Source: Phycisphaerales bacterium
Lineage (GTDB): Bacteria > Planctomycetota > Phycisphaerae > Phycisphaerales > UBA1924
Assembly (NCBI GenBank): GCA_029260345.1
Contig: JAJDDK010000006.1
Coordinates: 124,001 to 188,000 of the forward strand
Direction of reading: 5' to 3'
DNA length: 64,000 bases
Position numbers and translations under genes: made by a program. Shown in pieces: positions 1 through 64,000 of this stretch. Positions within the stretch are counted from its first letter, which is position 1. The number at the start of each line of letters is the position of its first letter. The notes under the pieces were generated by a model. That model did no database searches, was not told the DNA's origin, and was given only the letters and a program-made list of their open reading frames with translations.

Positions 1-608
1 TTCTGGTTGCCGGCATAAACGGTTCCGGGAAAACCACCAGCGTGGCAAAGCTCGCCAACCTCATGCGCAAATCGGGGCGCACGGTGCTGCTTGGCGCCTG
101 CGACACATTCCGCGCCGGGGCAGTGAAGCAATTGGAAATCTGGTCCGATCGTCTGGACGTTGACATCGTGCGCGGGCAGGAAGGTGGAGATCCAGCGGCG
201 GTTGCCTTCGATGCCTGCGATGCAGCCGTGGCGCGCGGCGTTGATGTTTTGATCATCGACACCGCCGGACGACTGCACACGCAAGATCCGCTGATGCGAC
301 AGCTCACGAAGATTCGTGATGTGGTGGCGCGCCGTATTCCTGGGGCGCCGCACGAAGTGATCCTAGTGCTGGATGCAACGAGCGGTCAGAACGCGCTGCG
401 CCAAGCCGAAGAATTCACTCGAGCGATTGACGTCACCGGACTGATGCTGGCGAAGCTCGACGGTACGGCCAGGGGCGGGGCCGCCATTGCCGTCCGCGAA
501 TCAACGGAGATCCCGGTCAAATTTATTGGCCTTGGGGAAACCCCGGACGACATTGAGCTTTTCGACCCGGAGGCTTTCATTGAAGCCATGTTCGCCGACG
601 AAGGCTGA
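1..608 (+). CDS. ftsY: Signal recognition particle receptor FtsY, 3' part
   Basis: The SRP receptor GTPase docks ribosome-SRP complexes at the membrane for co-translational insertion. The frame is already open at base 3, so the N-terminal A and N domains lie outside the window. Visible in order: P-loop AGINGSGKTT (G1), DTFRAGAVKQL (the SRP-GTPase insertion region), DTAGRL (G3), AKLDGTARGG (G4, TKxD-like) and the closing GLGETPDDIELFDPEAF. That last motif separates FtsY from Ffh. About 201 residues remain, matching the whole G domain, and the stop follows the family's normal C-terminus. A GTG at 42 is internal to the P-loop region and is not the true start. Confidence 0.96.
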   Translation, partial: LVAGINGSGKTTSVAKLANLMRKSGRTVLLGACDTFRAGAVKQLEIWSDRLDVDIVRGQEGGDPAAVAFDACDAAVARGVDVLIIDTAGRLHTQDPLMRQLTKIRDVVARRIPGAPHEVILVLDATSGQNALRQAEEFTRAIDVTGLMLAKLDGTARGGAAIAVRESTEIPVKFIGLGETPDDIELFDPEAFIEAMFADEG

Positions 609-664
609 GATGGTTTGGGGCGTTTTCGGACGAATCTTTCGGACGTCTGAATCCGGAACGAGCA

Positions 665-693
665 TTGGTTCGTATCGAGTTGCGAGCTAGAAT
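665..693 (+). promoter_or_regulatory. Predicted sigma70-type promoter
   Basis: TTGGTT (665-670) and TAGAAT (688-693) are separated by exactly 17 bases. This would start transcription near 700 and give the dockerin-protein gene at 800 a leader of about 100 nt. The call is from sequence geometry only. Confidence 0.45.
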
Positions 694-799
694 TCTGGTG
701 AGGCTCCCGCTGGGTGAGTCCATAGGACGGATCGAGAGAAGTCCGCGCACAGGGGTGGCCCTGTTGGCGCTCGACATTCGCAGAACGGGAGGAAGAGGC

Positions 800-2296
800 G
801 TGGCTCGCATTTCGCGTCACCTGACTTGTGTGGTTTCAACCGTCGCAGCTCTTGGCATGGCTGGAACCGCCATGGCGCAGCCGCTGAACTTTCGTATTGA
901 AGTCGCGGAGCATTCGATGCCGCCGCTGCACTCGTACGCATTCGGCGAACTCGGCGATTGGTACTTCTTCTTTGGCGGCATTTCCGGCCAAGGTTTGCAT
1001 GACCTGACGCAGGGCGCAAAGCCGGGGACCGTCCCGCCATCCTTCCCGGTCAACGTCTTCAGCGAAGAAATCATCGCGTTCAATCATGAAACCGGTGAAA
1101 CGCTGACCAGCGGCATTGATCACCTGCCGACCGACACGCGCCTCGCGCTTTTTCAAACGAATAGCGCCAGCGTGCAGATCGACGACACGCTGCATATCCA
1201 TGGCGGTTACGGTCCGACGGCGGATGGGACAGATTGGATGACGCGCGCGACGGTGACGTCGGTTGATTTGCCTGCCCTGCTGGCGGCCATGCAACTGAGC
1301 AATCCGGCGCCGAGCAGCGCATTCACCACCGCTTCGTCCCCAGAGTCGCAAGTCGCGGGTGGCATCATCGTCAAGATGGGCGATATGGGCCGCAAGTACG
1401 CCTTGATCGGCGGCTCAAATTTCATCGGTGATTACGCCGGGAACACGCTGTTCCTGAACATTTACTCAGAGTCGGCGCAGATCTTTGATGCGGATGTTTC
1501 CGTCGTGGCGCCGTACAAGACATTGTCCGGGTCCACGCTGCACCGGCGCGACATGAACGCGCTGCCGATGACGTACCCGGACGGCAAGAGCGGGACCAAG
1601 ACCGGTTTCGCCATCGCAGGCGGCGTCTTTCAGAATGGATTCTTCATCTGGCGCACGCCGCTCTATTACGCGGACGGCGATGTTGATGTGACCGATGCGT
1701 TCCTCTTCGAACAGCGAATGAATCAGTACGAAGCCGGCGCGCTGAGCTTTTACTCCGAGAGTGACGACGAAAATCGTCAGGTGCTTCTCGGCGGCATTTC
1801 GGACTCCCGCTGGGAGAACGACATGTTCGTGTCGGACGTGCTCGTTCCGTGGGTCTCGGACATCACGCAAATCCGCGTCCAGGGCGGCATGTATCTCGAT
1901 GAAACCGTCATCGGTGGCACGATGCCGCTGCCGACGACCAATGCGCACACGCCCATCGTCGAGAACATCCCGACGTATCCGAATGGACAGATCAATCTCG
2001 ATGCGATGCCGGCCAACGAGGTCATGGTGGCCCGGATTCCCGGTGGCCTTCGTGCGTCTGAGCCGGCGGGCACGCCGCTGACGTTCGCCTCCGGTGAGGT
2101 CTACGAGGTGTACGTCACATACGGCGTGCGCGGCGATGTCAACCGTGACGGAACCGTCAACGGCGCTGACCTGGCGGACCTTCTCGCCGCCTGGGGATCG
2201 AATGCGACCGTTCCCGATCTGGTGTTCGATGGCGTGATCAACGGCTCGGATCTGGCGACGCTTCTGGCCTTGTGGGGAAATAACACACCGGGCTGA
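800..2296 (+). CDS. Exported dockerin-repeat protein
   Basis: I chose the GTG at 800, not the longer frame from 665. It is preceded by a strong Shine-Dalgarno (GGGAGGAAGAG, 788-798) and opens a clean signal peptide (VARISRHLT, hydrophobic core, then TAMAQ) with probable cleavage after AMA-Q. The 498-residue product has a large middle region rich in beta-type sequence (repeated GG, WxxD, GGxF patterns) that I do not recognise. The last ~55 residues hold two EF-hand-like dockerin repeats: GDVNRDGTVNGADLADLLAAWG and a shorter FDGVINGSDLATLLALWG. The second has lost part of its calcium loop. The context is a group of similar exported proteins. Binding partner unknown; no cohesin is visible in the window. 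Confidence 0.85.
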   Translation: MARISRHLTCVVSTVAALGMAGTAMAQPLNFRIEVAEHSMPPLHSYAFGELGDWYFFFGGISGQGLHDLTQGAKPGTVPPSFPVNVFSEEIIAFNHETGETLTSGIDHLPTDTRLALFQTNSASVQIDDTLHIHGGYGPTADGTDWMTRATVTSVDLPALLAAMQLSNPAPSSAFTTASSPESQVAGGIIVKMGDMGRKYALIGGSNFIGDYAGNTLFLNIYSESAQIFDADVSVVAPYKTLSGSTLHRRDMNALPMTYPDGKSGTKTGFAIAGGVFQNGFFIWRTPLYYADGDVDVTDAFLFEQRMNQYEAGALSFYSESDDENRQVLLGGISDSRWENDMFVSDVLVPWVSDITQIRVQGGMYLDETVIGGTMPLPTTNAHTPIVENIPTYPNGQINLDAMPANEVMVARIPGGLRASEPAGTPLTFASGEVYEVYVTYGVRGDVNRDGTVNGADLADLLAAWGSNATVPDLVFDGVINGSDLATLLALWGNNTPG

Positions 2297-2330
2297 TCGT
2301 CCCGTCTCAAGAATTGAATCGCAATTTCGA

Positions 2331-2359
2331 GGGCTGGCCCAGAGGGTCAGCCCTTTTTT
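2331..2359 (+). terminator. Rho-independent terminator
   Basis: The stem GGGCTGGCCC / GGTCAGCCC has an AGAG loop and is followed by six T residues, 35 bases after the stop of the dockerin-protein gene. Confidence 0.85.
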
Positions 2360-2551
2360 CGTGCCTCCAGCGGAACCGATCGCCTCCGAGAGCGTCAAAA
2401 CAAGGAGTGGAGCGACTTGGCGCGGCTGAGCGGGTCACTCGGGTCCGAAAACCGGGATTGACCGCCGCATTGTCCGCGAAATGGCGTCGACGCGATCGGG
2501 CGGAGTAGGCTTCTTCGTGGGTATATCGCCCATGACAGGACATTCAAAGAC

Positions 2552-5506
2552 ATGAATCGAACGTGGCTGGCCGTCATTCTGGGTGTGCTCTTGGGCTTTG
2601 TGCTGATGGGCATGATGCTGCGCGGCTGCGAAGTCGGCGCGAACACGAATAGCGGCGCCCGGCCGGAAGCCGCGATGGCGCCGTCCTCCCGTCTGGCTTC
2701 GCGCATCGTGGCGGCGCCTGAGCCACGCGTGGACATCCGTTCGACATTCGAAACTGAAGCGCTTCCGACGCCGGCGACGCGTTCACGATTTATCGACAAC
2801 GCCGATGGCCGGCGCAACAGTGCGCAGCGATTGACACAGTTTGCAGACCAGCCGGATTCCGAATTCGCCCTGGCGCAGCAGCTCGCCCAGTCCCGCGCTC
2901 AGCGTGGTAATCAAAATGCGCTCGCAGATAATGCGGCCGTGATTGGCGAGGCGCAACGCCGCCAGCAATTGCTGAATCGCGGCACGAACGCCGCCACCGC
3001 TGAGGCGACCGCGAATATCCAACAAGCACTCCAGGCACGATCGCTTGCCGAAAGCGAATTGCTCCAGCAGATCGAGCGCGAGCGGCAGCGGCAATCGGCT
3101 GAAGCTCGTCGTCAGGCGCTCGAAGATGGCGTCGATGGCGACACCGTCACGGATGAAACCGGACTGGACGGTGAAAGCGGCGACAACGCCAACGATGTCT
3201 TTTTCGATGAGCAAACGCGCGCTGGAAACGTCACCATCAATTCGCCCGGTTTTGGAACGCCAAACCCCGGCCCGATTGGCGGTGGTGGCGACAACGGCGG
3301 CAATAACGGAAACGGCGGCGACGGCGATGGGGACGGCGATGGCGAGGACCCCATTGATGAAACTCCAATCGGCGGCGGTGATGGAGATGGCGACGGTGAT
3401 GGTGACAGCGACGGGCCTGATGTGCCGCCCATCGTTATCCCACCGATTGATGGCGGTGGAGGGAATCCCGGGGCCGGCCCCGCGGTGATCGCGAAGTGGG
3501 CGCCCGTTGAAGTTGACGATTCATGCAACTCGCTCACCGGAACCCGAACGAATGACCTGTATCTCGGTTTCAACAGCCCATGGGGGCTTCAGATTGTGAC
3601 GTCGGCCCCGCCGGTGTCGCTTGGCATCGTGGGCGGCTCGTTCCGTCAGGATGCCTCGAACGGCAACACGCTTCCAACGGCACAAACACTGGAGTTGTTC
3701 CCCTGCGCCGCCTTCGATTCATATCTCGCGATCGGTGAAGCCAATGGCGTGTTTCTTCCGACGCCACTCGATCCTGCGAACTGGGGTCAGCAGCTCAACG
3801 CGGTGTGGGTGACGCCCACGTCGCAACCATTCGGCTCGGTCGGTGTGCGTGATTCGGCGCGCTTTGGTGATGATCGTTACTACGTGCGCATCGGTCGCTT
3901 TACCGCGTCTGGCAATCCTGAGTTTGTCGGCGGGACGCTGGTGGTCAACGCCTTTAATCTCGCTGCATTCAGCGTTCAAACAGCTTTCGTCGAAGTGCCG
4001 CACGAACCTGATATTTGGGCCGTCCAAGGCGGCGCCAGCGTCGGTCTGGTGAGCTACGAACTTAGCGTCACGTCCGTACTGAGCGGTGAATACGTCATCG
4101 GCACGGTCACGCTTTCCCAACCGGCGCCCGATGGCGGCGTCCAGGTCACGTTTGATTCATCGAATTCCGCAGTCCAGACGCCGTCATTCATCATTGTGCC
4201 CGAAGGCGCCACGACGGCGAGTTTCCTGCTGCCGACCAGCGTTGTGTTCACTTCAGCAAACGTGACGCTCTCGGCCTCACTCAACGCGACCACCGTGTTC
4301 GCAAACCTCGTGCTTCAGGCCCAACCGACAGACGAACTACTCAAGTCCGTGACGCTCGAACCCAATGTCGTGCGCGGCCGCATGACGGCGACTGGCCGCA
4401 TCACGCTCGGGTCCGCGGCGCCGGCGGGCGGACGAACCGTTTACATCGGCAGCGACAATTACTCAGTCGCTAATGTGCCGACAAATGTCTATGTGCCTGA
4501 AGGCGAGACCGAAGCCACGTTCGAAATTGAAACCGGCGTCGTCGCAGCGTCGCAATACGTTGAAATCTGGGCCGTGGTGCAGGATCAAATTCGCACGGCC
4601 ACGCTGACCGTCACCATCCTTGGCGACATTGACGGTGATGGCTTGGTCAACGGGGCGGATCTTGCTCAGCTTCTGGCCCGCTGGGAAACCGACGATGAAA
4701 TCGCAGACATGAACGGCGACGGCGTCGTCAACGGCGCTGACATCGCCGACCTGCTTGCCAATTTCAATGGCTCGACCACACCGACCGGCACGCCGCCGTT
4801 CTCCGGGTCAGTCCTTGCGCGCTGGGTGCCCGTGCAGCGTCCCGATACATGCGGCGAACTGGCCGGCACACGCACCAATGATCTGTACATCGGTTTTCAG
4901 CAGCGGCCTGCCGTTCCCGGTGGCCCGGTGATCACGTCCGGCAGTTTCTCGCAAGTCTTCATGACCGGTGGCGATGTGCATCAAAATGCCGCCGGCGGCA
5001 ATGCGCCTCCGTCCAACGCGTTCTTGAGTCTGCTTCCTTGCTTGGCGTACGACAGCTATCTCACTGTCGGCGGCGCCTCCCCGACATTCTTTCCCGGTCA
5101 AGTTCCGGACGCCGCGGACTGGGGCGAAGCGCTTGATGCAGGTTGGTTTACCACGGAATTCAATGCGATCACGATTGAGCAGAACGCCGCGAAGTTCGGC
5201 GACTCAAAGTTCTACGTTCTCGTCGGTCGCTTTACGGCGGCGGAAGGCATCCGGATTGATGGCGAGTTGCAGGTGGACTACACCAGTGGCGGCGTCTCAC
5301 AACCAACGGCGCTCGTGACGGTCGCCCAATGCCCGGTCTGCTGGATTTCATTTGATCTGAATGAAGATGGCGCGGTGGACGCCGGGGATGTGGAATACGT
5401 CATGGCCCGCATCGGAGCGGATGATTCCACGGCGGATCTCGATCGCGATGGCTTCGTGACCGGTCGGGATCTGGAACTGATTGTGGATGAAGCGACCTCG
5501 AAATAG
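2552..5506 (+). CDS. Large exported or membrane-anchored dockerin-repeat protein with duplicated domain
   Basis: The 984-residue product begins MNRTWLAVILGVLLGFVLMG, a signal anchor or uncleaved signal (about residues 5-23). Next comes a Gln/Arg/Ala-rich, probably coiled-coil stretch (about 95-185) and a Gly/Asp/Asn-rich linker (about 230-310). Two copies of an unidentified ~175-residue domain follow (about 313-490 and 752-925). Each starts W(A/V)PV, then ..C..L.GTRTNDLY(L/I)GF, and ends with a (R/K)FGD(D/S)..Y.(R/L)(I/V)GRFTA motif. Between them lie two Ig-like repeats (VTLSxPAPxGG type, about 505-690) and a dockerin pair (GDIDGDGLVNGADLAQLL). A second, divergent dockerin-like pair (DLNEDGAVDAGDVEYV, DLDRDGFVTGRDLEL) ends the protein. 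Function unknown; a cell-surface role is inferred. Confidence 0.88.
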   Translation: MNRTWLAVILGVLLGFVLMGMMLRGCEVGANTNSGARPEAAMAPSSRLASRIVAAPEPRVDIRSTFETEALPTPATRSRFIDNADGRRNSAQRLTQFADQPDSEFALAQQLAQSRAQRGNQNALADNAAVIGEAQRRQQLLNRGTNAATAEATANIQQALQARSLAESELLQQIERERQRQSAEARRQALEDGVDGDTVTDETGLDGESGDNANDVFFDEQTRAGNVTINSPGFGTPNPGPIGGGGDNGGNNGNGGDGDGDGDGEDPIDETPIGGGDGDGDGDGDSDGPDVPPIVIPPIDGGGGNPGAGPAVIAKWAPVEVDDSCNSLTGTRTNDLYLGFNSPWGLQIVTSAPPVSLGIVGGSFRQDASNGNTLPTAQTLELFPCAAFDSYLAIGEANGVFLPTPLDPANWGQQLNAVWVTPTSQPFGSVGVRDSARFGDDRYYVRIGRFTASGNPEFVGGTLVVNAFNLAAFSVQTAFVEVPHEPDIWAVQGGASVGLVSYELSVTSVLSGEYVIGTVTLSQPAPDGGVQVTFDSSNSAVQTPSFIIVPEGATTASFLLPTSVVFTSANVTLSASLNATTVFANLVLQAQPTDELLKSVTLEPNVVRGRMTATGRITLGSAAPAGGRTVYIGSDNYSVANVPTNVYVPEGETEATFEIETGVVAASQYVEIWAVVQDQIRTATLTVTILGDIDGDGLVNGADLAQLLARWETDDEIADMNGDGVVNGADIADLLANFNGSTTPTGTPPFSGSVLARWVPVQRPDTCGELAGTRTNDLYIGFQQRPAVPGGPVITSGSFSQVFMTGGDVHQNAAGGNAPPSNAFLSLLPCLAYDSYLTVGGASPTFFPGQVPDAADWGEALDAGWFTTEFNAITIEQNAAKFGDSKFYVLVGRFTAAEGIRIDGELQVDYTSGGVSQPTALVTVAQCPVCWISFDLNEDGAVDAGDVEYVMARIGADDSTADLDRDGFVTGRDLELIVDEATSK
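3271..3480 (+). repeat. Gly/Asp-rich low-complexity coding repeat
   Basis: Degenerate GGC-GAT/GAC-GGN triplet runs encode Gly-Asp-Gly-Asp and Gly-Gly-Asn stretches in the linker of the large dockerin protein. Such tracts are flexible, acidic and prone to length variation; they could also bind calcium loosely. Confidence 0.8.
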
Positions 5507-5558
5507 TCTTGAATTGACGCGGCCTTGCTTTCTGGCCGCAGATGGCCGCTCTGGCGAA

Positions 5559-5587
5559 TTGCCGGGGCACAAGGGCGGCTCTAGACT
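5559..5587 (+). promoter_or_regulatory. Predicted promoter of the pyruvate dehydrogenase operon
   Basis: TTGCCG (5559-5564) and TAGACT (5582-5587) are separated by 17 bases. The expected start near 5594 gives a leader of about 114 nt before the first E1 alpha codon. No terminator or other operator is visible in the 200-bp gap. Confidence 0.45.
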
Positions 5588-5707
5588 CCTCCCGAGCGAT
5601 TTTGATGCACAAAAGCGATGCCCGGAGCCTCCGGACGTCGCCGCGCTGCACCGGCGGACTGTGAATTCACGGAACCTCACCCGCCGATTCCGCCGAAAGA
5701 GAGATTG

Positions 5708-6814
5708 ATGAGCACTGCGACCGCAGACAAGGACGCCAGAACGAAATCGCGGAAACGACCCTCCGCCGAGCTTCCCGACAAGACCCTTGTCGGCTGGCTC
5801 CGCGACATGATGTTGATCCGCGAGTTCGAGATTCGCACGATGCAGGCGTATTCGAACGCCAAGATCGGCGGATTTTGTCATGTGTATATCGGCCAGGAAG
5901 CGCTGGCCGTCGGCACGATCGGATCGGTCAATCCTGACGATCCGGTGATCACGGCTTACCGCGACCACGGCCACGCGCTGGCGCGCGGCATGGACCCCGG
6001 CGCCTGCATGGCGGAGATGTACGGCAAGATCACGGGCTGCGCCAAAGGCAAGGGCGGCTCGATGCACATGTTCGACAAGCCCAACCATCTCTATGGAGGT
6101 CATGGAATTGTCGGCGCGCAGACGCCGCTGGGCGCTGGACTCGCCTTCGCGGCGAAGTACGAACATGAAGTGATGGGCAAGGGCGGAAAGAAGGTCGCGC
6201 TGTGCTACTTGGGCGACGGCGCCTTGAACCAAGGCGCATTGCACGAAGCGATGAACCTCGCTGGACTGATGGGCCTCCCCGTCATCTACATCGTTGAGAA
6301 CAACGGCTACTCCATGGGCACGTCCATCGGGCGCGGCACCACGATGTCCGAAGACCTCACCAAGAAGGCGGACGCCTACGGCATTCTCGGCGCGACCATC
6401 GACGGGATGGACATCCTCAACCTGTACGACCACTTCAAGCCAATCGTGGACACGTGCCGCGAAGAATCGCGTCCTGCGTTCATCGATATGAAGACGTACC
6501 GCTACCACGGTCACTCGATGTCCGATCCGCAGAAATATCGCACGAAGGATGAAGTCGAAGGCGTCAAGCAGCGTGATTCGATCGAACTGCTCGCGGCGTA
6601 TCTCATGGACGATCGCAAGGCGATCACCGAAGACGACCGCAAGGCGATTGACAAAGAAGTAAAGGCGATCGTGCGCGACGCGATGAAGTTCGCGGAAGAG
6701 TCACCGGTCCCCGACGTGGACGCCGAGCTGTACAGCGATGTGTACGTGAATCCGAGCCCGGGCTGCAGCCCGATTCGGGAGTATGTCAAGGGCGCCAAAA
6801 ACCCGCTGCTCTAA
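5708..6814 (+). CDS. pdhA: Pyruvate dehydrogenase E1 component, alpha subunit
   Basis: The thiamine-diphosphate-dependent E1 decarboxylates pyruvate and acetylates the E2 lipoyl group. The ATG at 5708 (MSTATADKD) follows a GAAAGAGAG ribosome site and gives 368 residues, the usual length; the frame is open 90 bases further upstream. Visible: the REFEIRTMQAYSNAKIGGFCHVYIGQEA start, the TPP motif GDGALNQGALHEA...VENN, and the TYRYHGHSMSDP loop. The E1 beta gene follows after 36 bases. Substrate specificity for pyruvate versus branched-chain 2-oxoacids cannot be proved from motifs, but the overall sequence is PDH-like. Confidence 0.94.
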   Translation: MSTATADKDARTKSRKRPSAELPDKTLVGWLRDMMLIREFEIRTMQAYSNAKIGGFCHVYIGQEALAVGTIGSVNPDDPVITAYRDHGHALARGMDPGACMAEMYGKITGCAKGKGGSMHMFDKPNHLYGGHGIVGAQTPLGAGLAFAAKYEHEVMGKGGKKVALCYLGDGALNQGALHEAMNLAGLMGLPVIYIVENNGYSMGTSIGRGTTMSEDLTKKADAYGILGATIDGMDILNLYDHFKPIVDTCREESRPAFIDMKTYRYHGHSMSDPQKYRTKDEVEGVKQRDSIELLAAYLMDDRKAITEDDRKAIDKEVKAIVRDAMKFAEESPVPDVDAELYSDVYVNPSPGCSPIREYVKGAKNPLL

Positions 6815-6850
6815 TCTTTCCGCCAATTTACAAAGAGACGAAATAACCCA

Positions 6851-7849
6851 ATGACAGCGGCGACCACCAACGGCGATCGGACAATTCAATTCCGCGAAGC
6901 CCTGCGCGAAGCCATGACCGAAGAGATGCGCCAGGACGAGCGCATTTTTCTGCTGGGCGAAGAAGTCGCCGAGTACAACGGCGCCTACAAAGTCTCGCAG
7001 GGCATGCTGGATGAATTCGGGCCCAATCGCATCATCGACTCACCGATCAGTGAGAACGGATTCGCCGGTCTCGGGATTGCCGCCGCGATGTATGGCCTGC
7101 GCCCAATCATCGAATTCATGAGCTGGTCATTCTCGCTCGTCGCGGCGGATCAGATTCTCAACAACGCGCCAAAGATGTTGTACATGTCCGGCGGGCAGTG
7201 GGGGTGCCCCATCGTCTTCCGCGGCAACGACGGCGCCGGCGGCCAGCTTGGCTCAACGCACTCCTGGTGTGTCGAGGCGCTCTTCGCGAATGTGCCTGGC
7301 TTAAAGATTGCGATTCCGTCAGACCCGTATGACGCCAAGGGTTTGCTCAAGACTGCAATCCGCGATGAAGACCCCGTCTTCTTCCTCGAGTCAGAGCGCA
7401 TGCTCAGCGACAAAGGCCACGTGCCTGAAGAGGAATACACCGTCCCCTTTGGCAAGGCAGCGCTGCGTCGCGAAGGATCGGACTGCACACTCGTGTCGTT
7501 CGGCCGTCCTGTGCACTTCTGTCAGGAAGCGTGCGACATTCTGGAAGGCGACGGCATTACATGTGATCTGCTCGACATGCGCACCGTTCGCCCGCTCGAT
7601 TCAGAATCGATTGTCGAAAGCCTCAAGAAGACCAACCGCATTGTCGTCGTGGATCAATCCTGGCCGTTCGCCAGCGTCGCCAGCGAGGTGATCTCGCAGG
7701 TGTGCGAAAAGGCGTTCGACTGGCTGGACGCACCGCCGAAGCGGGTCAACTCCGACGATGTTCCGGCGCCCTACGCGAAGAACCTCGAGGCGGCGTTCCT
7801 GCCCCACGCAGAAAAGATTGTGACGACAGTGCGAAGCATCGTGCGCTGA
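6851..7849 (+). CDS. pdhB: Pyruvate dehydrogenase E1 component, beta subunit
   Basis: This is the partner of the alpha subunit in the alpha2beta2 E1. The 332-residue protein shows the family N-terminal (FREALREAMTEEMRQDERIFLLGEEVAEYNGAYKVSQGML), the ENGFAGLGIAAAMYGLRPI block and the C-terminal transketolase domain (SFGRPVHFCQEA, DLLDMRTVRPLDSESI, VVVDQSWPFASVASEV). The gene lies between pdhA and the E2 gene on the same strand. The gap to E2 is about 100 bp and holds a TATACT box (7895-7900) that may be an internal promoter. Confidence 0.94.
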   Translation: MTAATTNGDRTIQFREALREAMTEEMRQDERIFLLGEEVAEYNGAYKVSQGMLDEFGPNRIIDSPISENGFAGLGIAAAMYGLRPIIEFMSWSFSLVAADQILNNAPKMLYMSGGQWGCPIVFRGNDGAGGQLGSTHSWCVEALFANVPGLKIAIPSDPYDAKGLLKTAIRDEDPVFFLESERMLSDKGHVPEEEYTVPFGKAALRREGSDCTLVSFGRPVHFCQEACDILEGDGITCDLLDMRTVRPLDSESIVESLKKTNRIVVVDQSWPFASVASEVISQVCEKAFDWLDAPPKRVNSDDVPAPYAKNLEAAFLPHAEKIVTTVRSIVR

Positions 7850-7950
7850 TTCAGTTCATCGCGCCGCCCGCGCGAACCGATCGCGGCGCCGCCGTATACT
7901 CGGGCGCAGCTTGAACCGATAGTGTGCAGGACGACCGAGGGTTTTTCGCC

Positions 7951-9306
7951 ATGCCGATTGAGATCACCATGCCGCGGCTTTCGGACACGATGGAGTCCGG
8001 CACCGTCATCAAATGGAACGTGAAGGAAGGCGACGAGGTCACCGCCGGGCAGATTCTCGCGGACATCGAAACCGACAAGGCGACGATGGAATTGCAGTCG
8101 TTTGATGATGGGCGAGTCGCGAAGATCCTGATCGACGAAGGCAAGGCCGTTGACGTTGGCGCGACCATCATGATGCTCGCTGAAGAAGGCGAAGACGTCT
8201 CCGATGCGGCCGGCGGCGCCACCGAATCTGCAAAGGCATCAGACTCAAGCTCCCAGCAAAGCGCGACTGCCGGTGACGACACCTCGAAGAGTGAGTCCGC
8301 GTCAGCGACCGCCGTCGCAGAACCGCCGGCGCCGACGCAAACCAACGGCGCTGCGAGTGGTTCCCACGATTCGCGCCGCGTTTTCGCAAGCCCTTTGGCG
8401 CGCAAAATTGCTGAAGAAGAAGGCATTGATCTGTCCAGCATCGAGGGCTCCGGCCCTTCGAGCCGCATCGTGAAGCGCGATGTGGAGGCGGCGATGTCCG
8501 GCGGCGGCGCCAAAGCGAAAGCGTCCAGTGCGCCGACGACATCCGCGCCATCCAAGGCCGCATCACTGGCGACGCCGATTCCCGGTCCGACGCTTGAGCG
8601 GCGCACCGTTGAACTGTCGAACATGCGCAAGACGATCGCCAAGCGATTGGTGGAGTCCAAGCAAAACGTGCCGCACTATCAGGTGACGGTCGCGGCTCGT
8701 ATGGATGCGCTCCTCTCTTTGCGCAAGCAGCTCAATCAGCAGCTTGAGTCGCAGGGCGTCAAACTCAGCGTGAACGACTTCATCGTTCGGGCGTGCGCGC
8801 TCGCCATGCACGAGCACCCGTTCGTCAACAGCCAGTGGGCGGAGAAGAACGGGCAGGTTTCGATCGAGATTTTGCCTGACGTCAATGTTGGTGTTGCGAT
8901 CGCTCTCCCCATGGAGCGCGGCGGCGGTCTCGTCGTCGCTACCTTGCGCAACGCGGATCGCATGGGCCTGCGCATGATCAGTCAGCAGACCAAGCAGCTC
9001 GCAGAGAAAGCTCGCACCAAGGGCTTGTCCATTGAAGAGATGAGCGACAGCACGTTCACGATCTCCAACCTCGGCATGTTCGGCGTGGAGCACTTCACGG
9101 CGATCATCAACCCGCCGAACGCGTGCATTCTGGCGGTGGGCGCCGCGGTGAAGAAGCCGGTCGTCGAGAACGATCAGATCATCGTCGGCTCCGAGATGCA
9201 GATGACGATCTCCAGCGACCACCGCATCGTGGACGGCGCCATGGCGGCGGCGTACCTCGCGACCGTGCGTGACATGCTGGAGAATCCGGCGACGCTGCTG
9301 GTGTAA
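7951..9306 (+). CDS. pdhC: Pyruvate dehydrogenase E2, dihydrolipoamide acetyltransferase
   Basis: E2 passes the acetyl group from the lipoyl arm to CoA and forms the core of the complex. I start at the ATG at 7951 (MPIEITMPRL), not the upstream GTG at 7924, because the lipoyl domain begins there. Order: a single lipoyl domain with the modified lysine in DIETDKATMEL (K43); a Ser/Ala/Thr-rich hinge; a peripheral-subunit-binding domain (RVFASPLARKIAEEEGIDLSSIEGSG); a second Ala/Ser/Thr hinge; and the catalytic domain ending in SSDHRIVDGA (catalytic His near 424). Length is 451 residues, normal for a one-lipoyl E2. No dihydrolipoamide dehydrogenase gene follows, so E3 must be encoded elsewhere. 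Confidence 0.94.
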   Translation: MPIEITMPRLSDTMESGTVIKWNVKEGDEVTAGQILADIETDKATMELQSFDDGRVAKILIDEGKAVDVGATIMMLAEEGEDVSDAAGGATESAKASDSSSQQSATAGDDTSKSESASATAVAEPPAPTQTNGAASGSHDSRRVFASPLARKIAEEEGIDLSSIEGSGPSSRIVKRDVEAAMSGGGAKAKASSAPTTSAPSKAASLATPIPGPTLERRTVELSNMRKTIAKRLVESKQNVPHYQVTVAARMDALLSLRKQLNQQLESQGVKLSVNDFIVRACALAMHEHPFVNSQWAEKNGQVSIEILPDVNVGVAIALPMERGGGLVVATLRNADRMGLRMISQQTKQLAEKARTKGLSIEEMSDSTFTISNLGMFGVEHFTAIINPPNACILAVGAAVKKPVVENDQIIVGSEMQMTISSDHRIVDGAMAAAYLATVRDMLENPATLLV

Positions 9307-9418
9307 GCTTCTTGTTGAGCGAGAACGCAGCCTCCGGAGCCGTCAAGAGTCATTCAATCGGACAATTCGTACAAGAAAGTGCTTCCACAAATATCAAGCG
9401 CCCATTAGTATTAGTTTC

Positions 9419-10894
9419 ATGAGCTATGGCAGCAGAATCAAGACGAAACTGACTCGACCCAATTCAGAAAAGTTGTCAGTGTGTTTCCGTTGGCAATTGG
9501 CCATCGGGGTCATCGGGATTTTTTCAATACTTCAGAACGCATTAGCCGGTGGGTTCGTCGTTGGGCCAGCATGGGTATCGCAAGACAACCTCCTTCCACC
9601 TGAGGACATAGTCGATCACGACTACGGAAAGTCTGTTGCAGTAAGCGGCGACACTATTGTTGTCGGAGCGCCCCAAGATGCATTCGACAACTTTATTTCG
9701 GGTGCCGTACATGTGTATCAGTTGAATGTGAACGACGATTGGTCGCACATCGCGAAAATTACGGGTCCAGAAGGAGAGTTGTTTCAGAGCTTTGGCCGCG
9801 CGATTGCAATTGAGCACGACACGATTGTGGTAAGCGCTATCGAAGTCAATAATCCGAATCCTGCGCTCGGAATCATTTTTGTTTACGAACGCGACTCAAA
9901 CAATCAGTGGAATGAAACTGGACGGATTCAGTCAGCTGACATTGCGCCTCTCGACAATTTTGGTTCGAGCGTAGGGATTTCGAACAATGTAATTATCGTT
10001 GGCGCTTATTTCGCCGAGACGATTGGATCCGTTTACGTATTTGAACAAGAAGAGAATGGCGAATGGATTGAAGTGCAAAAACTCGACCCACCTGTTGGCA
10101 ATGAAAATGAGCAATTTGGCAGGTCAATTAATATTGATCATGGGAGAATAATCGTTGGAGCGCCGGGGAATGATCTTTTTGGAGCCAATTCGGGATCGGC
10201 CCACTTCTTCAGTCAAGATGAGCGGGGACTATGGTCGCATGAATCGGAAATATTCTCGCCTGAACCGCAAGAAGATTGGCGTTTTGGTTGGTCTGTCTCT
10301 GTTCAAGACGAATCCGTCATCGTCGGAAGTCTTGGAGTCTCCGAGACCCCATTTGGCCCAAGGCGAGGTGTGGCCCATGTATTTCGCCACAATGCTGCTA
10401 GAGATTGGGAATTCGAGTCAGAGCTTCTTCCAAAGAATACGGGTGAACTCGATGGATTCGGCATTCAGGCGACGATTGCTGGGGACAATGCCATCGTCAG
10501 TTCTCTAACCTCGCTGAGCGGTCGTGTTCACTTCTTTTCAAGGATTGGGAGTGAGTCGTGGTATGAACTAAACTCACTTGCAATAAGTGATGGCTCCACC
10601 CTTGATGGTTTCGGCGCGTCGCTCGCTTTAGAGGGCAATATCGCCTTAGTCGGGGAGCATCATTCTCAGCAGCTGGCATCGGGCGGGGCCTATGTGTTTA
10701 ATCTAAGCCTCTTAAGCCTCGGTGACTTCAACGATGATCTCCAGATCAATGGCGCTGATTTGGCAATTCTCTTGGCGCAATGGGGCCCTTGTGAATTGTC
10801 TGGAAGGGATGATTGTCCCGAAGACCTGAACCACGACGGCATTGTGAATGGGGGCGATCTCGCTCATCTTCTATCGAACTGGAGTGGAGATTGA
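9419..10894 (+). CDS. Exported FG-GAP beta-propeller protein with C-terminal dockerin repeats
   Basis: I start at the ATG at 9419 (MSYGSRIKT), before a hydrophobic signal (WQLAIGVIGIFSILQNALAG). The 491-residue product has about seven propeller blades of the type FGxS(V/I)xIxxxxIIVGAxx (for example FGSSVGISNNVIIVGA and FGRSINIDHGRIIVGAPGND). It ends with two dockerin repeats (GDFNDDLQINGADLAILLAQWG and DLNHDGIVNGGDLAHLLSNW). Base composition is clearly more A+T rich than the flanking pdh and ppk genes, and codon use is relaxed (many AAT, ATT, GAA). That points to recent acquisition or weak codon selection. No function beyond an extracellular binding or scaffold role can be claimed. Confidence 0.85.
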   Translation: MSYGSRIKTKLTRPNSEKLSVCFRWQLAIGVIGIFSILQNALAGGFVVGPAWVSQDNLLPPEDIVDHDYGKSVAVSGDTIVVGAPQDAFDNFISGAVHVYQLNVNDDWSHIAKITGPEGELFQSFGRAIAIEHDTIVVSAIEVNNPNPALGIIFVYERDSNNQWNETGRIQSADIAPLDNFGSSVGISNNVIIVGAYFAETIGSVYVFEQEENGEWIEVQKLDPPVGNENEQFGRSINIDHGRIIVGAPGNDLFGANSGSAHFFSQDERGLWSHESEIFSPEPQEDWRFGWSVSVQDESVIVGSLGVSETPFGPRRGVAHVFRHNAARDWEFESELLPKNTGELDGFGIQATIAGDNAIVSSLTSLSGRVHFFSRIGSESWYELNSLAISDGSTLDGFGASLALEGNIALVGEHHSQQLASGGAYVFNLSLLSLGDFNDDLQINGADLAILLAQWGPCELSGRDDCPEDLNHDGIVNGGDLAHLLSNWSGD

Positions 10895-10917
10895 ACGATC
10901 AATGAACGGTGCGCTAC

Positions 10918-13095
10918 TTACTCGATGATCGGCCGGTTCTTCGCCTCGCGCATCAGCCACTCAAATGTGCCAAGCACTTCTGCACTCTCAGGATCTGCAT
11001 CGGGAGAAGGAGTCAGCCGTGTGTACGTGCCATCGTCGTTCTGATCCCAGGCGAAGCGGCGGTCTGCGAGCATCACGCGTAGGGTTTCCGCGAGGCGTTC
11101 GCGCGTGCGCGCATCGCGGATTGGCGCGACGGCTTCGACGCGGTTATTCAGATTGCGATACATCCAGTCCGCCGAGCCGATGAACCAGTCGCCTTCGCCC
11201 GGGTTTTCCTTGCCGGCGCTGAAGTGGAACACGCGCGGGTGTTCGAGGAATCGACCGACGATTGATGTCACGCGGATGTTCTCGCTGAGGCCCGGCACGC
11301 CCGGGCGGATGGTGCAGAAGCCGCGCACGATGAGCCGCACTTCAACGCCTGCCTGCGAGGCGCGATAGAGCTGATCGGCCAGTTCGGTGTCGCCGAATGC
11401 ATTGGTCTTGACCCAGATGCGCGCGGGCTGCCCCGCCTTGGCAAACTCGATCTCGCGCTCAATCAGTTCCGCAAAACGCCGGCGCATGGACACGGGCGCC
11501 ACGAGCAATTTGCGATAATCGCGCTTCAGTGAGCGTCCAGTGAGATAGTTGAACAGTTCGACCACATCCTGCGTGAGCACCGGGTCGCACGTCAGGAAGT
11601 GCATGTCGGTGTACACATGGGCGGTCTTGGAGTTGTAGTTGCCCGTGCCGATGTGGACGTAGCAGCGAATGCCGCCGGGCGCATCGTTTTCCTGCCGCAC
11701 GACGAGTGTGCACTTGCAGTGCGTCTTTAGGCCAACGACGCCGTAGGCGACATGCACGCCTGCTTTTTCAAGCATCTGCGCCCATTGCACATTCGCCATC
11801 TCGTCAAAGCGTGCGCGAATCTCCACAAGGCACGCGACCTGCTTGCCACTTTCCGCGGCTCGAATCAGATCCGTCACAAAGCTCGAATCGCCGCTCGTGC
11901 GATACAGCGTCTGCTTGATGGCCAGCACCTTCGGATCGCGCGACGCCGCCCGCACAAAGCGCTCCACACTTCCGCTGAACGATTCGTACGGATTGTGAAT
12001 GAGCACATCGCCTTCACGGATGATGGAGAAAATGTCGGCGTCATCATCGGCGAGCCGCGTTGGAACAACAGGTCGCCAAGGCGAGTCGCGCAGCTCGGGC
12101 ATGTCAATCTCGGCGATGCCGAACAGGCTGCGGTAATCCATCGGTCCGGATCGCTCGTAGACATCCTCCGGGCCGATATCGAGTTCGTCCATCACAAAGG
12201 CAAGCAGCCGGCGCGGCGCATCGGGCCTGACTTCCAGCCGCACCACACGTGCAAATCGTCGCTGCTTCATCGCCTCTTCGATTGTTTCGAGCAAATCGTC
12301 GGCGTCTTCTTCATCGCGTTCGACATCGGCGTTGCGCGAGACGCGAAACGGCATTACTTCCAGGAGCTCCATGCCGGGGAACAACTCGTCGAGGTTGTTC
12401 ATGATGACGTTCGTCAGGCTGACAATGCGCAACGAACCATCGCGCGGCGGCGTGAGCGCCCCGCCAGGATTGTCCGCCCGCACCCAGTACGGCAGCATGC
12501 TCGGCGTCTTCACGCGCGCAAAGAGCGTTTCGGTCGTTCCGGGAGCGCGCAACATCACGCCCAGCGACGTGCTGAGATTGGAGATGAACGGGAAACGATG
12601 GCCGGGATCAACCGCCAGCGGCGTCAACACCGGAAACACGCTCACGCGCCACCAATCTTCGATGAGGCGCTGTTCATCCGCAGTCAATTCTGCGTACTCG
12701 ACGACTTCAATGCGATGCTCCGCCAGCACGGGCATCACGTCGTGCTGAAAACAGCGGGCCAACTCAGTTTGATGGCGCAGCACCACCTCGCGCACGAGTT
12801 CGAGCTGCTCCGATGGGGTGCGATCGTCGAGTGATCGCATCGTCACGCCCGCGTCGATCTGGCGACGTATTCCGCCGATGCGCTTCATGACAAACTCATC
12901 GAGGTTCGACGAGAAGATCGCGAGGAACTTCACCCGCTCCAGCAGCGGCGTGCGATCATCCATCGCCAATTCGAGCACACGATGGTTGAATTCCAGCCAC
13001 GACGATTCGCGATTCAGCGTTTTGTCGCGCGGCGGCATCTGCGCCGGATCAATCGGGCTGGGTGAAGGAGTGGTTGACATTGAAGTCGTGGTCAT
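10918..13095 (-). CDS. ppk1: Polyphosphate kinase 1
   Basis: PPK1 reversibly polymerises the gamma phosphate of ATP into polyphosphate. The 725-residue protein is full length. N domain: LNRESSWLEFNHRVLELAMD and FLAIFSSNLDEFVMKRIGG. Middle: DVLIHNPYESFSGSVERFVRAAS and VLAIKQTLYRTSGDS. The catalytic histidine region is HIGTGNYNSKTAHVYTD, and a second PLD-like half carries IWVKTNAFGDTELADQLYRASQAGVEVRLIVRG. The C-terminal GSADWMYRNLNNRVEA block is present. The 20-residue N-terminal lead is low complexity and M20 is a possible alternative start. The gene stands alone: no ppx or phosphate transport gene adjoins it. Confidence 0.95.
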   Translation of the reverse strand: MTTTSMSTTPSPSPIDPAQMPPRDKTLNRESSWLEFNHRVLELAMDDRTPLLERVKFLAIFSSNLDEFVMKRIGGIRRQIDAGVTMRSLDDRTPSEQLELVREVVLRHQTELARCFQHDVMPVLAEHRIEVVEYAELTADEQRLIEDWWRVSVFPVLTPLAVDPGHRFPFISNLSTSLGVMLRAPGTTETLFARVKTPSMLPYWVRADNPGGALTPPRDGSLRIVSLTNVIMNNLDELFPGMELLEVMPFRVSRNADVERDEEDADDLLETIEEAMKQRRFARVVRLEVRPDAPRRLLAFVMDELDIGPEDVYERSGPMDYRSLFGIAEIDMPELRDSPWRPVVPTRLADDDADIFSIIREGDVLIHNPYESFSGSVERFVRAASRDPKVLAIKQTLYRTSGDSSFVTDLIRAAESGKQVACLVEIRARFDEMANVQWAQMLEKAGVHVAYGVVGLKTHCKCTLVVRQENDAPGGIRCYVHIGTGNYNSKTAHVYTDMHFLTCDPVLTQDVVELFNYLTGRSLKRDYRKLLVAPVSMRRRFAELIEREIEFAKAGQPARIWVKTNAFGDTELADQLYRASQAGVEVRLIVRGFCTIRPGVPGLSENIRVTSIVGRFLEHPRVFHFSAGKENPGEGDWFIGSADWMYRNLNNRVEAVAPIRDARTRERLAETLRVMLADRRFAWDQNDDGTYTRLTPSPDADPESAEVLGTFEWLMREAKNRPIIE

Positions 13096-13125
13096 GGTGA
13101 TTGTGCGTGAAAATGTGACTGCCGC

Positions 13126-13512
13126 TCAGGAAGTCATCGGCATTCTGTAGATCGCAGTGCAGCCGGGCGCCTCGGTCACAGACGCCCAGGCAATACGAAC
13201 ATGAGAGGGAACGTGGGGTCGAAGCCGCGTGTGAAGCGCCTCGGCAATGTGTCGTGCGACGTTCTCGGCGGTTGGATTCGTGTCGGTAAACGGCGGCGTG
13301 TCGTTGAGATTTCCATTGTGGAAGACACCGACGACGTCACGAAGATGTGACTCGACAAGGTGAAAGTCACAGAGCAGGCCATCGCCATCGAGCGATTCAC
13401 CGATCACGCCGACCACAACATGCCAGTTGTGTCCGTGGAGCGCCTCGACGCTTCCATGAATGGAGATCGCGTGTGCCGCAGCGAATTCAGATTCGACCCG
13501 GAGTTCGTACAT
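13126..13512 (-). CDS. 6-pyruvoyl-tetrahydropterin synthase/QueD-family enzyme lacking the catalytic Cys
   Basis: This is a COG0720 T-fold enzyme of 128 residues, starting at the ATG at 13512 (MYELRVESEF); the GTG at 13536 is less likely. Zinc ligands are clear: His14 (FAAAHAI), His26 and His28 (LHGHNW). PTAEN and the C-terminal EAPGCTAIY are conserved. QueD places its catalytic Cys four residues before the HGH; here that residue is Val22 and Glu23 follows, giving ExxHGH. I recall this pattern from the PTPS-III group, which makes 6-hydroxymethyl-dihydropterin for folate synthesis instead of carboxy-tetrahydropterin for queuosine. queA lies 42 kb away, so a queuosine role was considered. TATACT lies 8 bases upstream of the start, suggesting a leaderless mRNA. 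Confidence 0.85.
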   Translation of the reverse strand: MYELRVESEFAAAHAISIHGSVEALHGHNWHVVVGVIGESLDGDGLLCDFHLVESHLRDVVGVFHNGNLNDTPPFTDTNPTAENVARHIAEALHTRLRPHVPSHVRIAWASVTEAPGCTAIYRMPMTS

Positions 13513-13574
13513 CGAGGTCGAGTATAGGGGCGGCACAGGGCCGTTCCTGAGGGCTTGCCGCTAAGCTGGCGTCC
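13513..13574. promoter_or_regulatory. Back-to-back leaderless promoter region
   Basis: This is a 62-bp divergent gap. On the minus strand TATACT (13526-13521) ends 8 bases before the PTPS-like ATG. On the plus strand TAAGCT (13562-13567) ends 7 bases before the GlmM-like ATG. Both fit a -10 box whose start site is the A of the start codon. No Shine-Dalgarno is visible for either gene. Confidence 0.4.
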
Positions 13575-14993
13575 ATGGCGAGCACGTTGGACAAGCAGGA
13601 AGCGCCGCTGATGGTCTCGATCAGCGGGTGCCGCGGCGTGGTGGGCACGAGCATGACCCCGGCAACGGTATGTCGATACGTCGGCGCGGTGGTGTCGTGG
13701 ATTATGGAGGAGTGCGCCGGCGCGCCGGGCGCGTCGGTCGCCATTGGGCGGGACGGACGCAAAGGCGGTGACGTTTTGCTCCTGGCGGCTGCGGCCGAAC
13801 TGCGAGCCAGCGGTTTTCATGTGATTGACCTCGGTGTCGTGACGACGCCAACGGTGGGTGTCGCCATTGCCGAACACGGCGGCGCCGGCGGCATTGTGAT
13901 CACAGCCAGTCACAACCCGGCGGAGTGGAACGGCATGAAGCCAATCACGAGAGAAGGCCGCGCACCTACGCCGGACAGCGCCAAGAAGATTGTTCAATTC
14001 TTTACAGAGAAACGCGCAGCGCACGTCGGGCATGACCGCCTCGGCGCGTTGGAAGCGGACGGAGCCGCAACGCACACACATGTTTCAAGAGTTTTGAAAG
14101 CAATTGAGCGTGTGGCGCCAGTGGAGTCCATTCGAAGCAAGCGTTTTCGCGTCGCGGTGGATTCGGTCAACGCGTCCGGTGTGGCGGGCGCGCGGCTGCT
14201 GCTTGAGGCGCTGGGCTGTGAGCTTGTTCATTTGAACGCCGACGACGGCGGCGTCTTTCCGCATCCGCCCGAGCCGACGCGCGAGCACTTGTCCGGCGCC
14301 GGCGGGCTGGCGGACGCCGTGCGCGCGCAGAAGTGTGATGTTGGTTTTGCGCAAGACCCGGATGCAGACCGGCTCGCAATTCTTGATGAGCGCGGCGAGT
14401 ACATCGGCGAGGAATACACGCTCGTTTTCGCGGGAGAGGCAATGCTCGGCGCGATGAACGATGCGAACGGCGCTGTGCTGGCGGCGAATCTGTCGACAAG
14501 CCGCATGATTGATGATGTCGCGGCGAAGTACGGCGCGACCGTGCTGCGCACTCCGGTGGGCGAAGCGCATGTCGCGGAGGCATTGGCGCAATACAGCGGC
14601 GTCATCGGCGGCGAAGGCAACGGCGGCGTGATCTGGCCTGAAGTGGTGATGATTCGCGACAGCCTCGGCGCCATGGCGCTGACGCTCGCACTCATGGCGC
14701 GCACGGGGAAGTCGATCTCGCAGTTGGTCAGCGCGACGCCGGCTTATGCGATCGTGAAGCGCAAGGCGGAATTGTCCGGCGATGCGGCGAAGGCAGTGGA
14801 AGCGGTCGCCGCGCACTGGTCGATGGCGCGGATCGATCGTCAGGACGGTGTTCGCGTTGATCTGCATGAACAGCGCGCGTGGCTGCATGTCCGATCAAGC
14901 AACACGGAGCCGGTGATCCGATTGATCGCTGAGTCGCCGGATGAAGCCTCAGCGAACAAACTCCTGGACGAAGCCGCTTCGATTATTCAATAG
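13575..14993 (+). CDS. glmM: Phosphoglucosamine mutase-type phosphohexomutase
   Basis: Alpha-D-phosphohexomutases move phosphate between C6 and C1 of sugar phosphates; GlmM makes glucosamine-1-phosphate for UDP-GlcNAc. All four signature loops are visible: the phosphoserine loop TASHNPAEWNGMK (Ser112), the Mg-binding DPDADRLAI, the sugar-binding GEGNGGVIWPE, and the phosphate-binding RSSNTEPVIRLIAE. The 472-residue length fits GlmM or ManB/Pgm-like relatives. GEGNGGVI resembles the archaeal and planctomycete phosphoglucosamine or phosphomannomutase branch, so the substrate is not settled. TAAGCT 7 bases upstream suggests a leaderless transcript. Confidence 0.85.
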   Translation: MASTLDKQEAPLMVSISGCRGVVGTSMTPATVCRYVGAVVSWIMEECAGAPGASVAIGRDGRKGGDVLLLAAAAELRASGFHVIDLGVVTTPTVGVAIAEHGGAGGIVITASHNPAEWNGMKPITREGRAPTPDSAKKIVQFFTEKRAAHVGHDRLGALEADGAATHTHVSRVLKAIERVAPVESIRSKRFRVAVDSVNASGVAGARLLLEALGCELVHLNADDGGVFPHPPEPTREHLSGAGGLADAVRAQKCDVGFAQDPDADRLAILDERGEYIGEEYTLVFAGEAMLGAMNDANGAVLAANLSTSRMIDDVAAKYGATVLRTPVGEAHVAEALAQYSGVIGGEGNGGVIWPEVVMIRDSLGAMALTLALMARTGKSISQLVSATPAYAIVKRKAELSGDAAKAVEAVAAHWSMARIDRQDGVRVDLHEQRAWLHVRSSNTEPVIRLIAESPDEASANKLLDEAASIIQ

Positions 14994-15026
14994 GTTCGAT
15001 GGCTCAATGAGCCACGCGGCGCCGCT

Positions 15027-16544
15027 TCACATTGTCCAGTTGCTCAAGAGCTGGGCGAGATCTGCGCCGTTGACTATGCCGTCACCATCAAGGTCCGCGC
15101 CGCTCGACGCGCCGTCGGAGCCCCAGACCGAGAGCAGGATGGCGAGGTCAGTGCCGTTGACCGTTTCGTCATCGTTCAGGTCTCCAACGATGGTCGGCTC
15201 CATCTTCATCGTGACGATCGCGAGCGGGTCGCCGATGGGTGTGTTCTGCCACGAGAGCGCGGGGATGGAGGAGTACGCCGCTTCGGCGAATGTCATGCTG
15301 TGCGTGAACAGGTTCTGCGTCAGCAATTGGAGGTCAGCGACGCTGAACGTGAACGGTTCTGCGACGTGCGCCACAGTGAATGAGCCGCCGTTGGCGATGA
15401 AGTTGAGCGCCTGTTCCTGATTGCCGCGCGGCTCACCGTTGATGATGCTGTTGCCGTTGAAAGACTCGTAGGCAATAAAGATCGCGGCGGGGTGGAGGTT
15501 GGTAAACGTTGAAAGGTATGTGCCGGGGCCTGAGGGGTTTTGGCCGAATCCCATGATGTCATGGTTCTCGCCGTACGTGCCGAGCACAATCAGGGGGCGC
15601 GATTGATCGGGAAGGGAATCGCCAGTCCAGAACGTAAAGGTCTGGTCGTGAAACGTCGGGATCCCGAGATTGTTCAGCACGGACCTGGCGCCGTTGAAAT
15701 CGTCATCGTCGGGGAAGAAGAGGCCGCCGTCGTCATCGAGCTGGTCGAACTCAGCCGAATATTCATCCAGCAGCGCTTGCACGTTTTGCGGCATGAACGA
15801 GAGATTCTGCGAGCGATTGATGAGCGACTGAATGTTTTCAAGGGCCGTTGCGGATTCTGTCGGCGCCGAGTCCAGTCGACAGACGAGATACATGTCGCCG
15901 GGTGTGAGTGCGGACGACTGCCACGCCTGGTCCTTCACGAGCGTGAAGGACTTTTGCGTCGTGATCGCCGATCGATCAAAGGACGAGATCGGCTGGTTCA
16001 CCAGGAAGTGGTACGGGTTGTCGATCGTGCCTTCAAAGAGCGTTGCAAAGTCGCCGGTCCCCGCTTGCGACAGATCCTGCTGCACGAGCGCGAGTTCATT
16101 CTCCAGACTTGAGCGGCTGGAAAAGAGTTCAAATTCGTTGGGGCCTTGAATGCGCGCCGGCAGGCCGCGCGTGGTGGCGATCGCGATGATGTGTTGGGAA
16201 AGCGGCGCGCCGGTTTGCGTGGTTCCGGCGAGGTACGTGAGCAGCGGCGCGCGGATCGCATTCATGTATTGCGTGCGCGTGATGTTGCCGAGGTCGGTGG
16301 GATCATCCACTGGCGAAAGCGACGCATTATCGAGGTCCAGTTCCCGGACGCCGGGGCGGGCGGCGATGTACATATTCCGCACCGCCAGCGACTCAGCATT
16401 CTGAGAGTTGTAGAGAAGCAGCACACGGTCCTCGGGGATGCCTTGAGCTGCGGCGTGGCTCGATCCCAGAAGCAGGCAGACGACCGCCAGGACGCCGCTG
16501 AGGCGTCGTGCAATGACATAGAGATGGCGGGGCGGATTCGCCAT
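15027..16544 (-). CDS. Exported TIGR03790-like protein with C-terminal dockerin repeats
   Basis: I start at the ATG at 16544 (MANPPRHLYVIARRLSG), with GGAGAG nine bases upstream; the open frame runs 267 bases further but without protein-like sequence. A signal peptide (VLAVVCLLLGSSHAAAQG) is followed by RVLLLYNSQNAESLAVRNMYIAARPG, then by blocks typical of the family I know as TIGR03790 (ITRTQYMNAIRAPLLTYL, HIIAIATTRGLPARI, YLVCRLD, LIVLGTYGENHDIMG). The 505-residue protein ends in two dockerin repeats (GDLNDDETVNGTDLAILLSVWG and DLDGDGIVNGADLAQLLSNW) with TM as the last residues. TIGR03790 has no established function that I know of. Confidence 0.83.
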   Translation of the reverse strand: MANPPRHLYVIARRLSGVLAVVCLLLGSSHAAAQGIPEDRVLLLYNSQNAESLAVRNMYIAARPGVRELDLDNASLSPVDDPTDLGNITRTQYMNAIRAPLLTYLAGTTQTGAPLSQHIIAIATTRGLPARIQGPNEFELFSSRSSLENELALVQQDLSQAGTGDFATLFEGTIDNPYHFLVNQPISSFDRSAITTQKSFTLVKDQAWQSSALTPGDMYLVCRLDSAPTESATALENIQSLINRSQNLSFMPQNVQALLDEYSAEFDQLDDDGGLFFPDDDDFNGARSVLNNLGIPTFHDQTFTFWTGDSLPDQSRPLIVLGTYGENHDIMGFGQNPSGPGTYLSTFTNLHPAAIFIAYESFNGNSIINGEPRGNQEQALNFIANGGSFTVAHVAEPFTFSVADLQLLTQNLFTHSMTFAEAAYSSIPALSWQNTPIGDPLAIVTMKMEPTIVGDLNDDETVNGTDLAILLSVWGSDGASSGADLDGDGIVNGADLAQLLSNWTM

Positions 16545-16660
16545 GTGCTGGGGTCTCTCCGAATCTCCAGACAAGCCTAAGCCCTGATGAGGGCCCGAAC
16601 AATCGTCAAAACCGATACAACCGTCAGATTGGGGCAGTGCAGAGCTTTGGACGTCCGATA

Positions 16661-17011
16661 ATGACGGAATTTGGGTCAGGACATGTCGGCGGCGGAGGAG
16701 TCGAGGGGGAGCGAGACTTGCCGCTGTGGCTGTGCCGCCATCCGGACGGCGGCTGGCTGATCCGTGTGAAGGCGGTTCCGGGCGCAAGCCGCGATGAGAT
16801 CGTGGGGCCACTGGGCGATCGCCTGAAGGTGCGCATCGCGGCGGCGCCGGAAGGCGGGAAGGCGAACAAGGCGATCTGCAAACTCATCGCGAAGCGGCTC
16901 GGTGTCGCGCCGAATCTGGTTGAGGTGGCGGCCGGGACGACAAATCCTGAGAAGACAGTTTACGTGAACGCAGAGGTCACGCGCGAAGAGATGGCGCGGC
17001 TCGCTACTTGA
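16661..17011 (+). CDS. DUF167 (YggU-like) protein
   Basis: This is a small conserved protein of 116 residues from the ATG at 16661 (a GTG at 16637 would add eight). The DUF167 signature is complete: IRVKAVPGASRDEIVGPLGDRLKVRIAAAPEGGKANKAICKLIAKRLG, then VEVAAGTTNPEKTVYV. In many bacteria the family sits near yggT or proC; here it is alone between two convergent dockerin genes. Biochemical role unknown. Confidence 0.88.
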   Translation: MTEFGSGHVGGGGVEGERDLPLWLCRHPDGGWLIRVKAVPGASRDEIVGPLGDRLKVRIAAAPEGGKANKAICKLIAKRLGVAPNLVEVAAGTTNPEKTVYVNAEVTREEMARLAT

Positions 17012-17036
17012 CTTCAATTCGCCTGCGAGAGTTCGC

Positions 17037-18590
17037 TCAGCCCGTCCAAGCCGCTAGCAGCGCGGCGAGGTCTGAGCCATTGACTATGCCATCGTCATTC
17101 AGGTCCGCCGTTCCGTCGGTGTTCCATTGCGAAAGCAGCGTCGCGAGATCGGAACCATTTACAAGGCCGTCACCGTTCAGATCGGCGAGCGGGCCGGGCG
17201 TGTTCGTGATGTCAATGTCGTCGATCATGAGACTCGCGCCGAGGGCGCCGTTGTCGGCGATCTGGAATTGCATACGACAAAACTGTGCGGCGAAATTTGA
17301 CGGCAGGTCAAGTGCAATCGATTGCACGCCGGTTTGTGTGAGCGGGATCGATGTGAGCGTAACCGTCGAAACTTCCGGCGCATCGAGGACAATTTGCAGC
17401 AGGTCGTCCGCACTGGCGCCGGTCACGTTCAGTTCAAACGCGAGCTCATTCTGCCCGGCGGGCAGGAAGAACCACGAATGCGTGCGCGATGTGGAATTGC
17501 TGAATGACGTACCAAGGCCAAGCGCGTAATCACCGCCGCTGTTGAAAATACGGCCATTGCCGCCCGCGCCGTGCGCGCTCCAGCCCGCCGCGGCGGTGTT
17601 GCTCGAGCCCGAGCCCCACTGAAAATCCCCATTGAACAGAATCGGCGGCGTCGGGTGCGCCGGCGCCGGGAAAAACGCGGGATCGGTGGGCGACGGCTGA
17701 GCCGCGATGTTCGGCGTGGTCCAGGCGCCTGCGATCACGAACATGTCGTTCTGCACGTTGAGGTTGCCGGGGTCGATCAGATACTTCCACACCGGTGGGG
17801 GGTTGTCATTCACATCGCCGCCGTGGTTGTGCGTGGCCATGAGATTCAGGTTGGATGCGCCGGGCAGGTTCGGGGCGCCGCCGACGTTGCCGAGGGCGGG
17901 GTTGGCGCGGATGTTTCGCCAGTCGATTGGGTTCTTCCCGGCGCTCCACGCATCAAAGACCTGATCGATGTAATCCGGGCGGATGAAGATGGTTCCGCCT
18001 TCGCCTTCGCCGTCGAGATTGATGACCTGCTTCGGCGCGGCGCCGCGCAGAATCAAACGGCGCGTCGTTTCGCTCGCGACCGGCACGCCCCGGCTGTACC
18101 CGATGAGCGCCTGCACCCGATCGGTCGCGCCGTAGCGCGCCAGCAGCGCATACAGCGCATCGCCCGCAGCGTAGGAATACCCGTCATCCCCATTGGGCGA
18201 CGACCCGCCGCCGGGCACGAAGATGTCCGACGTCGCCGTCCAGTCGAATTGCAACACGTGATGCTTGGTCGTATCGTCCGGCGACGTCCCCTGCACGACG
18301 ACGAGGTCGAACGTGTCGTCATTCATTTTGTAAATGTTCACCGCGCCGGGGTCGAGATCGCTGATCGTCTGAGCGACCTTGCCCATCCATCCGCCGGGGT
18401 CGGCAGGGTTGGTGAGGTTGTCGTAACTGAAGCCGCCGAGCGTGCTGGTGCGCCCGTGGATGAGGACGGTCCAGTGATTAGGGGGGAGGGTTTGGGCGAG
18501 GGTGGGGGAGGCGAGGACGAGCGCAAGACCAAGGACGAGTAAGTATTGGAGTTGTCCGAATTGGTGATGGAAACGCTCGGTTCGCCGCAT
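17037..18590 (-). CDS. Exported alpha/beta-hydrolase-like protein with C-terminal dockerin repeats
   Basis: The 517-residue protein has a signal peptide (YLLVLGLALVLASPTLAQ) and a hydrolase-like region beginning WTVLIHGRTSTLGGF (oxyanion-type HG). A nucleophile elbow GYSRG follows (Ser166) in VQALIGYSRGVPVASETTRRLI, then INLDGEGEGG and a conserved MATHNHGGD that could supply the His. A second region (about 335-455) resembles a carbohydrate-binding or jelly-roll domain (FSNSTSRTHSWFFLPAGQNELAFELNVTGAS, then DIDITNTPG). The tail carries two dockerin repeats (DLNGDGLVNGSDLATLLSQW and DLNDDGIVNGSDLAALLAAW) ending TG. A lipase or esterase function is plausible; the substrate is unknown. Confidence 0.82.
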   Translation of the reverse strand: MRRTERFHHQFGQLQYLLVLGLALVLASPTLAQTLPPNHWTVLIHGRTSTLGGFSYDNLTNPADPGGWMGKVAQTISDLDPGAVNIYKMNDDTFDLVVVQGTSPDDTTKHHVLQFDWTATSDIFVPGGGSSPNGDDGYSYAAGDALYALLARYGATDRVQALIGYSRGVPVASETTRRLILRGAAPKQVINLDGEGEGGTIFIRPDYIDQVFDAWSAGKNPIDWRNIRANPALGNVGGAPNLPGASNLNLMATHNHGGDVNDNPPPVWKYLIDPGNLNVQNDMFVIAGAWTTPNIAAQPSPTDPAFFPAPAHPTPPILFNGDFQWGSGSSNTAAAGWSAHGAGGNGRIFNSGGDYALGLGTSFSNSTSRTHSWFFLPAGQNELAFELNVTGASADDLLQIVLDAPEVSTVTLTSIPLTQTGVQSIALDLPSNFAAQFCRMQFQIADNGALGASLMIDDIDITNTPGPLADLNGDGLVNGSDLATLLSQWNTDGTADLNDDGIVNGSDLAALLAAWTG

Positions 18591-18721
18591 GGTTTAAGCC
18601 CGCTGAAGGAAATGTTCGATGCGAACATCAATCACTGAGATTCCAGCGTACCAACCAAACGGTTGCGATCAGAGAAAAAATATGGCATGTCGCAAGACTG
18701 TTGTCTGGTGCGAAGAAGGAT

Positions 18722-21145
18722 TCAGTGTGTCCAGTTCGCCAACAACGTCGCAAGGTCCGTTCCATTCACGAGTCCGTCGCCATTGAGATCGGCGCCAAAC
18801 TCGCCGTCGAGTCCCCATGCAGCGAGGAGTTGCGCGAGGTCAGTGCCGTTGACGACGCCATCGTCATTAAGATCATTCGGGATGAGGTAGAGGTTCTCGA
18901 ACCACTGAGGTTCGCCGAGATCAGAATCCGCCGCTGCGATGTCCAATTGATCATCACCATTGAAATCTGCGATGCCAATGCCGCGTCCGCCGTAGGGAAG
19001 TGTTGTGACGATGTGTGTAATGAATTGTGGCGGCGAGCCGCCAATGTTTTCGTGAAGTCGAATGCCGTCGGCGTAGCTGTGCGTCGTGATGATATCTAAA
19101 TCGCCATCGGCATCGAAATCAACACATTCGATTGTTTGGACGAAATCTGAGGCTTGAACTCCAGCTCCGGAGTTTATGCGGTGTTTATCAAATGGCTCAA
19201 TTGGGCTCCCGGTGTATTCGAGCCATGCAAGTTCACCATCCAAGTACACGATAATCAAGTCGCCATCACCGTCTTGATCAAGATCGTGAATTCGCGTGCG
19301 CCGCGGACCGGCGACCATGAGCGCCACGTGCTCCTTAAACGCAGGCTGAACCGGGTTCGTTCCAAGATTCTCCCACCAAAGGACTTGCGATTGACTGCCG
19401 CTGAGGCTCCGAAACCCGGCAAGATCGATATCGCCGTCACCATCGACATCTCCAGCTCCTGTGAGCGCGACCGTGCCGGAATAGGTGAACAGATGCACAG
19501 GCATGAACGAAGGTGGAGACTCACCATCGTTGTGCATCCAAACAAAATGCGAATTTTCGGTATCCCGAGATAGGAAATCGATGTCGCCATCGCGGTTTAG
19601 GTCCGCGACGACAATCGAAGAACTGAGCTCAGGTGTTGTGAGATCAAGAACCTCAAACCGCGGAGGATCCGAGCCGAGATGGCGACAGAGAAGGATCGTC
19701 CCGAATATGTCGGTCAGAATAATGTCCAGAAACCCGTCCCCGTCAAAATCATCATTGAAAATCTCGCCAGGAAAGAACAGACCAGATGGAATGGATTGTC
19801 CTGCCCATGTTGGCGGGTCGCCCCCAAGGTTGCGGAAGAGCCGTACGACACCGTTTTGCCCGTCGAGCACCACGATGTCGTGTCGTCCGCTGTTCGTAAA
19901 GACGCCGCTCCCACTGCCCGAGGTTCCAGAAACTCCATTCGCGATCACGCTCGGTCTGAATACATGACGTGCGGTCAAGTCCGAGTCATTGCGATGCCAG
20001 CGGATCGCATCATCGAACGCTGATACCGCGATGACGTCGAGATCGCCATCACTGTCAAGGTCGCCCAAGTCTATCCATCGCGCCATGTTTGCGGAGCTCG
20101 AAATGACTTCCTGATCAAATGTCGGTGGGTTCGATCCGAGATTGCGCCAATAGCGGACGGAATCATCGGCGCTGGAAACAGAGACAACATCCGCGAGACC
20201 ATCATTGTTGAGATCGGCGCTAACGGCGAAGGCGGGTTCGTCAGCCTCACCAATGGTCACGGTCTCGACCGAAGGCGGATCACTGCCCAAGTTCTTGTGA
20301 AGTCGAATCGAGTCATCACCAGTCCACGTTGTGATTATGTCTGGTTCGCCATCTCGGTTGAAATCCACAAGGGAGACTTCCATTGCGCCAGAGGCCGAAC
20401 TCGACGAAAAGAGATCATGCCTCACAAATTGAATTCCATCTCCATTTGGATTCGTGAAGAGCTGTACGAACTGAAAGCCTCCAACAATGACATCCACGTG
20501 TCCATCATTATCAAAGTCTGCAGCTTCGACTGATCGCGCCGACGCATACTCGTCCGTAATGACGAATTCGTCGAATTGGCCGATGCTCGTGGCATTTTGA
20601 TGAAAGCACCGCACGGAATCATCTGATCGGCTCGCGGCAACCACATCGAGATAGCCGTCCCCGTTGAAATCGGCGATGTCCACGTCAAAGAACGTTCCGC
20701 CCATTCCGATCACGCTTGTTTGAAACAGCGGCGGAGATTTTCCTACGTTCTCATGCAGCCAAATCTCTCCAGTGAAAGTGCCTGTGCTGCCGCAAGAAAT
20801 GATGTCAAGATCGCCATCATTGTCAGTATCGGCAATGTCGAAGTTCCGTAGAGCTCCTGCGACTGTTGCAACTTGCACTAATTCAAAGGAGGGGATGATT
20901 CCACCTTCGTTGAATAGGATGCAAATGGCGCCGCCTGTGCCTTGGGCCACGATGTCCACGAGGCCATCACTATTGATGTCACTGATCTTGATAAATGTCG
21001 GAAAATCGATAGCCGTGGATACGTCTAATCGAGTTGTAAATACAGGGACTGGGACGTCTTGTGCCGACGCATTTGGCGCGATCGAAACCATGCCCGCAAT
21101 GACAAGGACGATAGAGCCGAAAGATTTGGCAATTCGCAGAGGCAT
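18722..21145 (-). CDS. Exported VCBS/FG-GAP repeat protein with C-terminal dockerin repeats
   Basis: The 807-residue protein begins MPLRIAKSFGSIVLVIAGMVSIAPNASAQ, a clear signal peptide. The body is about fourteen repeats with the calcium-loop core D(F/I/L)(N/D)xDGxLD(I/V)(I/V) separated by lines such as RxxxNLGxxPPxF. Two or more seven-bladed propellers are likely. It closes with dockerin repeats (DLNDDGVVNGTDLAQLLAAWG and DLNGDGLVNGTDLATLLANW) and TH as the last residues. G+C is lower than in prkA next to it, as in the other FG-GAP gene at 9.4 kb. TAGAAT ends nine bases before the ATG, so the mRNA leader would be very short. Confidence 0.87.
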   Translation of the reverse strand: MPLRIAKSFGSIVLVIAGMVSIAPNASAQDVPVPVFTTRLDVSTAIDFPTFIKISDINSDGLVDIVAQGTGGAICILFNEGGIIPSFELVQVATVAGALRNFDIADTDNDGDLDIISCGSTGTFTGEIWLHENVGKSPPLFQTSVIGMGGTFFDVDIADFNGDGYLDVVAASRSDDSVRCFHQNATSIGQFDEFVITDEYASARSVEAADFDNDGHVDVIVGGFQFVQLFTNPNGDGIQFVRHDLFSSSSASGAMEVSLVDFNRDGEPDIITTWTGDDSIRLHKNLGSDPPSVETVTIGEADEPAFAVSADLNNDGLADVVSVSSADDSVRYWRNLGSNPPTFDQEVISSSANMARWIDLGDLDSDGDLDVIAVSAFDDAIRWHRNDSDLTARHVFRPSVIANGVSGTSGSGSGVFTNSGRHDIVVLDGQNGVVRLFRNLGGDPPTWAGQSIPSGLFFPGEIFNDDFDGDGFLDIILTDIFGTILLCRHLGSDPPRFEVLDLTTPELSSSIVVADLNRDGDIDFLSRDTENSHFVWMHNDGESPPSFMPVHLFTYSGTVALTGAGDVDGDGDIDLAGFRSLSGSQSQVLWWENLGTNPVQPAFKEHVALMVAGPRRTRIHDLDQDGDGDLIIVYLDGELAWLEYTGSPIEPFDKHRINSGAGVQASDFVQTIECVDFDADGDLDIITTHSYADGIRLHENIGGSPPQFITHIVTTLPYGGRGIGIADFNGDDQLDIAAADSDLGEPQWFENLYLIPNDLNDDGVVNGTDLAQLLAAWGLDGEFGADLNGDGLVNGTDLATLLANWTH

Positions 21146-21290
21146 TGGCCTCTAATTCTACAAACTCGTGGCTCAGTACCAAAGCGGAAATGCCCTTCCA
21201 ACTGAATATCGAAGGCTTTGTTTGATTGCGGTACTACGCATAGTGTTGCGAAGATCGGCTACGCCCGAATTTTGGTAACGCTGTGTTCGG

Positions 21291-23396
21291 TCAATCGCCC
21301 TTCGAATCTCCTCGCGCGAAGATCGACGCGACGTAATTCAGCACATCCGTCGCGGAATTCTCGTTGTAGCCGAAGTTCTTGATGAGGCGTTGTTTCACGA
21401 CGTCGATCTTCTTCTGCGTCTCGTCGTCCACGACGCTGGAGACGAGGTTCTTGAGTTTGATCGTGTCGCGCTGGTCTTCGAAGAGTTTCAGCTCGAGCGC
21501 CTTGTAGAGGCGCGCGTTGGTGTTGTATTCGAACTTCTTGCCGTCGAGGGCGAGGGCGCCGATGTAGTTCATGATCTCCTGGCGGAAGTCATCCTTGCGG
21601 CTGTCGGGGATGTCGATCTTTTCTTCGATTGATCGCATCAGGCGCTCATCCGGCTCATCGTCTTTGCCGGTGTAGCGGTTGCGTACGCGCTCTTTCTGGG
21701 TGTAGGCGCGGACGTTTTCGATGTAGTTCTGGCAGAGGCGGGCGATGGCTTCTTCGTCAGCGCAGATGGCGCGCTGGACTTCGCCCTTGATGACGTCCTC
21801 GTATTCCTCAAGAACGAGGGAAAGCATTTCCTTGTAGTGCTTTTTCATCTCCTCATCGGTGAGGAGGGAGTGGTGGTCGAGGCCGCGCTCGAGTTCGTTG
21901 AGGACCATGAAGGGGTTGACGCCGCGCTCTTCGATGGATTGCGGGCTGACGAGCGTGTTGGAGATTTTGTCCTGGATGTAGCGCGGCGAGATGCCGTTCA
22001 TGCCCTCGCGGTTGGCTTCTTCCATGAGCTCCTTGACGGAGTCCTCGGTGTAGCCGCTGATGGCTTTGCCGTTGTAGAGCTTCATTTTCTGCATCAGCGT
22101 GAGGTCAGCCTTCTTGGGCTCGGCGAGGCGTGTGAGGATGGCCCACATCGCGGCGACCTCAAGCGTGTGCGGCGCGATGTGAATGTCGCGGACGCGCTCG
22201 GCGCCGAAGTCTTTCTGATAGATGCGGATCTCGTCGTCGAGACGGATGTTGTAGGGGACGTCGATCTTGATCGTGCGGTCGCGGAACGCCTCCATGAGTT
22301 CGTTGGACTGAAGGCGTTTGAATTCGGGCTCGTTCGTGTGGCCGAGGATGACTTCGTCGATGTGCGTCTGCGCGAACTTCTTGGGCTTGATCATGTGCTC
22401 CTGGCTGGCGCCCAGGAGGTCGTAGAGGAACGCGACATCGAGTTTGAGGACTTCGATGAATTCGCACACGCCGCGATTTGCGATGTTGAGTTCGCCGTCG
22501 AAGTTGAAGGCGCGGGGGTCGGAGTCCGAGCCGTATTGGGCGATCTTGCGGTAGTTGATGTCGCCGGTGAGTTCGGTGGAGTCCTGGTTTTTTTCGTCCT
22601 TCGGCTGGAAGGTGCCGATGCCAATGCGGTCCTTTTCGGAGAGCGCGATGCGACGCACCTTGACGTGCTTCATGGCTTGTCGCCAGTCGCCGTCGTAGTG
22701 GCTCATCAGGTCGGCCATGACCTTGCGGCAGAAGGGGCAGAGTTCGCCCTCGATGCGGATACGGCCACGGTGGTAAGTGGGGTGGTAGTTTTCGTTGACT
22801 GCTGCGATGAGGTCAGCGCGGGCGCTTTGCGGCGCCAGGCGCAGGGGTTCCTCATGCATGGGGCACATGAACTCGTGCGTCATGTCACCGGCAGCACAGT
22901 GCTCATCGAGCATCCAGGAGAAGGTGTACAGCGCGCCGTCATCGGTGCGGGTGTACGCCTCCATGCCCTTCTTGAGCATGCGCGCGATGGTGGATTTGCT
23001 GGAGCCGACCGGGCCGTGCAGCAGCAGGATGCGCTTGTCGGTGCCGTAGCCTTCCGAAGCGGAGCGGAAGAAATCGACAAGCTGCATGAGCGCGCTGTCG
23101 AGGCCGAAGACGGCGTCGGCGCCGTGATCGAACGGATCGCTGAAGAAGTGATAGCGGATCAGGTCTTTCTTGAAGACGCGATACTTCTCCCAGCCGTGGG
23201 AGAGGATCATGTCGTAGACGCGCTGGTACGCATTGCGCGCCACAGCCGGGTTGGCGGCGACGATGTCGAGGTATTCCTCGTACGACCCGGACCAGTGCTG
23301 CTGCTGGAAGGTGCGCCGATCGACTCGATTCTCGATGATGGAGAAGTATCGATCGCGGGCGCTGGAGGAATCGTTCGCGGAGGGTTCGGGGTTCAT
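21291..23396 (-). CDS. prkA: PrkA-type serine protein kinase
   Basis: I start at the ATG at 23396 ([11 protein letters not shown]), preceded by AAGG; the frame stays open another 837 bases and crosses the divergent trmB gene, which cannot be coding. The product is 701 residues, the PrkA length. The AAA-like N domain shows a degenerate P-loop GPVGSSKST in [32 protein letters not shown] and [10 protein letters not shown] give cysteine-rich blocks. Typical PrkA sequence follows ([49 protein letters not shown]). PrkA usually neighbours yeaH/ycgB (spoVR); neither is visible here. Confidence 0.93.
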
Positions 23397-23705
23397 GCTC
23401 TGCCGCCTTGCATCGCGAGGGGCGGCGCGTCCGGTTCCGCGGCGAAGGTGCTGCGGCGTCTTGCGTCGCCCGGATCTACGGGACTGATATTCGTGCAAGG
23501 TCGCGCGCCGCCGCGAAGCGACGCCGATGTCCGCAGGACGGGCCGGTTGAAAACCGACTTCGTCTGATCGACTCATCGGTCGATCAGGGCCCGCGAATAC
23601 AACGTCCAGCGCGGTTATGGTACGCATGACCTGTCGCGGCGGTTCGGTTTTCGCTCGGAGGGGCGATTGCGAGCGTGTTGTACGGTCCTCCCTACACTTC
23701 AGGCT
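23397..23705. other. Intergenic region between divergent prkA and trmB
   Basis: This 309-bp gap is open in several frames but has no protein-like or SD-started frame. On the trmB side TACACT (23693-23698) ends 7 bases before the ATG and may be a -10 box for a leaderless message. I see no operator palindrome, hairpin or RNA motif. Confidence 0.5.
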
Positions 23706-24416
23706 ATGAGTTTCGGACTGGCTCGAGGAAAAACGTTGGACGCGGGCGCGATTGGGCGCACGAGCGCAGATCTGCCCGCGCTGCCGGATGATCCAGGGGA
23801 TCGGGCGTCGGCGCGATTTGATCCGCGCGCGTGGTTTGATGAGCCGCAGCGGCGATTCGAAATTGAGATCGGTTCCGGCAAGGGGGGGTATCTGGTCGAC
23901 GCGTCGAAGCGTCAGCCGGACGCGAATATGTTGGGGATCGAGTGGGCGCGGGAGTTTTGGTTGTACGCCGCGGACCGTTGCCGGCGGCATCAATTGACGA
24001 ATGTGCGACTGCTGAATGCGGATGCGGTTGAATTCTTGAAGTGGCGCGTTTCTGAGGCGATCGCGGATGTGGTTCATCTGTATTACAGCGATCCGTGGCC
24101 GAAGAAGAAGCACCACAAGAGGCGCGTCGTGCGTGATGAGTTTTTGGCGGAAGCGCATCGCGTGCTGAAGCCGCGCGGCGAGCTGCGCGTTGTGACGGAT
24201 CACGATGAGTATTGGGTGTGGATGGAGGAGCACTTCGCGCGGTGGACTGACGCGGGCAGGGCCGGCGCGCGGTTTGAACGGCTTGGCGAGGACGAGGCGC
24301 GGGAGCGCATTCGCATCAGTGAGCGCGAGTCAGAGCTTGTGGCGACGAATTATGAGCGGAAATTTACGAATGAAGAGAAGCCGCCGCATGCGGCGGTGCT
24401 GGTGAAGCCTGCTTGA
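23706..24416 (+). CDS. trmB: tRNA (guanine-N7-)-methyltransferase
   Basis: TrmB methylates G46 in the tRNA variable loop using SAM. The 236-residue protein starts at the ATG at 23706 (MSFGLARGK). The SAM-binding motif I is [15 protein letters not shown], motif II-like sequence is [11 protein letters not shown], and the family signature [17 protein letters not shown] is present with the following [33 protein letters not shown]. The C-terminal TNYERKF is also conserved. A 40-residue N-terminal lead is longer than in E. coli. No Shine-Dalgarno is visible; the start fits a leaderless transcript. Confidence 0.95.
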
Positions 24417-24448
24417 TTGGGAATTCACGGAATCATGAGCATTTCGAA

Positions 24449-24473
24449 GTGTGCCACTGCTCTTGAGCAGTGG
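24449..24473 (+). repeat. Left REP-like inverted repeat with hairpin
   Basis: A 5-base GTGTG prefix is followed by the 20-base hairpin ccactgctcttgagcagtgg (9-bp stem, TT loop; the prefix GTGTG precedes it). It is the exact reverse complement of 25085-25109. It lies 32 bases after the trmB stop. Confidence 0.9.
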
Positions 24474-24486
24474 TGAGTCGAAGAAA

Positions 24487-25068
24487 TCATTGTGCTTCGT
24501 TGACAGTGCTCCGTGCAAATGGACGGTCCATCCGAATCGGCACATCTTGTTCACCAGCCCAGAATTGAGCACTCGACCATGTCCAATCCGTCGGCAACTT
24601 CACAAGCCCCCTACGAATGGGATTTGCGTGGATGTATTCAATTGCTTTGAGAACGGTTGTTTCCTTGAAGAGATTTCGATCGAAGCCACCTCCCGGCTGC
24701 CAGAACCGAAAAACCTTCCTTGATGGGTAATTGACGGTAAGACGATTAAGAAATTCGGTGTTGTCGGTTTCCGTGAGATAATTTCGAGCCGCGTCACTCA
24801 CAGGTCGTTTGATAGCATTGAGAATCTTTCGCATCTCGTATTTATGGTCATATGGCTTGATGAGCACATGTACATGCTCGGGCATGATCACATAAGCCCA
24901 GAGTTCAAAATTGTGACTCTGTCGAGCTGATTCGAGTGCTTCGACAATCCATGCTCGCGACCGGTCGCTCACGAGAAGGGGTATCCGTTTGAAGCAGGAA
25001 AACGTCAGGAAGTGAGTATGGCCCGGAAGGTCGTAAGCACGTCTTGTCTTACGGATGGGGGTTTGCAT
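24487..25068 (-). CDS. REP-associated tyrosine transposase (RAYT, Y1_Tnp)
   Basis: This is a 193-residue single-strand transposase of the IS200/RAYT class. The N-terminal GHTHFLTFSCFKRIPLL is the family's usual opening. The metal-binding HUH motif is MPEHVHVLI, and the following ALESARQSHNFELWAYV and YIHANPIRRGLV match RAYTs. The catalytic Tyr most likely lies in the segment around AIEYIHANP. An ATG at 25068 opens the gene 17 bases inside the right-hand repeat. RAYTs mobilise or maintain short REP hairpins and do not usually move themselves freely. It looks intact. Confidence 0.9.
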   Translation of the reverse strand: MQTPIRKTRRAYDLPGHTHFLTFSCFKRIPLLVSDRSRAWIVEALESARQSHNFELWAYVIMPEHVHVLIKPYDHKYEMRKILNAIKRPVSDAARNYLTETDNTEFLNRLTVNYPSRKVFRFWQPGGGFDRNLFKETTVLKAIEYIHANPIRRGLVKLPTDWTWSSAQFWAGEQDVPIRMDRPFARSTVNEAQ

Positions 25069-25084
25069 TGTGGACGTAGGTTAA

Positions 25085-25109
25085 CCACTGCTCAAGAGCA
25101 GTGGCACAC
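25085..25109 (-). repeat. Right REP-like inverted repeat with hairpin
   Basis: Perfect 25/25 inverted copy of 24449-24473, 16 bases upstream of the RAYT start codon. It ends 14 bases before the stop of the neighbouring HAD gene. Confidence 0.9.
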
Positions 25110-25122
25110 AATCTTGGAGCTC

Positions 25123-25977
25123 TTACGCCACAAGAAACTGTTCGACGACTTCAACGAGCGGGTTTGAGTCGGAATCTGATTTCAGCAATTGATCCGCCGC
25201 CGTTCTTGCCTCACCCCATGCATTGGCGACGGCGAGGCCGAGACCGGCAAACTTCAGCATGCCAGCATCATTCGGGCCGTCTCCGACGGCGCAAATGCGT
25301 TCGCGCGGGATGGACATTGAGCTCGCGATGTTCTCGAGCGACTTGCCCTTGTCCACACCAGCGCCCTGAACTTCGAGCTTGTCGTCACCGGCGGCGCGGC
25401 AGGAGATGTGCCCAGAATTGACGTATTGATCCATGAGCAGATTACGCAACGCCGCCATTCGTTCGGGTTCGGTCATCAGTGTCAAGCGCGTCGGCTCTAT
25501 GTGTGCGAATGACGAGACCGGCCCGACATAATGTGGCTCAATATCAGCAATGATGCGGCGGCGACGCTTCGTGTCCTCGCAATCGGTGTACCAACGGTCG
25601 ATGTGCTCCAGCGAAATCACGACGTCAGGGTCGATCGAACGAGCCGCGGCGATGACGCTGGATGCAATCGTGCGCTCAAACGCGAAATGGCCCAGCGCTT
25701 TCTTCGCCGTCAAGCTCCAGATCACGGCGCCGTTCTGATTCATGGTGATGGCGGGCCAGTGTCCACCGGATGACCTGGACGCGGGGTTATTGAGCCCGAG
25801 CGCGGTCACCAGAGGCAAGGTGGTCATCGGCGGGCGCGCCGAAGAGAGGATGACCATGACGCCGGCGCGGGTTGCGGCGCGCACCGCATCTGCATTGGCG
25901 CGCGATAAGACGCCTTTGGAATCAAGGAGTGTTCCATCGACGTCAATCGCCAGGATGTCAAAGCGCGGCGCCGTCAC
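25123..25977 (-). CDS. Cof-type HAD-superfamily phosphatase
   Basis: The 284-residue protein starts with GTG at 25977. HAD motif I is DILAIDVDGTLLDSKG (nucleophile Asp and acid Asp), motif II lies in VMVILSSARPP, motif III includes the lysine of VDKGKSLENIASSM, and motif IV is AVGDGPNDAGMLKFAG. The Cof-type IIB cap lies between. Family members hydrolyse sugar phosphates or pyridoxal phosphate. The specific substrate is not readable. TACGCT ends 6 bases before the GTG, which suggests a leaderless transcript; no Shine-Dalgarno is present. Confidence 0.9.
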   Translation of the reverse strand: MTAPRFDILAIDVDGTLLDSKGVLSRANADAVRAATRAGVMVILSSARPPMTTLPLVTALGLNNPASRSSGGHWPAITMNQNGAVIWSLTAKKALGHFAFERTIASSVIAAARSIDPDVVISLEHIDRWYTDCEDTKRRRRIIADIEPHYVGPVSSFAHIEPTRLTLMTEPERMAALRNLLMDQYVNSGHISCRAAGDDKLEVQGAGVDKGKSLENIASSMSIPRERICAVGDGPNDAGMLKFAGLGLAVANAWGEARTAADQLLKSDSDSNPLVEVVEQFLVA

Positions 25978-26012
25978 GCATAGAGCGTAGAGCGCCGTTC
26001 ATCTCCGTGCCG

Positions 26013-28883
26013 TTACGAGCGAATCGCGGCCTGCGCGGCGGCAAGCCTCGCAATAGGAACGCGGAATGGTGAACAGGACACGTAATCCATTCCGGCTTCA
26101 TGGCAGAACCAGACGCTGTTGGGGTCGCCGCCGTGCTCGCCGCAGATACCGATCTTGAGGCCGTTCTTCTCTGCACGTCCTTTTTCAATGGCCATGTTGA
26201 CAAGCTTGCCGACGCCATCGCGGTCGAGCGTCTGGAACGGATCACGATCGAGAATTTCGCGATCGAGGTAATCGGGCAAGAACGTATTCACGTCGTCGCG
26301 GCTGTAGCCAAAGGTGAGCTGCGTGAGGTCATTGGTGCCGAAGGAGAAGAAGTCCGCATGGCGGGCGACTTCGTCGGCGGTCAGGCACGCGCGGGGGATC
26401 TCGATCATGGTGCCCACGGGTATGTCGAGTTTCTTCTTGAAGCCTCGTTCCTTGCGCACAGTTTCGATGGTTTCGATGGCTTCGCCCCGCAGAATGCCGA
26501 GTTCTTTGTCGATGCCGACGAGCGGGATCATGATCTCGGGTTTCGCACGCACGCCTTTTTCGAGGCAATCGATGGTGGCTTCAACGATGGCGCGCACCTG
26601 CATCACGAGAATTTCGGGATAGGTGACGGCAAGGCGGCAGCCGCGATGGCCGAGCATGGGGTTTGATTCGTGCAGGGCGGCGACGCGGCGCTGGACCTGT
26701 TCGAGCGGCACGCCGGTGCGGCTGGCGACTTCGCGCTGCGACTTCTCATCATTCGGCAGGAATTCGTGCAGCGGCGGGTCGAGGAGTCGAATGGTCACCG
26801 GCAGGTTGTCCATCGCGGTGAAGATGCCCGCGAAGTCGTCGCGCTGGTAGGGGAGAAGACGCGAAAGCGCCGCTTCACGCTGGTCTTTGCTTTCGGCGAG
26901 AATCATTTCGCGCATCGCGTGGATGCGATCGCCCTCAAAGAACATGTGCTCAGTGCGGCAGAGGCCGATGCCTTGCGCGCCGAATTCGCGGGCGCGCTGG
27001 GCGTCCTTCGGCGCATCGGCATTGGTGCGGACGGTGAGCGTGCGGCGCTGATCGGACCACTTCATCACCTTGGCGAAGTCGCCGGAGAGCTCCGGGTCTG
27101 TTGTGGGCACAGAGCCTTTCATCACTTCACCGGTGGCGCCGTCAAGCGAGATCACATCCTCGCGACCGAACTCACGGCCTTTCACCGTGAACAACCCTTT
27201 GGCGGCGTCGATGTGAATGTCGCCGGCGCCGGCGACGCAGCACTTGCCCCAGCCACGCGCCACGACCGCCGCGTGCGACGTCATGCCGCCGGTGGAAGTC
27301 AGGATGCCAACGGCAGAGTGCATGCCGTCGATGTCTTCGGGTGATGTTTCTTTGCGCACGAGAATGACGCGCTCGCCGGCGTGTGTGCGCGTGACGGCTT
27401 CGTCCGCAGTGAAGGCGGGTTTGCCAACAGCGACGCCGGGGGAGGCGGGCAGGCCGCGCGCGAGGATGTCGGCGCCTTTCTTGGCGTCGTCATCAAAGCG
27501 AGGCAGCAAGAGCTGAATCAGATCGCCGGCGGGGATGCGAAGCAAGGCTTCGTCAATCGTGATCAGCTTTTCCTTGACCATGTCGCAAGCGATGCGCACG
27601 GCGGCGGGGCCGGTGCGCTTGCCGGTGCGAGTCTGGAGCATGAAGAGTTCGCCGCGTTCGATGGTGAACTCGATGTCCTGCATGTCGCTGTAGTGATTTT
27701 CAAGTGTTTTCTTGACGCCGAGCAACTGCTTGTGAACGACCTTGTTCCACGAGGGCATTTCGTCAACCGGGCGCGGCGTGCGAATGCCGGCGACGACGTC
27801 CTCGCCTTGTGCATTGATCAGAAACTCGCCGTAGAACATGTTCTCGCCGGTGGACGGGTTGCGCGTGAAGGCGACGCCGGTGCCGCAATCGTCACCCATG
27901 TTGCCGAAGACCATCGTCTGGACATTGACGGCAGTGCCCTTCAGGCCGGTGATGCCGTTGATCTGTCGGTAACGCGCCGCTCGCGTCGTATTCCAGCTCT
28001 TGAAGACGGCTTCGATGGCGAGCGTGAGCTGCTCGAGAGGATCCTGCGGGAAGACGCGCCCGACATGGCCCTTGTACACGAGTTTGTACGCCTCACAGAG
28101 TTCTTTCATGCCTTCGACGGGCACGTCGGTGTCGAGCTTGACGTTGTAGCGATGTTTGATCGTGTCAAACGCTTCCTCGAAGTGCTCGTGACCAACGCCC
28201 ATGACGACATCGCCATACATGTTGATGAGGCGCCGATAGGCGTCGAAGGCGAAGCGCGGGTTGCCGGTGAGGGTGGCCAGTCCGGCGACGGATTCATCGT
28301 TGAGGCCGAGGTTGAGGACCGTGTCCATCATGCCCGGCATGGACACCGCGGCGCCGGAGCGCACGGATACGAGCAGCGGGTTCTTTGCGTCCCCGAACTT
28401 TTTCTTGGTTTGACGTTCGAGAAGCTTGATCTGCTTGCGCACGTCCTCGTCTAATCCGGACGGCATCTTGCGGCCGGCTTCGTAGTACTTGGCGCAGACT
28501 TCGGTGGTGATGGTGAAGCCGGGCGGGACGGGCAAGCCGATGCGGCTCATCTCGGCGAGGTTGGCGCCCTTGCCGCCGAGGAGCTGCTTCATGCCGCCGT
28601 CACCGTCAGTGCGAATCGAACCGAAGGCGTAGGTCAAGGCGCCGGCGCGGACTTTGGCTGCGCGCTTGCGAGTGGCGGATTTCTTCTTCGCAGCTTTCTT
28701 GCGCGTCGCTTTCTTGGCGCCGGCTTTCTTGCGCTCCGTTTTCTTTCGCACTGCTTTCTTCCGCGCCGCCGGGCGGCGTGCGGCGGACTTCTTCGCCGAC
28801 TTGGTTTTCTTTTTCGCGGACTTCGTGGTTTTCTTCTTTGACGCTGCCTTCTTGCGGGAGCGCTTCCTGCTGGACGTGGCCAT
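26013..28883 (-). CDS. ppdK: Pyruvate phosphate dikinase with Lys/Ala-rich N-terminal tail
   Basis: PPDK interconverts pyruvate, ATP and Pi with PEP, AMP and PPi. The 956-residue product has an unusual ~75-residue N-terminal tail of KKxA/KKAxRKK repeats (histone-H1/HU-tail like). The normal enzyme then begins at YAFGSIRTDGDGGMKQLLGGKGANLAEMSRIGLPVPPGF. The ATP-grasp domain, the phospho-His loop GGMTSHAAVVARGWGKCCVAG and the PEP barrel (RTEHMFFEGDR; FGTNDLTQLTFGYSRDD; KIGICGEHGGDP) are complete. An internal start after the tail (GTG/ATG near YAFGS) was considered. However, the ATG at 28883 follows an AAAGAAAG purine tract (AGAAAGAAAGCC), and the tail is in frame without stops. Confidence 0.93.
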   Translation of the reverse strand: MATSSRKRSRKKAASKKKTTKSAKKKTKSAKKSAARRPAARKKAVRKKTERKKAGAKKATRKKAAKKKSATRKRAAKVRAGALTYAFGSIRTDGDGGMKQLLGGKGANLAEMSRIGLPVPPGFTITTEVCAKYYEAGRKMPSGLDEDVRKQIKLLERQTKKKFGDAKNPLLVSVRSGAAVSMPGMMDTVLNLGLNDESVAGLATLTGNPRFAFDAYRRLINMYGDVVMGVGHEHFEEAFDTIKHRYNVKLDTDVPVEGMKELCEAYKLVYKGHVGRVFPQDPLEQLTLAIEAVFKSWNTTRAARYRQINGITGLKGTAVNVQTMVFGNMGDDCGTGVAFTRNPSTGENMFYGEFLINAQGEDVVAGIRTPRPVDEMPSWNKVVHKQLLGVKKTLENHYSDMQDIEFTIERGELFMLQTRTGKRTGPAAVRIACDMVKEKLITIDEALLRIPAGDLIQLLLPRFDDDAKKGADILARGLPASPGVAVGKPAFTADEAVTRTHAGERVILVRKETSPEDIDGMHSAVGILTSTGGMTSHAAVVARGWGKCCVAGAGDIHIDAAKGLFTVKGREFGREDVISLDGATGEVMKGSVPTTDPELSGDFAKVMKWSDQRRTLTVRTNADAPKDAQRAREFGAQGIGLCRTEHMFFEGDRIHAMREMILAESKDQREAALSRLLPYQRDDFAGIFTAMDNLPVTIRLLDPPLHEFLPNDEKSQREVASRTGVPLEQVQRRVAALHESNPMLGHRGCRLAVTYPEILVMQVRAIVEATIDCLEKGVRAKPEIMIPLVGIDKELGILRGEAIETIETVRKERGFKKKLDIPVGTMIEIPRACLTADEVARHADFFSFGTNDLTQLTFGYSRDDVNTFLPDYLDREILDRDPFQTLDRDGVGKLVNMAIEKGRAEKNGLKIGICGEHGGDPNSVWFCHEAGMDYVSCSPFRVPIARLAAAQAAIRS

Positions 28884-29063
28884 GGTGGAGTGGCTTTCTT
28901 TCTAATTTCGAATGGATCGTGAAACCTGGGACTGGCCGCATAGCGAGCAAAGAACATGCTCAGCCATGCGGCGCCGGAACGGCGAGTGTAACGCGCCATG
29001 CGGTCATTGCGTCAAAAGCAGGGGGCGATCAGCCGTCTCAGGAATCGTCCTATGATCGGGTTC

Positions 29064-30461
29064 GTGAAAAGAGCTCGTGAAGAAACTGGATCGGGAACTC
29101 GGCTGCCGTGGCGCGCAGACGTCGCGGACGTCTTGGCGCGATGGCCGCAGGATTGCCCGGTGGCGGCGCTGGTCAGTGGCGGCGCCGGGAGTGATTGGTC
29201 ACGATGGTCAATTCTCGGCGCGCCGAGTGAAACGTTGACCTCATTCGAGCTAGCGGCGTCGGCGCTCCGCTCCGAGGCGGGTGGTGGTGGGGGTCGCTCC
29301 GCCGAAGCGCCGCCGTTTCAGCGAGGACTGATTGGCTGGATTGGGTACGACGTCGGGCGCCGTATAGAGCCGCGTGCGGCGGTGGCCGTGGGCGCCTCGG
29401 ATGATCGCCACTGGCCAGACTTGTGTCTTCATCGATGCGATGCGGCATATGCGCATGATGCACTGACCGGGCAATGGTGGGCCGTTGGTGATGTCGAGAC
29501 ACTGCCGGATTTGAGGATGGGTGAAGTTGCGCGTGCCGGTGATCCTGTCATTGAGTGTGCGGTCTCGCCGCTTGAGGGGGCGCCGGGCAATTTCAATCGA
29601 GCAGAGTTTGAAGATCGCGTGCGGCGAGCTGTGGAATACGTGCATGCCGGCGATGTGTTTCAAGTCAACGTGGCGCGCCGCTTGACGGACCAATTTGAGG
29701 GCTCAATTCGGTCGCTTTATGCACAAGTGGCGGACCGGATGGGGCCGTGGATGGGCGCGCTGATCGATGGGCCTGTGCCGGGTCAATCGGTGCTTTCGTT
29801 TAGTCCGGAGTTGTTGTGGCGGGTTGATGCGGACACCCGCCGCATCGTGACTCGGCCGATCAAGGGCACCTCACCGGCCACGGGGCCGGCTTCGACACTT
29901 CAGCTCAGCGACAAGGATCGCGCTGAACTGACCATGATTGTCGATCTTATGCGGAATGATCTGGGCCGCGTCTGTGAGTTCGGCACGGTTCGCGTGCGTG
30001 AGGCGCGGTCAATAGAGCGCCACGGTTCGCGCACGGATTCGGGTGTCTGGCATGGCGTCGCGACGGTGGAAGGGCGCGTGCGCGATGACACGAGTCATTG
30101 GGACCTGATTCGCGCGTGTTTTCCGGCGGGATCGATCACCGGTGCGCCGAAGATTCGTGCCATGCAAATCATCGATGAGCTTGAGCCGGTGCGCCGCGGG
30201 CCGTACTGCGGGTCGGTCGGGTACTTCGATGATGATGGTGGGAGCGCCTTGAATGTCGCGATTCGAACAGCGGCCATGAACGGTGAATCCATTGATGGCT
30301 CGTGGAGCAATGTGCGCGGCATGTTGGATTACTGTGTTGGCGCGGGAATTGTGTCGGATTCGGTTCCCTCATTGGAATGGGAAGAGACCTGCGCCAAAGC
30401 GGCGGGCTTTCAGGAAGCGATTGCCGCACTGGCGCTGCGCGCGACGGGAGCATGCCGATGA
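29064..30461 (+). CDS. pabB: Aminodeoxychorismate synthase component I
   Basis: PabB converts chorismate plus ammonia to 4-amino-4-deoxychorismate for folate. Assignment over TrpE rests on the PIKGT motif (TRPIKGTSPAT): the lysine is the PabB nucleophile, where TrpE has Ala. Other blocks are HAGDVFQVNVARRL, DRAELTMIVDLMRNDLGRVCEFG and GSITGAPKIRAMQIIDELEPVRRGPYCGSVGYF. I prefer GTG at 29064 (466-residue size class), because the ATG at 29052 lies inside TATGAT, a likely -10 box 7 bases upstream. The ATG at 29052 or 28998 would add 4 or 22 residues. The stop overlaps the Nudix start by 4 bases. Confidence 0.88.
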   Translation: MKRAREETGSGTRLPWRADVADVLARWPQDCPVAALVSGGAGSDWSRWSILGAPSETLTSFELAASALRSEAGGGGGRSAEAPPFQRGLIGWIGYDVGRRIEPRAAVAVGASDDRHWPDLCLHRCDAAYAHDALTGQWWAVGDVETLPDLRMGEVARAGDPVIECAVSPLEGAPGNFNRAEFEDRVRRAVEYVHAGDVFQVNVARRLTDQFEGSIRSLYAQVADRMGPWMGALIDGPVPGQSVLSFSPELLWRVDADTRRIVTRPIKGTSPATGPASTLQLSDKDRAELTMIVDLMRNDLGRVCEFGTVRVREARSIERHGSRTDSGVWHGVATVEGRVRDDTSHWDLIRACFPAGSITGAPKIRAMQIIDELEPVRRGPYCGSVGYFDDDGGSALNVAIRTAAMNGESIDGSWSNVRGMLDYCVGAGIVSDSVPSLEWEETCAKAAGFQEAIAALALRATGACR

Positions 30462-30988
30462 CAGACGCGTCGGGGCGAGATCAAGATGGGTACCGGCGCG
30501 TTCCCGGCGCGGGGCCGACCATTCGCAGTGACATTGTGGATGTGTATGTCTTTCGGCGCGCAGCTGAGTCGGTTGAAGTTCTCCAGCTTCGGCGCGCCAG
30601 GCCTCCGTTCGCTGGTGACTGGCACCCACTCATGGGGCACATCGAAGCGGGCGAGACGGCTGAATCGTGCGCACGCCGCGAACTGAACGAGGAAGTGGGT
30701 CTGGCGGCGTCCGATGCTTCAGTGCTCGGATTCTGGCAACTCGAACAGGTGCATCCGTATTTCCTCGCTGAGATTGACGCGATCATTCTCAGTGCCCGAT
30801 TCGCGGTCGAAGTGTCGGGCGACTTCTCGCCGAGGCTTAATGATGAGCACGATTCGGCACGATGGGTCGCCGCACGCGAGTTCGCCACGAAACTGGTCTG
30901 GCCGGGGCAGAAAATGGCCTGCCAGGAAATCGTGACTGAACTGGCCCGGCCGGGGTCGCTTGCCGCCGAGCGACTGCGGCTGCCGTGA
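30458..30988 (+). CDS. Nudix hydrolase
   Basis: The 176-residue protein starts at the ATG at 30458, overlapping the pabB stop as ATGA, so the two are translationally coupled; an ATG six bases earlier is also possible. The Nudix box is perfect: GHIEAGETAESCARRELNEEVGL (GX5EX7REUXEEXGU). Flanking sequence (VDVYVFRRAAESVEVLQLRR, WHPLMGHIE) fits NTP pyrophosphohydrolases such as NudB. Coupling to pabB suggests a folate role such as dihydroneopterin triphosphate pyrophosphatase. That is inference: a PTPS-III-type enzyme would not need this step. Confidence 0.88.
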   Translation: MTDASGRDQDGYRRVPGAGPTIRSDIVDVYVFRRAAESVEVLQLRRARPPFAGDWHPLMGHIEAGETAESCARRELNEEVGLAASDASVLGFWQLEQVHPYFLAEIDAIILSARFAVEVSGDFSPRLNDEHDSARWVAAREFATKLVWPGQKMACQEIVTELARPGSLAAERLRLP

Positions 30989-31106
30989 GTGGGCTAAGGT
31001 CTGGGAGTGGGTCGCGATTCCGCCGGTTCGGTATGGTGTTTGGCCCAACCGGAATGAGGACTTCCGGGCCCAGGGTGATTTGTGCCCTCTGCGAGTTTGC
31101 CATCGA

Positions 31107-32270
31107 ATGACGACGACCATCCACACGCCGACGACGGAGTTTGAAAAGAAGGATCGCTGCGCCGAGCTCGACCATCGGCCGCGCGTGCTGCTCGGCAAGA
31201 TGGGGCTCGACGGGCACGATCGCGGCGTGAAAGTGATCGCCCGCGCGCTGCGCGATTCCGGTGTGCATGTGATCTACTCCGGTTTGTGGCAGACGCCGAA
31301 GAGCCTGGCGATCAGTGCTCGCGACGAAGACTGTGACGTGGTCGCGGCATCGATGATGAGCAATTCGCATCTGGTGCTCGGGCCGAAGCTCGTGGAAGCG
31401 CTCGATGAGCTTGGCCGGCGCGACATCCCGGTGCACATGGGTGGGATTCTGCCTCAGGAAGATTTTCAAGCGCTGTATGACTCCGGCGTCAAGCGATTGA
31501 TGACCACCGGCGTCGGACTAATGGACATTGTCAACAGCGTGCGCGAAGAAGTGAATCCGCTGGACCCAATCGTGTCGTCGGGGCACCCGGTGGCGCAGTT
31601 GGCGCGTGATATTTCGCTGTTGCATGCGGGCAAAGACATCCGGAAGGACGCGAAGCGCCGCCGGCCGGCGCGCGTGATTGGTGTGACGGGTTCGCCGGGC
31701 GCCGGCAAATCAACACTGGTTTCGCAGCTCGCGGCGGAGCACACGTTGCGATCGGAAAAAGATTCGAAACTCGGGCGCGTCGCGGTGGTGGCGTTCGATC
31801 CGATGTCGCCGATCACGGGCGGCGCCTTGCTTGGTGATCGACTGCGCGTCGACTTCAATCGCCTTGGTGAATCGGTGTTCTATCGATCACTCGCGATTCG
31901 CGGCGAGGATTACCACGCGCTCGATGACATCATCGAACTGATCGGCGGGTGCGAAGTGGATGGCGCGCCCGCGTTTGACTTGCTCTTCGTCGAGACGGTT
32001 GGCGCCGGGCAAAACGAAACGCGCGTGCGAGATCACGTTGACCAGACGGCCGTGGTGCTGACGCCGGGCATGGGCGATGCCGTGCAGATGGACAAGGCCG
32101 GCATCCTCGAAATCGCCGACATCTTCGTCTGCAACAAGGCGGATCATCCCGGCGAGAACGAACTGGTCCGCGACTTGCGAGATATCGCAGGGCGTCGCGC
32201 AATTGTTGAAACGGTGGCCACCAAAGGACAGGGTGTGCCGGAGTTGCTGGACGCGCTCGTTGGGGCGTAG
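31107..32270 (+). CDS. Cobalamin-binding domain fused to MeaB/ArgK-type G3E GTPase
   Basis: The start at the ATG at 31107 (MTTTIHTPTTEF) gives 387 residues. Residues about 25-160 are a B12-binding domain of the methylmalonyl-CoA mutase type: KMGLDGHDRGVKV (cofactor His37), ASMMSNSH and HMGGILPQEDF. Residues about 188-387 are a MeaB-like GTPase: P-loop GVTGSPGAGKST, FDPMSPITGGALLGDRLRV, ETVGAGQNE and NKADHPG. This is the order of the first two parts of IcmF, but the mutase barrel is absent and the next gene is unrelated. The likely role is chaperoning or cofactor loading of an acyl-CoA mutase encoded elsewhere. Confidence 0.9.
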   Translation: MTTTIHTPTTEFEKKDRCAELDHRPRVLLGKMGLDGHDRGVKVIARALRDSGVHVIYSGLWQTPKSLAISARDEDCDVVAASMMSNSHLVLGPKLVEALDELGRRDIPVHMGGILPQEDFQALYDSGVKRLMTTGVGLMDIVNSVREEVNPLDPIVSSGHPVAQLARDISLLHAGKDIRKDAKRRRPARVIGVTGSPGAGKSTLVSQLAAEHTLRSEKDSKLGRVAVVAFDPMSPITGGALLGDRLRVDFNRLGESVFYRSLAIRGEDYHALDDIIELIGGCEVDGAPAFDLLFVETVGAGQNETRVRDHVDQTAVVLTPGMGDAVQMDKAGILEIADIFVCNKADHPGENELVRDLRDIAGRRAIVETVATKGQGVPELLDALVGA

Positions 32271-32279
32271 GAGCCGCGC

Positions 32280-33161
32280 ATGGCGACGGAACAGATCGAC
32301 GCCACGCACGAGAACCCCGAAACACATGCCTTGCAGTGCATGGAGATCTGGGGCGGCAATCGCGCCATTGACAGCGCGATTTCAACGACCGGCATTGATG
32401 CCTGGATCTACAGCGAGCCGTTTGAAAGTGGCGTCGGGGGCGGTGATATTCATTACGTCTCGATGTGTGCGTCTGGCCGCATTGCGCGGTTTGTCGTTGC
32501 GGATGTCTCAGGCCATGGCGAAGGCGTGAGTGAACTGGCGGCGACGCTCCGGCGCCAGATGCGCCGGCACATCAATCGCGTCGATCAAGCTTCTTTTGCG
32601 CGGGCGCTGAATGAAGCGTTTCGGCGGCTCGCGGAGGTTGGTCAATTCGCGACGGCGCTGCTGGCGTCGTACGACGCGCCGACGAACCATTTGATTGTGT
32701 GCAACGCCGGTCATCCGCGACCGCTGCTGCGCCGCGCCGGTGAGACCACGTGGACGCTGCTGGATCGACATGCCGGGTGCGCTGTGATCGATCATGGGGG
32801 AGGCGAATCCGGGCTTCCCCTTGGAGTCGTTGAGGACACGGATTATTTTCAATTCGCGGTGCCGCTGAAGCCGGGTGATCTCGTGCTGATTTACACCGAC
32901 GCGATGATCGAAGCGAAAGGCGAAGATGGGCGGCTGCTTGGCGAGGACGGATTTCGCACCTTGCTCGATGGAGTCTCGCCGCAAGCAGACGCTGTCATCC
33001 CTGAAGCGCTTGAGAGATTAAATCGCGTGCGCCGTGGCGTCGCGGCGGATGATGATGTCACGGCGCTGCTGCTCCATCACAATGGGGGAAGCCCGCCGAG
33101 TTTGAGCTTTGCCGAGCGCGCGCGGGTCATTGGGCGGCTCATCGGCCTTGGGGGCGATTGA
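32280..33161 (+). CDS. PP2C/SpoIIE-type serine phosphatase
   Basis: The 293-residue protein starts 10 bases after the GTPase stop, so the pair is probably co-transcribed. Its phosphatase core has metal-binding VADVSGHGEGVSELAATLRRQM, CNAGHPRPLLRR and the final DDDVTALLLHH. It has no PAS, GAF or HAMP sensor domain, unlike many RsbU proteins, and begins with a short ~45-residue lead. Such enzymes dephosphorylate anti-anti-sigma (STAS) proteins in partner-switching stress control; no partner is visible nearby. Confidence 0.88.
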   Translation: MATEQIDATHENPETHALQCMEIWGGNRAIDSAISTTGIDAWIYSEPFESGVGGGDIHYVSMCASGRIARFVVADVSGHGEGVSELAATLRRQMRRHINRVDQASFARALNEAFRRLAEVGQFATALLASYDAPTNHLIVCNAGHPRPLLRRAGETTWTLLDRHAGCAVIDHGGGESGLPLGVVEDTDYFQFAVPLKPGDLVLIYTDAMIEAKGEDGRLLGEDGFRTLLDGVSPQADAVIPEALERLNRVRRGVAADDDVTALLLHHNGGSPPSLSFAERARVIGRLIGLGGD

Positions 33162-33332
33162 GGGCTGATCGCCCTGATTTTCTGTTGCAATTGATGGGGC
33201 CTCGTGGGACGATGTGGTGGGGCGCACTCACCCGAACGCACACTTGAATCGAAGCGGTTGGGTCGAGGGGGCAGGCAACGAATCCGCGCTCCATTGCCGG
33301 GATTCATGTCTTTCATTGGAAAGGACTTGGTG

Positions 33333-33998
33333 ATGATGACTCGAAGCAGAATCGTGGCGTGTCTGGGACTCGCCGTGGGCGCGATGATGGTCTCCGCGGT
33401 TGCAGTGGCGCAGCAGGGTGATCGCAAGCGCGCGAATCAGCCCGAGCGCACAACGAAGGCGGAGCCGCAAGCGCCGTCCATGGACGAATCCATGGAAATG
33501 TGGATGAAGTACTCAGAGCCCGATGAGCATCACAAGCTCCTCGAGCCGATGGTCGGCAACTTCACCACGAAGGCGAAGGTGTGGATGGATCCGACCTCCA
33601 GCGAGCCGAGCGTGTCTGACGGCACGATGAAGACGGAATGGGTGCTGGGTGGCCGGTTCCTTCAACAGCACTACAACAGTGATTTCATGGGCATGCCATT
33701 TGAAGGCCTCGGCATGTTGGGCTTTGACCGCTACAAGGAGCAGTACACCGGCTACTGGTGGGACACGTTTGGCACGACGACATACGAGTCGCGCGGCTCC
33801 GTGAATGAGGCCGGCGACACCATTACGATGTACGGCGTGATGCAGGATCCGGCGCAGGACGGCCGATTGGTCCGGACACGCGACGTGACGCGCATCATCA
33901 GCAAGGACAAGCACGTGATGGAAATGCATCACGATCAGCCGGACGGCTCGTGGATAAAGGTCATGGAGATCACCTTCACGCGGGCGTCACGCAGCTAA
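33333..33998 (+). CDS. Exported DUF1579 protein
   Basis: The start at the ATG at 33333 (MMTRSRIVACLG) has an AAGGA site 8 bases upstream. A signal peptide (GLAVGAMMVSAVAVAQ) is followed by a charged spacer and the DUF1579 domain: LLEPMVGNFTTKAKVWMDP, TEWVLGGRFLQQHYNSDFMGMPFEGLGMLGFDRYKEQYTGYWWDTFGTTTYESRG. 221 residues. DUF1579 proteins are beta-barrel, lipocalin-like and of unknown function. The gene has its own terminator. Confidence 0.88.
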   Translation: MMTRSRIVACLGLAVGAMMVSAVAVAQQGDRKRANQPERTTKAEPQAPSMDESMEMWMKYSEPDEHHKLLEPMVGNFTTKAKVWMDPTSSEPSVSDGTMKTEWVLGGRFLQQHYNSDFMGMPFEGLGMLGFDRYKEQYTGYWWDTFGTTTYESRGSVNEAGDTITMYGVMQDPAQDGRLVRTRDVTRIISKDKHVMEMHHDQPDGSWIKVMEITFTRASRS

Positions 33999-34044
33999 GT
34001 CACTTCTGATCGCGGCGAGAGGGGCCTCGTCGCGACCGAAGAGA

Positions 34045-34090
34045 AAGAGCCGCTCAGGGCGCCGCGATGGTGTCCGGAGCGGCTCTTTTT
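34045..34090 (+). terminator. Rho-independent terminator
   Basis: A long stem AAGAGCCGCTC / GAGCGGCTCTT (plus a GC-rich loop) runs into TTTTT. It lies about 47 bases after the DUF1579 stop and 43 bases before purL. Confidence 0.85.
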
Positions 34091-34120
34091 GTGCGCTCAG
34101 GCGCACGTCGCGGCAGTATC

Positions 34121-34132
34121 TAGAATCGTCCC
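34121..34132 (+). promoter_or_regulatory. Probable -10 box of leaderless purL
   Basis: TAGAAT (34121-34126) is followed by six bases and then the purL ATG, so the expected start site is the A of the start codon. No Shine-Dalgarno and no good -35 box are visible. Confidence 0.45.
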
Positions 34133-37100
34133 ATGAGCGGAGCTACAGCAGAGGTGAGCGGGGCAGGCGCCAGAGCGAAAGCCGCGCGGATGCATCGGTT
34201 CGAGGTTAGGACCAAATCGGGACGTACGGACCCGCGGGCGGCGGCGTTGCGGCGTGAGGCGGCAGCGATTGGCATCCCCCTCGAGGATGTCCGCGTGGCG
34301 CGGCTGTACCTCGTGCACGGGGCCTTGGATTCGAAGCAGGTCAATCGGATCGCGATGGAGCTGCTGGCGAACCCGGTGCTGGAGGATGTCGAACAGGGAG
34401 CGTCCTCATCTCCGAGCGGGGCTGTCTGTGTTGAGATTCATCCGCTTCCCGGCGTGATGGATCCGCCGGCCCGAACGGTCGAAGCCGCGATCGGTGCGCT
34501 GATTGATGCCCATGACGTCGAAGCATCCACGGGCTGGCGGTATGAATTGACCGGTGCGACTCGTGAACAGGCGGAGGGCCTTGCAAAGCGCTTGCTCGCC
34601 AACCCCGTGATTCAGGCGATTCACTTTGAGCCTTTTTTTCCAGGCGCATTCCCACATGGCGAAAAGCGTCCGTTTCAGCTTTCGCACGTCACGATTCGCG
34701 ATCTGAGTGATGACGAGTTGCAGACGCTCAGCCGCGACGGGCATTTGTTCTTGTCGCTCGATGAGATGCGTGCGATTCAGACGTATTACCGCGACGCGAA
34801 TCGTGAACCGACGGACATCGAACTTGAAACGCTTGCACAAACGTGGTCGGAGCACTGCGTTCATAAGACGCTGAAGTCTGATGTGTTGTATCGCGGCCCG
34901 AAAGACGACATCATCGATTGGTCCAATCGTCCGGGGCATGTGGTGCAACCGGATGGCTCGGTGAAGATCGACAACTTGCTGAAATCCACCGTCGCCGCAG
35001 CGACGCATGAACTGATTGCGGACGGCCTTGACTGGACGCTCAGCGTGTTCGTAGACAACGCGGGGATCATTGCGTTTGACGATGACCACGCGGTCTGCGT
35101 GAAAGTCGAAACGCACAATCACCCAAGCGCGATTGAGCCGTACGGCGGCGCCGCGACGGGCGTGGGGGGCTGCATTCGCGACATCATGGGCACGGGGCTG
35201 GCGGCCAAGCCCATCGCAAACACTGATGTGTTTTGTGTCGCGTATCCGGATGGATGGGGTGACACGGCGCAAGGCGGCGCCAAGCAATTGCCTGCTGGAT
35301 GTCTGCACCCGAAGCGGATTCTGAAGCAGGTTGTCGCTGGCGTGCGCGACTACGGCAATCGGATGGGCGTGCCGACGGTGTCGGGATCGGTGTATTTCGA
35401 TGACCGGTACGTTGGAAATCCGCTCGTGTATTGCGGGTGTGTGGGTGTGATGCCGCGCGACAAGATTGACGGGCATGCGAAGCCCGGGGATCTGATTGTG
35501 GCGCTTGGTGGGCGCACCGGGCGCGATGGTATTCACGGCGCGACGTTTTCGAGCGCGGAACTCACGGACACGCACGCGGATGAGTTTTCGCACGCGGTGC
35601 AGATCGGCAATGCCATTGAAGAAAAGAAGGTGCTGGATGCGATCCTGCGCGCGCGCGACCACGAGAGCGGCACGCTTTTCCGCGCGATCACGGATTGCGG
35701 CGCCGGTGGGTTCTCCAGCGCCGTTGGTGAAATGGGTGAGAAGGTCGGCGCGGAGGTGCACCTTGAGCGGGCGCCGCTGAAATACGACGGCCTGACGTAC
35801 AGCGAGATCTGGATCAGCGAAGCGCAGGAGCGCATGGTGCTGTCGGTGGCGCCGGATCGGTTGGAGGCGCTCCAGGAAATTTGCGATGAGGAATCCGTCG
35901 AGCTTGCCGTGCTGGGCACGTTTGGCACACCGAAGAGCGAACTGATATTGAATTTTCACGGCAATGAAGTCGGCCGCATCGGCATGGAGTTCCTGCACGA
36001 TGGTCTGCCGAAACTGACGCGCGAGGCGACATGGAGCCAGAGCCCCGAGCGCCAGCGAGGGGTCACTGAGACTTCAAGCAACGCGCACAATGTCGACCTG
36101 AACAGCGACGTCCGATCCACACTCCTCAATCTCCTCTCACACCCCAACATCGCGTCGAAACGCTGGATCGTGCGCCAGTACGACCACGAAGTGCAGGGCG
36201 GCGCCGTGATCAAGCCGCTGGTCGGGCCGAACGGCGATGGCCCGGGCGATGCGACGGTGATTCAACCGGTCGCGGGCTCAACACAAGGCCTGGCAATTTC
36301 GCAGGGGCTGGCCGTTCCTGCGGGCGACCCGGCGGCGGGGGGTGATCCGTACCTGATGGCGCTTGAAGCAGTCGACGAATGCGTGCGCAATCTGGTGTGC
36401 GTCGGCGCTGATCCCTCGCGCATCGCGATCCTCGACAACTTCTGCTGGCCGAGTTGCGCGAAGCCGGAGAATCTCGCTTCGCTCGTGCGCGCCGCCGAAG
36501 GGTGCTACGACGCGGCGAAGGCGTATCGCACACCATTCGTCAGCGGCAAAGACTCGCTCAACAATCAGTTCACGACGGAAGACGGTCGCACGATTGAAAT
36601 CCCACCGACGCTGCTGATTACGGGCATCGGCATTGTGCCGGACGTATCGGAATGCGTGACGATGGATTTGAAGGGCGGCGGTCCAAAGGGTTCGTCGTTG
36701 TTTCTCATTGGTCCGGCGCCGAGGAAGGCGCTGGATGTCGCTGAAGGCGTGCGCACAGCGAACGCGATTCATGAGTTGATTCGCGCAGGGCTGATTCTCT
36801 CGGCACACGATGTTTCCGAGGGCGGCGTCGCGGTCGCCGCGGCGGAGATGGCGCTGGCGTCAGGCATGGAAGGCGTCACGCTCGTTACCGATTGGCTGGC
36901 GCAAGCGTCCGAGACGAAGGACACCGCCGCAGCGCTCTTCGGCGAAGGCGGCTCGCGATACCTCGTTGAAGTGAGCGCAAAGCACTTTGATCGTTCGACA
37001 TTTGAAGGCGCTTTCCGCGATCAGATGGAGAAATCCGGAGCGAAGTTCGCCGGCGTGGGGTTCGTTGAACCGGGGCAGAAGGGCTTTTCAATCGTTCCCA

Positions 37101-37180
37101 CCGCCGGCGCCGCCAAATCGATAGCGCAATTCGACGTTGATGAACTCAAGAACGCGTTTCTGGGCACGCTAGATTGGTGA
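34133..37180 (+). CDS. purL: Phosphoribosylformylglycinamidine synthase, PurS-PurS-PurL fusion
   Basis: Step 4 of purine synthesis converts FGAR, glutamine and ATP to FGAM. The 1015-residue product is longer than small PurL (~740-780). Its first ~170 residues hold two PurS-like repeats (EVRTKSGRTDPRAAALRREAAAIGI...MELLANPVLEDVE and VEIHPLPGVMDPPARTVEAAI...RLLANPVIQAIHFEPF). The synthetase follows: LSLDEMRAIQTYYRDANREPTDIELETLAQTWSEHCVHKT, VETHNHPSAIEPYGGAATGVGGCIRDIMGTG and FVSGKDSLNNQ. A SPERQRG insertion sits at about residue 636. There is no glutaminase domain, so PurQ must be elsewhere. Confidence 0.94.
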   Translation: MSGATAEVSGAGARAKAARMHRFEVRTKSGRTDPRAAALRREAAAIGIPLEDVRVARLYLVHGALDSKQVNRIAMELLANPVLEDVEQGASSSPSGAVCVEIHPLPGVMDPPARTVEAAIGALIDAHDVEASTGWRYELTGATREQAEGLAKRLLANPVIQAIHFEPFFPGAFPHGEKRPFQLSHVTIRDLSDDELQTLSRDGHLFLSLDEMRAIQTYYRDANREPTDIELETLAQTWSEHCVHKTLKSDVLYRGPKDDIIDWSNRPGHVVQPDGSVKIDNLLKSTVAAATHELIADGLDWTLSVFVDNAGIIAFDDDHAVCVKVETHNHPSAIEPYGGAATGVGGCIRDIMGTGLAAKPIANTDVFCVAYPDGWGDTAQGGAKQLPAGCLHPKRILKQVVAGVRDYGNRMGVPTVSGSVYFDDRYVGNPLVYCGCVGVMPRDKIDGHAKPGDLIVALGGRTGRDGIHGATFSSAELTDTHADEFSHAVQIGNAIEEKKVLDAILRARDHESGTLFRAITDCGAGGFSSAVGEMGEKVGAEVHLERAPLKYDGLTYSEIWISEAQERMVLSVAPDRLEALQEICDEESVELAVLGTFGTPKSELILNFHGNEVGRIGMEFLHDGLPKLTREATWSQSPERQRGVTETSSNAHNVDLNSDVRSTLLNLLSHPNIASKRWIVRQYDHEVQGGAVIKPLVGPNGDGPGDATVIQPVAGSTQGLAISQGLAVPAGDPAAGGDPYLMALEAVDECVRNLVCVGADPSRIAILDNFCWPSCAKPENLASLVRAAEGCYDAAKAYRTPFVSGKDSLNNQFTTEDGRTIEIPPTLLITGIGIVPDVSECVTMDLKGGGPKGSSLFLIGPAPRKALDVAEGVRTANAIHELIRAGLILSAHDVSEGGVAVAAAEMALASGMEGVTLVTDWLAQASETKDTAAALFGEGGSRYLVEVSAKHFDRSTFEGAFRDQMEKSGAKFAGVGFVEPGQKGFSIVPTAGAAKSIAQFDVDELKNAFLGTLDW
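36035..36068 (+). repeat. In-frame dispersed SPERQRG-type repeat inside purL
   Basis: The core CCCCGAGCGCCAGCGAGGGG is an imperfect palindrome (CCCC/GGGG arms). It is translated in frame as SPERQRGV at a linker that is otherwise variable. I recall similar short GC-rich, REP-like repeats being common in planctomycete genomes; only one copy was noticed in this window. Confidence 0.5.
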
Positions 37181-37205
37181 TCATTCGCGAAAAGGTGAGG
37201 CCGTC

Positions 37206-37481
37206 ATGTTGTTCATGGTGATTGAACGATTCAAAGGCGGCGACCCCGGGCCGGTCGGAGAGCGCTTTCATTTGCGTGGGCGCCTCATTCCGGAAGGCAA
37301 CAGCATTGAGTTCGTCGCAAGTTGGATGACCAGCGATGGGGCAGCGTGCTATCAACTGATGCAAGCACCATCGCGCGACGCGCTCGATTCGTGGATGGTG
37401 AACTGGAGGGATCTTGTTGATTTTGACGTGGTTGAAGTGATGCCGAGCGCCGATTTCTGGGCAATCCGAAACGCAAAATGA
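37206..37481 (+). CDS. DUF3303 family protein
   Basis: This small soluble protein has 91 residues: MLFMVIERFKGGDPGPVGERFHLRGR, then VASWMTSDGAACYQLMQAP, then DALDSWMVNWRDLVDFDVVEV. This pattern is the DUF3303 signature. A GGTGAGG site lies 4 bases upstream of the start codon and the gene begins 25 bases after the purL stop, so it may ride on the purL transcript. Function unknown; a ferredoxin-like, dimeric-barrel fold is likely. Confidence 0.88.
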   Translation: MLFMVIERFKGGDPGPVGERFHLRGRLIPEGNSIEFVASWMTSDGAACYQLMQAPSRDALDSWMVNWRDLVDFDVVEVMPSADFWAIRNAK

Positions 37482-37555
37482 TCACGGTTTGCCTTGATTT
37501 TTATATTTCACATTGCACGGCTCTGCCCGATTGCGATTGAGTGAGTTCATCAATG

Positions 37556-37593
37556 AGAAACCGCCCGATCGAGTCAACGGTCGATCAGGCGGG
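37556..37593 (-). terminator. Hairpin terminator after the isochorismatase gene
   Basis: The arms CCGCC(C)GATCGA and TCGATC(A)GGCGG enclose an eight-base loop, 43 bases past the minus-strand stop at 37636. On the minus strand a moderately T-rich tail (TTTCTCATT) follows. It may serve the convergent DUF3303 gene too. Confidence 0.5.
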
Positions 37594-37635
37594 GAGGAGA
37601 GAGGGGAGTGTGTGTCGTCAAATGCAAAGTGGGGC

Positions 37636-38850
37636 TTACTCAGCGTGCTGATCAAACAGCCCGGGCCAGTTCGTATTCGCACGCGAGACGCTTCCCTCAA
37701 AGTCCGCATTGAATTTCTTCAGGATGTCAGCGTTGACGTTGAGGTAGAGCTTTCCGTTTCGGACTTGCGCCGTCGTGATGTCGACTGGAAGCAGCACGTT
37801 GATTGAGACGCCGTAAGAGCAGAAACCGCCATACTGAGGAACGAATCGCTCAGGGTCTGCGAGGAAGGTCCTCTTGCTGGTTTCAGAGGCGAAGAGATAC
37901 GTGGCGCCGGCGTGCTGAGCACGGATCGTGGGAGAGCCGTTGATCGGTTTCTCACTCTGGAAAAAGCTGACCGGGTCGAAACCATCGAGGCCGATTCCGC
38001 TGGCGCCCGAAACATTGACGAGGGTTCCGCGAGCGCCGGAAATCTTCGCAACGGCCTCGTCGGTGCTCCACACATCGCTCGCGATCATGCGGTAGTTCAC
38101 AAAGGCGGCTTCGAATCCGTCATAGCCCGGCAGCTTCGCGGCGGCGGTGGCGTCGGAGACGATCACAACCTCAAAACCTTCCTCGATCAGGTCTCGCATA
38201 TGCGATTCCACGCAAAGGTTTGCGGACATGCCTGCGAGAACGATCTGGTTGATGCCGGCCTTGCGGAGCTGTAGCGCCAGATCATTGGACTCGGGGCCAT
38301 AAACTTTGTGAGGCCCGACGACGACCGTCTTGCCATCGTTGATGTACGGCTTGTACCGGTTCAGCCAATCGGCGCCCGTACTTTCAATGGATGATGCGTC
38401 GAGCGGGCCGGTTCGATCGAACATGCCGATGTTGTGCATCAGCTTTTCGAGAGCGCCCTCGAATTTCCAGTTGTGGTCGTGCGGGTAGTAGTAGTGGGGA
38501 CTGACGAAGACGCGCGAATTGCTGCTCTGGGCAGCCATGAAGAGACGTTCGAGGTTTTCGACCGTTCCGTTTTCGATGACGCTCTCGCCAACCACGCCCC
38601 AGGCCACGCCTTCAGGGCTGAGGAAGTCGTTTTGCGGATCGATGACGACGAGCGCGAATTCGCCATAGTTGAGGTTCACGCCAGGACGCGGAATCGGCGC
38701 ATCATCGCGCGGCCCGTCGATGTAATGGATTTGAGCGGTTCCGTTCAGCGGCTCATGATTCTTGTGATTGCTTGGCTGGGCTTCAGCCGCGACGGAAGCA
38801 AAAGCGCCGATCACAAGGGTTGCTGTCGTGATGATGGTGTTCGTGAACAT
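37636..38850 (-). CDS. Exported isochorismatase-family hydrolase fused to a YHS domain
   Basis: The start at the ATG at 38850 (MFTNTIITTA) has AAAGGAAA upstream and a signal peptide (LVIGAFASVAAEAQ). The 404-residue protein's cysteine hydrolase carries the triad: Asp71 (VVIDPQNDF), Lys182 (GPHKVYGPE) and Cys213 (GMSANLCVESHM). A C-terminal YHS-like metal-binding domain follows (YLFASETSKRTFLADPERFVPQYGGFCSYGVS), then DGDIT-like VLLPVDITTAQVRNGKLYLN. It is last in a three-gene operon under the TetR operators. Substrate unknown; a periplasmic amidase or other hydrolase is inferred. Confidence 0.87.
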   Translation of the reverse strand: MFTNTIITTATLVIGAFASVAAEAQPSNHKNHEPLNGTAQIHYIDGPRDDAPIPRPGVNLNYGEFALVVIDPQNDFLSPEGVAWGVVGESVIENGTVENLERLFMAAQSSNSRVFVSPHYYYPHDHNWKFEGALEKLMHNIGMFDRTGPLDASSIESTGADWLNRYKPYINDGKTVVVGPHKVYGPESNDLALQLRKAGINQIVLAGMSANLCVESHMRDLIEEGFEVVIVSDATAAAKLPGYDGFEAAFVNYRMIASDVWSTDEAVAKISGARGTLVNVSGASGIGLDGFDPVSFFQSEKPINGSPTIRAQHAGATYLFASETSKRTFLADPERFVPQYGGFCSYGVSINVLLPVDITTAQVRNGKLYLNVNADILKKFNADFEGSVSRANTNWPGLFDQHAE

Positions 38851-38957
38851 CTTGATTTCCTTTCTCTCTTGGACTCTGATGGATCGAGGCACGTTGAAAC
38901 GGAAGTGATTCGGGCAGGCGTGAACGAATCAGGTTGTGCTGCGCCATTTCGTGACGT

Positions 38958-39464
38958 TCACCAAACGTCTGGAATGCCCTCATGTGACGTTGGTCTCGGA
39001 CCTGGCGCGGGCCATCGAAAGCGGCGTTCGGTTTCTGCTATTGGGAGATCGTTGATGCTGGCCTCGCGGCGCCGCATCAGGCCGGCTTCGTCAAACTCCC
39101 ACAACTCGTTTCCGTAGCTACGGAACCACCGGCCTTCGGTGTCGTGCCACTCGTATTGAAATCGCACGGCGATACGGTTCTCGCGAAATCCCCACAGCGC
39201 CTTCGCGAGCCGGTAGTCAAGTTCCCTGCTCCATTTGTGTTGCAGAAATGCTTGAATCTCTTTGCGCCCACGAAGGAACCGGTCGCGATTGCGCCATTCG
39301 CTGTCTGGCGAGTAGGCCATCGCAACGCGCTTCGGATCGCGGCTGTTCCATGCATCCTCCGCAGCACGGACTTTCGCGATGGCTGTGTCGGGCGTAAACG
39401 GAGGGACAAGTGCGCGCGATGTTCGCGCCGATGCAGAAGCGTCGGGGAGGGGTTCAGACTTCAT
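38958..39464 (-). CDS. DUF1348 (NTF2-like) protein
   Basis: The start at the ATG at 39464 ([12 protein letters not shown]) has a strong AAGGAG site 6 bases upstream; the longer frame begins at 39488. The 168-residue NTF2-like fold has the DUF1348 blocks [90 protein letters not shown]1348 members are often near CMD and TetR genes, as here. Function unknown. Confidence 0.88.
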
Positions 39465-39519
39465 GTCAGGCTCCTTGCGGCGGCGCATTCATTCAGAGAA
39501 CAGCCGTCGACACACGTGA

Positions 39520-40089
39520 TTAGCGAGCGGACGCGGTGAGTTCGGTCGGGGCCCATTCGACGGCCGCGAAGGCGCTATCGAGCGGTGTGTTTGCAATGTG
39601 ATTTGTGTAGTTGGACATCACCTTCATCGCAGTGCCCAAGATGACTTCCAGGATGGTGCGCTTCGTATAGCCAGCGGAAAGCAGCGCATCGATTTCACTC
39701 TGCTTGGGCCAGCCGCGGCTCTCATTAATTCGCACAGCAAAGACTCGCAGGGCTTCCAGCTTTGGATCTGTGAGTTTCGTGCCGTCACGAAGCGCTTCAA
39801 TGACATCGTCAGGCACACCCTGGGCCTTGGAGATACCGGTGTGTGCCGCCATGCAATAGGTGCAACCGTTCAGGCGATTATTGACCATCAGGATGATCTG
39901 GCGCTCAGTCGGCGTTAGGTCGGTCTTGTCGAAAATCGTTGCCAGACTCATGTAGCCCTCAAGGAGGGCCGGAGCTTCGGCCATCGTGGCGAGCAGATTT
40001 GGCAGGAATCCGAAGGCCGTCTGAGCTCCTTCGATAAGTTCCTTCGAATCGGGCGCCGTCTCAGCGGTGTGGATTGGGAATCGTGACAT
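39520..40089 (-). CDS. AhpD-like carboxymuconolactone decarboxylase-family protein
   Basis: The 189-residue protein starts at the ATG at 40089 with a near-perfect AAGGAGG 6 bases upstream. The alkylhydroperoxidase active site is present: CTYCMAAHT (Cys76, Cys79, His83) in ILMVNNRLNGCTYCMAAHTGISK. The opening FGFLPNLLATMAEAP and the closing EVILGTAMKVMSNYTNHIANTPLD are typical. It is the first gene of the operon beside the TetR gene. A peroxide or thiol-stress role is likely; physiological reductant unknown. Confidence 0.9.
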   Translation of the reverse strand: MSRFPIHTAETAPDSKELIEGAQTAFGFLPNLLATMAEAPALLEGYMSLATIFDKTDLTPTERQIILMVNNRLNGCTYCMAAHTGISKAQGVPDDVIEALRDGTKLTDPKLEALRVFAVRINESRGWPKQSEIDALLSAGYTKRTILEVILGTAMKVMSNYTNHIANTPLDSAFAAVEWAPTELTASAR

Positions 40090-40246
40090 AACGAACCTCC
40101 TTCAGGCAATGCGATACCCGGCCCGACGAATCGCTCGACGGATGTGGGTATGGCGGGTTGTGAGTGCGCGGGACGCGCCGTGACTCGTGGGGCCCTGCGG
40201 GCCGATCATCCATGTAGATCTGAATATGGATGCCACTGAGCCAAAT

Positions 40247-40264
40247 ATACTGACTAATCAGTAT
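40247..40264. promoter_or_regulatory. TetR-family operator 1
   Basis: ATACTGACTAATCAGTAT: perfect 7-bp arms (ATACTGA/TCAGTAT) around a CTAA centre, the common TetR operator layout. It lies 158 bases upstream of the AhpD-like start. Confidence 0.85.
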
Positions 40265-40375
40265 GTGTCAATGCACTGGCTTTTTATTTGTCAAAAAAAC
40301 TGCAAGACTGATTCTATTGGCCACTATGCGACGATAATTCATTCGCAAGGCGAACTTCTTTGTGGTGGAGGAATC

Positions 40376-40404
40376 TTGATTTAGGGCCAGTTATACTATA
40401 CAGT
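40376..40404 (+). promoter_or_regulatory. Promoter of the TetR-family regulator gene
   Basis: TTGATT (40376-40381), 17 bases, TACAGT (40399-40404). The -10 box lies inside operator 2, so the regulator should repress itself. An AAAGGA ribosome site (40427-40432) follows, 8 bases before the ATG. Confidence 0.55.
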
Positions 40405-40410
40405 CAGTAT
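40393..40410. promoter_or_regulatory. TetR-family operator 2
   Basis: ATACTATACAGTCAGTAT: the right arm TCAGTAT equals operator 1 and the left arm ATACT matches over five of seven bases. It overlaps the regulator's -10 box, 30 bases before its start. Confidence 0.75.
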
Positions 40411-40440
40411 CTATTCCTGTCCCCTCAAAGGAACCTCCTC

Positions 40441-41034
40441 ATGCCTCCGAGCCGGCGAGAAGATCTGATCGACGCGGCGATGCGTGCTTTTTACAAGCAC
40501 GGTTTCCACGCTTCGAGCCTCGACGACATCCAGAAAGAGGGCGGCATCAGCCGCATGACGCTCTACAACCACTTCAAGTCCAAGGATGAGCTGGTTGTGG
40601 CAGCAATGCGTCGGCGCGACGAGATTTTTCGCAACCGCCTGATGAAGTTTGTTGAGTCGAAGGCAAAGTCGCCGCGCGAGCGGCTGCTCGCCGTGTTTGA
40701 CTTCCACGAGGATTGGTTCACGGGCAACGAGTTTTGCGGCTGCATGTTCATCAATGCGTCCGCGGAATTTTCGGCTGCCGACTCGGCGCCGCGACGCATC
40801 GCTGCTGAGCATAAACAAGAAATCGTGCGATACCTGCGGGAGCAGTGCGAAGCGGCGGGATTTTCGAATCCGGGTGAAATTGCTGAGCAGCTCAACATTT
40901 TGCTTGAGGGCGCGATTGTCACCGCTCGTGTTGTTGGGCAAGTCGCCGCCGGCGGGAATGATCCGGGCGCTTCAGCTCGGCTTGCAAGACAAATGGCATT
41001 CGAAATACTCGATCGGGCGTCAATCGCCACATAG
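40441..41034 (+). CDS. TetR/AcrR-family transcriptional regulator
   Basis: The 197-residue protein starts at the ATG at 40441 (MPPSRREDLIDAAM). The N-terminal HTH is standard: AFYKHGFHASSLDDIQKEGGISRMTLYNHFKSKDELVVAAM. The C-terminal ligand domain contains FDFHEDWFTGNEFCGCMFINASAEF, with two nearby Cys residues (CGC) that might sense oxidants; this is inferred from the AhpD-like target. It is divergent from the AhpD/DUF1348/isochorismatase-YHS operon, with matching operators between them. Confidence 0.93.
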   Translation: MPPSRREDLIDAAMRAFYKHGFHASSLDDIQKEGGISRMTLYNHFKSKDELVVAAMRRRDEIFRNRLMKFVESKAKSPRERLLAVFDFHEDWFTGNEFCGCMFINASAEFSAADSAPRRIAAEHKQEIVRYLREQCEAAGFSNPGEIAEQLNILLEGAIVTARVVGQVAAGGNDPGASARLARQMAFEILDRASIAT

Positions 41035-41170
41035 TTGAGATCGCGCCACGCGATCCACGATTTGGATCAGCTGGCTTGATTTGAAGCCACTAGCTGAAAC
41101 TGTCGCCCATATTGAGAAGATGATCGAAAGGCGTCGCTCAGCAACTCTGAGTGTCGTCAAGAAATCGAAG

Positions 41171-41256
41171 CGGAGAGGGGGGGATTCGAACCCCCGATGC
41201 CCAAAGGGCATACCGGTTTTCGAGACCGGCGCATTCAACCACTCTGCCACCTCTCC
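41171..41256 (-). tRNA. tRNA-Ser (CGA)
   Basis: Read on the minus strand: acceptor GGAGAGG pairs with CCTCTCC, the anticodon arm CCGGT-CTCGAAA-ACCGG gives anticodon CGA, a long variable arm ATGCCC-TTT-GGGCAT is of class II type, and the T arm GGGGGTTCGAATCCCCC is complete. Discriminator G. The 3' CCA is not encoded, so it must be added post-transcriptionally. Confidence 0.96.
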
Positions 41257-41314
41257 GGTGGTGCGGGCGGGCATTCTGGCGGCGCCCGCAAGGAGTTTCA
41301 ACTGGACCGGTCGA

Positions 41315-43504
41315 TCAGTCCTCGATCCCGAGCTGCTCAATGAACGGATCGAGCGAACGATCGCGCCCGAGAAACGCTCGAATGGATCGCTCCACGTCGC
41401 GTGAACCGCCGGGAGCGTAGATCTCATCGCGCAGGCGGCGGCCGATCTCCTGGCTCATCAAACCGTCCGGAGACTCTTCGAACGCGGTCGCGAGGTCCGC
41501 CGCGATAGCGTCAGCCCAAGCGTAGCCGTAGTAGCCGGCGTCGTAACCAGTGAGGTGACCCCAATATGCCGCCAGATTGGTGCCGGCGGGCGCGGCGAGG
41601 AAAACCTCAGCGAGAGCCTCGTTCATAATCTCTTGCGAATCTTTGTATTCCCCGGCGTCGTGCATGCGAAGATCGGCGATGCCGAACGCAAGCTGGCGGC
41701 GATACAACGTCGCGACGGTCGCGTTCTTGGCTTCCTCCATTCGGGCAAGAACTTCGGGATCTATCTTCTTGGATGGGTCGCGGTAGTCCGCGGCGAAACG
41801 ATCCAGCACGTCCGTGTCCCACACCCAGGCTTCGAGCATTTGCGATGGCGCTTCGACGAAGTCGCGCGGCACGTTGGTGCCCGCGAATCGCGCGTGCCCG
41901 GCGCGGGTCAGAATCGTGTGCATCGCGTGGCCGAATTCGTGGAAGAGGGTTTCGACTTCGGCGTGGGAGAGCAGCGACGGCGCCTCGCCCCGGGCTGGGG
42001 TGAAGTTGCACACCAAGGCGCACACCGGCCGCTGGAATTGGCCGTTGCGAAGCTGCTTGCCGCCGATGATGTCGAACTGCGCGAAGTGGTTGTATTTGCC
42101 TTCGCGCGGGAACATGTCGAGGTAAAAGAGGCCCATCGGCTCGCCGGTGATAGAGTCGCTCACGGCGTACAGCGCGACGCCCTCATACCACACCCACGTC
42201 GATTCAATCCGATCGATGCGGATCTGGAAGATCTCTTCGAAGATGTCAAACATGCCTGCAAGTGTTTGCTTCAAGGGGAAATAAACACGCAGCGCTTCAA
42301 CGTCGATGTCGTACTTGCGCTTCTTGAGTTGGTTCTCGTAGTACCGCCAGTCCCAGTGTTCGATGACCGCGTTGCGATCACCAGTGTCGGCGGCTTTGAG
42401 CGCGGCCATTTCGGCAAGTTCGGCCTGGAATTTGGGCTCCAGCCCGTCCGAGAGATCGGAGACAAAAGTCATGGCGCGTGCGCCGGTGCCAGCCATCTTA
42501 GGCTCGATTTGGTAGTCGTCCCATGAGTCATAACCGAGCGCCGATGCGATTTCGTCGCGCACACGGATCATGTCGTTGAGCAGCGCCGTGTTTTCTTCCT
42601 GCACGATGGAATACCGTGCGGTCTTCAGCTTCTTGCGCGCCGCTTCATTCTTCATGTTTTGCATGGCCTGCACGAACTGGGGCGTCACGGTTGCCTTGAT
42701 GCCGTACATTTGAACGCCGCCTTCGACCTTGCCTTGCTCTCTTGCTTGTTCAATCAGGAAGTCGGGCGCGCCGGCCATCTCAGCCTCCGTGAAGTACACC
42801 GTGACATCAGCATTGGTGATGTTGGTGTTGAATGCGGTGGAGAGCGCGGTGAGTTCCTTCTGCAATGCTTCGACCTGGGCGCGGGTTGACGCATCAAGGT
42901 GCAGACCCGCGCGGCGGTAGTCGCGCATGGTCTCGTCGAACAGACGCAGGTCCTCACTGAAGAGTCGCGGACGACGACCGGCCTGGTAGGCGGATTCGAA
43001 GGCTTTGCACGCCGCGTACACGTCTTCGCGATACTGCACTTCCGTGAACCAGTCCTGCATGCGCTGCACCTGCTCCGTCGCCGCCGCGCGGACGGCGGCG
43101 TCAGGGCTCGTTTCCTTGATGAGAAACAGCCGGTTGATCACCGTGATCACCGGATAGAGCACATCGTCGATGGCGAGAATCGTGGAATCGAACGAAGCGG
43201 AGGAAAGCTCCTGCGCCGCGATGCGGTCGAGCCCGAGGTCCGCCTGCACGAGCACATCATCCGTCGTCGTGACGACCTCTTCAGGGGTCGTTTCAAATCG
43301 CGGAAGAGTGATGAGGTCGCCGAAACGCTTCGCTTCGAATTGAAGCTCAGTGATCGTGGTGGTGGTTTCGGTGGCGCTTGTCGTGTTGGCGGCATACGTC
43401 CGGAGCGGCTTCTGCTGCCTGGATTCCTTGCTGGCGCAGCCAACCGTTGCAGCAGTCGCGGCGACTAACAACACGAGTCGAACAATCGATGAGAGTGAAA
43501 ACAC
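41315..43504 (-). CDS. M3-family metallopeptidase lipoprotein
   Basis: I start at the GTG at 43504, with AAGGAG 8 bases upstream, because it opens a lipoprotein signal (VFSLSSIVRLVLLVAATAATVGC, lipobox ATVGC); the frame extends to 43588. The product is 729 residues. The zinc site is TLFHEFGHAMHTIL (HEXXH near residue 521), followed by the downstream Glu in SQMLEAWVWD. The Phe/Tyr-rich end GYDAGYYGYAWADAIAADL is typical of oligopeptidase F/thimet peptidases. The gene is predicted periplasmic or outer-membrane-associated. The tRNA-Ser gene lies downstream. Confidence 0.92.
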   Translation of the reverse strand: MFSLSSIVRLVLLVAATAATVGCASKESRQQKPLRTYAANTTSATETTTTITELQFEAKRFGDLITLPRFETTPEEVVTTTDDVLVQADLGLDRIAAQELSSASFDSTILAIDDVLYPVITVINRLFLIKETSPDAAVRAAATEQVQRMQDWFTEVQYREDVYAACKAFESAYQAGRRPRLFSEDLRLFDETMRDYRRAGLHLDASTRAQVEALQKELTALSTAFNTNITNADVTVYFTEAEMAGAPDFLIEQAREQGKVEGGVQMYGIKATVTPQFVQAMQNMKNEAARKKLKTARYSIVQEENTALLNDMIRVRDEIASALGYDSWDDYQIEPKMAGTGARAMTFVSDLSDGLEPKFQAELAEMAALKAADTGDRNAVIEHWDWRYYENQLKKRKYDIDVEALRVYFPLKQTLAGMFDIFEEIFQIRIDRIESTWVWYEGVALYAVSDSITGEPMGLFYLDMFPREGKYNHFAQFDIIGGKQLRNGQFQRPVCALVCNFTPARGEAPSLLSHAEVETLFHEFGHAMHTILTRAGHARFAGTNVPRDFVEAPSQMLEAWVWDTDVLDRFAADYRDPSKKIDPEVLARMEEAKNATVATLYRRQLAFGIADLRMHDAGEYKDSQEIMNEALAEVFLAAPAGTNLAAYWGHLTGYDAGYYGYAWADAIAADLATAFEESPDGLMSQEIGRRLRDEIYAPGGSRDVERSIRAFLGRDRSLDPFIEQLGIED

Positions 43505-43617
43505 GAGCGAGTCTCCTTTCCGCCACGATCGGCGACACGGAGACGGCGCTTCGGAGCGCGCGCCGTCACCGGCGCGACAGTGTACCACCGCGTGCAGTTG
43601 GTCAATTGGTAATGGAA

Positions 43618-44055
43618 TCAGGCCGCGTACTGGCCTTCGGAGGCGGCGTCCGTCTCGGTCGCACTCTTTGCCGGCTCGTCATCCGCCCATCCGTAGCGTT
43701 TCTTGTCCTCGGCGAGTTCATCACTGAGGGTGGATTCCCACTGCGGCAGGTTCGTGTCGTGCGCCGCCTTGGCGAGCATGTGACTGCCGATAGGCGTCGC
43801 GACAAAGATGAACACAATCGTGATGGCGGATTTCGTGAGAATGGGCGCCGCGTTGAGATGGAAGCAGGCCGCGATCAGCATCGCGGTCAGTCCGAGCGTC
43901 ACACAGATCGACGCGGCGTGAATGCGGTTGTATGCGTCAGGGAGACGCACCACGCCCATGGCGCCGATGAACATGAAGCACAGCGCCGCCAGCAGGAATC
44001 CTGCCGACAGAAAGTCAAAGAGGGCCCGAATGGTGAGTCCGTCGAAGATGTTCAT
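43618..44055 (-). CDS. mrpG: Na+/H+ antiporter subunit MrpG/MnhG
   Basis: The 145-residue protein starts at the ATG at 44055, overlapping mrpF by 4 bases (ATGA). The family core is MGVVRLPDAYNRIHAASICVTLG followed by AITIVFIFVATPIGSHMLAKAAHD. Three membrane segments. The charged C-terminal tail (ELAEDKKRYGWADDEPAKSATETDAASEG) is longer than usual. Last gene of the Mrp set. Confidence 0.9.
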   Translation of the reverse strand: MNIFDGLTIRALFDFLSAGFLLAALCFMFIGAMGVVRLPDAYNRIHAASICVTLGLTAMLIAACFHLNAAPILTKSAITIVFIFVATPIGSHMLAKAAHDTNLPQWESTLSDELAEDKKRYGWADDEPAKSATETDAASEGQYAA

Positions 44056-44444
44056 ACGGCGCGCCTCCGTGCGATGAACTGCGCGAATGCCAGTGTCGAG
44101 GCGAATCCGAGGATCGAAATAATCAGGACCGCGTCGAAGAACATGAGCGTTCGAATGCGAATGGTCAGCAGAATCGACAAACCAACAACCTGCATGGCGA
44201 TGGTGTCGCTGGCGAGGCCGCGGTCGGCAAGCGTCGGGCCGCGCAGCAGTCGCCACAAGCACATCACGAAAGCGAGCGAGAGCGTGATCATGCCCACGTC
44301 GACCACGACGAAGAGCGCCGTCTGCGCGGCCGCTTCCCAGTCCGTCGTGGGCGGAGGGATGGGGATCGTGCTCTCATCGGCGTGAGATTCGTCGCCGTGC
44401 GGCGCCGCCGCCAGCATCGTGGAGAGGTGTGTGAGCATGTTCAT
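44052..44444 (-). CDS. mrpF: Na+/H+ antiporter subunit MrpF/MnhF
   Basis: A 130-residue protein with three membrane segments, including MCLWRLLRGPTLADRGLASDTIAMQVVGLSIL (the MrpF signature RGPTxxDR) and MFFDAVLIISILGFASTLAFA. The N-terminus carries an extra ~40-residue His/Glu/Pro-rich lead (HGDESHADESTIPIPPP). That lead may lie outside the membrane. Overlaps mrpE and mrpG by 4 bases each. Confidence 0.9.
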   Translation of the reverse strand: MNMLTHLSTMLAAAPHGDESHADESTIPIPPPTTDWEAAAQTALFVVVDVGMITLSLAFVMCLWRLLRGPTLADRGLASDTIAMQVVGLSILLTIRIRTLMFFDAVLIISILGFASTLAFAQFIARRRAV

Positions 44445-44914
44445 GCGAATAGCCCTTGTTCAACCACACGGGCGACGTCATCGATGTCGCGCACGGCGTC
44501 GTCGCGATTTTCCGCGTACATGCAATGGATGTACAGCCATTTGTCGTCCGGGCTGACGTCGATCACGAGTGTGCCGGGCGTCAGTGTGATGGCGCTGGCC
44601 AGCGCGGTGCGGTGAGCATCGGTGAATCCGTCAACCGAGTACCGAATAATGCGAGGCTTCTGGTGCATCTTCGGCGTGAGCACTTCCCACGCGACCTGCA
44701 GGTTGGATTGCACCATCATGCGGATGAAGCGCCCGAAGGAAGAGAGCAGTCGCCAGCCACGACCCAGATACGACGTTTCACCCGCGGCGCCGGAGTACAC
44801 ACCGATGATGAGCGCGCCGACCACAAGGCCTGCGAGGAAGTTCCATTCCGAGACGGAGCCGGTCAGCCCCATCCAGACAATGGCGAGACCGAGATTCAAG
44901 AGGAAGCGTCGCAT
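44441..44914 (-). CDS. mrpE: Na+/H+ antiporter subunit MrpE/MnhE
   Basis: A 157-residue protein with two N-terminal membrane helices (LNLGLAIVWMGLTGSVSEWNFLAGLVVGALIIGVYS) and a cytoplasmic domain with the MrpE conserved block RTALASAITLTPGTLVIDVSPDDKWLYIHCMYA. The start overlaps the mrpD stop by one base (TGATG). Confidence 0.9.
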   Translation of the reverse strand: MRRFLLNLGLAIVWMGLTGSVSEWNFLAGLVVGALIIGVYSGAAGETSYLGRGWRLLSSFGRFIRMMVQSNLQVAWEVLTPKMHQKPRIIRYSVDGFTDAHRTALASAITLTPGTLVIDVSPDDKWLYIHCMYAENRDDAVRDIDDVARVVEQGLFA

Positions 44915-46539
44915 CAGTGATCTCCCCCGTGCGTATTGGCGACCTTGATCGACGTTGATTCATCGCCCTTTGCCACGATTTCCGGCCAGGCGCCCGGGCC
45001 GAGAACGGCAGCGACATACGAGCGCGGCTCGTTGAGTTCGGCAGTGGCGTCCGAAGTGCGCCCCTGGAAGAACTCAGCGCCGAGACCAAGGGTGAGCGAA
45101 CCGATCACAAGCATCGCAAGGCCGACATACATCGGTGCGACGGCGATGCGATCGCTCACGTTTTCGATGCGTTCAGCGACGCCTTCACGATGCTCCGGTC
45201 CCCAGAAAGTTCGGATCCAGACGCGGCCAAGCGCGAGCAGCGTGAGGAACCCGGTGCAAAGTCCGAGGGCCGAGAGCAGCCAATATCCCTGACTGCTCAA
45301 TCGGAATCCCTCTTTGAGCAGGAGGAACTTTCCAAAGAAGCCGGAGAAGGGTGGCAATCCAATGAGGCTGATCATCGCGACAAAGAAAAACACGCTGAGC
45401 CACGGCGCCTGTCGATACAGACCACCTGTTTCAGCAAGGTCGCTGGAGCGCTGGTATCGCTCAATCAGGCCGCACGCAAGGAAGAGCGCCGCCATGACGA
45501 GCATGTGCTGGATCATGTAGAAAACGGTGCCCGAGAGCGACGTCGGCGTCATGATCGCAAGCCCGAAAGCCATGTATCCAATATGGCTGATGAGAAGCAT
45601 GGCCAGCACGCGCCGCGTCTCTCGCATGGAAAGCGCTGCAAGCCCACCAAGGATCATGGTCAGCCCTGCCGCGAACGGGAGGATTGTCGCGAAAGCGCCG
45701 TCGCCTCGAATGTTCGGCGCCGCCAATGCCATTGGTGAAAGCCGCACAAGGGAGTAGATGCCGACTTTTGTGAGCAGTCCCGCAAAGAGCGCGGCGACCG
45801 TGATCGAGCACGTGTGATACGTGTCGGGCAGCCAGAACCACAAGGGGAAGAGCGCTGCCTTCACGGCGAACACAAAGAGCAGCATCATCGCCACGGCGCC
45901 GAACGCAGAAGGCAGCGGCGTGCCGCCCGGCATGGTGGACTGGGCCACACACACGGCGAGGTCGGCGTAGTTCAACGTGCCGGTCATGCCGTAGATCAAC
46001 GCGGCGCCGAGGACGAAGAACGTCGAGCCGACGAGGTTGATCATCACGTACTTGTAGCACTGTGAGAGCTGCTGCTTGCCACCACCGAGGCACATCATGG
46101 CGTAGCTGGCCATGAGCATGATTTCGAACGCGACGAAGAGATTGAAGATGTCGCCGGTGAGGAAGCTGAAATTCACACCCATCATGAGCAGCATGAAGAG
46201 CGGGTGATACCAGCCGCGGCCGACTTCCTGTTCCTTCGACGTCAGTCCGTAGACGTAGACGCACAGCGCGACGAATGAAGCCGCCGCCAGGAGCAAACCG
46301 CTGAGCTGATCGAAGACGATCGAAATCCCAAACGGCGCCGGCCACTGGCCGGCTTGCGAGACGATCACGCCGTTGCTGCCGAGCGACGCCAGCCCGCCGA
46401 TGGCGAGGGCGACGCACGCGATGAGCGAGACGACGGTGATGAACCGTTGCGCCGGCGCCCAGCCGCGAAGCATTGTGGTGAGGATCGCCGAGAACATAGG
46501 CACGACGATGAGCAGGACTATCCAGTTCGAACCATCCAT
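44914..46539 (-). CDS. mrpD: Na+/H+ antiporter subunit MrpD/MnhD
   Basis: The 541-residue NuoM/N-like subunit starts at the ATG at 46539 (MDGSNWIVLLIV); the frame extends to 46608 but overlaps mrpC. About 14 membrane helices. Conserved: LTGDIFNLFVAFEIMLMASYAMMCLGG (with the buried Glu), FAVKAALFPLWFWLPDTYHTCSITVAALFAGLLTKVGIYSL (with the Lys), and ISHIGYMAFGLAI. It forms part of the proton path of the hetero-oligomeric antiporter. Confidence 0.92.
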   Translation of the reverse strand: MDGSNWIVLLIVVPMFSAILTTMLRGWAPAQRFITVVSLIACVALAIGGLASLGSNGVIVSQAGQWPAPFGISIVFDQLSGLLLAAASFVALCVYVYGLTSKEQEVGRGWYHPLFMLLMMGVNFSFLTGDIFNLFVAFEIMLMASYAMMCLGGGKQQLSQCYKYVMINLVGSTFFVLGAALIYGMTGTLNYADLAVCVAQSTMPGGTPLPSAFGAVAMMLLFVFAVKAALFPLWFWLPDTYHTCSITVAALFAGLLTKVGIYSLVRLSPMALAAPNIRGDGAFATILPFAAGLTMILGGLAALSMRETRRVLAMLLISHIGYMAFGLAIMTPTSLSGTVFYMIQHMLVMAALFLACGLIERYQRSSDLAETGGLYRQAPWLSVFFFVAMISLIGLPPFSGFFGKFLLLKEGFRLSSQGYWLLSALGLCTGFLTLLALGRVWIRTFWGPEHREGVAERIENVSDRIAVAPMYVGLAMLVIGSLTLGLGAEFFQGRTSDATAELNEPRSYVAAVLGPGAWPEIVAKGDESTSIKVANTHGGDH

Positions 46540-46561
46540 GGAGCGATTCCTGGAGAAGAGT

Positions 46562-46942
46562 TCAGAGCGTGGTGAGCACGGTGGGACGATCGTCGTTGGC
46601 GAGTTCATCGGCAGCGAGGTGATTCACGCGCCGATACGTCGCAACGAGAAGCGTCAGAAGAAACGCCGTGACAGCAAAGCTGATGACGATGGCCGTGAGG
46701 ATCAGCGCCTGAGGCAGCGGATCAACCGGAATTGATGCTTGCGTGAGAATCGGGGGGCCGAGGAGCACGGTCTTTTCTTCAACGACGCGGAGCGGCTGGC
46801 CGCTCATCGCGAGGATGCCAAGGTTGGCGCCGTGCGAGAGCAGGAACAGACCCATCGCCATGCCCTTGAGTTCGCGTCCCAAAAGCAGGTAAATGCTCAC
46901 GCCGAAGATGACTGCGACACAGATCGCGATAAGGAGTGTCAT
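46562..46942 (-). CDS. mrpC: Na+/H+ antiporter subunit MrpC/MnhC
   Basis: A 126-residue NuoK-like protein. Conserved: IYLLLGRELKGMAMGLFLLSHGANLGILAMSG and DPLPQALILTAIVISFAVTAFLLTL. Three membrane segments. It overlaps the MrpA-B stop by 4 bases (46939-46942). Confidence 0.92.
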   Translation of the reverse strand: MTLLIAICVAVIFGVSIYLLLGRELKGMAMGLFLLSHGANLGILAMSGQPLRVVEEKTVLLGPPILTQASIPVDPLPQALILTAIVISFAVTAFLLTLLVATYRRVNHLAADELANDDRPTVLTTL

Positions 46943-49806
46943 GTTTCAAGCTCCTCGGTCAGTCGATTGATAACGCCGACAGCGACCGCAACGACCACGA
47001 TCAGCACGCCGAAATCAAAGAAGACAACGGTCGAATAGTGGAACGGATCCGACCCGGCGAGCGGGATGTACCCGGTGTGCGACCGCAGAATCGGATACCC
47101 AAGCGCGACCGGAACAATTGCGGTGATGAGCGCAATCAGGAGTCCCGCCGCGGCAAGCGTTCCAGGCTTGATGGGAAGAAGGCTCTTGAGCGCTTCGGGA
47201 CCTTTGGCCATCCGATAGACGGCGAGCGCCACAGATGCGACGAGCCCGGCGATAAATCCACCGCCCGGTTCGTTGTGGCCTTTGAAAAAGAGATACGCCG
47301 CGAAGATAAGACTGAGCGGCAGAATGAGCCGCATCGACGTTTGGAAGAGTGAACTACTGAGATGCTGCTGCGAGACGGCGCGCATACGGTCCTGCGCTTG
47401 GCGCGGCGCCGCGGCGATCAGTGCGAAGATGCCCATTGCGGCGATGGAGAGCACGGTGATTTCGCCGAGCGTGTCGTAGCCTCGAAAGTCCACAAGGATG
47501 ACGTTGACGGAGTTGTCGCCGCCGCCGCCACGACCTTCGGTGAGTTCAGATCCTTCATACGAGTTGGCGAGGAAAAACTCACCAAGTTTGCCAGGAGCGG
47601 ATTGCGCATCCACATGGCTGCCCGCCTGAAGCACGATCCAGCCGATCGAAATGCCGACAATGGCGCTGAACACGGCGCGACCCAGGACACCGGTCATGCG
47701 CACGCGCGGCGGCTCTTCGGGCAGTAGTCGCAGCACCAGCAGGAAGAGAATGACGGAAATGATTTCGAAGAGGAGCTGCGTCAGTGCGAGATCAGGCGCC
47801 TGATACAGGAGATAGAGGCCCGTCACGCTCATGCCGCAGGCGCCGAGCACAAGGACGCGCACAATGCGGCTCTTGAATATCGGCAATGAAATTGCTGTCG
47901 CGCACACCAGCGTAAACACGCACAGCGACGCGAGAATGAATCCTGTCGGCCCGCCCCAGATGGACGCGATGACGGGCAAGTTCAGCAGATCAGGATCGTG
48001 CAAGACCGCTGCGACAAGCCCGAGCAGGAACGCGCCCAACACCAGATAGGTGTAGTGGCGAATGTTGCCGGTTTGAATGGTGGCGAAGATCCCCCAGCCC
48101 ATGCGGGAAAGAAACGACACCGACTCGGGGAAAATCTTGTTGTGGGGATCGACCACCGGGGTCCGCCAGAATGGCGACAGGCCGAGGACAATTCCGAGCG
48201 CCGTCGCCACTGCTGAAAGCATGAGCGGCACGCCGGCATGCGCCGCGGCGCTGAAGACGGTCGGCAGATGATCCCAGTACATTGCGTGCGTCTCGATTGG
48301 CGCGATCAAACGCTCATACAAGCCCGGTGCAATGCCGCCAATAAATTGCCAGGCGACGAGCGCCAGCGCCGGCAGCCAAAGCCAGATGGCCCAGCCATCG
48401 TGTGCATGATGTTCATCGTGCGCAGGCGGCGCATCTGACTCGGGTGAACGGAAGAAGGTCACCACAATGCGCACAAAGATGGCGACATTGAAAATCGCCG
48501 TGAGCACCGCGGCGCCGGCGATGAACCACATCCAGCTCGCCCATTCGACCGCGTGGTAGATTTGGTAGAGAAAGGCTTCTTTGGCGACAAACGAGAGCGT
48601 GAACGGTCCGGCGGCCAGTGCATACGCCGCGGCGATGGTGATCCAGGCCAACAGCGGTTTGACACGAACAAGGCCGCGAAGTTGTGAGAGGTATTTCTTG
48701 CCGACGGCGTGCGCGATGGCGCCCGCCATGAGGAAGAGCGGCGCTTTGTACAGCGCGTGATTCAAGATCTGCGTGATGGGCCAAATCAGATTCGGCTCTT
48801 CGTGATACGAGAGCGCGCCAAGGCCGTACATGCACGTCAAAAGGCCAAGCTGGCTGACGGTGGTGTAGGCGAAAATTTTCTTGAGTTCATCGGACCGCAG
48901 CGCGAGGAAGGCGCCAAGCAGCATGGTGACGGCGCCGAAGGCGACAAGCGTCGTGGTCCAGAACTCGACACCGGCGAATGCAGGGACAAGCCGTCCGAAC
49001 AGGTAGATGCCGGCTTTGACCATCGTCGCCGAGTGCAGGTACGCGGAAACAGGTGTTGGCGCCGCCATCGCGCCGGGGAGCCAGTAGTGGAACGGCCACT
49101 GCGCGCTCTTGGTGGCGCCGCCGAGGAACATCAGCACAAAGGCCCACGGCAAGAGACCGGGCTGAGCCATGGCGTCGGCGCCTTGCACAACGATGGTGGT
49201 CGCTTCCGAGAAAAGCCATGTGCCTGTCGATTGTGCGAAGAGGATGACGCCGCCGAGCAGCGCCAGCCCGCCGAGTCCGGTCGTCACCAGCGCTTGCAGC
49301 GCCAATTGCACCGCCGTGCGATCGTCCCGATTCCAACCGATGAGGAGGAATGAACTGACGCTCGTGAGCTCCCAGAACAGGAGCATGGCCAGCATGTTGT
49401 CGGAAAGCACGAGGCCGAGCATGGCCGTCGCAAAGAGGCCGAGTGTGGGATAGAAGCGGTAGAGGGCGTTTTCATCCGGACCGAAGTAGCCGCGTGCGTA
49501 AAGCACGATCAGGGCGCCAACGCCGGACACCAGGAACGCAAAGAAGAGTCCCAGCCCATCCGGATTGAACGCGAAGTTCAATCCGAAGCTTGGCACGAAT
49601 TCGAGCGTGACGTGCGACGGATCCGCGACACCCACGCCGAACGAATTCATGAACATGGCGAGGCTTGCCACAGACACCAATGGCCCGAGCAGCGCCAGCA
49701 GCGTGCGCGAAGTGGTCGTTTCGCGCGGCGCCAAAAGCGTGATCGCTCCAGTCAGCGCCGGAGCGAAGACAGCGAGCAACATCAAGAGAAGCGGTGTCGG
49801 TTCCAT
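46939..49806 (-). CDS. mrpA: Fused Na+/H+ antiporter subunits MrpA and MrpB
   Basis: A 955-residue polytopic protein from the ATG at 49806 (MEPTPLLLML); the open frame reaches 49893. The N-terminal ~650 residues are NuoL-like: FWELTSVSSFLLIGWNRD, TKSAQWPFHYWLPGAMAAPTPVSAYLHSATMVKAGIYLFGRL, FAYTTVSQLGLL. The MrpA C-terminal (NuoJ-like) follows. The last ~135 residues are an MrpB domain with FFKGHNEPGGGFIAGLVASVALAVYRM and a final four-helix block. MrpA and MrpB are separate genes in Bacillus; here they are one polypeptide. Confidence 0.93.
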   Translation of the reverse strand: MEPTPLLLMLLAVFAPALTGAITLLAPRETTTSRTLLALLGPLVSVASLAMFMNSFGVGVADPSHVTLEFVPSFGLNFAFNPDGLGLFFAFLVSGVGALIVLYARGYFGPDENALYRFYPTLGLFATAMLGLVLSDNMLAMLLFWELTSVSSFLLIGWNRDDRTAVQLALQALVTTGLGGLALLGGVILFAQSTGTWLFSEATTIVVQGADAMAQPGLLPWAFVLMFLGGATKSAQWPFHYWLPGAMAAPTPVSAYLHSATMVKAGIYLFGRLVPAFAGVEFWTTTLVAFGAVTMLLGAFLALRSDELKKIFAYTTVSQLGLLTCMYGLGALSYHEEPNLIWPITQILNHALYKAPLFLMAGAIAHAVGKKYLSQLRGLVRVKPLLAWITIAAAYALAAGPFTLSFVAKEAFLYQIYHAVEWASWMWFIAGAAVLTAIFNVAIFVRIVVTFFRSPESDAPPAHDEHHAHDGWAIWLWLPALALVAWQFIGGIAPGLYERLIAPIETHAMYWDHLPTVFSAAAHAGVPLMLSAVATALGIVLGLSPFWRTPVVDPHNKIFPESVSFLSRMGWGIFATIQTGNIRHYTYLVLGAFLLGLVAAVLHDPDLLNLPVIASIWGGPTGFILASLCVFTLVCATAISLPIFKSRIVRVLVLGACGMSVTGLYLLYQAPDLALTQLLFEIISVILFLLVLRLLPEEPPRVRMTGVLGRAVFSAIVGISIGWIVLQAGSHVDAQSAPGKLGEFFLANSYEGSELTEGRGGGGDNSVNVILVDFRGYDTLGEITVLSIAAMGIFALIAAAPRQAQDRMRAVSQQHLSSSLFQTSMRLILPLSLIFAAYLFFKGHNEPGGGFIAGLVASVALAVYRMAKGPEALKSLLPIKPGTLAAAGLLIALITAIVPVALGYPILRSHTGYIPLAGSDPFHYSTVVFFDFGVLIVVVAVAVGVINRLTEELET

Positions 49807-49963
49807 GTACGACCCCGTGACGTGGTAAATGCGGTCCGCGAACAATTGGCGGCAGGAAAAACGTCTTCCGGACCGTATCCGGGAGAGCAGCACCGAGTTC
49901 TATCGGTCCGTGTGGGGGGTGTCTGTCGCGAATCGACGCCTTTACGTCTGAGAAAATGTGTAA

Positions 49964-51481
49964 TCAGGATGGGACGTGCTGGTTTGGCGGTTCATCGGAT
50001 GCGTCTTCCGGGGAGTCTTCGCCGGCGCTGAGGCGCTGGAGCCCAAATTTCAGCAGCAGCGGGCCAATGAGTTCATGGATCCCAATGGCCGCGAGAACCA
50101 GCGAATACAGCGGATCGGCAAAAGGCTTTCCCGCGAATGTGGTTTGGACAATCGAGATGAGCGCAACGGAGACACCCGCCTGGGGGACGAACGCCGTCCA
50201 CAGCCACGTGCGAATTGGTGGTCCCTGTTTGACCAGACGACACGCGATATCCGTACTGACCCAGATCGCGGCGGCGCGAACTCCGACCAGTGCGAGGGCC
50301 GCGGGCCAGAGTGATGCGAGCGCGTTCAGGTCGAGTTTGGCGCCGGCGACGGCGAAGAAGACGCAATACACCGGAAGGCTGAGGTCTTCCATGGTGTGGA
50401 AGAACGGTCCGACGCGCTCGCGCCATACGTTGCGCATGAGCAGCCCGGCGACCAGCGCCACGATCAGAGCTTCGAGATGCAGAAGTTCACTGACGAGCGC
50501 AATGCTCATGCACCCGGCGACGACGAAGATTGCCAGATGCGCGCGCACCACGTGCATGTACCACGCGAATCCAAGTCCGAAGATCGCACCGGCCAGCACC
50601 GATCCGAGCAGATGGACACTCAGCGTTCCAACGACACCACTCGGCTTTGTCGCTTCGCCTTCGGCGGGCTCGGTTTGCTCAGTCAGCGCTGGTTCCGCCT
50701 CGTTACTTTCATCGGAATCCGCGACTTGTGCGGACGCGGCGGCCATGCCTTCGCCACTTGGGGCGTTCTGGCCTCCCAGCATTCCGTTCGCGACAGCGAT
50801 CACGACCGTGAACAGAACAATGAGCGCCAGGTCCTTTGAGATCATGACCGAGAGCGCGGCTTGGATTGAGTTTCCTTCCGCGCGAAGCTCGTTCATCACC
50901 GCAATAAACACGGCGGGCGATGCGGCCGTCGCAATCGTACCGGCGATGATCGCCGCGATAATGCGGGTTTCCGGCGCGTCGGCGAGACCGATGCTTGGCG
51001 CCAGCGCATACACGACGACCGTGACGCCGACCAGCACCGCAATGATTTGAATGATCGAAACGGACAAGATTAGCCGCATCGCTTTGCGCAAGAATGACAG
51101 TTCAATTTCGCCGCCTGCGGTCAGCGCAATGAGTGAGATGGCAAGGCTCTCAACCAGTTTCAGATGAATGATCTGGTCTTTGGGAACTACACCCAGCACT
51201 TGCGGCCCGATGATCATGCCGAAGATCAAGTAGCCGGAAAGCTTGGGTAATTGCAGCGTCTTGAAAATGCGACCAAAGAGCCATGAACCAAGCAGCAAGA
51301 GCCCGACGGAGAGTGTGGCGCCGGTCAGACTTTCGGGAAGCGTGGTGAAGGTGCGGTCCAGCGCGTCGCGCGCGGTGGACGCCGCGTCTGGAGCGCCTGT
51401 AGTGGGGCTCCAGCGCTGCACGAGCAGTGTGACCGCCAGCAGCACCAGCAATGCAAGGATGAGCCGCAAAATGCGAATCAT
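49964..51481 (-). CDS. CPA2-type cation/proton antiporter membrane protein
   Basis: A 505-residue protein with about 12 membrane helices and no RCK/TrkA tail. Features: LPKLSGYLIFGMIIGPQVLGVV (typical Kef/NhaP-like YLxxGxxxGP), SLALIALTAGGEIEL, an extended polar insertion rich in Glu/Ser (ADSDESNEAEPALTEQ) and an ending GIHELIGPLLLKFGLQRL. It overlaps the next antiporter gene by 4 bases. An Na+ or K+/H+ exchange role is inferred; ion unknown. Confidence 0.85.
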   Translation of the reverse strand: MIRILRLILALLVLLAVTLLVQRWSPTTGAPDAASTARDALDRTFTTLPESLTGATLSVGLLLLGSWLFGRIFKTLQLPKLSGYLIFGMIIGPQVLGVVPKDQIIHLKLVESLAISLIALTAGGEIELSFLRKAMRLILSVSIIQIIAVLVGVTVVVYALAPSIGLADAPETRIIAAIIAGTIATAASPAVFIAVMNELRAEGNSIQAALSVMISKDLALIVLFTVVIAVANGMLGGQNAPSGEGMAAASAQVADSDESNEAEPALTEQTEPAEGEATKPSGVVGTLSVHLLGSVLAGAIFGLGFAWYMHVVRAHLAIFVVAGCMSIALVSELLHLEALIVALVAGLLMRNVWRERVGPFFHTMEDLSLPVYCVFFAVAGAKLDLNALASLWPAALALVGVRAAAIWVSTDIACRLVKQGPPIRTWLWTAFVPQAGVSVALISIVQTTFAGKPFADPLYSLVLAAIGIHELIGPLLLKFGLQRLSAGEDSPEDASDEPPNQHVPS

Positions 51482-52725
51482 GCGGCGGGCTCCTCGGTCG
51501 GCGCTGCTGGCTGTTCAGCAGCGGTCGGTCGTTTGCGCAAGCCGCGGGCCGCGACGGCGATCACGTCGCACGTGATTCCGGTGAGCGCGACAATCGCGAG
51601 CAGGCGGTGATTCAGGTCGGACGGAATAGCGATCACCAGCGCCACACCGAGCATGATCGCCATGGGGCTTTGACGAATTGGCGTGAGATGCAAGAGCTGC
51701 TTTGCAGAAAATTCGCTTGAGTTGGAAACGCGGCTCATCGCAACAATGGTCGGCTTGCACACAACACGAAGCAGAATGATCGCCGCAGCAATGACCAGCG
51801 CAAGTGGTCCCAGCCGAATATCGAGAAGCACACCCGCGACAATCCAGTACAGCGTCGCGACTGCATGTTCAGCCTCAATGATGAACCGCTCAAACTTTCG
51901 CAATTCCTTGCCGGCAAGATTCGCGATCACAATGCCCGCAAGCATCGCTGACAGCAGCGGCGACATTTCCAGTTCGTTGGCGGCGCCGGTGATAATCGCG
52001 ACCACGCCGAGAAAAATCGCAAGCAATTCCGAGCGATTGCCTTGCGCCCGTCTCAGCCCGAAGCGGCTGATGATGCCAAGGACGATGGCGATCAAGATGA
52101 GCGCAACAAAGCGAAGCACCGGCGCCGTCGCGCTGAAGGTGAGCGATTCGATGTCGCGACCCCTCACCATCGCCAGTCCGAAGGAGAACACCAGCACGGC
52201 GACGGGTGTGGAGAGGCTCGCGGCGCCGCGCAGTGTGAGTGTCTCCGCTGAGTTTTGAGCATCGGCAAGGCGTAGCGAACGCGTCTCAGCGGTCCAGCCA
52301 ATGGCGCCCGCAGCGAGCAGCGCGACTGGAGCAATCATCGCAATCGCTGAATCATGCTGAAACCAGTACGGGAGCAGAAGGGCCGCAGCAAAACCGAAGA
52401 TCGCAATCGACGCCAGGGCGTCGATCAGCGAAAGGCGAATCATTGCGGATGGGAGCTGCTTGAGGATGTCGCGCCGAAGTTGCAGCCCGATCATGAGGCC
52501 GATCCAGCCGAGGCCGACCGTCAGCAGCGGGGAGGCATTGATCACGAGTTCGGGGCTCAGGATGCCGATGCCGCCCGGACCAATTGCAAGTCCGGCGAGC
52601 ACGCCAAGCCAGCCGCCACTGACCAGCACGCCGACCACAGTCGCGCGGCGCAACTTCAGAAACGTCGCACTGGTGGCGACGTAGGCGAGGGCGACCAGCA
52701 GCAGGATGCCGAAGATGATCTCCAT
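51478..52725 (-). CDS. CPA2-like cation/proton antiporter membrane protein
   Basis: A 415-residue protein from the ATG at 52725 (MEIIFGILLLVALAY); a TTG at 52743 is the alternative. About 12 membrane helices; conserved-looking patches include LKLRRATVVGVLVSGGWLGVLAGLAIGPGG, PLLTVGLGWIGLMIGLQLRRD and ELEMSPLLSAMLAGIVIANLAGKE. It has no C-terminal regulatory domain. It is paired by a 4-base overlap with the second antiporter, so the two may form a heteromer. Confidence 0.8.
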   Translation of the reverse strand: MEIIFGILLLVALAYVATSATFLKLRRATVVGVLVSGGWLGVLAGLAIGPGGIGILSPELVINASPLLTVGLGWIGLMIGLQLRRDILKQLPSAMIRLSLIDALASIAIFGFAAALLLPYWFQHDSAIAMIAPVALLAAGAIGWTAETRSLRLADAQNSAETLTLRGAASLSTPVAVLVFSFGLAMVRGRDIESLTFSATAPVLRFVALILIAIVLGIISRFGLRRAQGNRSELLAIFLGVVAIITGAANELEMSPLLSAMLAGIVIANLAGKELRKFERFIIEAEHAVATLYWIVAGVLLDIRLGPLALVIAAAIILLRVVCKPTIVAMSRVSNSSEFSAKQLLHLTPIRQSPMAIMLGVALVIAIPSDLNHRLLAIVALTGITCDVIAVAARGLRKRPTAAEQPAAPTEEPAA

Positions 52726-52769
52726 TGATCGCGCAGAGTCCAAAGTCGCGCCGATGAGGTCGGCTTGAG

Positions 52770-53144
52770 TTAGCGGCGAAGTCCGACGGTGCGGATGACT
52801 GGAAGAACCACGGCGATCGGGCGCGCTTCGGAACGCTCTTCGTTCTCAATGAACTCCGCCACGCTAGCGGCTTGTTCACTGGTAGCGATTGAAAACAACA
52901 TGCGGCTCCCGGTCGCGCTGGGGAGCAGCGCCACCAGCCCGGCAAAGATCGGCATCTCTTCGCGCAAGACCGCCGCCATGCCCTTGCTCTCAACCACCGT
53001 GGCGCCGGTGATGCCGATATCGAGCAGCGCCGTAAAGAGATCGTCCATCGCCGTGGGGTCAGACGCGATCACCACCAGGAGAACTCGGTCTTCGCCTGGC
53101 TGCTTTGGTTGTTCCGCGGGTCGCGTCTCGGGCGTTTCAGCCAT
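52770..53144 (-). CDS. PII-like regulatory protein
   Basis: A 124-residue protein from the ATG at 53144 (MAETPETRPAEQ), after a TTG alternative at 53162. The ferredoxin-like core resembles nitrogen-PII proteins: LLVVIASDPTAMDDLFTALLDIGITGATVVESKGMAAVLREEMPIFAGL. The PII T-loop Tyr and the B-loop nucleotide motif are not recognisable, so nitrogen signalling should not be assumed. It overlaps the PTS-IIA-like gene by 8 bases and precedes the antiporters. The pairing suggests allosteric control of transport. Confidence 0.7.
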   Translation of the reverse strand: MAETPETRPAEQPKQPGEDRVLLVVIASDPTAMDDLFTALLDIGITGATVVESKGMAAVLREEMPIFAGLVALLPSATGSRMLFSIATSEQAASVAEFIENEERSEARPIAVVLPVIRTVGLRR

Positions 53145-53601
53145 GGGCGCGATCCTCTTCAATCAATGCTTCGTACATGGCGGCCGCGTCGGGAGCGGTG
53201 CGGAGTCGTTCCAGCGCGCCAGGGCCTCGGGCGACGCGAGCCAGCCGCGCCAGCAACCGAACGTGCTCCCACGGCTTCGTCGCGGACCCAATCATGCAAA
53301 AGATGAGGTCCGGCGCAGGAAGGTCGCCACCGCCGAAACTGACGGCGGGTTTCAGGCGGGCCACCAGCAGGAGGGTCTCATCCACCTCGGGGAGCATGGC
53401 GTGCGGAAACGCGACGCCTTCCGGCGTGGCCGTCGGGGTTTGGGCTTCACGGGCGAGCAGGGCCTCAAGGAGCTCCACCTCGGTGTGCTCTGGCGCATGG
53501 CTGGCGGCGGCCGCCGCAAGGCGCTTCAGAACGTCATCCCGGTCGGCTGCTCCCTCGATCAGGATGGTCAAACTGGGTTTGAGAATCGGCTCGAGACGCA
53601 T
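53137..53601 (-). CDS. PTS EIIA-like domain protein
   Basis: A 154-residue protein from the ATG at 53601 (MRLEPILKPSLT), with GGGAG about 7 bases upstream. It matches the fructose/nitrogen-type EIIA fold: VLKRLAAAAASHAPE, LLEALLAREAQTPTATPEGVAFPHAMLPEVDE, then LLVARLKPAV, PAPDLIFCMIGSATKPWEHVRLLARLARV. The phospho-acceptor His is in GVAFPHAMLP. No PTS EI or HPr is in the window. First gene of the ten-gene run. Confidence 0.82.
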   Translation of the reverse strand: MRLEPILKPSLTILIEGAADRDDVLKRLAAAAASHAPEHTEVELLEALLAREAQTPTATPEGVAFPHAMLPEVDETLLLVARLKPAVSFGGGDLPAPDLIFCMIGSATKPWEHVRLLARLARVARGPGALERLRTAPDAAAMYEALIEEDRAHG

Positions 53602-53773
53602 GAGGTTTCTCCCGCAGGCGTAGGGGCGAAGATTGGCGATCACAGATTTGGCATCCGGCGCCAACGTCCGGGAGTCTGAAGCGCGGGGGCTACAATATCG
53701 GGGACTTCACGCAGGGTGAAATCGGAGGCGCCGAAGGCCAAACAATCTGGTTGACCATCTAGGGGATCAGCTC

Positions 53774-53989
53774 ATGTTCACTTTGGCAGAATCAGGCGAG
53801 ATGTTTTGGGCGATTGGCGGGGCCATCGCCATTGTGGCCATCTTGTCCGGAACGCTCTCATCAATCCTGAAAACGCGGTCTCGCGAGATGTCACGCCGCG
53901 AAATTGCCGCCTACATCGCCGAGGGGTCGATGACGCCGGAGCAGGGTGAGCGGCTGATGCGCGCCATGCCTGAAGGCGAGGACGACTAA
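53774..53989 (+). CDS. Small membrane protein with REIAAYIAEGS motif, copy 1
   Basis: A 71-residue protein: short lead, one membrane helix (WAIGGAIAIVAILSGTLSSIL), a basic juxtamembrane stretch and the shared motif SRREIAAYIAEGSMTPEQGERL at the C-terminus. The motif looks like the short amphipathic SHOCT type. TACAAT (53691-53696) lies 77 bases upstream as a possible -10 box. No function known. Confidence 0.75.
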   Translation: MFTLAESGEMFWAIGGAIAIVAILSGTLSSILKTRSREMSRREIAAYIAEGSMTPEQGERLMRAMPEGEDD

Positions 53990-54023
53990 AGCGCCGCTGG
54001 CGTCATCACAGGAGACCTTTGGA

Positions 54024-54242
54024 ATGCCGCAGATTTTTCAAGAAGAACCGTGGATGCTCGTGCCGCTCGTCGCGATGGTTGGCACGCTCGTCATCATCCT
54101 TTGCGGTTTGATCACGACAACAGTGCGCCGGGTTACTCAAACCAAGCAATTTGAACAATCACGGCGCGAGATCGCGGCGTACATCGCCGAGGGCTCCATG
54201 AGCCCCGAAGAAGGCGAACGACTGTTGAATACGAAGGCGTAA
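54024..54242 (+). CDS. Small membrane protein with REIAAYIAEGS motif, copy 2
   Basis: A 72-residue paralogue of the preceding gene, 34 bases downstream: one membrane helix (MLVPLVAMVGTLVIILCGLITTTV), a charged linker and QSRREIAAYIAEGSMSPEEGERLL. The identical core motif with a different membrane segment shows that the C-terminal module is the conserved part. Confidence 0.75.
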   Translation: MPQIFQEEPWMLVPLVAMVGTLVIILCGLITTTVRRVTQTKQFEQSRREIAAYIAEGSMSPEEGERLLNTKA

Positions 54243-54288
54243 GCACACTTTTGCATCGCACAATTGAAACGAGCGGAGCGGTACGATC

Positions 54289-54609
54289 ATGGATGCGATT
54301 TTAGAGACGATTGCAAACGAAGAAGCACTAATCTTGGCTCTCACATTGGGCCCACTAGTGCTGATCTCCGTGCTTGCGATTGTGCGCATGTGTTGCCGCA
54401 CCGCGATGGAGACGACGCGTCAGCGCGAAGAAACTCGGCGCGAGATCGCGGCGTACGTCGCCGAAGGCTCCATCACCAGTCAGGAAGCGGAGCGCATGCT
54501 CCAGCCGCGACCGTGGTATGCGGACACTTTTAATTTGAATTGTTTCACTGGCGGCAAAAACGGGGCTGCCGCACGACCGGCCAACGAGGCCTCAAGCCAG
54601 AACGTCTAA
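54289..54609 (+). CDS. Small membrane protein with REIAAYIAEGS motif, copy 3
   Basis: A 106-residue paralogue: membrane helix ALILALTLGPLVLISVLAIVRM, then CCRTAMETTRQREETRREIAAYVAEGSITSQEAERML and an added ~35-residue tail (WYADTFNLNCFTGGKNGAAARP). The tail distinguishes it from copies 1 and 2. The spacing suggests a single three-gene transcript. Confidence 0.72.
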   Translation: MDAILETIANEEALILALTLGPLVLISVLAIVRMCCRTAMETTRQREETRREIAAYVAEGSITSQEAERMLQPRPWYADTFNLNCFTGGKNGAAARPANEASSQNV

Positions 54610-54969
54610 CAGGTTGCCGGTGGCCTCGATCCAGTGAACCTCAGTCAAATTCACGACGCGCACGGCGGGCGTGGTGGGATAGTGCTTTGACGTCTGAGGG
54701 ATCAGCAGCTTCGCCGGCGCCTCTTCATCGACACCATCAATTTGAGATTCACACACGGCGGGCCGGTCCGCGACGTTATTGCAATTGAGGCGTTCTTCCT
54801 CATTTTGAGCCTTCAAATAGCACGCGAATGAGATGGGACCGTCGTTGGCGTCCCAGCAGTCCTCGGCCGCGCGGGCAGCAGGCTCCGGCGCGCGAGGCGG
54901 AGGGCCGGCTTTGTCCGGCTGCTGCGGCGGCGGCATATACGGAAACGGATTGGACGACTCGATTCGCAC
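54592..54969 (-). CDS. Hypothetical protein, uncertain
   Basis: A 125-residue frame from GTG at 54969, convergent with copy 3 and overlapping it by 18 bases. The composition is protein-like and acidic (DCWDANDGPISFACYLKAQNEEERLNCNNV), but there is no ribosome site, and another frame (55118 to about 54940) reads plausibly just upstream. The gene may be the 3' part of a frameshifted or misread longer gene. I do not recognise the family. Confidence 0.35.
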   Translation of the reverse strand: MRIESSNPFPYMPPPQQPDKAGPPPRAPEPAARAAEDCWDANDGPISFACYLKAQNEEERLNCNNVADRPAVCESQIDGVDEEAPAKLLIPQTSKHYPTTPAVRVVNLTEVHWIEATGNLLDVLA

Positions 54970-55139
54970 GCTTGAAGAGGTGCAATGGCGTCACCGGCGG
55001 CGCGCCAATCGAATTCGGCCAATAAGATCAGTGCATTCGGTCTGGAATCGTCGATTGGCGGCGCGAACTTCCGATAGGTCGAATCACGGTTGCGCCAGAC
55101 GTTGCGTTTGGTCATCATGCGGTGTTGTGTGCAGGCATC

Positions 55140-56249
55140 ATGCTGAGAACGGATTCACTTGAGTACGAGCTTCCCGAGGAGCTGATCGCGACGCACGCCG
55201 TCGAGCCGCGCGACAGCGCTCGGTTGCTGGTGGTCTCGCGCTCCAACGCCAGCGTGATGGAGCATGGCGCCGTTCGGGATTTGCCACGCTTTCTGCGGCC
55301 AGGCGACATCGCCGTGTTCAATCGATCGAAAGTGCTCCGGGCGCGAATCAGAGGAGTTCGCAAAGACACCGGAGGCGCCGTCGAGGGTTTGTTTCTGGAG
55401 CATTGCGAATCAGCGCGGGGCGCCTGGCGGATGCTTCTTCGCAGCAATGGCCGATTGCGCGAGGGATTTGTGATCCGATTGTCGGATGCTGAGGGAAAAG
55501 CAACGGACCAATCATTGCGGCTGATTCGCAAGGACGATGACGCCTGGATTGTTGAACCGGAGCCACGTGTCGAGAATCCGGCGAAAGCGCTTGAGCGCGT
55601 TGGGTTCACGCCGCTGCCACCGTACATCCTTCACGCCCGGAAGATCCACGGTGAGAACGTTTCTGATGCGCAGGATCGCGTGCAATATCAGACCGTGTAC
55701 GCCGCGGAATCGGACAGCGCGATGGGGGATGGCTCTGTCGCGGCGCCGACGGCGGGCCTGCACTTCACCGATCGCCTCTTGAGCGAGATGGCGGATCGCG
55801 GCGTACGTGAGGCATTTGTCGAATTGCAGGTGGGCGCCGGCACATTCAAGCCGGTCCAGACGGAGACCGTTGAAGCTCATCCGATGCATCGCGAACGATG
55901 TGCGGCCCCGCCAGAAATCGTGTCCACGCTGCAGAACAGGGGCGAGGGGCGTTTGTTCGCCGTAGGAACGACCTCCGCACGCACGCTGGAGAGCATCCCG
56001 GAGCCGCTGTCGCAGTGGGAGAGCGCTGGCTGGACCGGATCAACACAATTGCTGATCACACCCGGCTACTCGTGGCGATTTGTCGATGGAATGGTGACGA
56101 ACTTTCACCTGCCGCGTTCGACGCTGCTGGCGATGGTCGGCGCGCTGTTTCCCGATGGCGTGGAACGCTTGCTGGAGATCTATCGCATCGCGATCGCGGA
56201 GCGATATCGGTTCTACAGCTACGGGGATGCGATGCTCATCCTGCCGTGA
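55140..56249 (+). CDS. queA: S-adenosylmethionine:tRNA ribosyltransferase-isomerase
   Basis: QueA transfers and isomerises the ribose of SAM to preQ1 in tRNA, forming epoxyqueuosine. I start at the ATG at 55140 (MLRTDSLEYELPEELIA), 369 residues. Conserved: YELPEELIATHAVEPRDSARLLVV, GDIAVFNRSKVLRARI, PLPPYI, VQYQTVYAAESDSAMGDGSVAAPTAGLHFTDRLL, VELQVGAGTFKPVQTETVEAHPMHRE, VGTTSARTLE and MVTNFHLPRSTLLAMVGALF. The gene is isolated from other queuosine genes in the window. Confidence 0.95.
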   Translation: MLRTDSLEYELPEELIATHAVEPRDSARLLVVSRSNASVMEHGAVRDLPRFLRPGDIAVFNRSKVLRARIRGVRKDTGGAVEGLFLEHCESARGAWRMLLRSNGRLREGFVIRLSDAEGKATDQSLRLIRKDDDAWIVEPEPRVENPAKALERVGFTPLPPYILHARKIHGENVSDAQDRVQYQTVYAAESDSAMGDGSVAAPTAGLHFTDRLLSEMADRGVREAFVELQVGAGTFKPVQTETVEAHPMHRERCAAPPEIVSTLQNRGEGRLFAVGTTSARTLESIPEPLSQWESAGWTGSTQLLITPGYSWRFVDGMVTNFHLPRSTLLAMVGALFPDGVERLLEIYRIAIAERYRFYSYGDAMLILP

Positions 56250-56253
56250 CGCC

Positions 56254-56496
56254 TTACGCCAGTGCGGTGCGCTGATACTTGATGATCAGGCGGACGCGCT
56301 TGGGCACCAGCAAACCGGCCGTTTGGACGCTTTCCTGGGTCGTAATAGCAGGCATTGCGTGGGCGGCGGCTCGCGATTCATCACGGTTGCTGTCGCCAGT
56401 TGCGGCGACCATTGCGATGAGTGCGAGAGAAGCCCATGCAGTGATGAGGGCGCGACGCGTCGCTTTCGATTCGAGTTTTCTTTGGTTGTGTGACAC
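56254..56496 (-). CDS. Hypothetical small membrane protein, uncertain
   Basis: An 80-residue frame from GTG at 56496, convergent with queA (4-base gap): a basic lead (NQRKLESKATRRALITAWASLALIAMVAATG) with one membrane segment, then a basic tail. No ribosome site is visible and the frame stays open further upstream. It may simply be a chance frame. Confidence 0.35.
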   Translation of the reverse strand: MSHNQRKLESKATRRALITAWASLALIAMVAATGDSNRDESRAAAHAMPAITTQESVQTAGLLVPKRVRLIIKYQRTALA

Positions 56497-56632
56497 GGTC
56501 GCCAAAGTGTGGCGCCGATTTGGTGAAAGTCGTGAGCGAACACGTGGGAACGCAACATATTTGAGAGCGCCCAGACCGCACAGACGGACCTTCAACGTCC
56601 AAGAATGCGCAATGTCAACGTTATCAGACGAA

Positions 56633-57472
56633 TCAGCGCATGCGGAGCTTTTCAAGGGCGCGCACGCGCAGCTCCGTGGGCGGGTGCGTGGCGAACATGT
56701 TCATCAGCGTTTTTGACCCAGCGAACGGTTCGACGATGAAGAGATTGTTCTGAGCCGGGTTTGGTTGAACAAGCGGAATGCGTTTTGAATACGCATCGAG
56801 TTTTTCGAGTGCGCGAATCAAGCCATCGGGCGTGCCCGCGATTTCGGCGCCGCCGGCGTCCGCGGCGTACTCCCGCGAACGGCTGATCATGGCTTTGATC
56901 AGCGCCGCCGCGATGGCGGCGACGATGACGGTGAGGAACATCATCAGCGGGTTGGACCCTTCACGGCGACCGCCAAAGAGCAGGCCCCACTGCGCAATCC
57001 ACGCAAGCACACCCGCGATCGTCGCAGCGACGCACGAGATCAACGTGTCGCGATGCTTGATGTGCGCCAGTTCGTGCGCCAGAACGCCTTCCAGTTCATT
57101 TTGATCGAGCAGTTTCATCGCCCCCTGCGTGACCGCGACTGCAGCATGGCGAGGGTTGCGCCCCGTGGCGAACGCATTGGGCGCGTCGTGCGGGCAGATA
57201 TACACGCGCGGCATCGGCAAGTTGGCCGCTTCGCTGAGGCGTTCGACGGCGCGAAACAGACCGGGGGCGGATTGTTCATCCACTTCGCGACCACGCATCG
57301 CGGCGATGGCGATCTTGTCGGAGAAAAACCACGCGCCGACGTTCATGATTCCGCCGAAGACGAAGGCGATGATCATGCCTTCTCGTCCCCACTGAGCGCC
57401 CACCACGACGAGCAGGGCGGTCAAGGCGCCCAAGAGGAAAACGGTTTTCAGATTGTTCTTCGCAATGGTCAT
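56633..57472 (-). CDS. htpX: Membrane zinc metalloprotease HtpX
   Basis: HtpX is an M48B membrane-embedded protease that helps clear misfolded membrane proteins. The start at the ATG at 57472 (MTIAKNNLKTVFLLG) gives 279 residues; the open frame reaches 57592. The zinc motif is LAHELAHIKHRDTL (His133, Glu134, His137). The N-terminal pair of membrane helices and the later pair (ISCVAATIAGVLAWIAQWGLLF and NPLMMFLTVIVAAIAAALIKAMI) are present, with the distal Glu in SREYAADAGG. It is divergent from the M16 pair with a 95-bp gap. Confidence 0.94.
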   Translation of the reverse strand: MTIAKNNLKTVFLLGALTALLVVVGAQWGREGMIIAFVFGGIMNVGAWFFSDKIAIAAMRGREVDEQSAPGLFRAVERLSEAANLPMPRVYICPHDAPNAFATGRNPRHAAVAVTQGAMKLLDQNELEGVLAHELAHIKHRDTLISCVAATIAGVLAWIAQWGLLFGGRREGSNPLMMFLTVIVAAIAAALIKAMISRSREYAADAGGAEIAGTPDGLIRALEKLDAYSKRIPLVQPNPAQNNLFIVEPFAGSKTLMNMFATHPPTELRVRALEKLRMR

Positions 57473-57567
57473 AGAAGCGTCCGTATGGTGGGTTGGCGGT
57501 AGAACGTATGATGGTATTCGGCTGCGGCGTCGCGGCCACCTCTGCTCACAGACCCCCCGGGAGAGCG

Positions 57568-59307
57568 ATGAAGATGAGACGAACACTGGCATGCGCCCTG
57601 GCGCTGTGGGCGACGAGCGCCGTCCACGCGCAACAGGTTCAAGTGGAAGAATTCAAATTGGGCAACGGGATGGAGTTCCTGCTTGTCCCGAGGGCGGACC
57701 AGCCCAACGTGATCGCGGCTGGCTGGCTTGCCCGCGTCGGCAGCGTCAACGAACGCCCCGGCATCACCGGCATCAGCCACTTCTTTGAGCACATGATGTT
57801 CAAGGGAACCAACACCATCGGCACGTCTGACGCCGAGGCCGATCGCGAACTCAATCAGCAGATCGCGGCCATCGGCGAACGCCTGCGCGATATGCACCTC
57901 ACGACGCAGTACGACCGCTGGCGCGCCGGCGAGATCGACGACCCGTGGGATCCCGCCAACGACACGCAAGAGATGGTCACGCTGCGCTCGCACATGCGAG
58001 CCGCGATGGAGTCGCAGCGCGAAACGATCGTGAAGGACGAGTTCGACCAGGTCTATACGAGCGAGGGCGGCTCCGGCATGAACGCCTTCACCAGCGAAGA
58101 CCTCACGTTCTACTTCATCAATGTTCCCAGCAACAAATTCGAGCTGTGGGCATGGATGGAGTCGGACCGGCTCAGCGATTCAACGTTCCGCGAGTTCTAC
58201 TCCGAGCGCGACGTGGTCTACGAAGAGCGTCGCCTTCGCACGGAGTCCACGCCCACGGGCAAGTTCCAGGAACAGTTCGACTCCATGTTCTGGATGGCCT
58301 CGCCATACAACTGGCCGGTCATCGGCTGGCCGACGGACCTCAGCAGCTACACGCTGGCGCAGGCGCAGGAATACTTCGACACCTACTACGCGCCGAACAA
58401 TCTGGTCGGTGTGATTGTGGGTGATTTCGATCCGGCATACATAAAGCCGTTGATCCAGGAATATTTCGGTCGGCTTGAGCGCGGCCCGGCGGCGCCGAGC
58501 GTGGTGACGCTCAACGTCGAACCGCAGGCGGAAATGCGCATGAATGCGGAATGTGATTGCCAGCCGCAGATCGAGGTCCGCTACCACACCGTCCCGTTCG
58601 CCAATGAAGACAGCTACGCACTGCAAGTGCTCGCGTCGATTTTGAATGGACGCACCGGACGCCTGTACAAGCAACTTGTCGAAGGCAAGGAAATCGCCTC
58701 GAGCGCGTTCGCCAATTCAGACGAACGCAAGTACGGCGGCGCCTTCTCATTCCGAGCCGAGACCAAGGGCGATGCGACGCCTGAGCAGCTTGAGGAAGCC
58801 TGGTACGAGATTGTTGAGGATCTCAAGCACAATCCGGTTTCGGACCATGAACTTCAGAAGGTCAAGAACCAGTCGCTCGCTGATTCCTATCGCCGCCTGC
58901 AGAGCAACTTCTTCCTGCTGATTCAGCTCGCGCTGTATGAGGCGCAGGGTGAGTGGGAGTACATCAACACGCAGCCGATGGCGATTCAGCGGGTTTCGCC
59001 GCGCGACATCATGGATGTTGCGAACAAGTACTTCACGAAGACGAATCGCGCTGTGGCGATCTATGAGCGCAAGGCCGATGCGCCGGCGGAGGATCCGGCG
59101 CTGCTGGCGCTCGATCCCCAGTTCCGTCAGATGGCGAAGCAGTCCGCCGAGCGGATCGCTTCCGTCAACGACGTCACGGTGCTTCAGCAAATGCGGGCCG
59201 ACATGGAGGCGCGAGCCGGCGAAGTGCCGCCGCAGTTCGTTCCCGCCATGAACTACATCCGCGAGAAGCTTGACGCCCGCATCGCCGAGCTTGAAGCCGG
59301 CGAGTGA
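57568..59307 (+). CDS. Exported M16 zinc peptidase, catalytic subunit
   Basis: The 579-residue protein starts at the ATG at 57568 (MKMRRTLACALAL) after GGGAGAG, opening a signal peptide (ALWATSAVHAQ). The inverted zinc motif HFFEHMMFKGT (His71, Glu74, His75) sits in GITGISHFFEHMMFKGTNTIG. LGNGMEFLLVPR and the mid-protein DTYYAPNNLVGVIVGDFDPAY are M16 features. A second M16 gene follows immediately (stop 59307, frame open 59304), consistent with a heterodimer. Periplasmic degradation of peptides is inferred. Confidence 0.93.
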   Translation: MKMRRTLACALALWATSAVHAQQVQVEEFKLGNGMEFLLVPRADQPNVIAAGWLARVGSVNERPGITGISHFFEHMMFKGTNTIGTSDAEADRELNQQIAAIGERLRDMHLTTQYDRWRAGEIDDPWDPANDTQEMVTLRSHMRAAMESQRETIVKDEFDQVYTSEGGSGMNAFTSEDLTFYFINVPSNKFELWAWMESDRLSDSTFREFYSERDVVYEERRLRTESTPTGKFQEQFDSMFWMASPYNWPVIGWPTDLSSYTLAQAQEYFDTYYAPNNLVGVIVGDFDPAYIKPLIQEYFGRLERGPAAPSVVTLNVEPQAEMRMNAECDCQPQIEVRYHTVPFANEDSYALQVLASILNGRTGRLYKQLVEGKEIASSAFANSDERKYGGAFSFRAETKGDATPEQLEEAWYEIVEDLKHNPVSDHELQKVKNQSLADSYRRLQSNFFLLIQLALYEAQGEWEYINTQPMAIQRVSPRDIMDVANKYFTKTNRAVAIYERKADAPAEDPALLALDPQFRQMAKQSAERIASVNDVTVLQQMRADMEARAGEVPPQFVPAMNYIREKLDARIAELEAGE

Positions 59308-59348
59308 ATCACTCAGACCACCACTCCAAATCAGGAGTTTTCAGAATC

Positions 59349-60836
59349 ATGCGAATGAACAGAGCATTTGGATTGACCGGGCTGGCGCTGGGTTGCCTCG
59401 GCGCGCTGGCGCCGGTGGCGATCGCCGATCTGCCCACGCGACCGGAAGAGATCGAATACCAACCGCTGGAGTTCGATCCGCCACAGCGAAGCGACTATCG
59501 GCATGAGCTTTCCTCGGGCGTACCGGTGTACATGGCGCCGAGTTCGGAGTTTCCGCTCATCACCGTGACGTTCAGCTTCAAGGGCGGCGCGTACCTCGAT
59601 CCGCCGAATCAAACGGGTTTGGCGAACATGACCGGCGCGATGATTCGTCGCGGCGGAACCGAGACCGTCTCCGCCGATGAGCTTGACGAGCAGTTCGACT
59701 TCCTCGCGGCCAACGTGTCCACCCGCGCCGGCGCCATCACGAGCACGGCGAGCATTAACGCGCTCAAGAGCAACTTCGACGAAGCGTTTGCGCTCTTCAT
59801 GGACATGGTCCGCCATCCGGGATTCGAGCCGGACAAAGTTGAATTGTTCCGCAAAGAAATCATCGAGTCGATGAAGCAGCGCAACGACGATGCGCAGAGC
59901 ATTCTCAACATGGAATGGGAAATGCTGATGTACGGCGAGGACCATTTCGAGGGTCGCCAGCCAACCATTGAAACGATCAACAACATCACCATCGCCGACA
60001 TGCACGCCTTCCACGCCATGGTGTTTCAGCCGGGCAATCTGATCATCGGCGTCACGGGTGATTTTGATTCGCAGCGCATGTTGGATCAGCTTGAGAACGC
60101 GCTTTCCGGCTGGGAGCGTCGCAGCGCCATGGCCGATCCGCCGGCGCCGACTAACGTGCTCGAACCTGGCGTCTATCACGTCGAGAAGGACATCCCGCAA
60201 GGCAAGGTCTACATCGGGCAGCGCGGCGTGATGCGCGATGACCCGGACCAGTTTTCCCTACAGGTCATGAATGACATCCTCGGCGGCGGCGGGTTCACCA
60301 GCCGACTCGTCGGGCGCGTGCGCAGCGATGAAGGACTGGCATATTCCGTCGGTTCGCGCATGGCGATGCCGCCGTACTACCCCGGTGAGTTCCGGGCGCT
60401 ATTCCAGTCCAAGAATCGAACCGTGGCTCTTGCGACCAAGATCATCCTTGAAGAGATCGAAGAGATCCGCAATGAGCTGGTCACCGAGCAGGAGCTTCAA
60501 ACCTCGAAGAACTCGTTCATCGAGACGTTCCCTCGCCGGTTTGAGTCGCGCCAGGCCATCGTGAACACGTTCATCGATGATGAGTGGACGAATCGGCCCA
60601 TGGACTACTGGGAGACATACCGCGCCAACATCGAAGCGGTCACCGCGGAAGACGTGCGCCGTGCCGCGCAGACCCACCTGCAGCCCGAAGACCTGGCGAT
60701 CCTTGTGGTCGGCAAATGGGATGAAATTGCACCGGGTGATCTCGAAGGGCGCGCCAGCATGGTGGAGTTCTTTGACGGCAAGTACGAAGAGCTTCCGCTG
60801 CGCGATCCGCTGACGCTGAAGCCCATGAAGAAGTGA
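59349..60836 (+). CDS. Exported M16 peptidase-like subunit without the zinc motif
   Basis: The 495-residue protein starts at the ATG at 59349 (MRMNRAFGLTGLALG), with GGAG about 11 bases upstream and a signal peptide ending ALAPVAIAD. The HXXEH zinc site is lost: where it should stand the sequence is TGLANMTGAMIRRGGTETVSA. The rest of the M16 fold is kept (VYMAPSSEFPLITVTFSFKGGAYLDPPNQTG; ITGDFDSQRMLDQLENAL-like VTGDFDSQ; NDILGGGGFTSRLVGRVRSDEGLAYSVGS, the Arg/Tyr region). It is therefore probably the non-catalytic partner of the preceding peptidase. Confidence 0.93.
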   Translation: MRMNRAFGLTGLALGCLGALAPVAIADLPTRPEEIEYQPLEFDPPQRSDYRHELSSGVPVYMAPSSEFPLITVTFSFKGGAYLDPPNQTGLANMTGAMIRRGGTETVSADELDEQFDFLAANVSTRAGAITSTASINALKSNFDEAFALFMDMVRHPGFEPDKVELFRKEIIESMKQRNDDAQSILNMEWEMLMYGEDHFEGRQPTIETINNITIADMHAFHAMVFQPGNLIIGVTGDFDSQRMLDQLENALSGWERRSAMADPPAPTNVLEPGVYHVEKDIPQGKVYIGQRGVMRDDPDQFSLQVMNDILGGGGFTSRLVGRVRSDEGLAYSVGSRMAMPPYYPGEFRALFQSKNRTVALATKIILEEIEEIRNELVTEQELQTSKNSFIETFPRRFESRQAIVNTFIDDEWTNRPMDYWETYRANIEAVTAEDVRRAAQTHLQPEDLAILVVGKWDEIAPGDLEGRASMVEFFDGKYEELPLRDPLTLKPMKK

Positions 60837-60880
60837 TGCGGCGCCACCACGTCGTTCACTGACATCAATCTGCTCAACCG

Positions 60881-60908
60881 CGGGCGGCTCTTCGGGGCCG
60901 CCCGTTTT
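60881..60908 (+). terminator. Rho-independent terminator
   Basis: CGGGCGGC / GCCGCCCG stem with TCTTCGGG in the loop, followed by TTTT, 45 bases after the second M16 stop. Confidence 0.85.
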
Positions 60909-61030
60909 CGTGCGCGTGCGTTCCCGAGTGGCTTAGTTCAAAGCCAAAGCGTGCGGGCGGGCCGCATCCAAACGCGATTTTGATGGGTACAGAATGGGGT
61001 GATGCACCGAACCCGAGGAATGATCGCGGC

Positions 61031-61058
61031 TTGAGATCGGGCGTTTGGCCGGTAGGCT
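61031..61058 (+). promoter_or_regulatory. Promoter of the POT transporter gene
   Basis: TTGAGA (61031-61036), 16 bases, TAGGCT (61053-61058). GGAGG (61077-61081) lies 4 bases before the ATG at 61086. Confidence 0.55.
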
Positions 61059-61085
61059 ATCGCCCACATCGCTTCCGGAGGCCCC

Positions 61086-62705
61086 ATGACTCAGACTGAC
61101 ACCGGCTCGTCGCACAAGACTCATGGCAAGTATCGGGAAACACCCGACCACACCTTGACGGGCATGCCGCCCGGCGTTCCGTACATCATCGGAAACGAAG
61201 CGGCGGAACGGTTCAGCTTCTATGGAATGCGGGCGATTCTGGTCGTCTTCATGACGCAGTTTCTGGTCAGTTCGACCGGCGCTGACGCCACCTTGAGCGA
61301 CGAGAAAGCCAAAGGAATCTTTCACTTGTTCGTCGCCGCGGCGTATTTCACACCGCTGCTCGGCGCGATGGTTTCAGACATCTTCTGGGGCAAATACAAG
61401 ACCATCCTCTACATCAGTTTGATGTACTGCGTCGGACACGGCTGCCTGGCGCTTATGGACCTCGGCCCGGTGACCGGGCTTTGGGATATGCAGCCGTTCA
61501 TGATCGCCGGTCTGGTGCTGATCGCAATCGGCGCCGGCGGCATCAAGCCGTGTGTTTCGGCAAACGTGGGCGACCAGTTCGGCAAAGGCAACAAACGGTT
61601 GATGACGCAGATCTTCAACTGGTTTTATTTCTCAATTAATGTTGGCGCTGTGGCGTCGCAGCTCCTGACGCCGTTGCTGCTCGATCGGGTCGGTCCGTGG
61701 GCGGCGTTCGGTTTGCCGGGCATTTTGATGGGCATCGCGACGCTTATTTTCTGGATGGGCCGCAAGAAGTTTGTCCATGTTCCTGCGGCAGGCTGGACAC
61801 GTTTCAAAGAGGAAACGTTCAGCAAAGACGGCATTCGCGCGTTGCTCAACCTTTCGCCACTGTTCCTGCTGTTCGTGCCGATGTTCTGGGCGATCTTTGA
61901 CCAGACGGGATCCGCGTGGGTGTTGCAGGCGGACCGCATGGATCGTGATTTCTTAGGCATATCGTGGCTGCCTTCGCAGATTCAGGCGGTCAATCCATTC
62001 CTGATTCTCGTCGGCATTCCCGTCTTCACCTATGTCGTGTATCCGGCGGTCGGTAAGATTGTCGAACCGAAGCCGCTTCGCAAGATAGGCTTTGGTTTGT
62101 TCCTGACGGCGGTGGCATTCGGCACGAGCGCGTGGATCGAAACAGGCATCGAAGCGAAGAGCCAGCAAGCTGCCGCCGCGATTTGGGTGGAATCCGGCAA
62201 CGACGGCGACGCGCCGAAACTCGCCGACACGATCAAACAAACAAGAAACATCTTGGAAGAGCGTGGCGCGACGCCGCAGGAAGCGGAAGCCGTCATTCAA
62301 GGTCATCTCACGGAGATGCCCAACGTCGGCTGGCAGTTCCTTGCGTACATCATTCTGACGGCGGCCGAAATCCTCGTGTCCATCGTGTGTCTGGAGTTTG
62401 CATATACGCAGGCGCCGCGGCGCATGAAATCGTTCATCATGGGGGTGTACTTCCTTGGTGTGTCGCTTGGCAATGTGTTCGTTTCACTGGTGAACATGGT
62501 GCTCGAAGGATTGAAGGATGAGTCCGGCGCCACGCCGCTTGATGGCGCGACGTACTACTGGTTCTTCACCGCGCTGATGGCGGGCATTTCAGTGATCTTT
62601 GTGATCTGGTCGCAGTTCTACAAGGGCCGCACCTACATCCAGGGTGATGTCGAGGAAGAGATCATCCACGCTGAGGCGACGGCTGAGGGCTCCGAGAAGT
62701 CCTGA
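61086..62705 (+). CDS. Proton-dependent oligopeptide (POT/PTR2) transporter
   Basis: A 539-residue MFS protein with 12-14 membrane segments. The POT signature ExxERFxYY-like sequence appears as NEAAERFSFYGMRA (38-50), and the second is GAGGIKPCVSANVGDQFG...FNWFYFSINVGAV. The large central loop and long C-terminal half fit the family. It imports di- or tripeptides with protons. It lies downstream of the M16 pair, which could supply peptides; the link is inferred. Confidence 0.92.
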   Translation: MTQTDTGSSHKTHGKYRETPDHTLTGMPPGVPYIIGNEAAERFSFYGMRAILVVFMTQFLVSSTGADATLSDEKAKGIFHLFVAAAYFTPLLGAMVSDIFWGKYKTILYISLMYCVGHGCLALMDLGPVTGLWDMQPFMIAGLVLIAIGAGGIKPCVSANVGDQFGKGNKRLMTQIFNWFYFSINVGAVASQLLTPLLLDRVGPWAAFGLPGILMGIATLIFWMGRKKFVHVPAAGWTRFKEETFSKDGIRALLNLSPLFLLFVPMFWAIFDQTGSAWVLQADRMDRDFLGISWLPSQIQAVNPFLILVGIPVFTYVVYPAVGKIVEPKPLRKIGFGLFLTAVAFGTSAWIETGIEAKSQQAAAAIWVESGNDGDAPKLADTIKQTRNILEERGATPQEAEAVIQGHLTEMPNVGWQFLAYIILTAAEILVSIVCLEFAYTQAPRRMKSFIMGVYFLGVSLGNVFVSLVNMVLEGLKDESGATPLDGATYYWFFTALMAGISVIFVIWSQFYKGRTYIQGDVEEEIIHAEATAEGSEKS

Positions 62706-62755
62706 TCGAGATCGGTGAGCGGCAGATCTTCGGCTCACATGGCAATGAACTCATC

Positions 62756-62789
62756 GACCGCCGCGGGACGACCTGCGGCGGTCGTTTTT
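62756..62789 (+). terminator. Rho-independent terminator
   Basis: CGACCGCCGC / GCGGCGGTCG stem with GGGACGACCT as loop, then TTTTT. It lies 50 bases after the POT stop. Confidence 0.88.
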
Positions 62790-62848
62790 CATGGCTGACC
62801 GAGAGCATCGCTGGACAAGTCAGCGCCTCGTCGAGGAAGATAGACCGC

Positions 62849-64000
62849 ATGAACACAACCATGCGTCTCGTCGGACTCGTGATCATCCTTGGCGTTCTTG
62901 CCTCGACGCAAACCGGCTGCTCATCGCACAAGAGCGCGGCAGTGGTCGAATCGGCGCCGATCGCTGACCCCGGCTTTCTTGAGCAGTATGCCGCGACATA
63001 TCGATTCCGCGCCGGCGTGCCGACATCGATCACGCCGACGCCGCAGAATGATGCGGTGCTGTTCCTGCGATCGGGGCCGCGCAGTGTCGTGCGCGATTTG
63101 TATTCGTATGACGTCGAAACCGGCGAAGAGCGCGTGCTGTTGACGGCGGATCAGATTCTTCAGGGTGAGACCGAAGTGCTGACTGCCGAGGAGAAAGCTC
63201 GGCGCGAGCGCATGCGGCTCTCTGCGCGAGGCATTGCGACGTATTCCTTGTCTGAGGATGGCACTCAGATTCTCGTTCCGCTTTCCGGCGATCTGTATGT
63301 TGTGGATCGGATGACCGGTTCGGTGCGCACGCTCTCAAGCGATGCCGGTTATCCGATCGATCCGCAGTTCTCCCCAGACGCAAGCATGATCGGCGTGGTG
63401 CGCGACAACGACCTCTATGTCATGGAAGTGTCAACTGGCGCCGAAGCGCGGCTCACGCTGCGTGAGCACGACGCTATTAGTTATGGCGTTTCCGAGTTTG
63501 TTGCGCAAGAGGAGATGAGTCGTCACCACGGATTCTGGTGGTCGCCGGACGGCGAGCGCATCGCATTTCAGCGCACGGATGAAAGCGACGTCGAAGTGCT
63601 GCGCATCATGGACCCCACGAAACCGGAGAATCCGCCGCAGGAGTGGAGATATCCGCGACCGGGCAAGACAAACGCGACGGTTGAACTGGGAATTATGCGT
63701 GTGCCGGCGTTGAACACGACGGGCGAGACGCCTGTTCCACCGACCTCCGAAACGATTTGGGTGCAGTGGGATCGCGAACAGTACCCGTATCTCGCAACGG
63801 TGAAGTGGAGCAAGCACGGTCCGCTCACGATTCTTGTGCAAAATCGAAAGCAAACGGAAGCGGTGCTGCTCGCCGTTGATGAAGAGACGGGATACACGAC
63901 GCCGCTGCTGATTGAGTTTGACACCGCGTGGGTGAATCTCGATCAAGATATGCCCGTGTGGCTGCCAGATGACGCCGGCTTCCTATGGACGACGGAGCGC
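62849..64000 (+). CDS. Dipeptidyl peptidase IV-like lipoprotein, 5' part
   Basis: The frame opens at the ATG at 62849, with AGGAAG upstream, and runs to the window end, so the catalytic C-terminal domain is missing. A lipoprotein signal (MRLVGLVIILGVLASTQTGC, lipobox with Cys24) is followed by the DPP-IV N-terminal propeller: FLRSGPRSVVRDLYSYDVETGEERVLL, LSEDGTQILVPLSGDLYVVDRMTGSV, FSPDASMIGVVRDNDLYVMEVSTG and the typical FVAQEEMSRHHGFWWSPDGERIAFQRTDES. Together with the M16 pair and POT carrier, a peptide-scavenging set is suggested. Confidence 0.9.
   Translation, partial: MNTTMRLVGLVIILGVLASTQTGCSSHKSAAVVESAPIADPGFLEQYAATYRFRAGVPTSITPTPQNDAVLFLRSGPRSVVRDLYSYDVETGEERVLLTADQILQGETEVLTAEEKARRERMRLSARGIATYSLSEDGTQILVPLSGDLYVVDRMTGSVRTLSSDAGYPIDPQFSPDASMIGVVRDNDLYVMEVSTGAEARLTLREHDAISYGVSEFVAQEEMSRHHGFWWSPDGERIAFQRTDESDVEVLRIMDPTKPENPPQEWRYPRPGKTNATVELGIMRVPALNTTGETPVPPTSETIWVQWDREQYPYLATVKWSKHGPLTILVQNRKQTEAVLLAVDEETGYTTPLLIEFDTAWVNLDQDMPVWLPDDAGFLWTTER

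What the first reader, a model, noticed from the sequence alone, without database searches (positions are those of the whole stretch)
53774..54609. Three tandem small membrane proteins with a shared REIAAYxAEGSxxxxEaeRxL tail
The copies have unrelated membrane helices but nearly identical C-terminal motifs, resembling a SHOCT-like oligomerisation motif. The third has an extra tail. They are divergent from the antiporter run and may be its membrane partners or form a heteromer. I know of no described function.
Basis: partly seen in the sequence, partly recalled or inferred. Interest (0 to 1): 0.65.

Follow-up and report, generated by a model that had tools for sequence, protein, structure and literature searches.

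The report
Ordered arrays of tiny membrane-anchored hairpin proteins
A set of three tiny membrane proteins sitting side by side belongs to an old, ordered gene family, found so far essentially in one order of planctomycete bacteria, in which each protein carries nearly the same cytoplasmic helical hairpin on a different membrane anchor; it probably builds a membrane scaffold, but its job is unknown.

Summary
Three tandem genes (53774-53989, 54024-54242, 54289-54609, +) encode 71, 72 and 106 aa proteins, each with one membrane helix followed by RE.[ST]RREIAAYxAEGS. The genome has no other strong copy. In 80 related contigs plus the window, 198 copies form 81 same-strand arrays; 67 of 81 hold 2-4 copies.

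The tail is a divergent SHOCT-like hairpin of the DUF2089-C kind (profile-profile probability 97%; 40 column-shuffled controls reach at most 44%), not classical SHOCT. Structure prediction runs the membrane helix unbroken into the hairpin's first helix. The helices are not unrelated: they share a small-residue tendency. The first gene is an ancient class (one branch holds 61 of 65 firsts and 1 of 107 others), so the array is an ordered, retained set.

Antiporter partnership is not supported: antiporters flank 6 of 80 related arrays, guaB 34 of 80, neither universal. PspA is in 5 of 163 family genomes.

Most likely: a hetero-oligomeric inner-membrane scaffold presenting a common docking hairpin. 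Identity and order are shown; assembly, partner and role are inferred. New variant of a known kind.

The parts
53774..53989 (+). Protein 1 (71 aa): acidic N-end, membrane helix about residues 14-32, SHOCT-like hairpin RREIAAYIAEGSMTPEQGERLM. First gene of the array, with the motif signature typical of first genes.
54024..54242 (+). Protein 2 (72 aa): same layout, motif RREIAAYIAEGSMSPEEGERLL. AlphaFold2 model: helix 9-56 continuous from membrane into the first hairpin helix, turn, helix 61-69.
54289..54609 (+). Protein 3 (106 aa): same layout, motif RREIAAYVAEGSITSQEAERML, then 35 residues beginning QPRPWY; third members in L033 and L089 have SPSPWY / SPSPWW.
53882..53959 (+). SHOCT-like hairpin of protein 1 with its lead (REMSRREIAAYIAEGSMTPEQGERLM)
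   Evidence: coordinates from the sequence
54150..54227 (+). SHOCT-like hairpin of protein 2 with its lead (FEQSRREIAAYIAEGSMSPEEGERLL)
   Evidence: coordinates from the sequence
54424..54501 (+). SHOCT-like hairpin of protein 3 with its lead (REETRREIAAYVAEGSITSQEAERML)
   Evidence: coordinates from the sequence
49964..53664 (-). Divergent neighbours, not part of the array: two PF00999 exchangers (49964-51481, 51478-52743), a weak P-II-like protein (52770-53162) and a PTS EIIA type 2 domain (53137-53664). Adjacent in a minority of related loci only.

Best explanation
The array encodes a lineage-specific family of single-pass inner-membrane microproteins. Each has a short acidic N-end outside, one membrane helix, and a basic stalk running straight into a cytoplasmic SHOCT-like (DUF2089-C type) helical hairpin. 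SHOWN: tandem, same-strand, closely spaced genes kept under purifying selection in many members of an order; a distinct ancient first-gene class; the hairpin's relationship to SHOCT-like domains; a predicted fold and a charge pattern that gives the topology; no fixed neighbour gene. INFERRED: the helices pack side by side through their shared small-residue face, so that two to four non-identical subunits form a hetero-oligomer. The nearly identical hairpins then present one common docking surface, to each other or to a conserved cytoplasmic or membrane partner. The divergent N-ends, helices and tails give each subunit its place. The likely role is a membrane scaffold or localisation platform for envelope upkeep, independent of the antiporters and of PspA.
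For: 198 copies in 81 loci, all on one strand; 14 loci with 1 copy, 27 with 2, 30 with 3, 10 with 4; neighbouring matches start at most 395 bases apart. 99 of 107 intergenic gaps are under 100 bases, median 26. 138 of 163 same-family genomes match the motif; 178 of 400 genomes of the order match the full profile. First against other position: 6 changes on the tree against at least 42 in 50 within-locus shuffles; 8 against at least 44 on helix-plus-linker columns alone; one branch holds 61 of 65 firsts, 1 of 107 others and 12 of 16 singles. The motif profile matches SHOCT-like at 97.1%. Of the 7 best places of Pfam's SHOCT-like model in 21 relatives, 5 fall on places that one search finds with the array motif profile. 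Model of protein 2: pLDDT 93.4, one continuous helix into the hairpin. A two-hairpin member is modelled with two hairpins, and its second hairpin reaches Pfam's cut-off of 27 bits exactly. Small residues recur near -26/-25, -22, -19 and -15 in both classes. More K/R after than before the helix in 188 of 188. dN/dS 0.03-0.33 in 23 of 28 comparisons.
Against: No interaction data and no multimer prediction. The published test of one classical SHOCT domain did not support self-oligomerisation (PMC3581485). 14 of 81 loci hold a single copy, so a heteromer is not always needed. Among family genomes at least 90% complete and at most 5% contaminated, 12 of 112 have no motif match, and 222 of 400 order genomes have no profile match, so it is not universal. 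The small-residue pattern is a tendency (34-81% small at -26, -22, -19, -15), common in membrane helices. Window proteins score far below the Pfam cut-off. Four firsts lie outside the first-gene branch, one third gene lies inside it, and that branch was picked as the best of all. In the 28 comparisons the window-L033 pairs give 0.42, 0.37 and one saturated value, and two are mismatched paralogues at 0.62 and 0.71.
Confidence: 0.55

Rival explanations
1. Independent membrane anchors: each protein works alone as a monomer or homo-oligomer, and the tandem set is a specialisation series of one anchor that binds different clients through its tail.
For: 14 of 81 loci have a single copy, and 12 of the 16 single rows are of the first class. 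C-terminal tails vary: Cys in 82 of 188, Pro-Trp motifs in 15 of 188.
Against: Fixed place of the first class in most arrays and tight operon-like spacing suggest joint function.
Confidence: 0.27
2. PspB-like or PSP-system component: a membrane-stress sensor working with PspA.
For: SHOCT-like domains are linked to PSP contexts (PMC11237479, passages read); same layout of short membrane protein with a cytoplasmic helix; some tails read D.P.WE, which recalls the PspB C-end (recalled, not tested).
Against: PspA is found in 5 of 163 family genomes and not in the window's own genome. No PspB match for the 13 array proteins scanned singly; the 41-member scan listed only 25 of 56 families, none of them PspB.
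Confidence: 0.08
3. Antiporter accessory subunits: the three proteins are small membrane partners of the divergently encoded PF00999 exchangers.
For: Adjacent and divergent in the window; genes of the exchanger-EIIA block are near the array in 9 of 80 relatives.
Against: Antiporter 1 near 5 of 80 and antiporter 2 near 6 of 80 related arrays; of 70 loci with at least 4 kb upstream only 7 carry any gene of the block. guaB lies near 34 of 80 instead. Opposite strands.
Confidence: 0.06
4. Small hydrophobic toxins or holin-like lysis peptides.
For: Size and one membrane helix; PHROG holin match E=0.056 for protein 2.
Against: Broad presence in the family and order, conserved cytoplasmic domain and dN/dS well below 1; the match is not significant.
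Confidence: 0.03

Closest known systems
SHOCT-like domain, DUF2089 C-terminal (Pfam PF22746)
   Same: Gapless 24-column profile match at 97.1%, sharing the R..I......EG.[IM][ST].E...[AG].[RK]L[LM] pattern by eye; predicted two-helix hairpin.
   Different: Window proteins score 12-14 bits or nothing against a cut-off of 27. AAY.A stands where the SHOCT-like segments mostly have L.[ML][LV]. The hairpin sits on a dedicated one-helix microprotein in an ordered array.
Classical SHOCT domain (Pfam PF09851; PMC3581485)
   Same: Short, mostly C-terminal two-helix domain with a conserved glycine (passages read).
   Different: No profile match (probability 0.8%).
PSP-linked SHOCT-like proteins (PMC11237479)
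   Same: Proposed there to anchor or assemble proteins at the inner face of the membrane (passages read).
   Different: No PSP component showed up among the neighbour clusters I had annotated by Pfam (14 representatives), and PspA is in only 5 of 163 genomes. PspC, Toastrack and Lia genes were not searched for genome-wide.
PspB (layout recalled)
   Same: About 75 aa, N-terminal membrane helix, cytoplasmic helical end.
   Different: No Pfam match listed.

Membership tests
SHOCT-like DUF2089-C (PF22746) | Score at or above Pfam cut-off (27 bits) | tested here: not met
   Proteins 1 and 2: 12.3 and 13.6 bits; protein 3: no match. One relative reaches exactly 27.0, by its second hairpin.
SHOCT-like DUF2089-C (PF22746) | Profile-level homology | tested here: met
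   hhalign probability 97.1%, score 43.5, against at most 43.6% and 19.0 in 40 column-shuffled controls; 28 of 41 members touch the model at E<=1. The SHOCT-like profile was built from 14 planctomycete segments, not from Pfam's own alignment.
SHOCT-like DUF2089-C (PF22746) | Two-helix hairpin | tested here: met
   Predicted models: helix, 4-residue turn, helix. Prediction only.
SHOCT (PF09851) | Profile-level homology | tested here: not met
   Probability 0.8% against 11 planctomycete SHOCT segments.
SHOCT-like as oligomerisation domain | Self-association | not testable with these tools
   Published test of one classical SHOCT domain negative (PMC3581485, passages read).
PspB | Match to the Pfam family | tested here: not met
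   Not listed for 13 array proteins scanned singly nor among the 25 of 56 families shown for 41 members.
Mrp-type antiporter subunits | Encoded with an Mrp operon | tested here: not met
   Neighbours match PF00999, and their homologues flank 6 of 80 related arrays.

The most novel reading that the evidence does not exclude
An order-specific hetero-oligomeric membrane machine made wholly of SHOCT-like microproteins with a fixed subunit order. It would act as a core envelope scaffold in Phycisphaerales-type planctomycetes that mostly lack PspA, with C-terminal tails (Cys-rich or Pro-Trp) recruiting clients.
Probability: 0.2. Interest if true: 0.7.

Novelty: new variant of a known kind. Interest (0 to 1): 0.42.

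Why it matters
SHOCT and SHOCT-like domains are widespread, and the papers I saw leave their function open. Here the domain stands almost alone on a minimal membrane anchor, in two to four non-identical copies in 67 of 81 loci, with an ancient first-gene class. That makes it a clean natural system in which to ask what a SHOCT-like hairpin binds and whether such proteins assemble.

Tried and rejected
Antiporter partnership: tested by tblastn of the window's neighbours against the 80 loci; rejected as general. PSP link: PspA searched in 163 genomes; rejected as general. Solved structures by profile (best E 0.33) and by fold (no match at E<=0.001): uninformative. Rfam over 53000-56000 and sigma-70 promoter and terminator scans over 53600-55200: nothing found. 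NCBIfam and PHROGs: nothing significant. The first neighbour clustering was muddled by antisense ORFs and was replaced; the gene caller is a crude composition score of my own. My first pattern missed copies (188); a profile search found 198. The counts rest on the 188; one spurious pattern hit in L052 was dropped before all of these except the 129-pair mean, where it was also skipped. Of the papers listed, only two were opened (passages); the others looked unrelated from title and abstract start. Phylogenetic profiling for partners was not attempted.

Full report
OBSERVATION. Each has one strongly hydrophobic stretch near the N-end. The motif copies are 64-86% identical to one another, while the 30 residues before them are at most 10% identical without gaps; over 129 within-locus pairs in the family the means are 75% and 16%. 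In the whole genome (3.4 Mb, 8 contigs) the motif query finds only these three places. With a 20-sequence motif profile, 19 of 26 genomes give 44 places at E 1.4e-12 or better, then there is a gap to 0.0024 and weaker hits. The 0.0024 hit falls on the SHOCT-like protein that Pfam's own model finds in the same genome (G270). So the motif is not scattered among unrelated proteins in those genomes.

EXTENT OF THE FAMILY. The 24-residue motif matches in 138 of 163 genomes of the same family; among the 112 good-quality ones, in 100. In the order, 178 of 400 genomes match the full-length profile at E<=1e-5. In a 392-genome sample of the phylum, 18 match at E<=1e-3: 14 of these belong to the order (the window's own genome included), and 4 lie elsewhere at a marginal 5e-4 to 1e-3. 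In most genomes of those two profile searches only 13 candidates were scored, so absence is less certain than presence. A scan of the species-level genome collection found 127 relatives and kept the best 80 loci. Their titles name Planctomycetota, Phycisphaerae, Phycisphaerales, Phycisphaeraceae or Phycisphaera, except L091 (bacterium) and L058 (Cyanobacteria). L058's array and neighbours resemble L062 (Phycisphaerales), so I take its label to be wrong. That scan starts from short peptides of the query, so distant relatives could be missed.

ARRAYS. A profile search of the 80 loci plus the window finds 198 copies, all on the same strand: 14 loci with one copy, 27 with two, 30 with three and 10 with four. 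Neighbouring matches start at most 395 bases apart. Among the 188 copies found first by pattern, 99 of 107 neighbour gaps are under 100 bases, median 26, as in an operon. Nearest-relative comparisons give dN/dS of 0.03-0.33 in 23 of 28. The other five are two mismatched paralogues (0.62, 0.71) and the three window-L033 pairs (0.42, 0.37, one saturated). I chose the nine locus pairs by eye as near relatives.

ORDERED CLASSES. On a quick maximum-likelihood tree of 188 copies (63 columns), the label first/other, set for the 172 copies of the 65 multi-copy loci, needs 6 changes, against a minimum of 42 in 50 shuffles within loci. On a tree of the 38 helix-and-linker columns alone it needs 8, against 44. 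With three labels (first, middle, last) it needs 30, against 69. The best single branch holds 61 of 65 firsts, 1 of 107 others and 12 of 16 singles, with support 97. That branch was picked as the best of all branches; four firsts fall outside it (L038, L054, L056, L071), and a third gene of L040 falls inside. In the motif, firsts read I at position 8 in 64 of 65 and QGE in 61 of 65; lasts read V in 43 of 65 and QGE in 11 of 65. Thus the first gene is an old class mostly kept at the head of the array. The motif's near identity is better explained by selection on the protein than by recent copying, with the reservation that copies 2 and 3 of the window share a 21-base identical run and most of their codons.

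WHAT THE TAIL IS. Pfam gives only sub-threshold hits to SHOCT-like_DUF2089-C for proteins 1 and 2 and none for protein 3. Across 41 diverse members 28 touch that model, best E 3.1e-6; that best hit is the second hairpin of a two-hairpin member and equals the cut-off of 27 bits. When Pfam's SHOCT-like model is run over 21 relatives at E<=0.01, 5 of its 7 places coincide with array-motif places, all five below the cut-off. I collected 14 SHOCT-like and 11 classical SHOCT segments from planctomycete genomes and compared profiles. Family against SHOCT-like gives probability 97.1%, score 43.5, 24 columns without a gap; 40 column-shuffled controls reach at most 43.6% and score 19.0. Family against classical SHOCT gives 0.8%. 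The domain is therefore a divergent SHOCT-like hairpin.

ANATOMY. The model of protein 2 (pLDDT 93.4) is one helix from residue 9 to 56, spanning membrane and stalk and including RREIAAYIA, then a turn, then helix 61-69. A two-hairpin relative (pLDDT 88.9) is modelled with helices 11-66, 71-82, 86-95 and 101-112. In all 188 copies there are more K/R in the 15 residues after the membrane helix than in those before it; mean net charge is +2.36 against -1.98. By the positive-inside rule (recalled) this puts the hairpin in the cytoplasm. Both classes prefer small residues (Gly, Ala, Ser) near -26/-25, -22, -19 and -15 before the motif, a 4-3-4 spacing that would suit close helix packing; this is a tendency, not an invariant. 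Beyond the motif the tails are mostly short and varied: Cys occurs in 82 of 188 tails and makes up 4.2% of tail residues against 0.6% elsewhere; 15 of 188 have a Pro-Trp motif. Protein 3's 35-residue end begins QPRPWY and resembles SPSPWY and SPSPWW in third members of L033 and L089; the rest of it looks unconserved by eye.

NEIGHBOURS. The window's antiporter genes match PF00999, next to an EIIA domain and a weak P-II-like protein. tblastn against the 80 loci finds antiporter 1 in 5, antiporter 2 in 6, any gene of that block in 9, queA in 12, guaB (IMP dehydrogenase, named by Pfam) in 34 and a glycogen debranching enzyme in 31. No neighbour is constant, within flanks of up to 8 kb that some contigs cut short. 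In 8 loci a minus-strand debranching enzyme gene lies between array and guaB, so guaB is unlikely to be a co-transcribed partner there. The array therefore looks self-contained. PspA, the usual PSP partner, is in 5 of 163 family genomes.

MECHANISM. I favour a hetero-oligomeric inner-membrane scaffold with a common cytoplasmic docking hairpin. The shown steps are anatomy (partly by prediction), order, selection and domain identity. The inferred steps are helix packing, heteromer formation, a shared partner, and a role in envelope upkeep. The literature suggests membrane anchoring and complex assembly for SHOCT-like domains (PMC11237479, passages read), while one classical SHOCT domain failed an oligomerisation test (PMC3581485, passages read). 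This favours docking to another partner over self-association of the hairpin itself; assembly, if any, may lie in the membrane helices.

NOVELTY. The domain kind is known; the one-helix microprotein arrays appear undescribed as far as four searches of open-licence papers can tell: SHOCT with membrane, oligomerization and domain, Phycisphaerales with small membrane proteins (no paper), SHOCT with planctomycetes (one paper, the SHOCT paper itself), DUF2089 or SHOCT-like.

Noticed in passing
window 49964-53664 (-): Two PF00999 exchangers are encoded with a PTS EIIA type 2 domain and a weak P-II-like protein (PF00543, E=0.0042, below cut-off): possibly a nitrogen- or phosphotransfer-regulated antiporter set; near the array in a minority of relatives.
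   Followed up: partly
window 54592-54969 (-): A 125-aa ORF overlaps the end of protein 3; no Pfam match and no relative in the 80 loci, so it may not be a gene.
   Followed up: partly
L036:6781-7131, L100:8608-8955; perhaps L107:8509-8925: Some last members carry an extra SHOCT-like hairpin; in L036 and L100 Pfam's SHOCT-like match lies on the extra one (27.0 and 21.9 bits). In L107 the extra hairpin is my reading by eye only.
   Followed up: partly
C-terminal tails across the arrays (e.g. L054, L091, L044): Cys is enriched about sevenfold in the short tails (82 of 188 have one), some as CxxC-like ends: possible metal or thiol chemistry.
   Followed up: no
L058: Record titled Cyanobacteria carries an array and neighbours very like L062 (Phycisphaerales): probably a mislabelled metagenome assembly.
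   Followed up: no
upstream of the array in L039, L045, L054, L055, L076, L091, L092 (one cluster) and L048, L054, L091, L099, L110 (another): Same-strand proteins of about 276 and 299 aa (median) lie just upstream in 7 and 5 loci; the one representative of each that I scanned has no Pfam match at E<=0.001.
   Followed up: no
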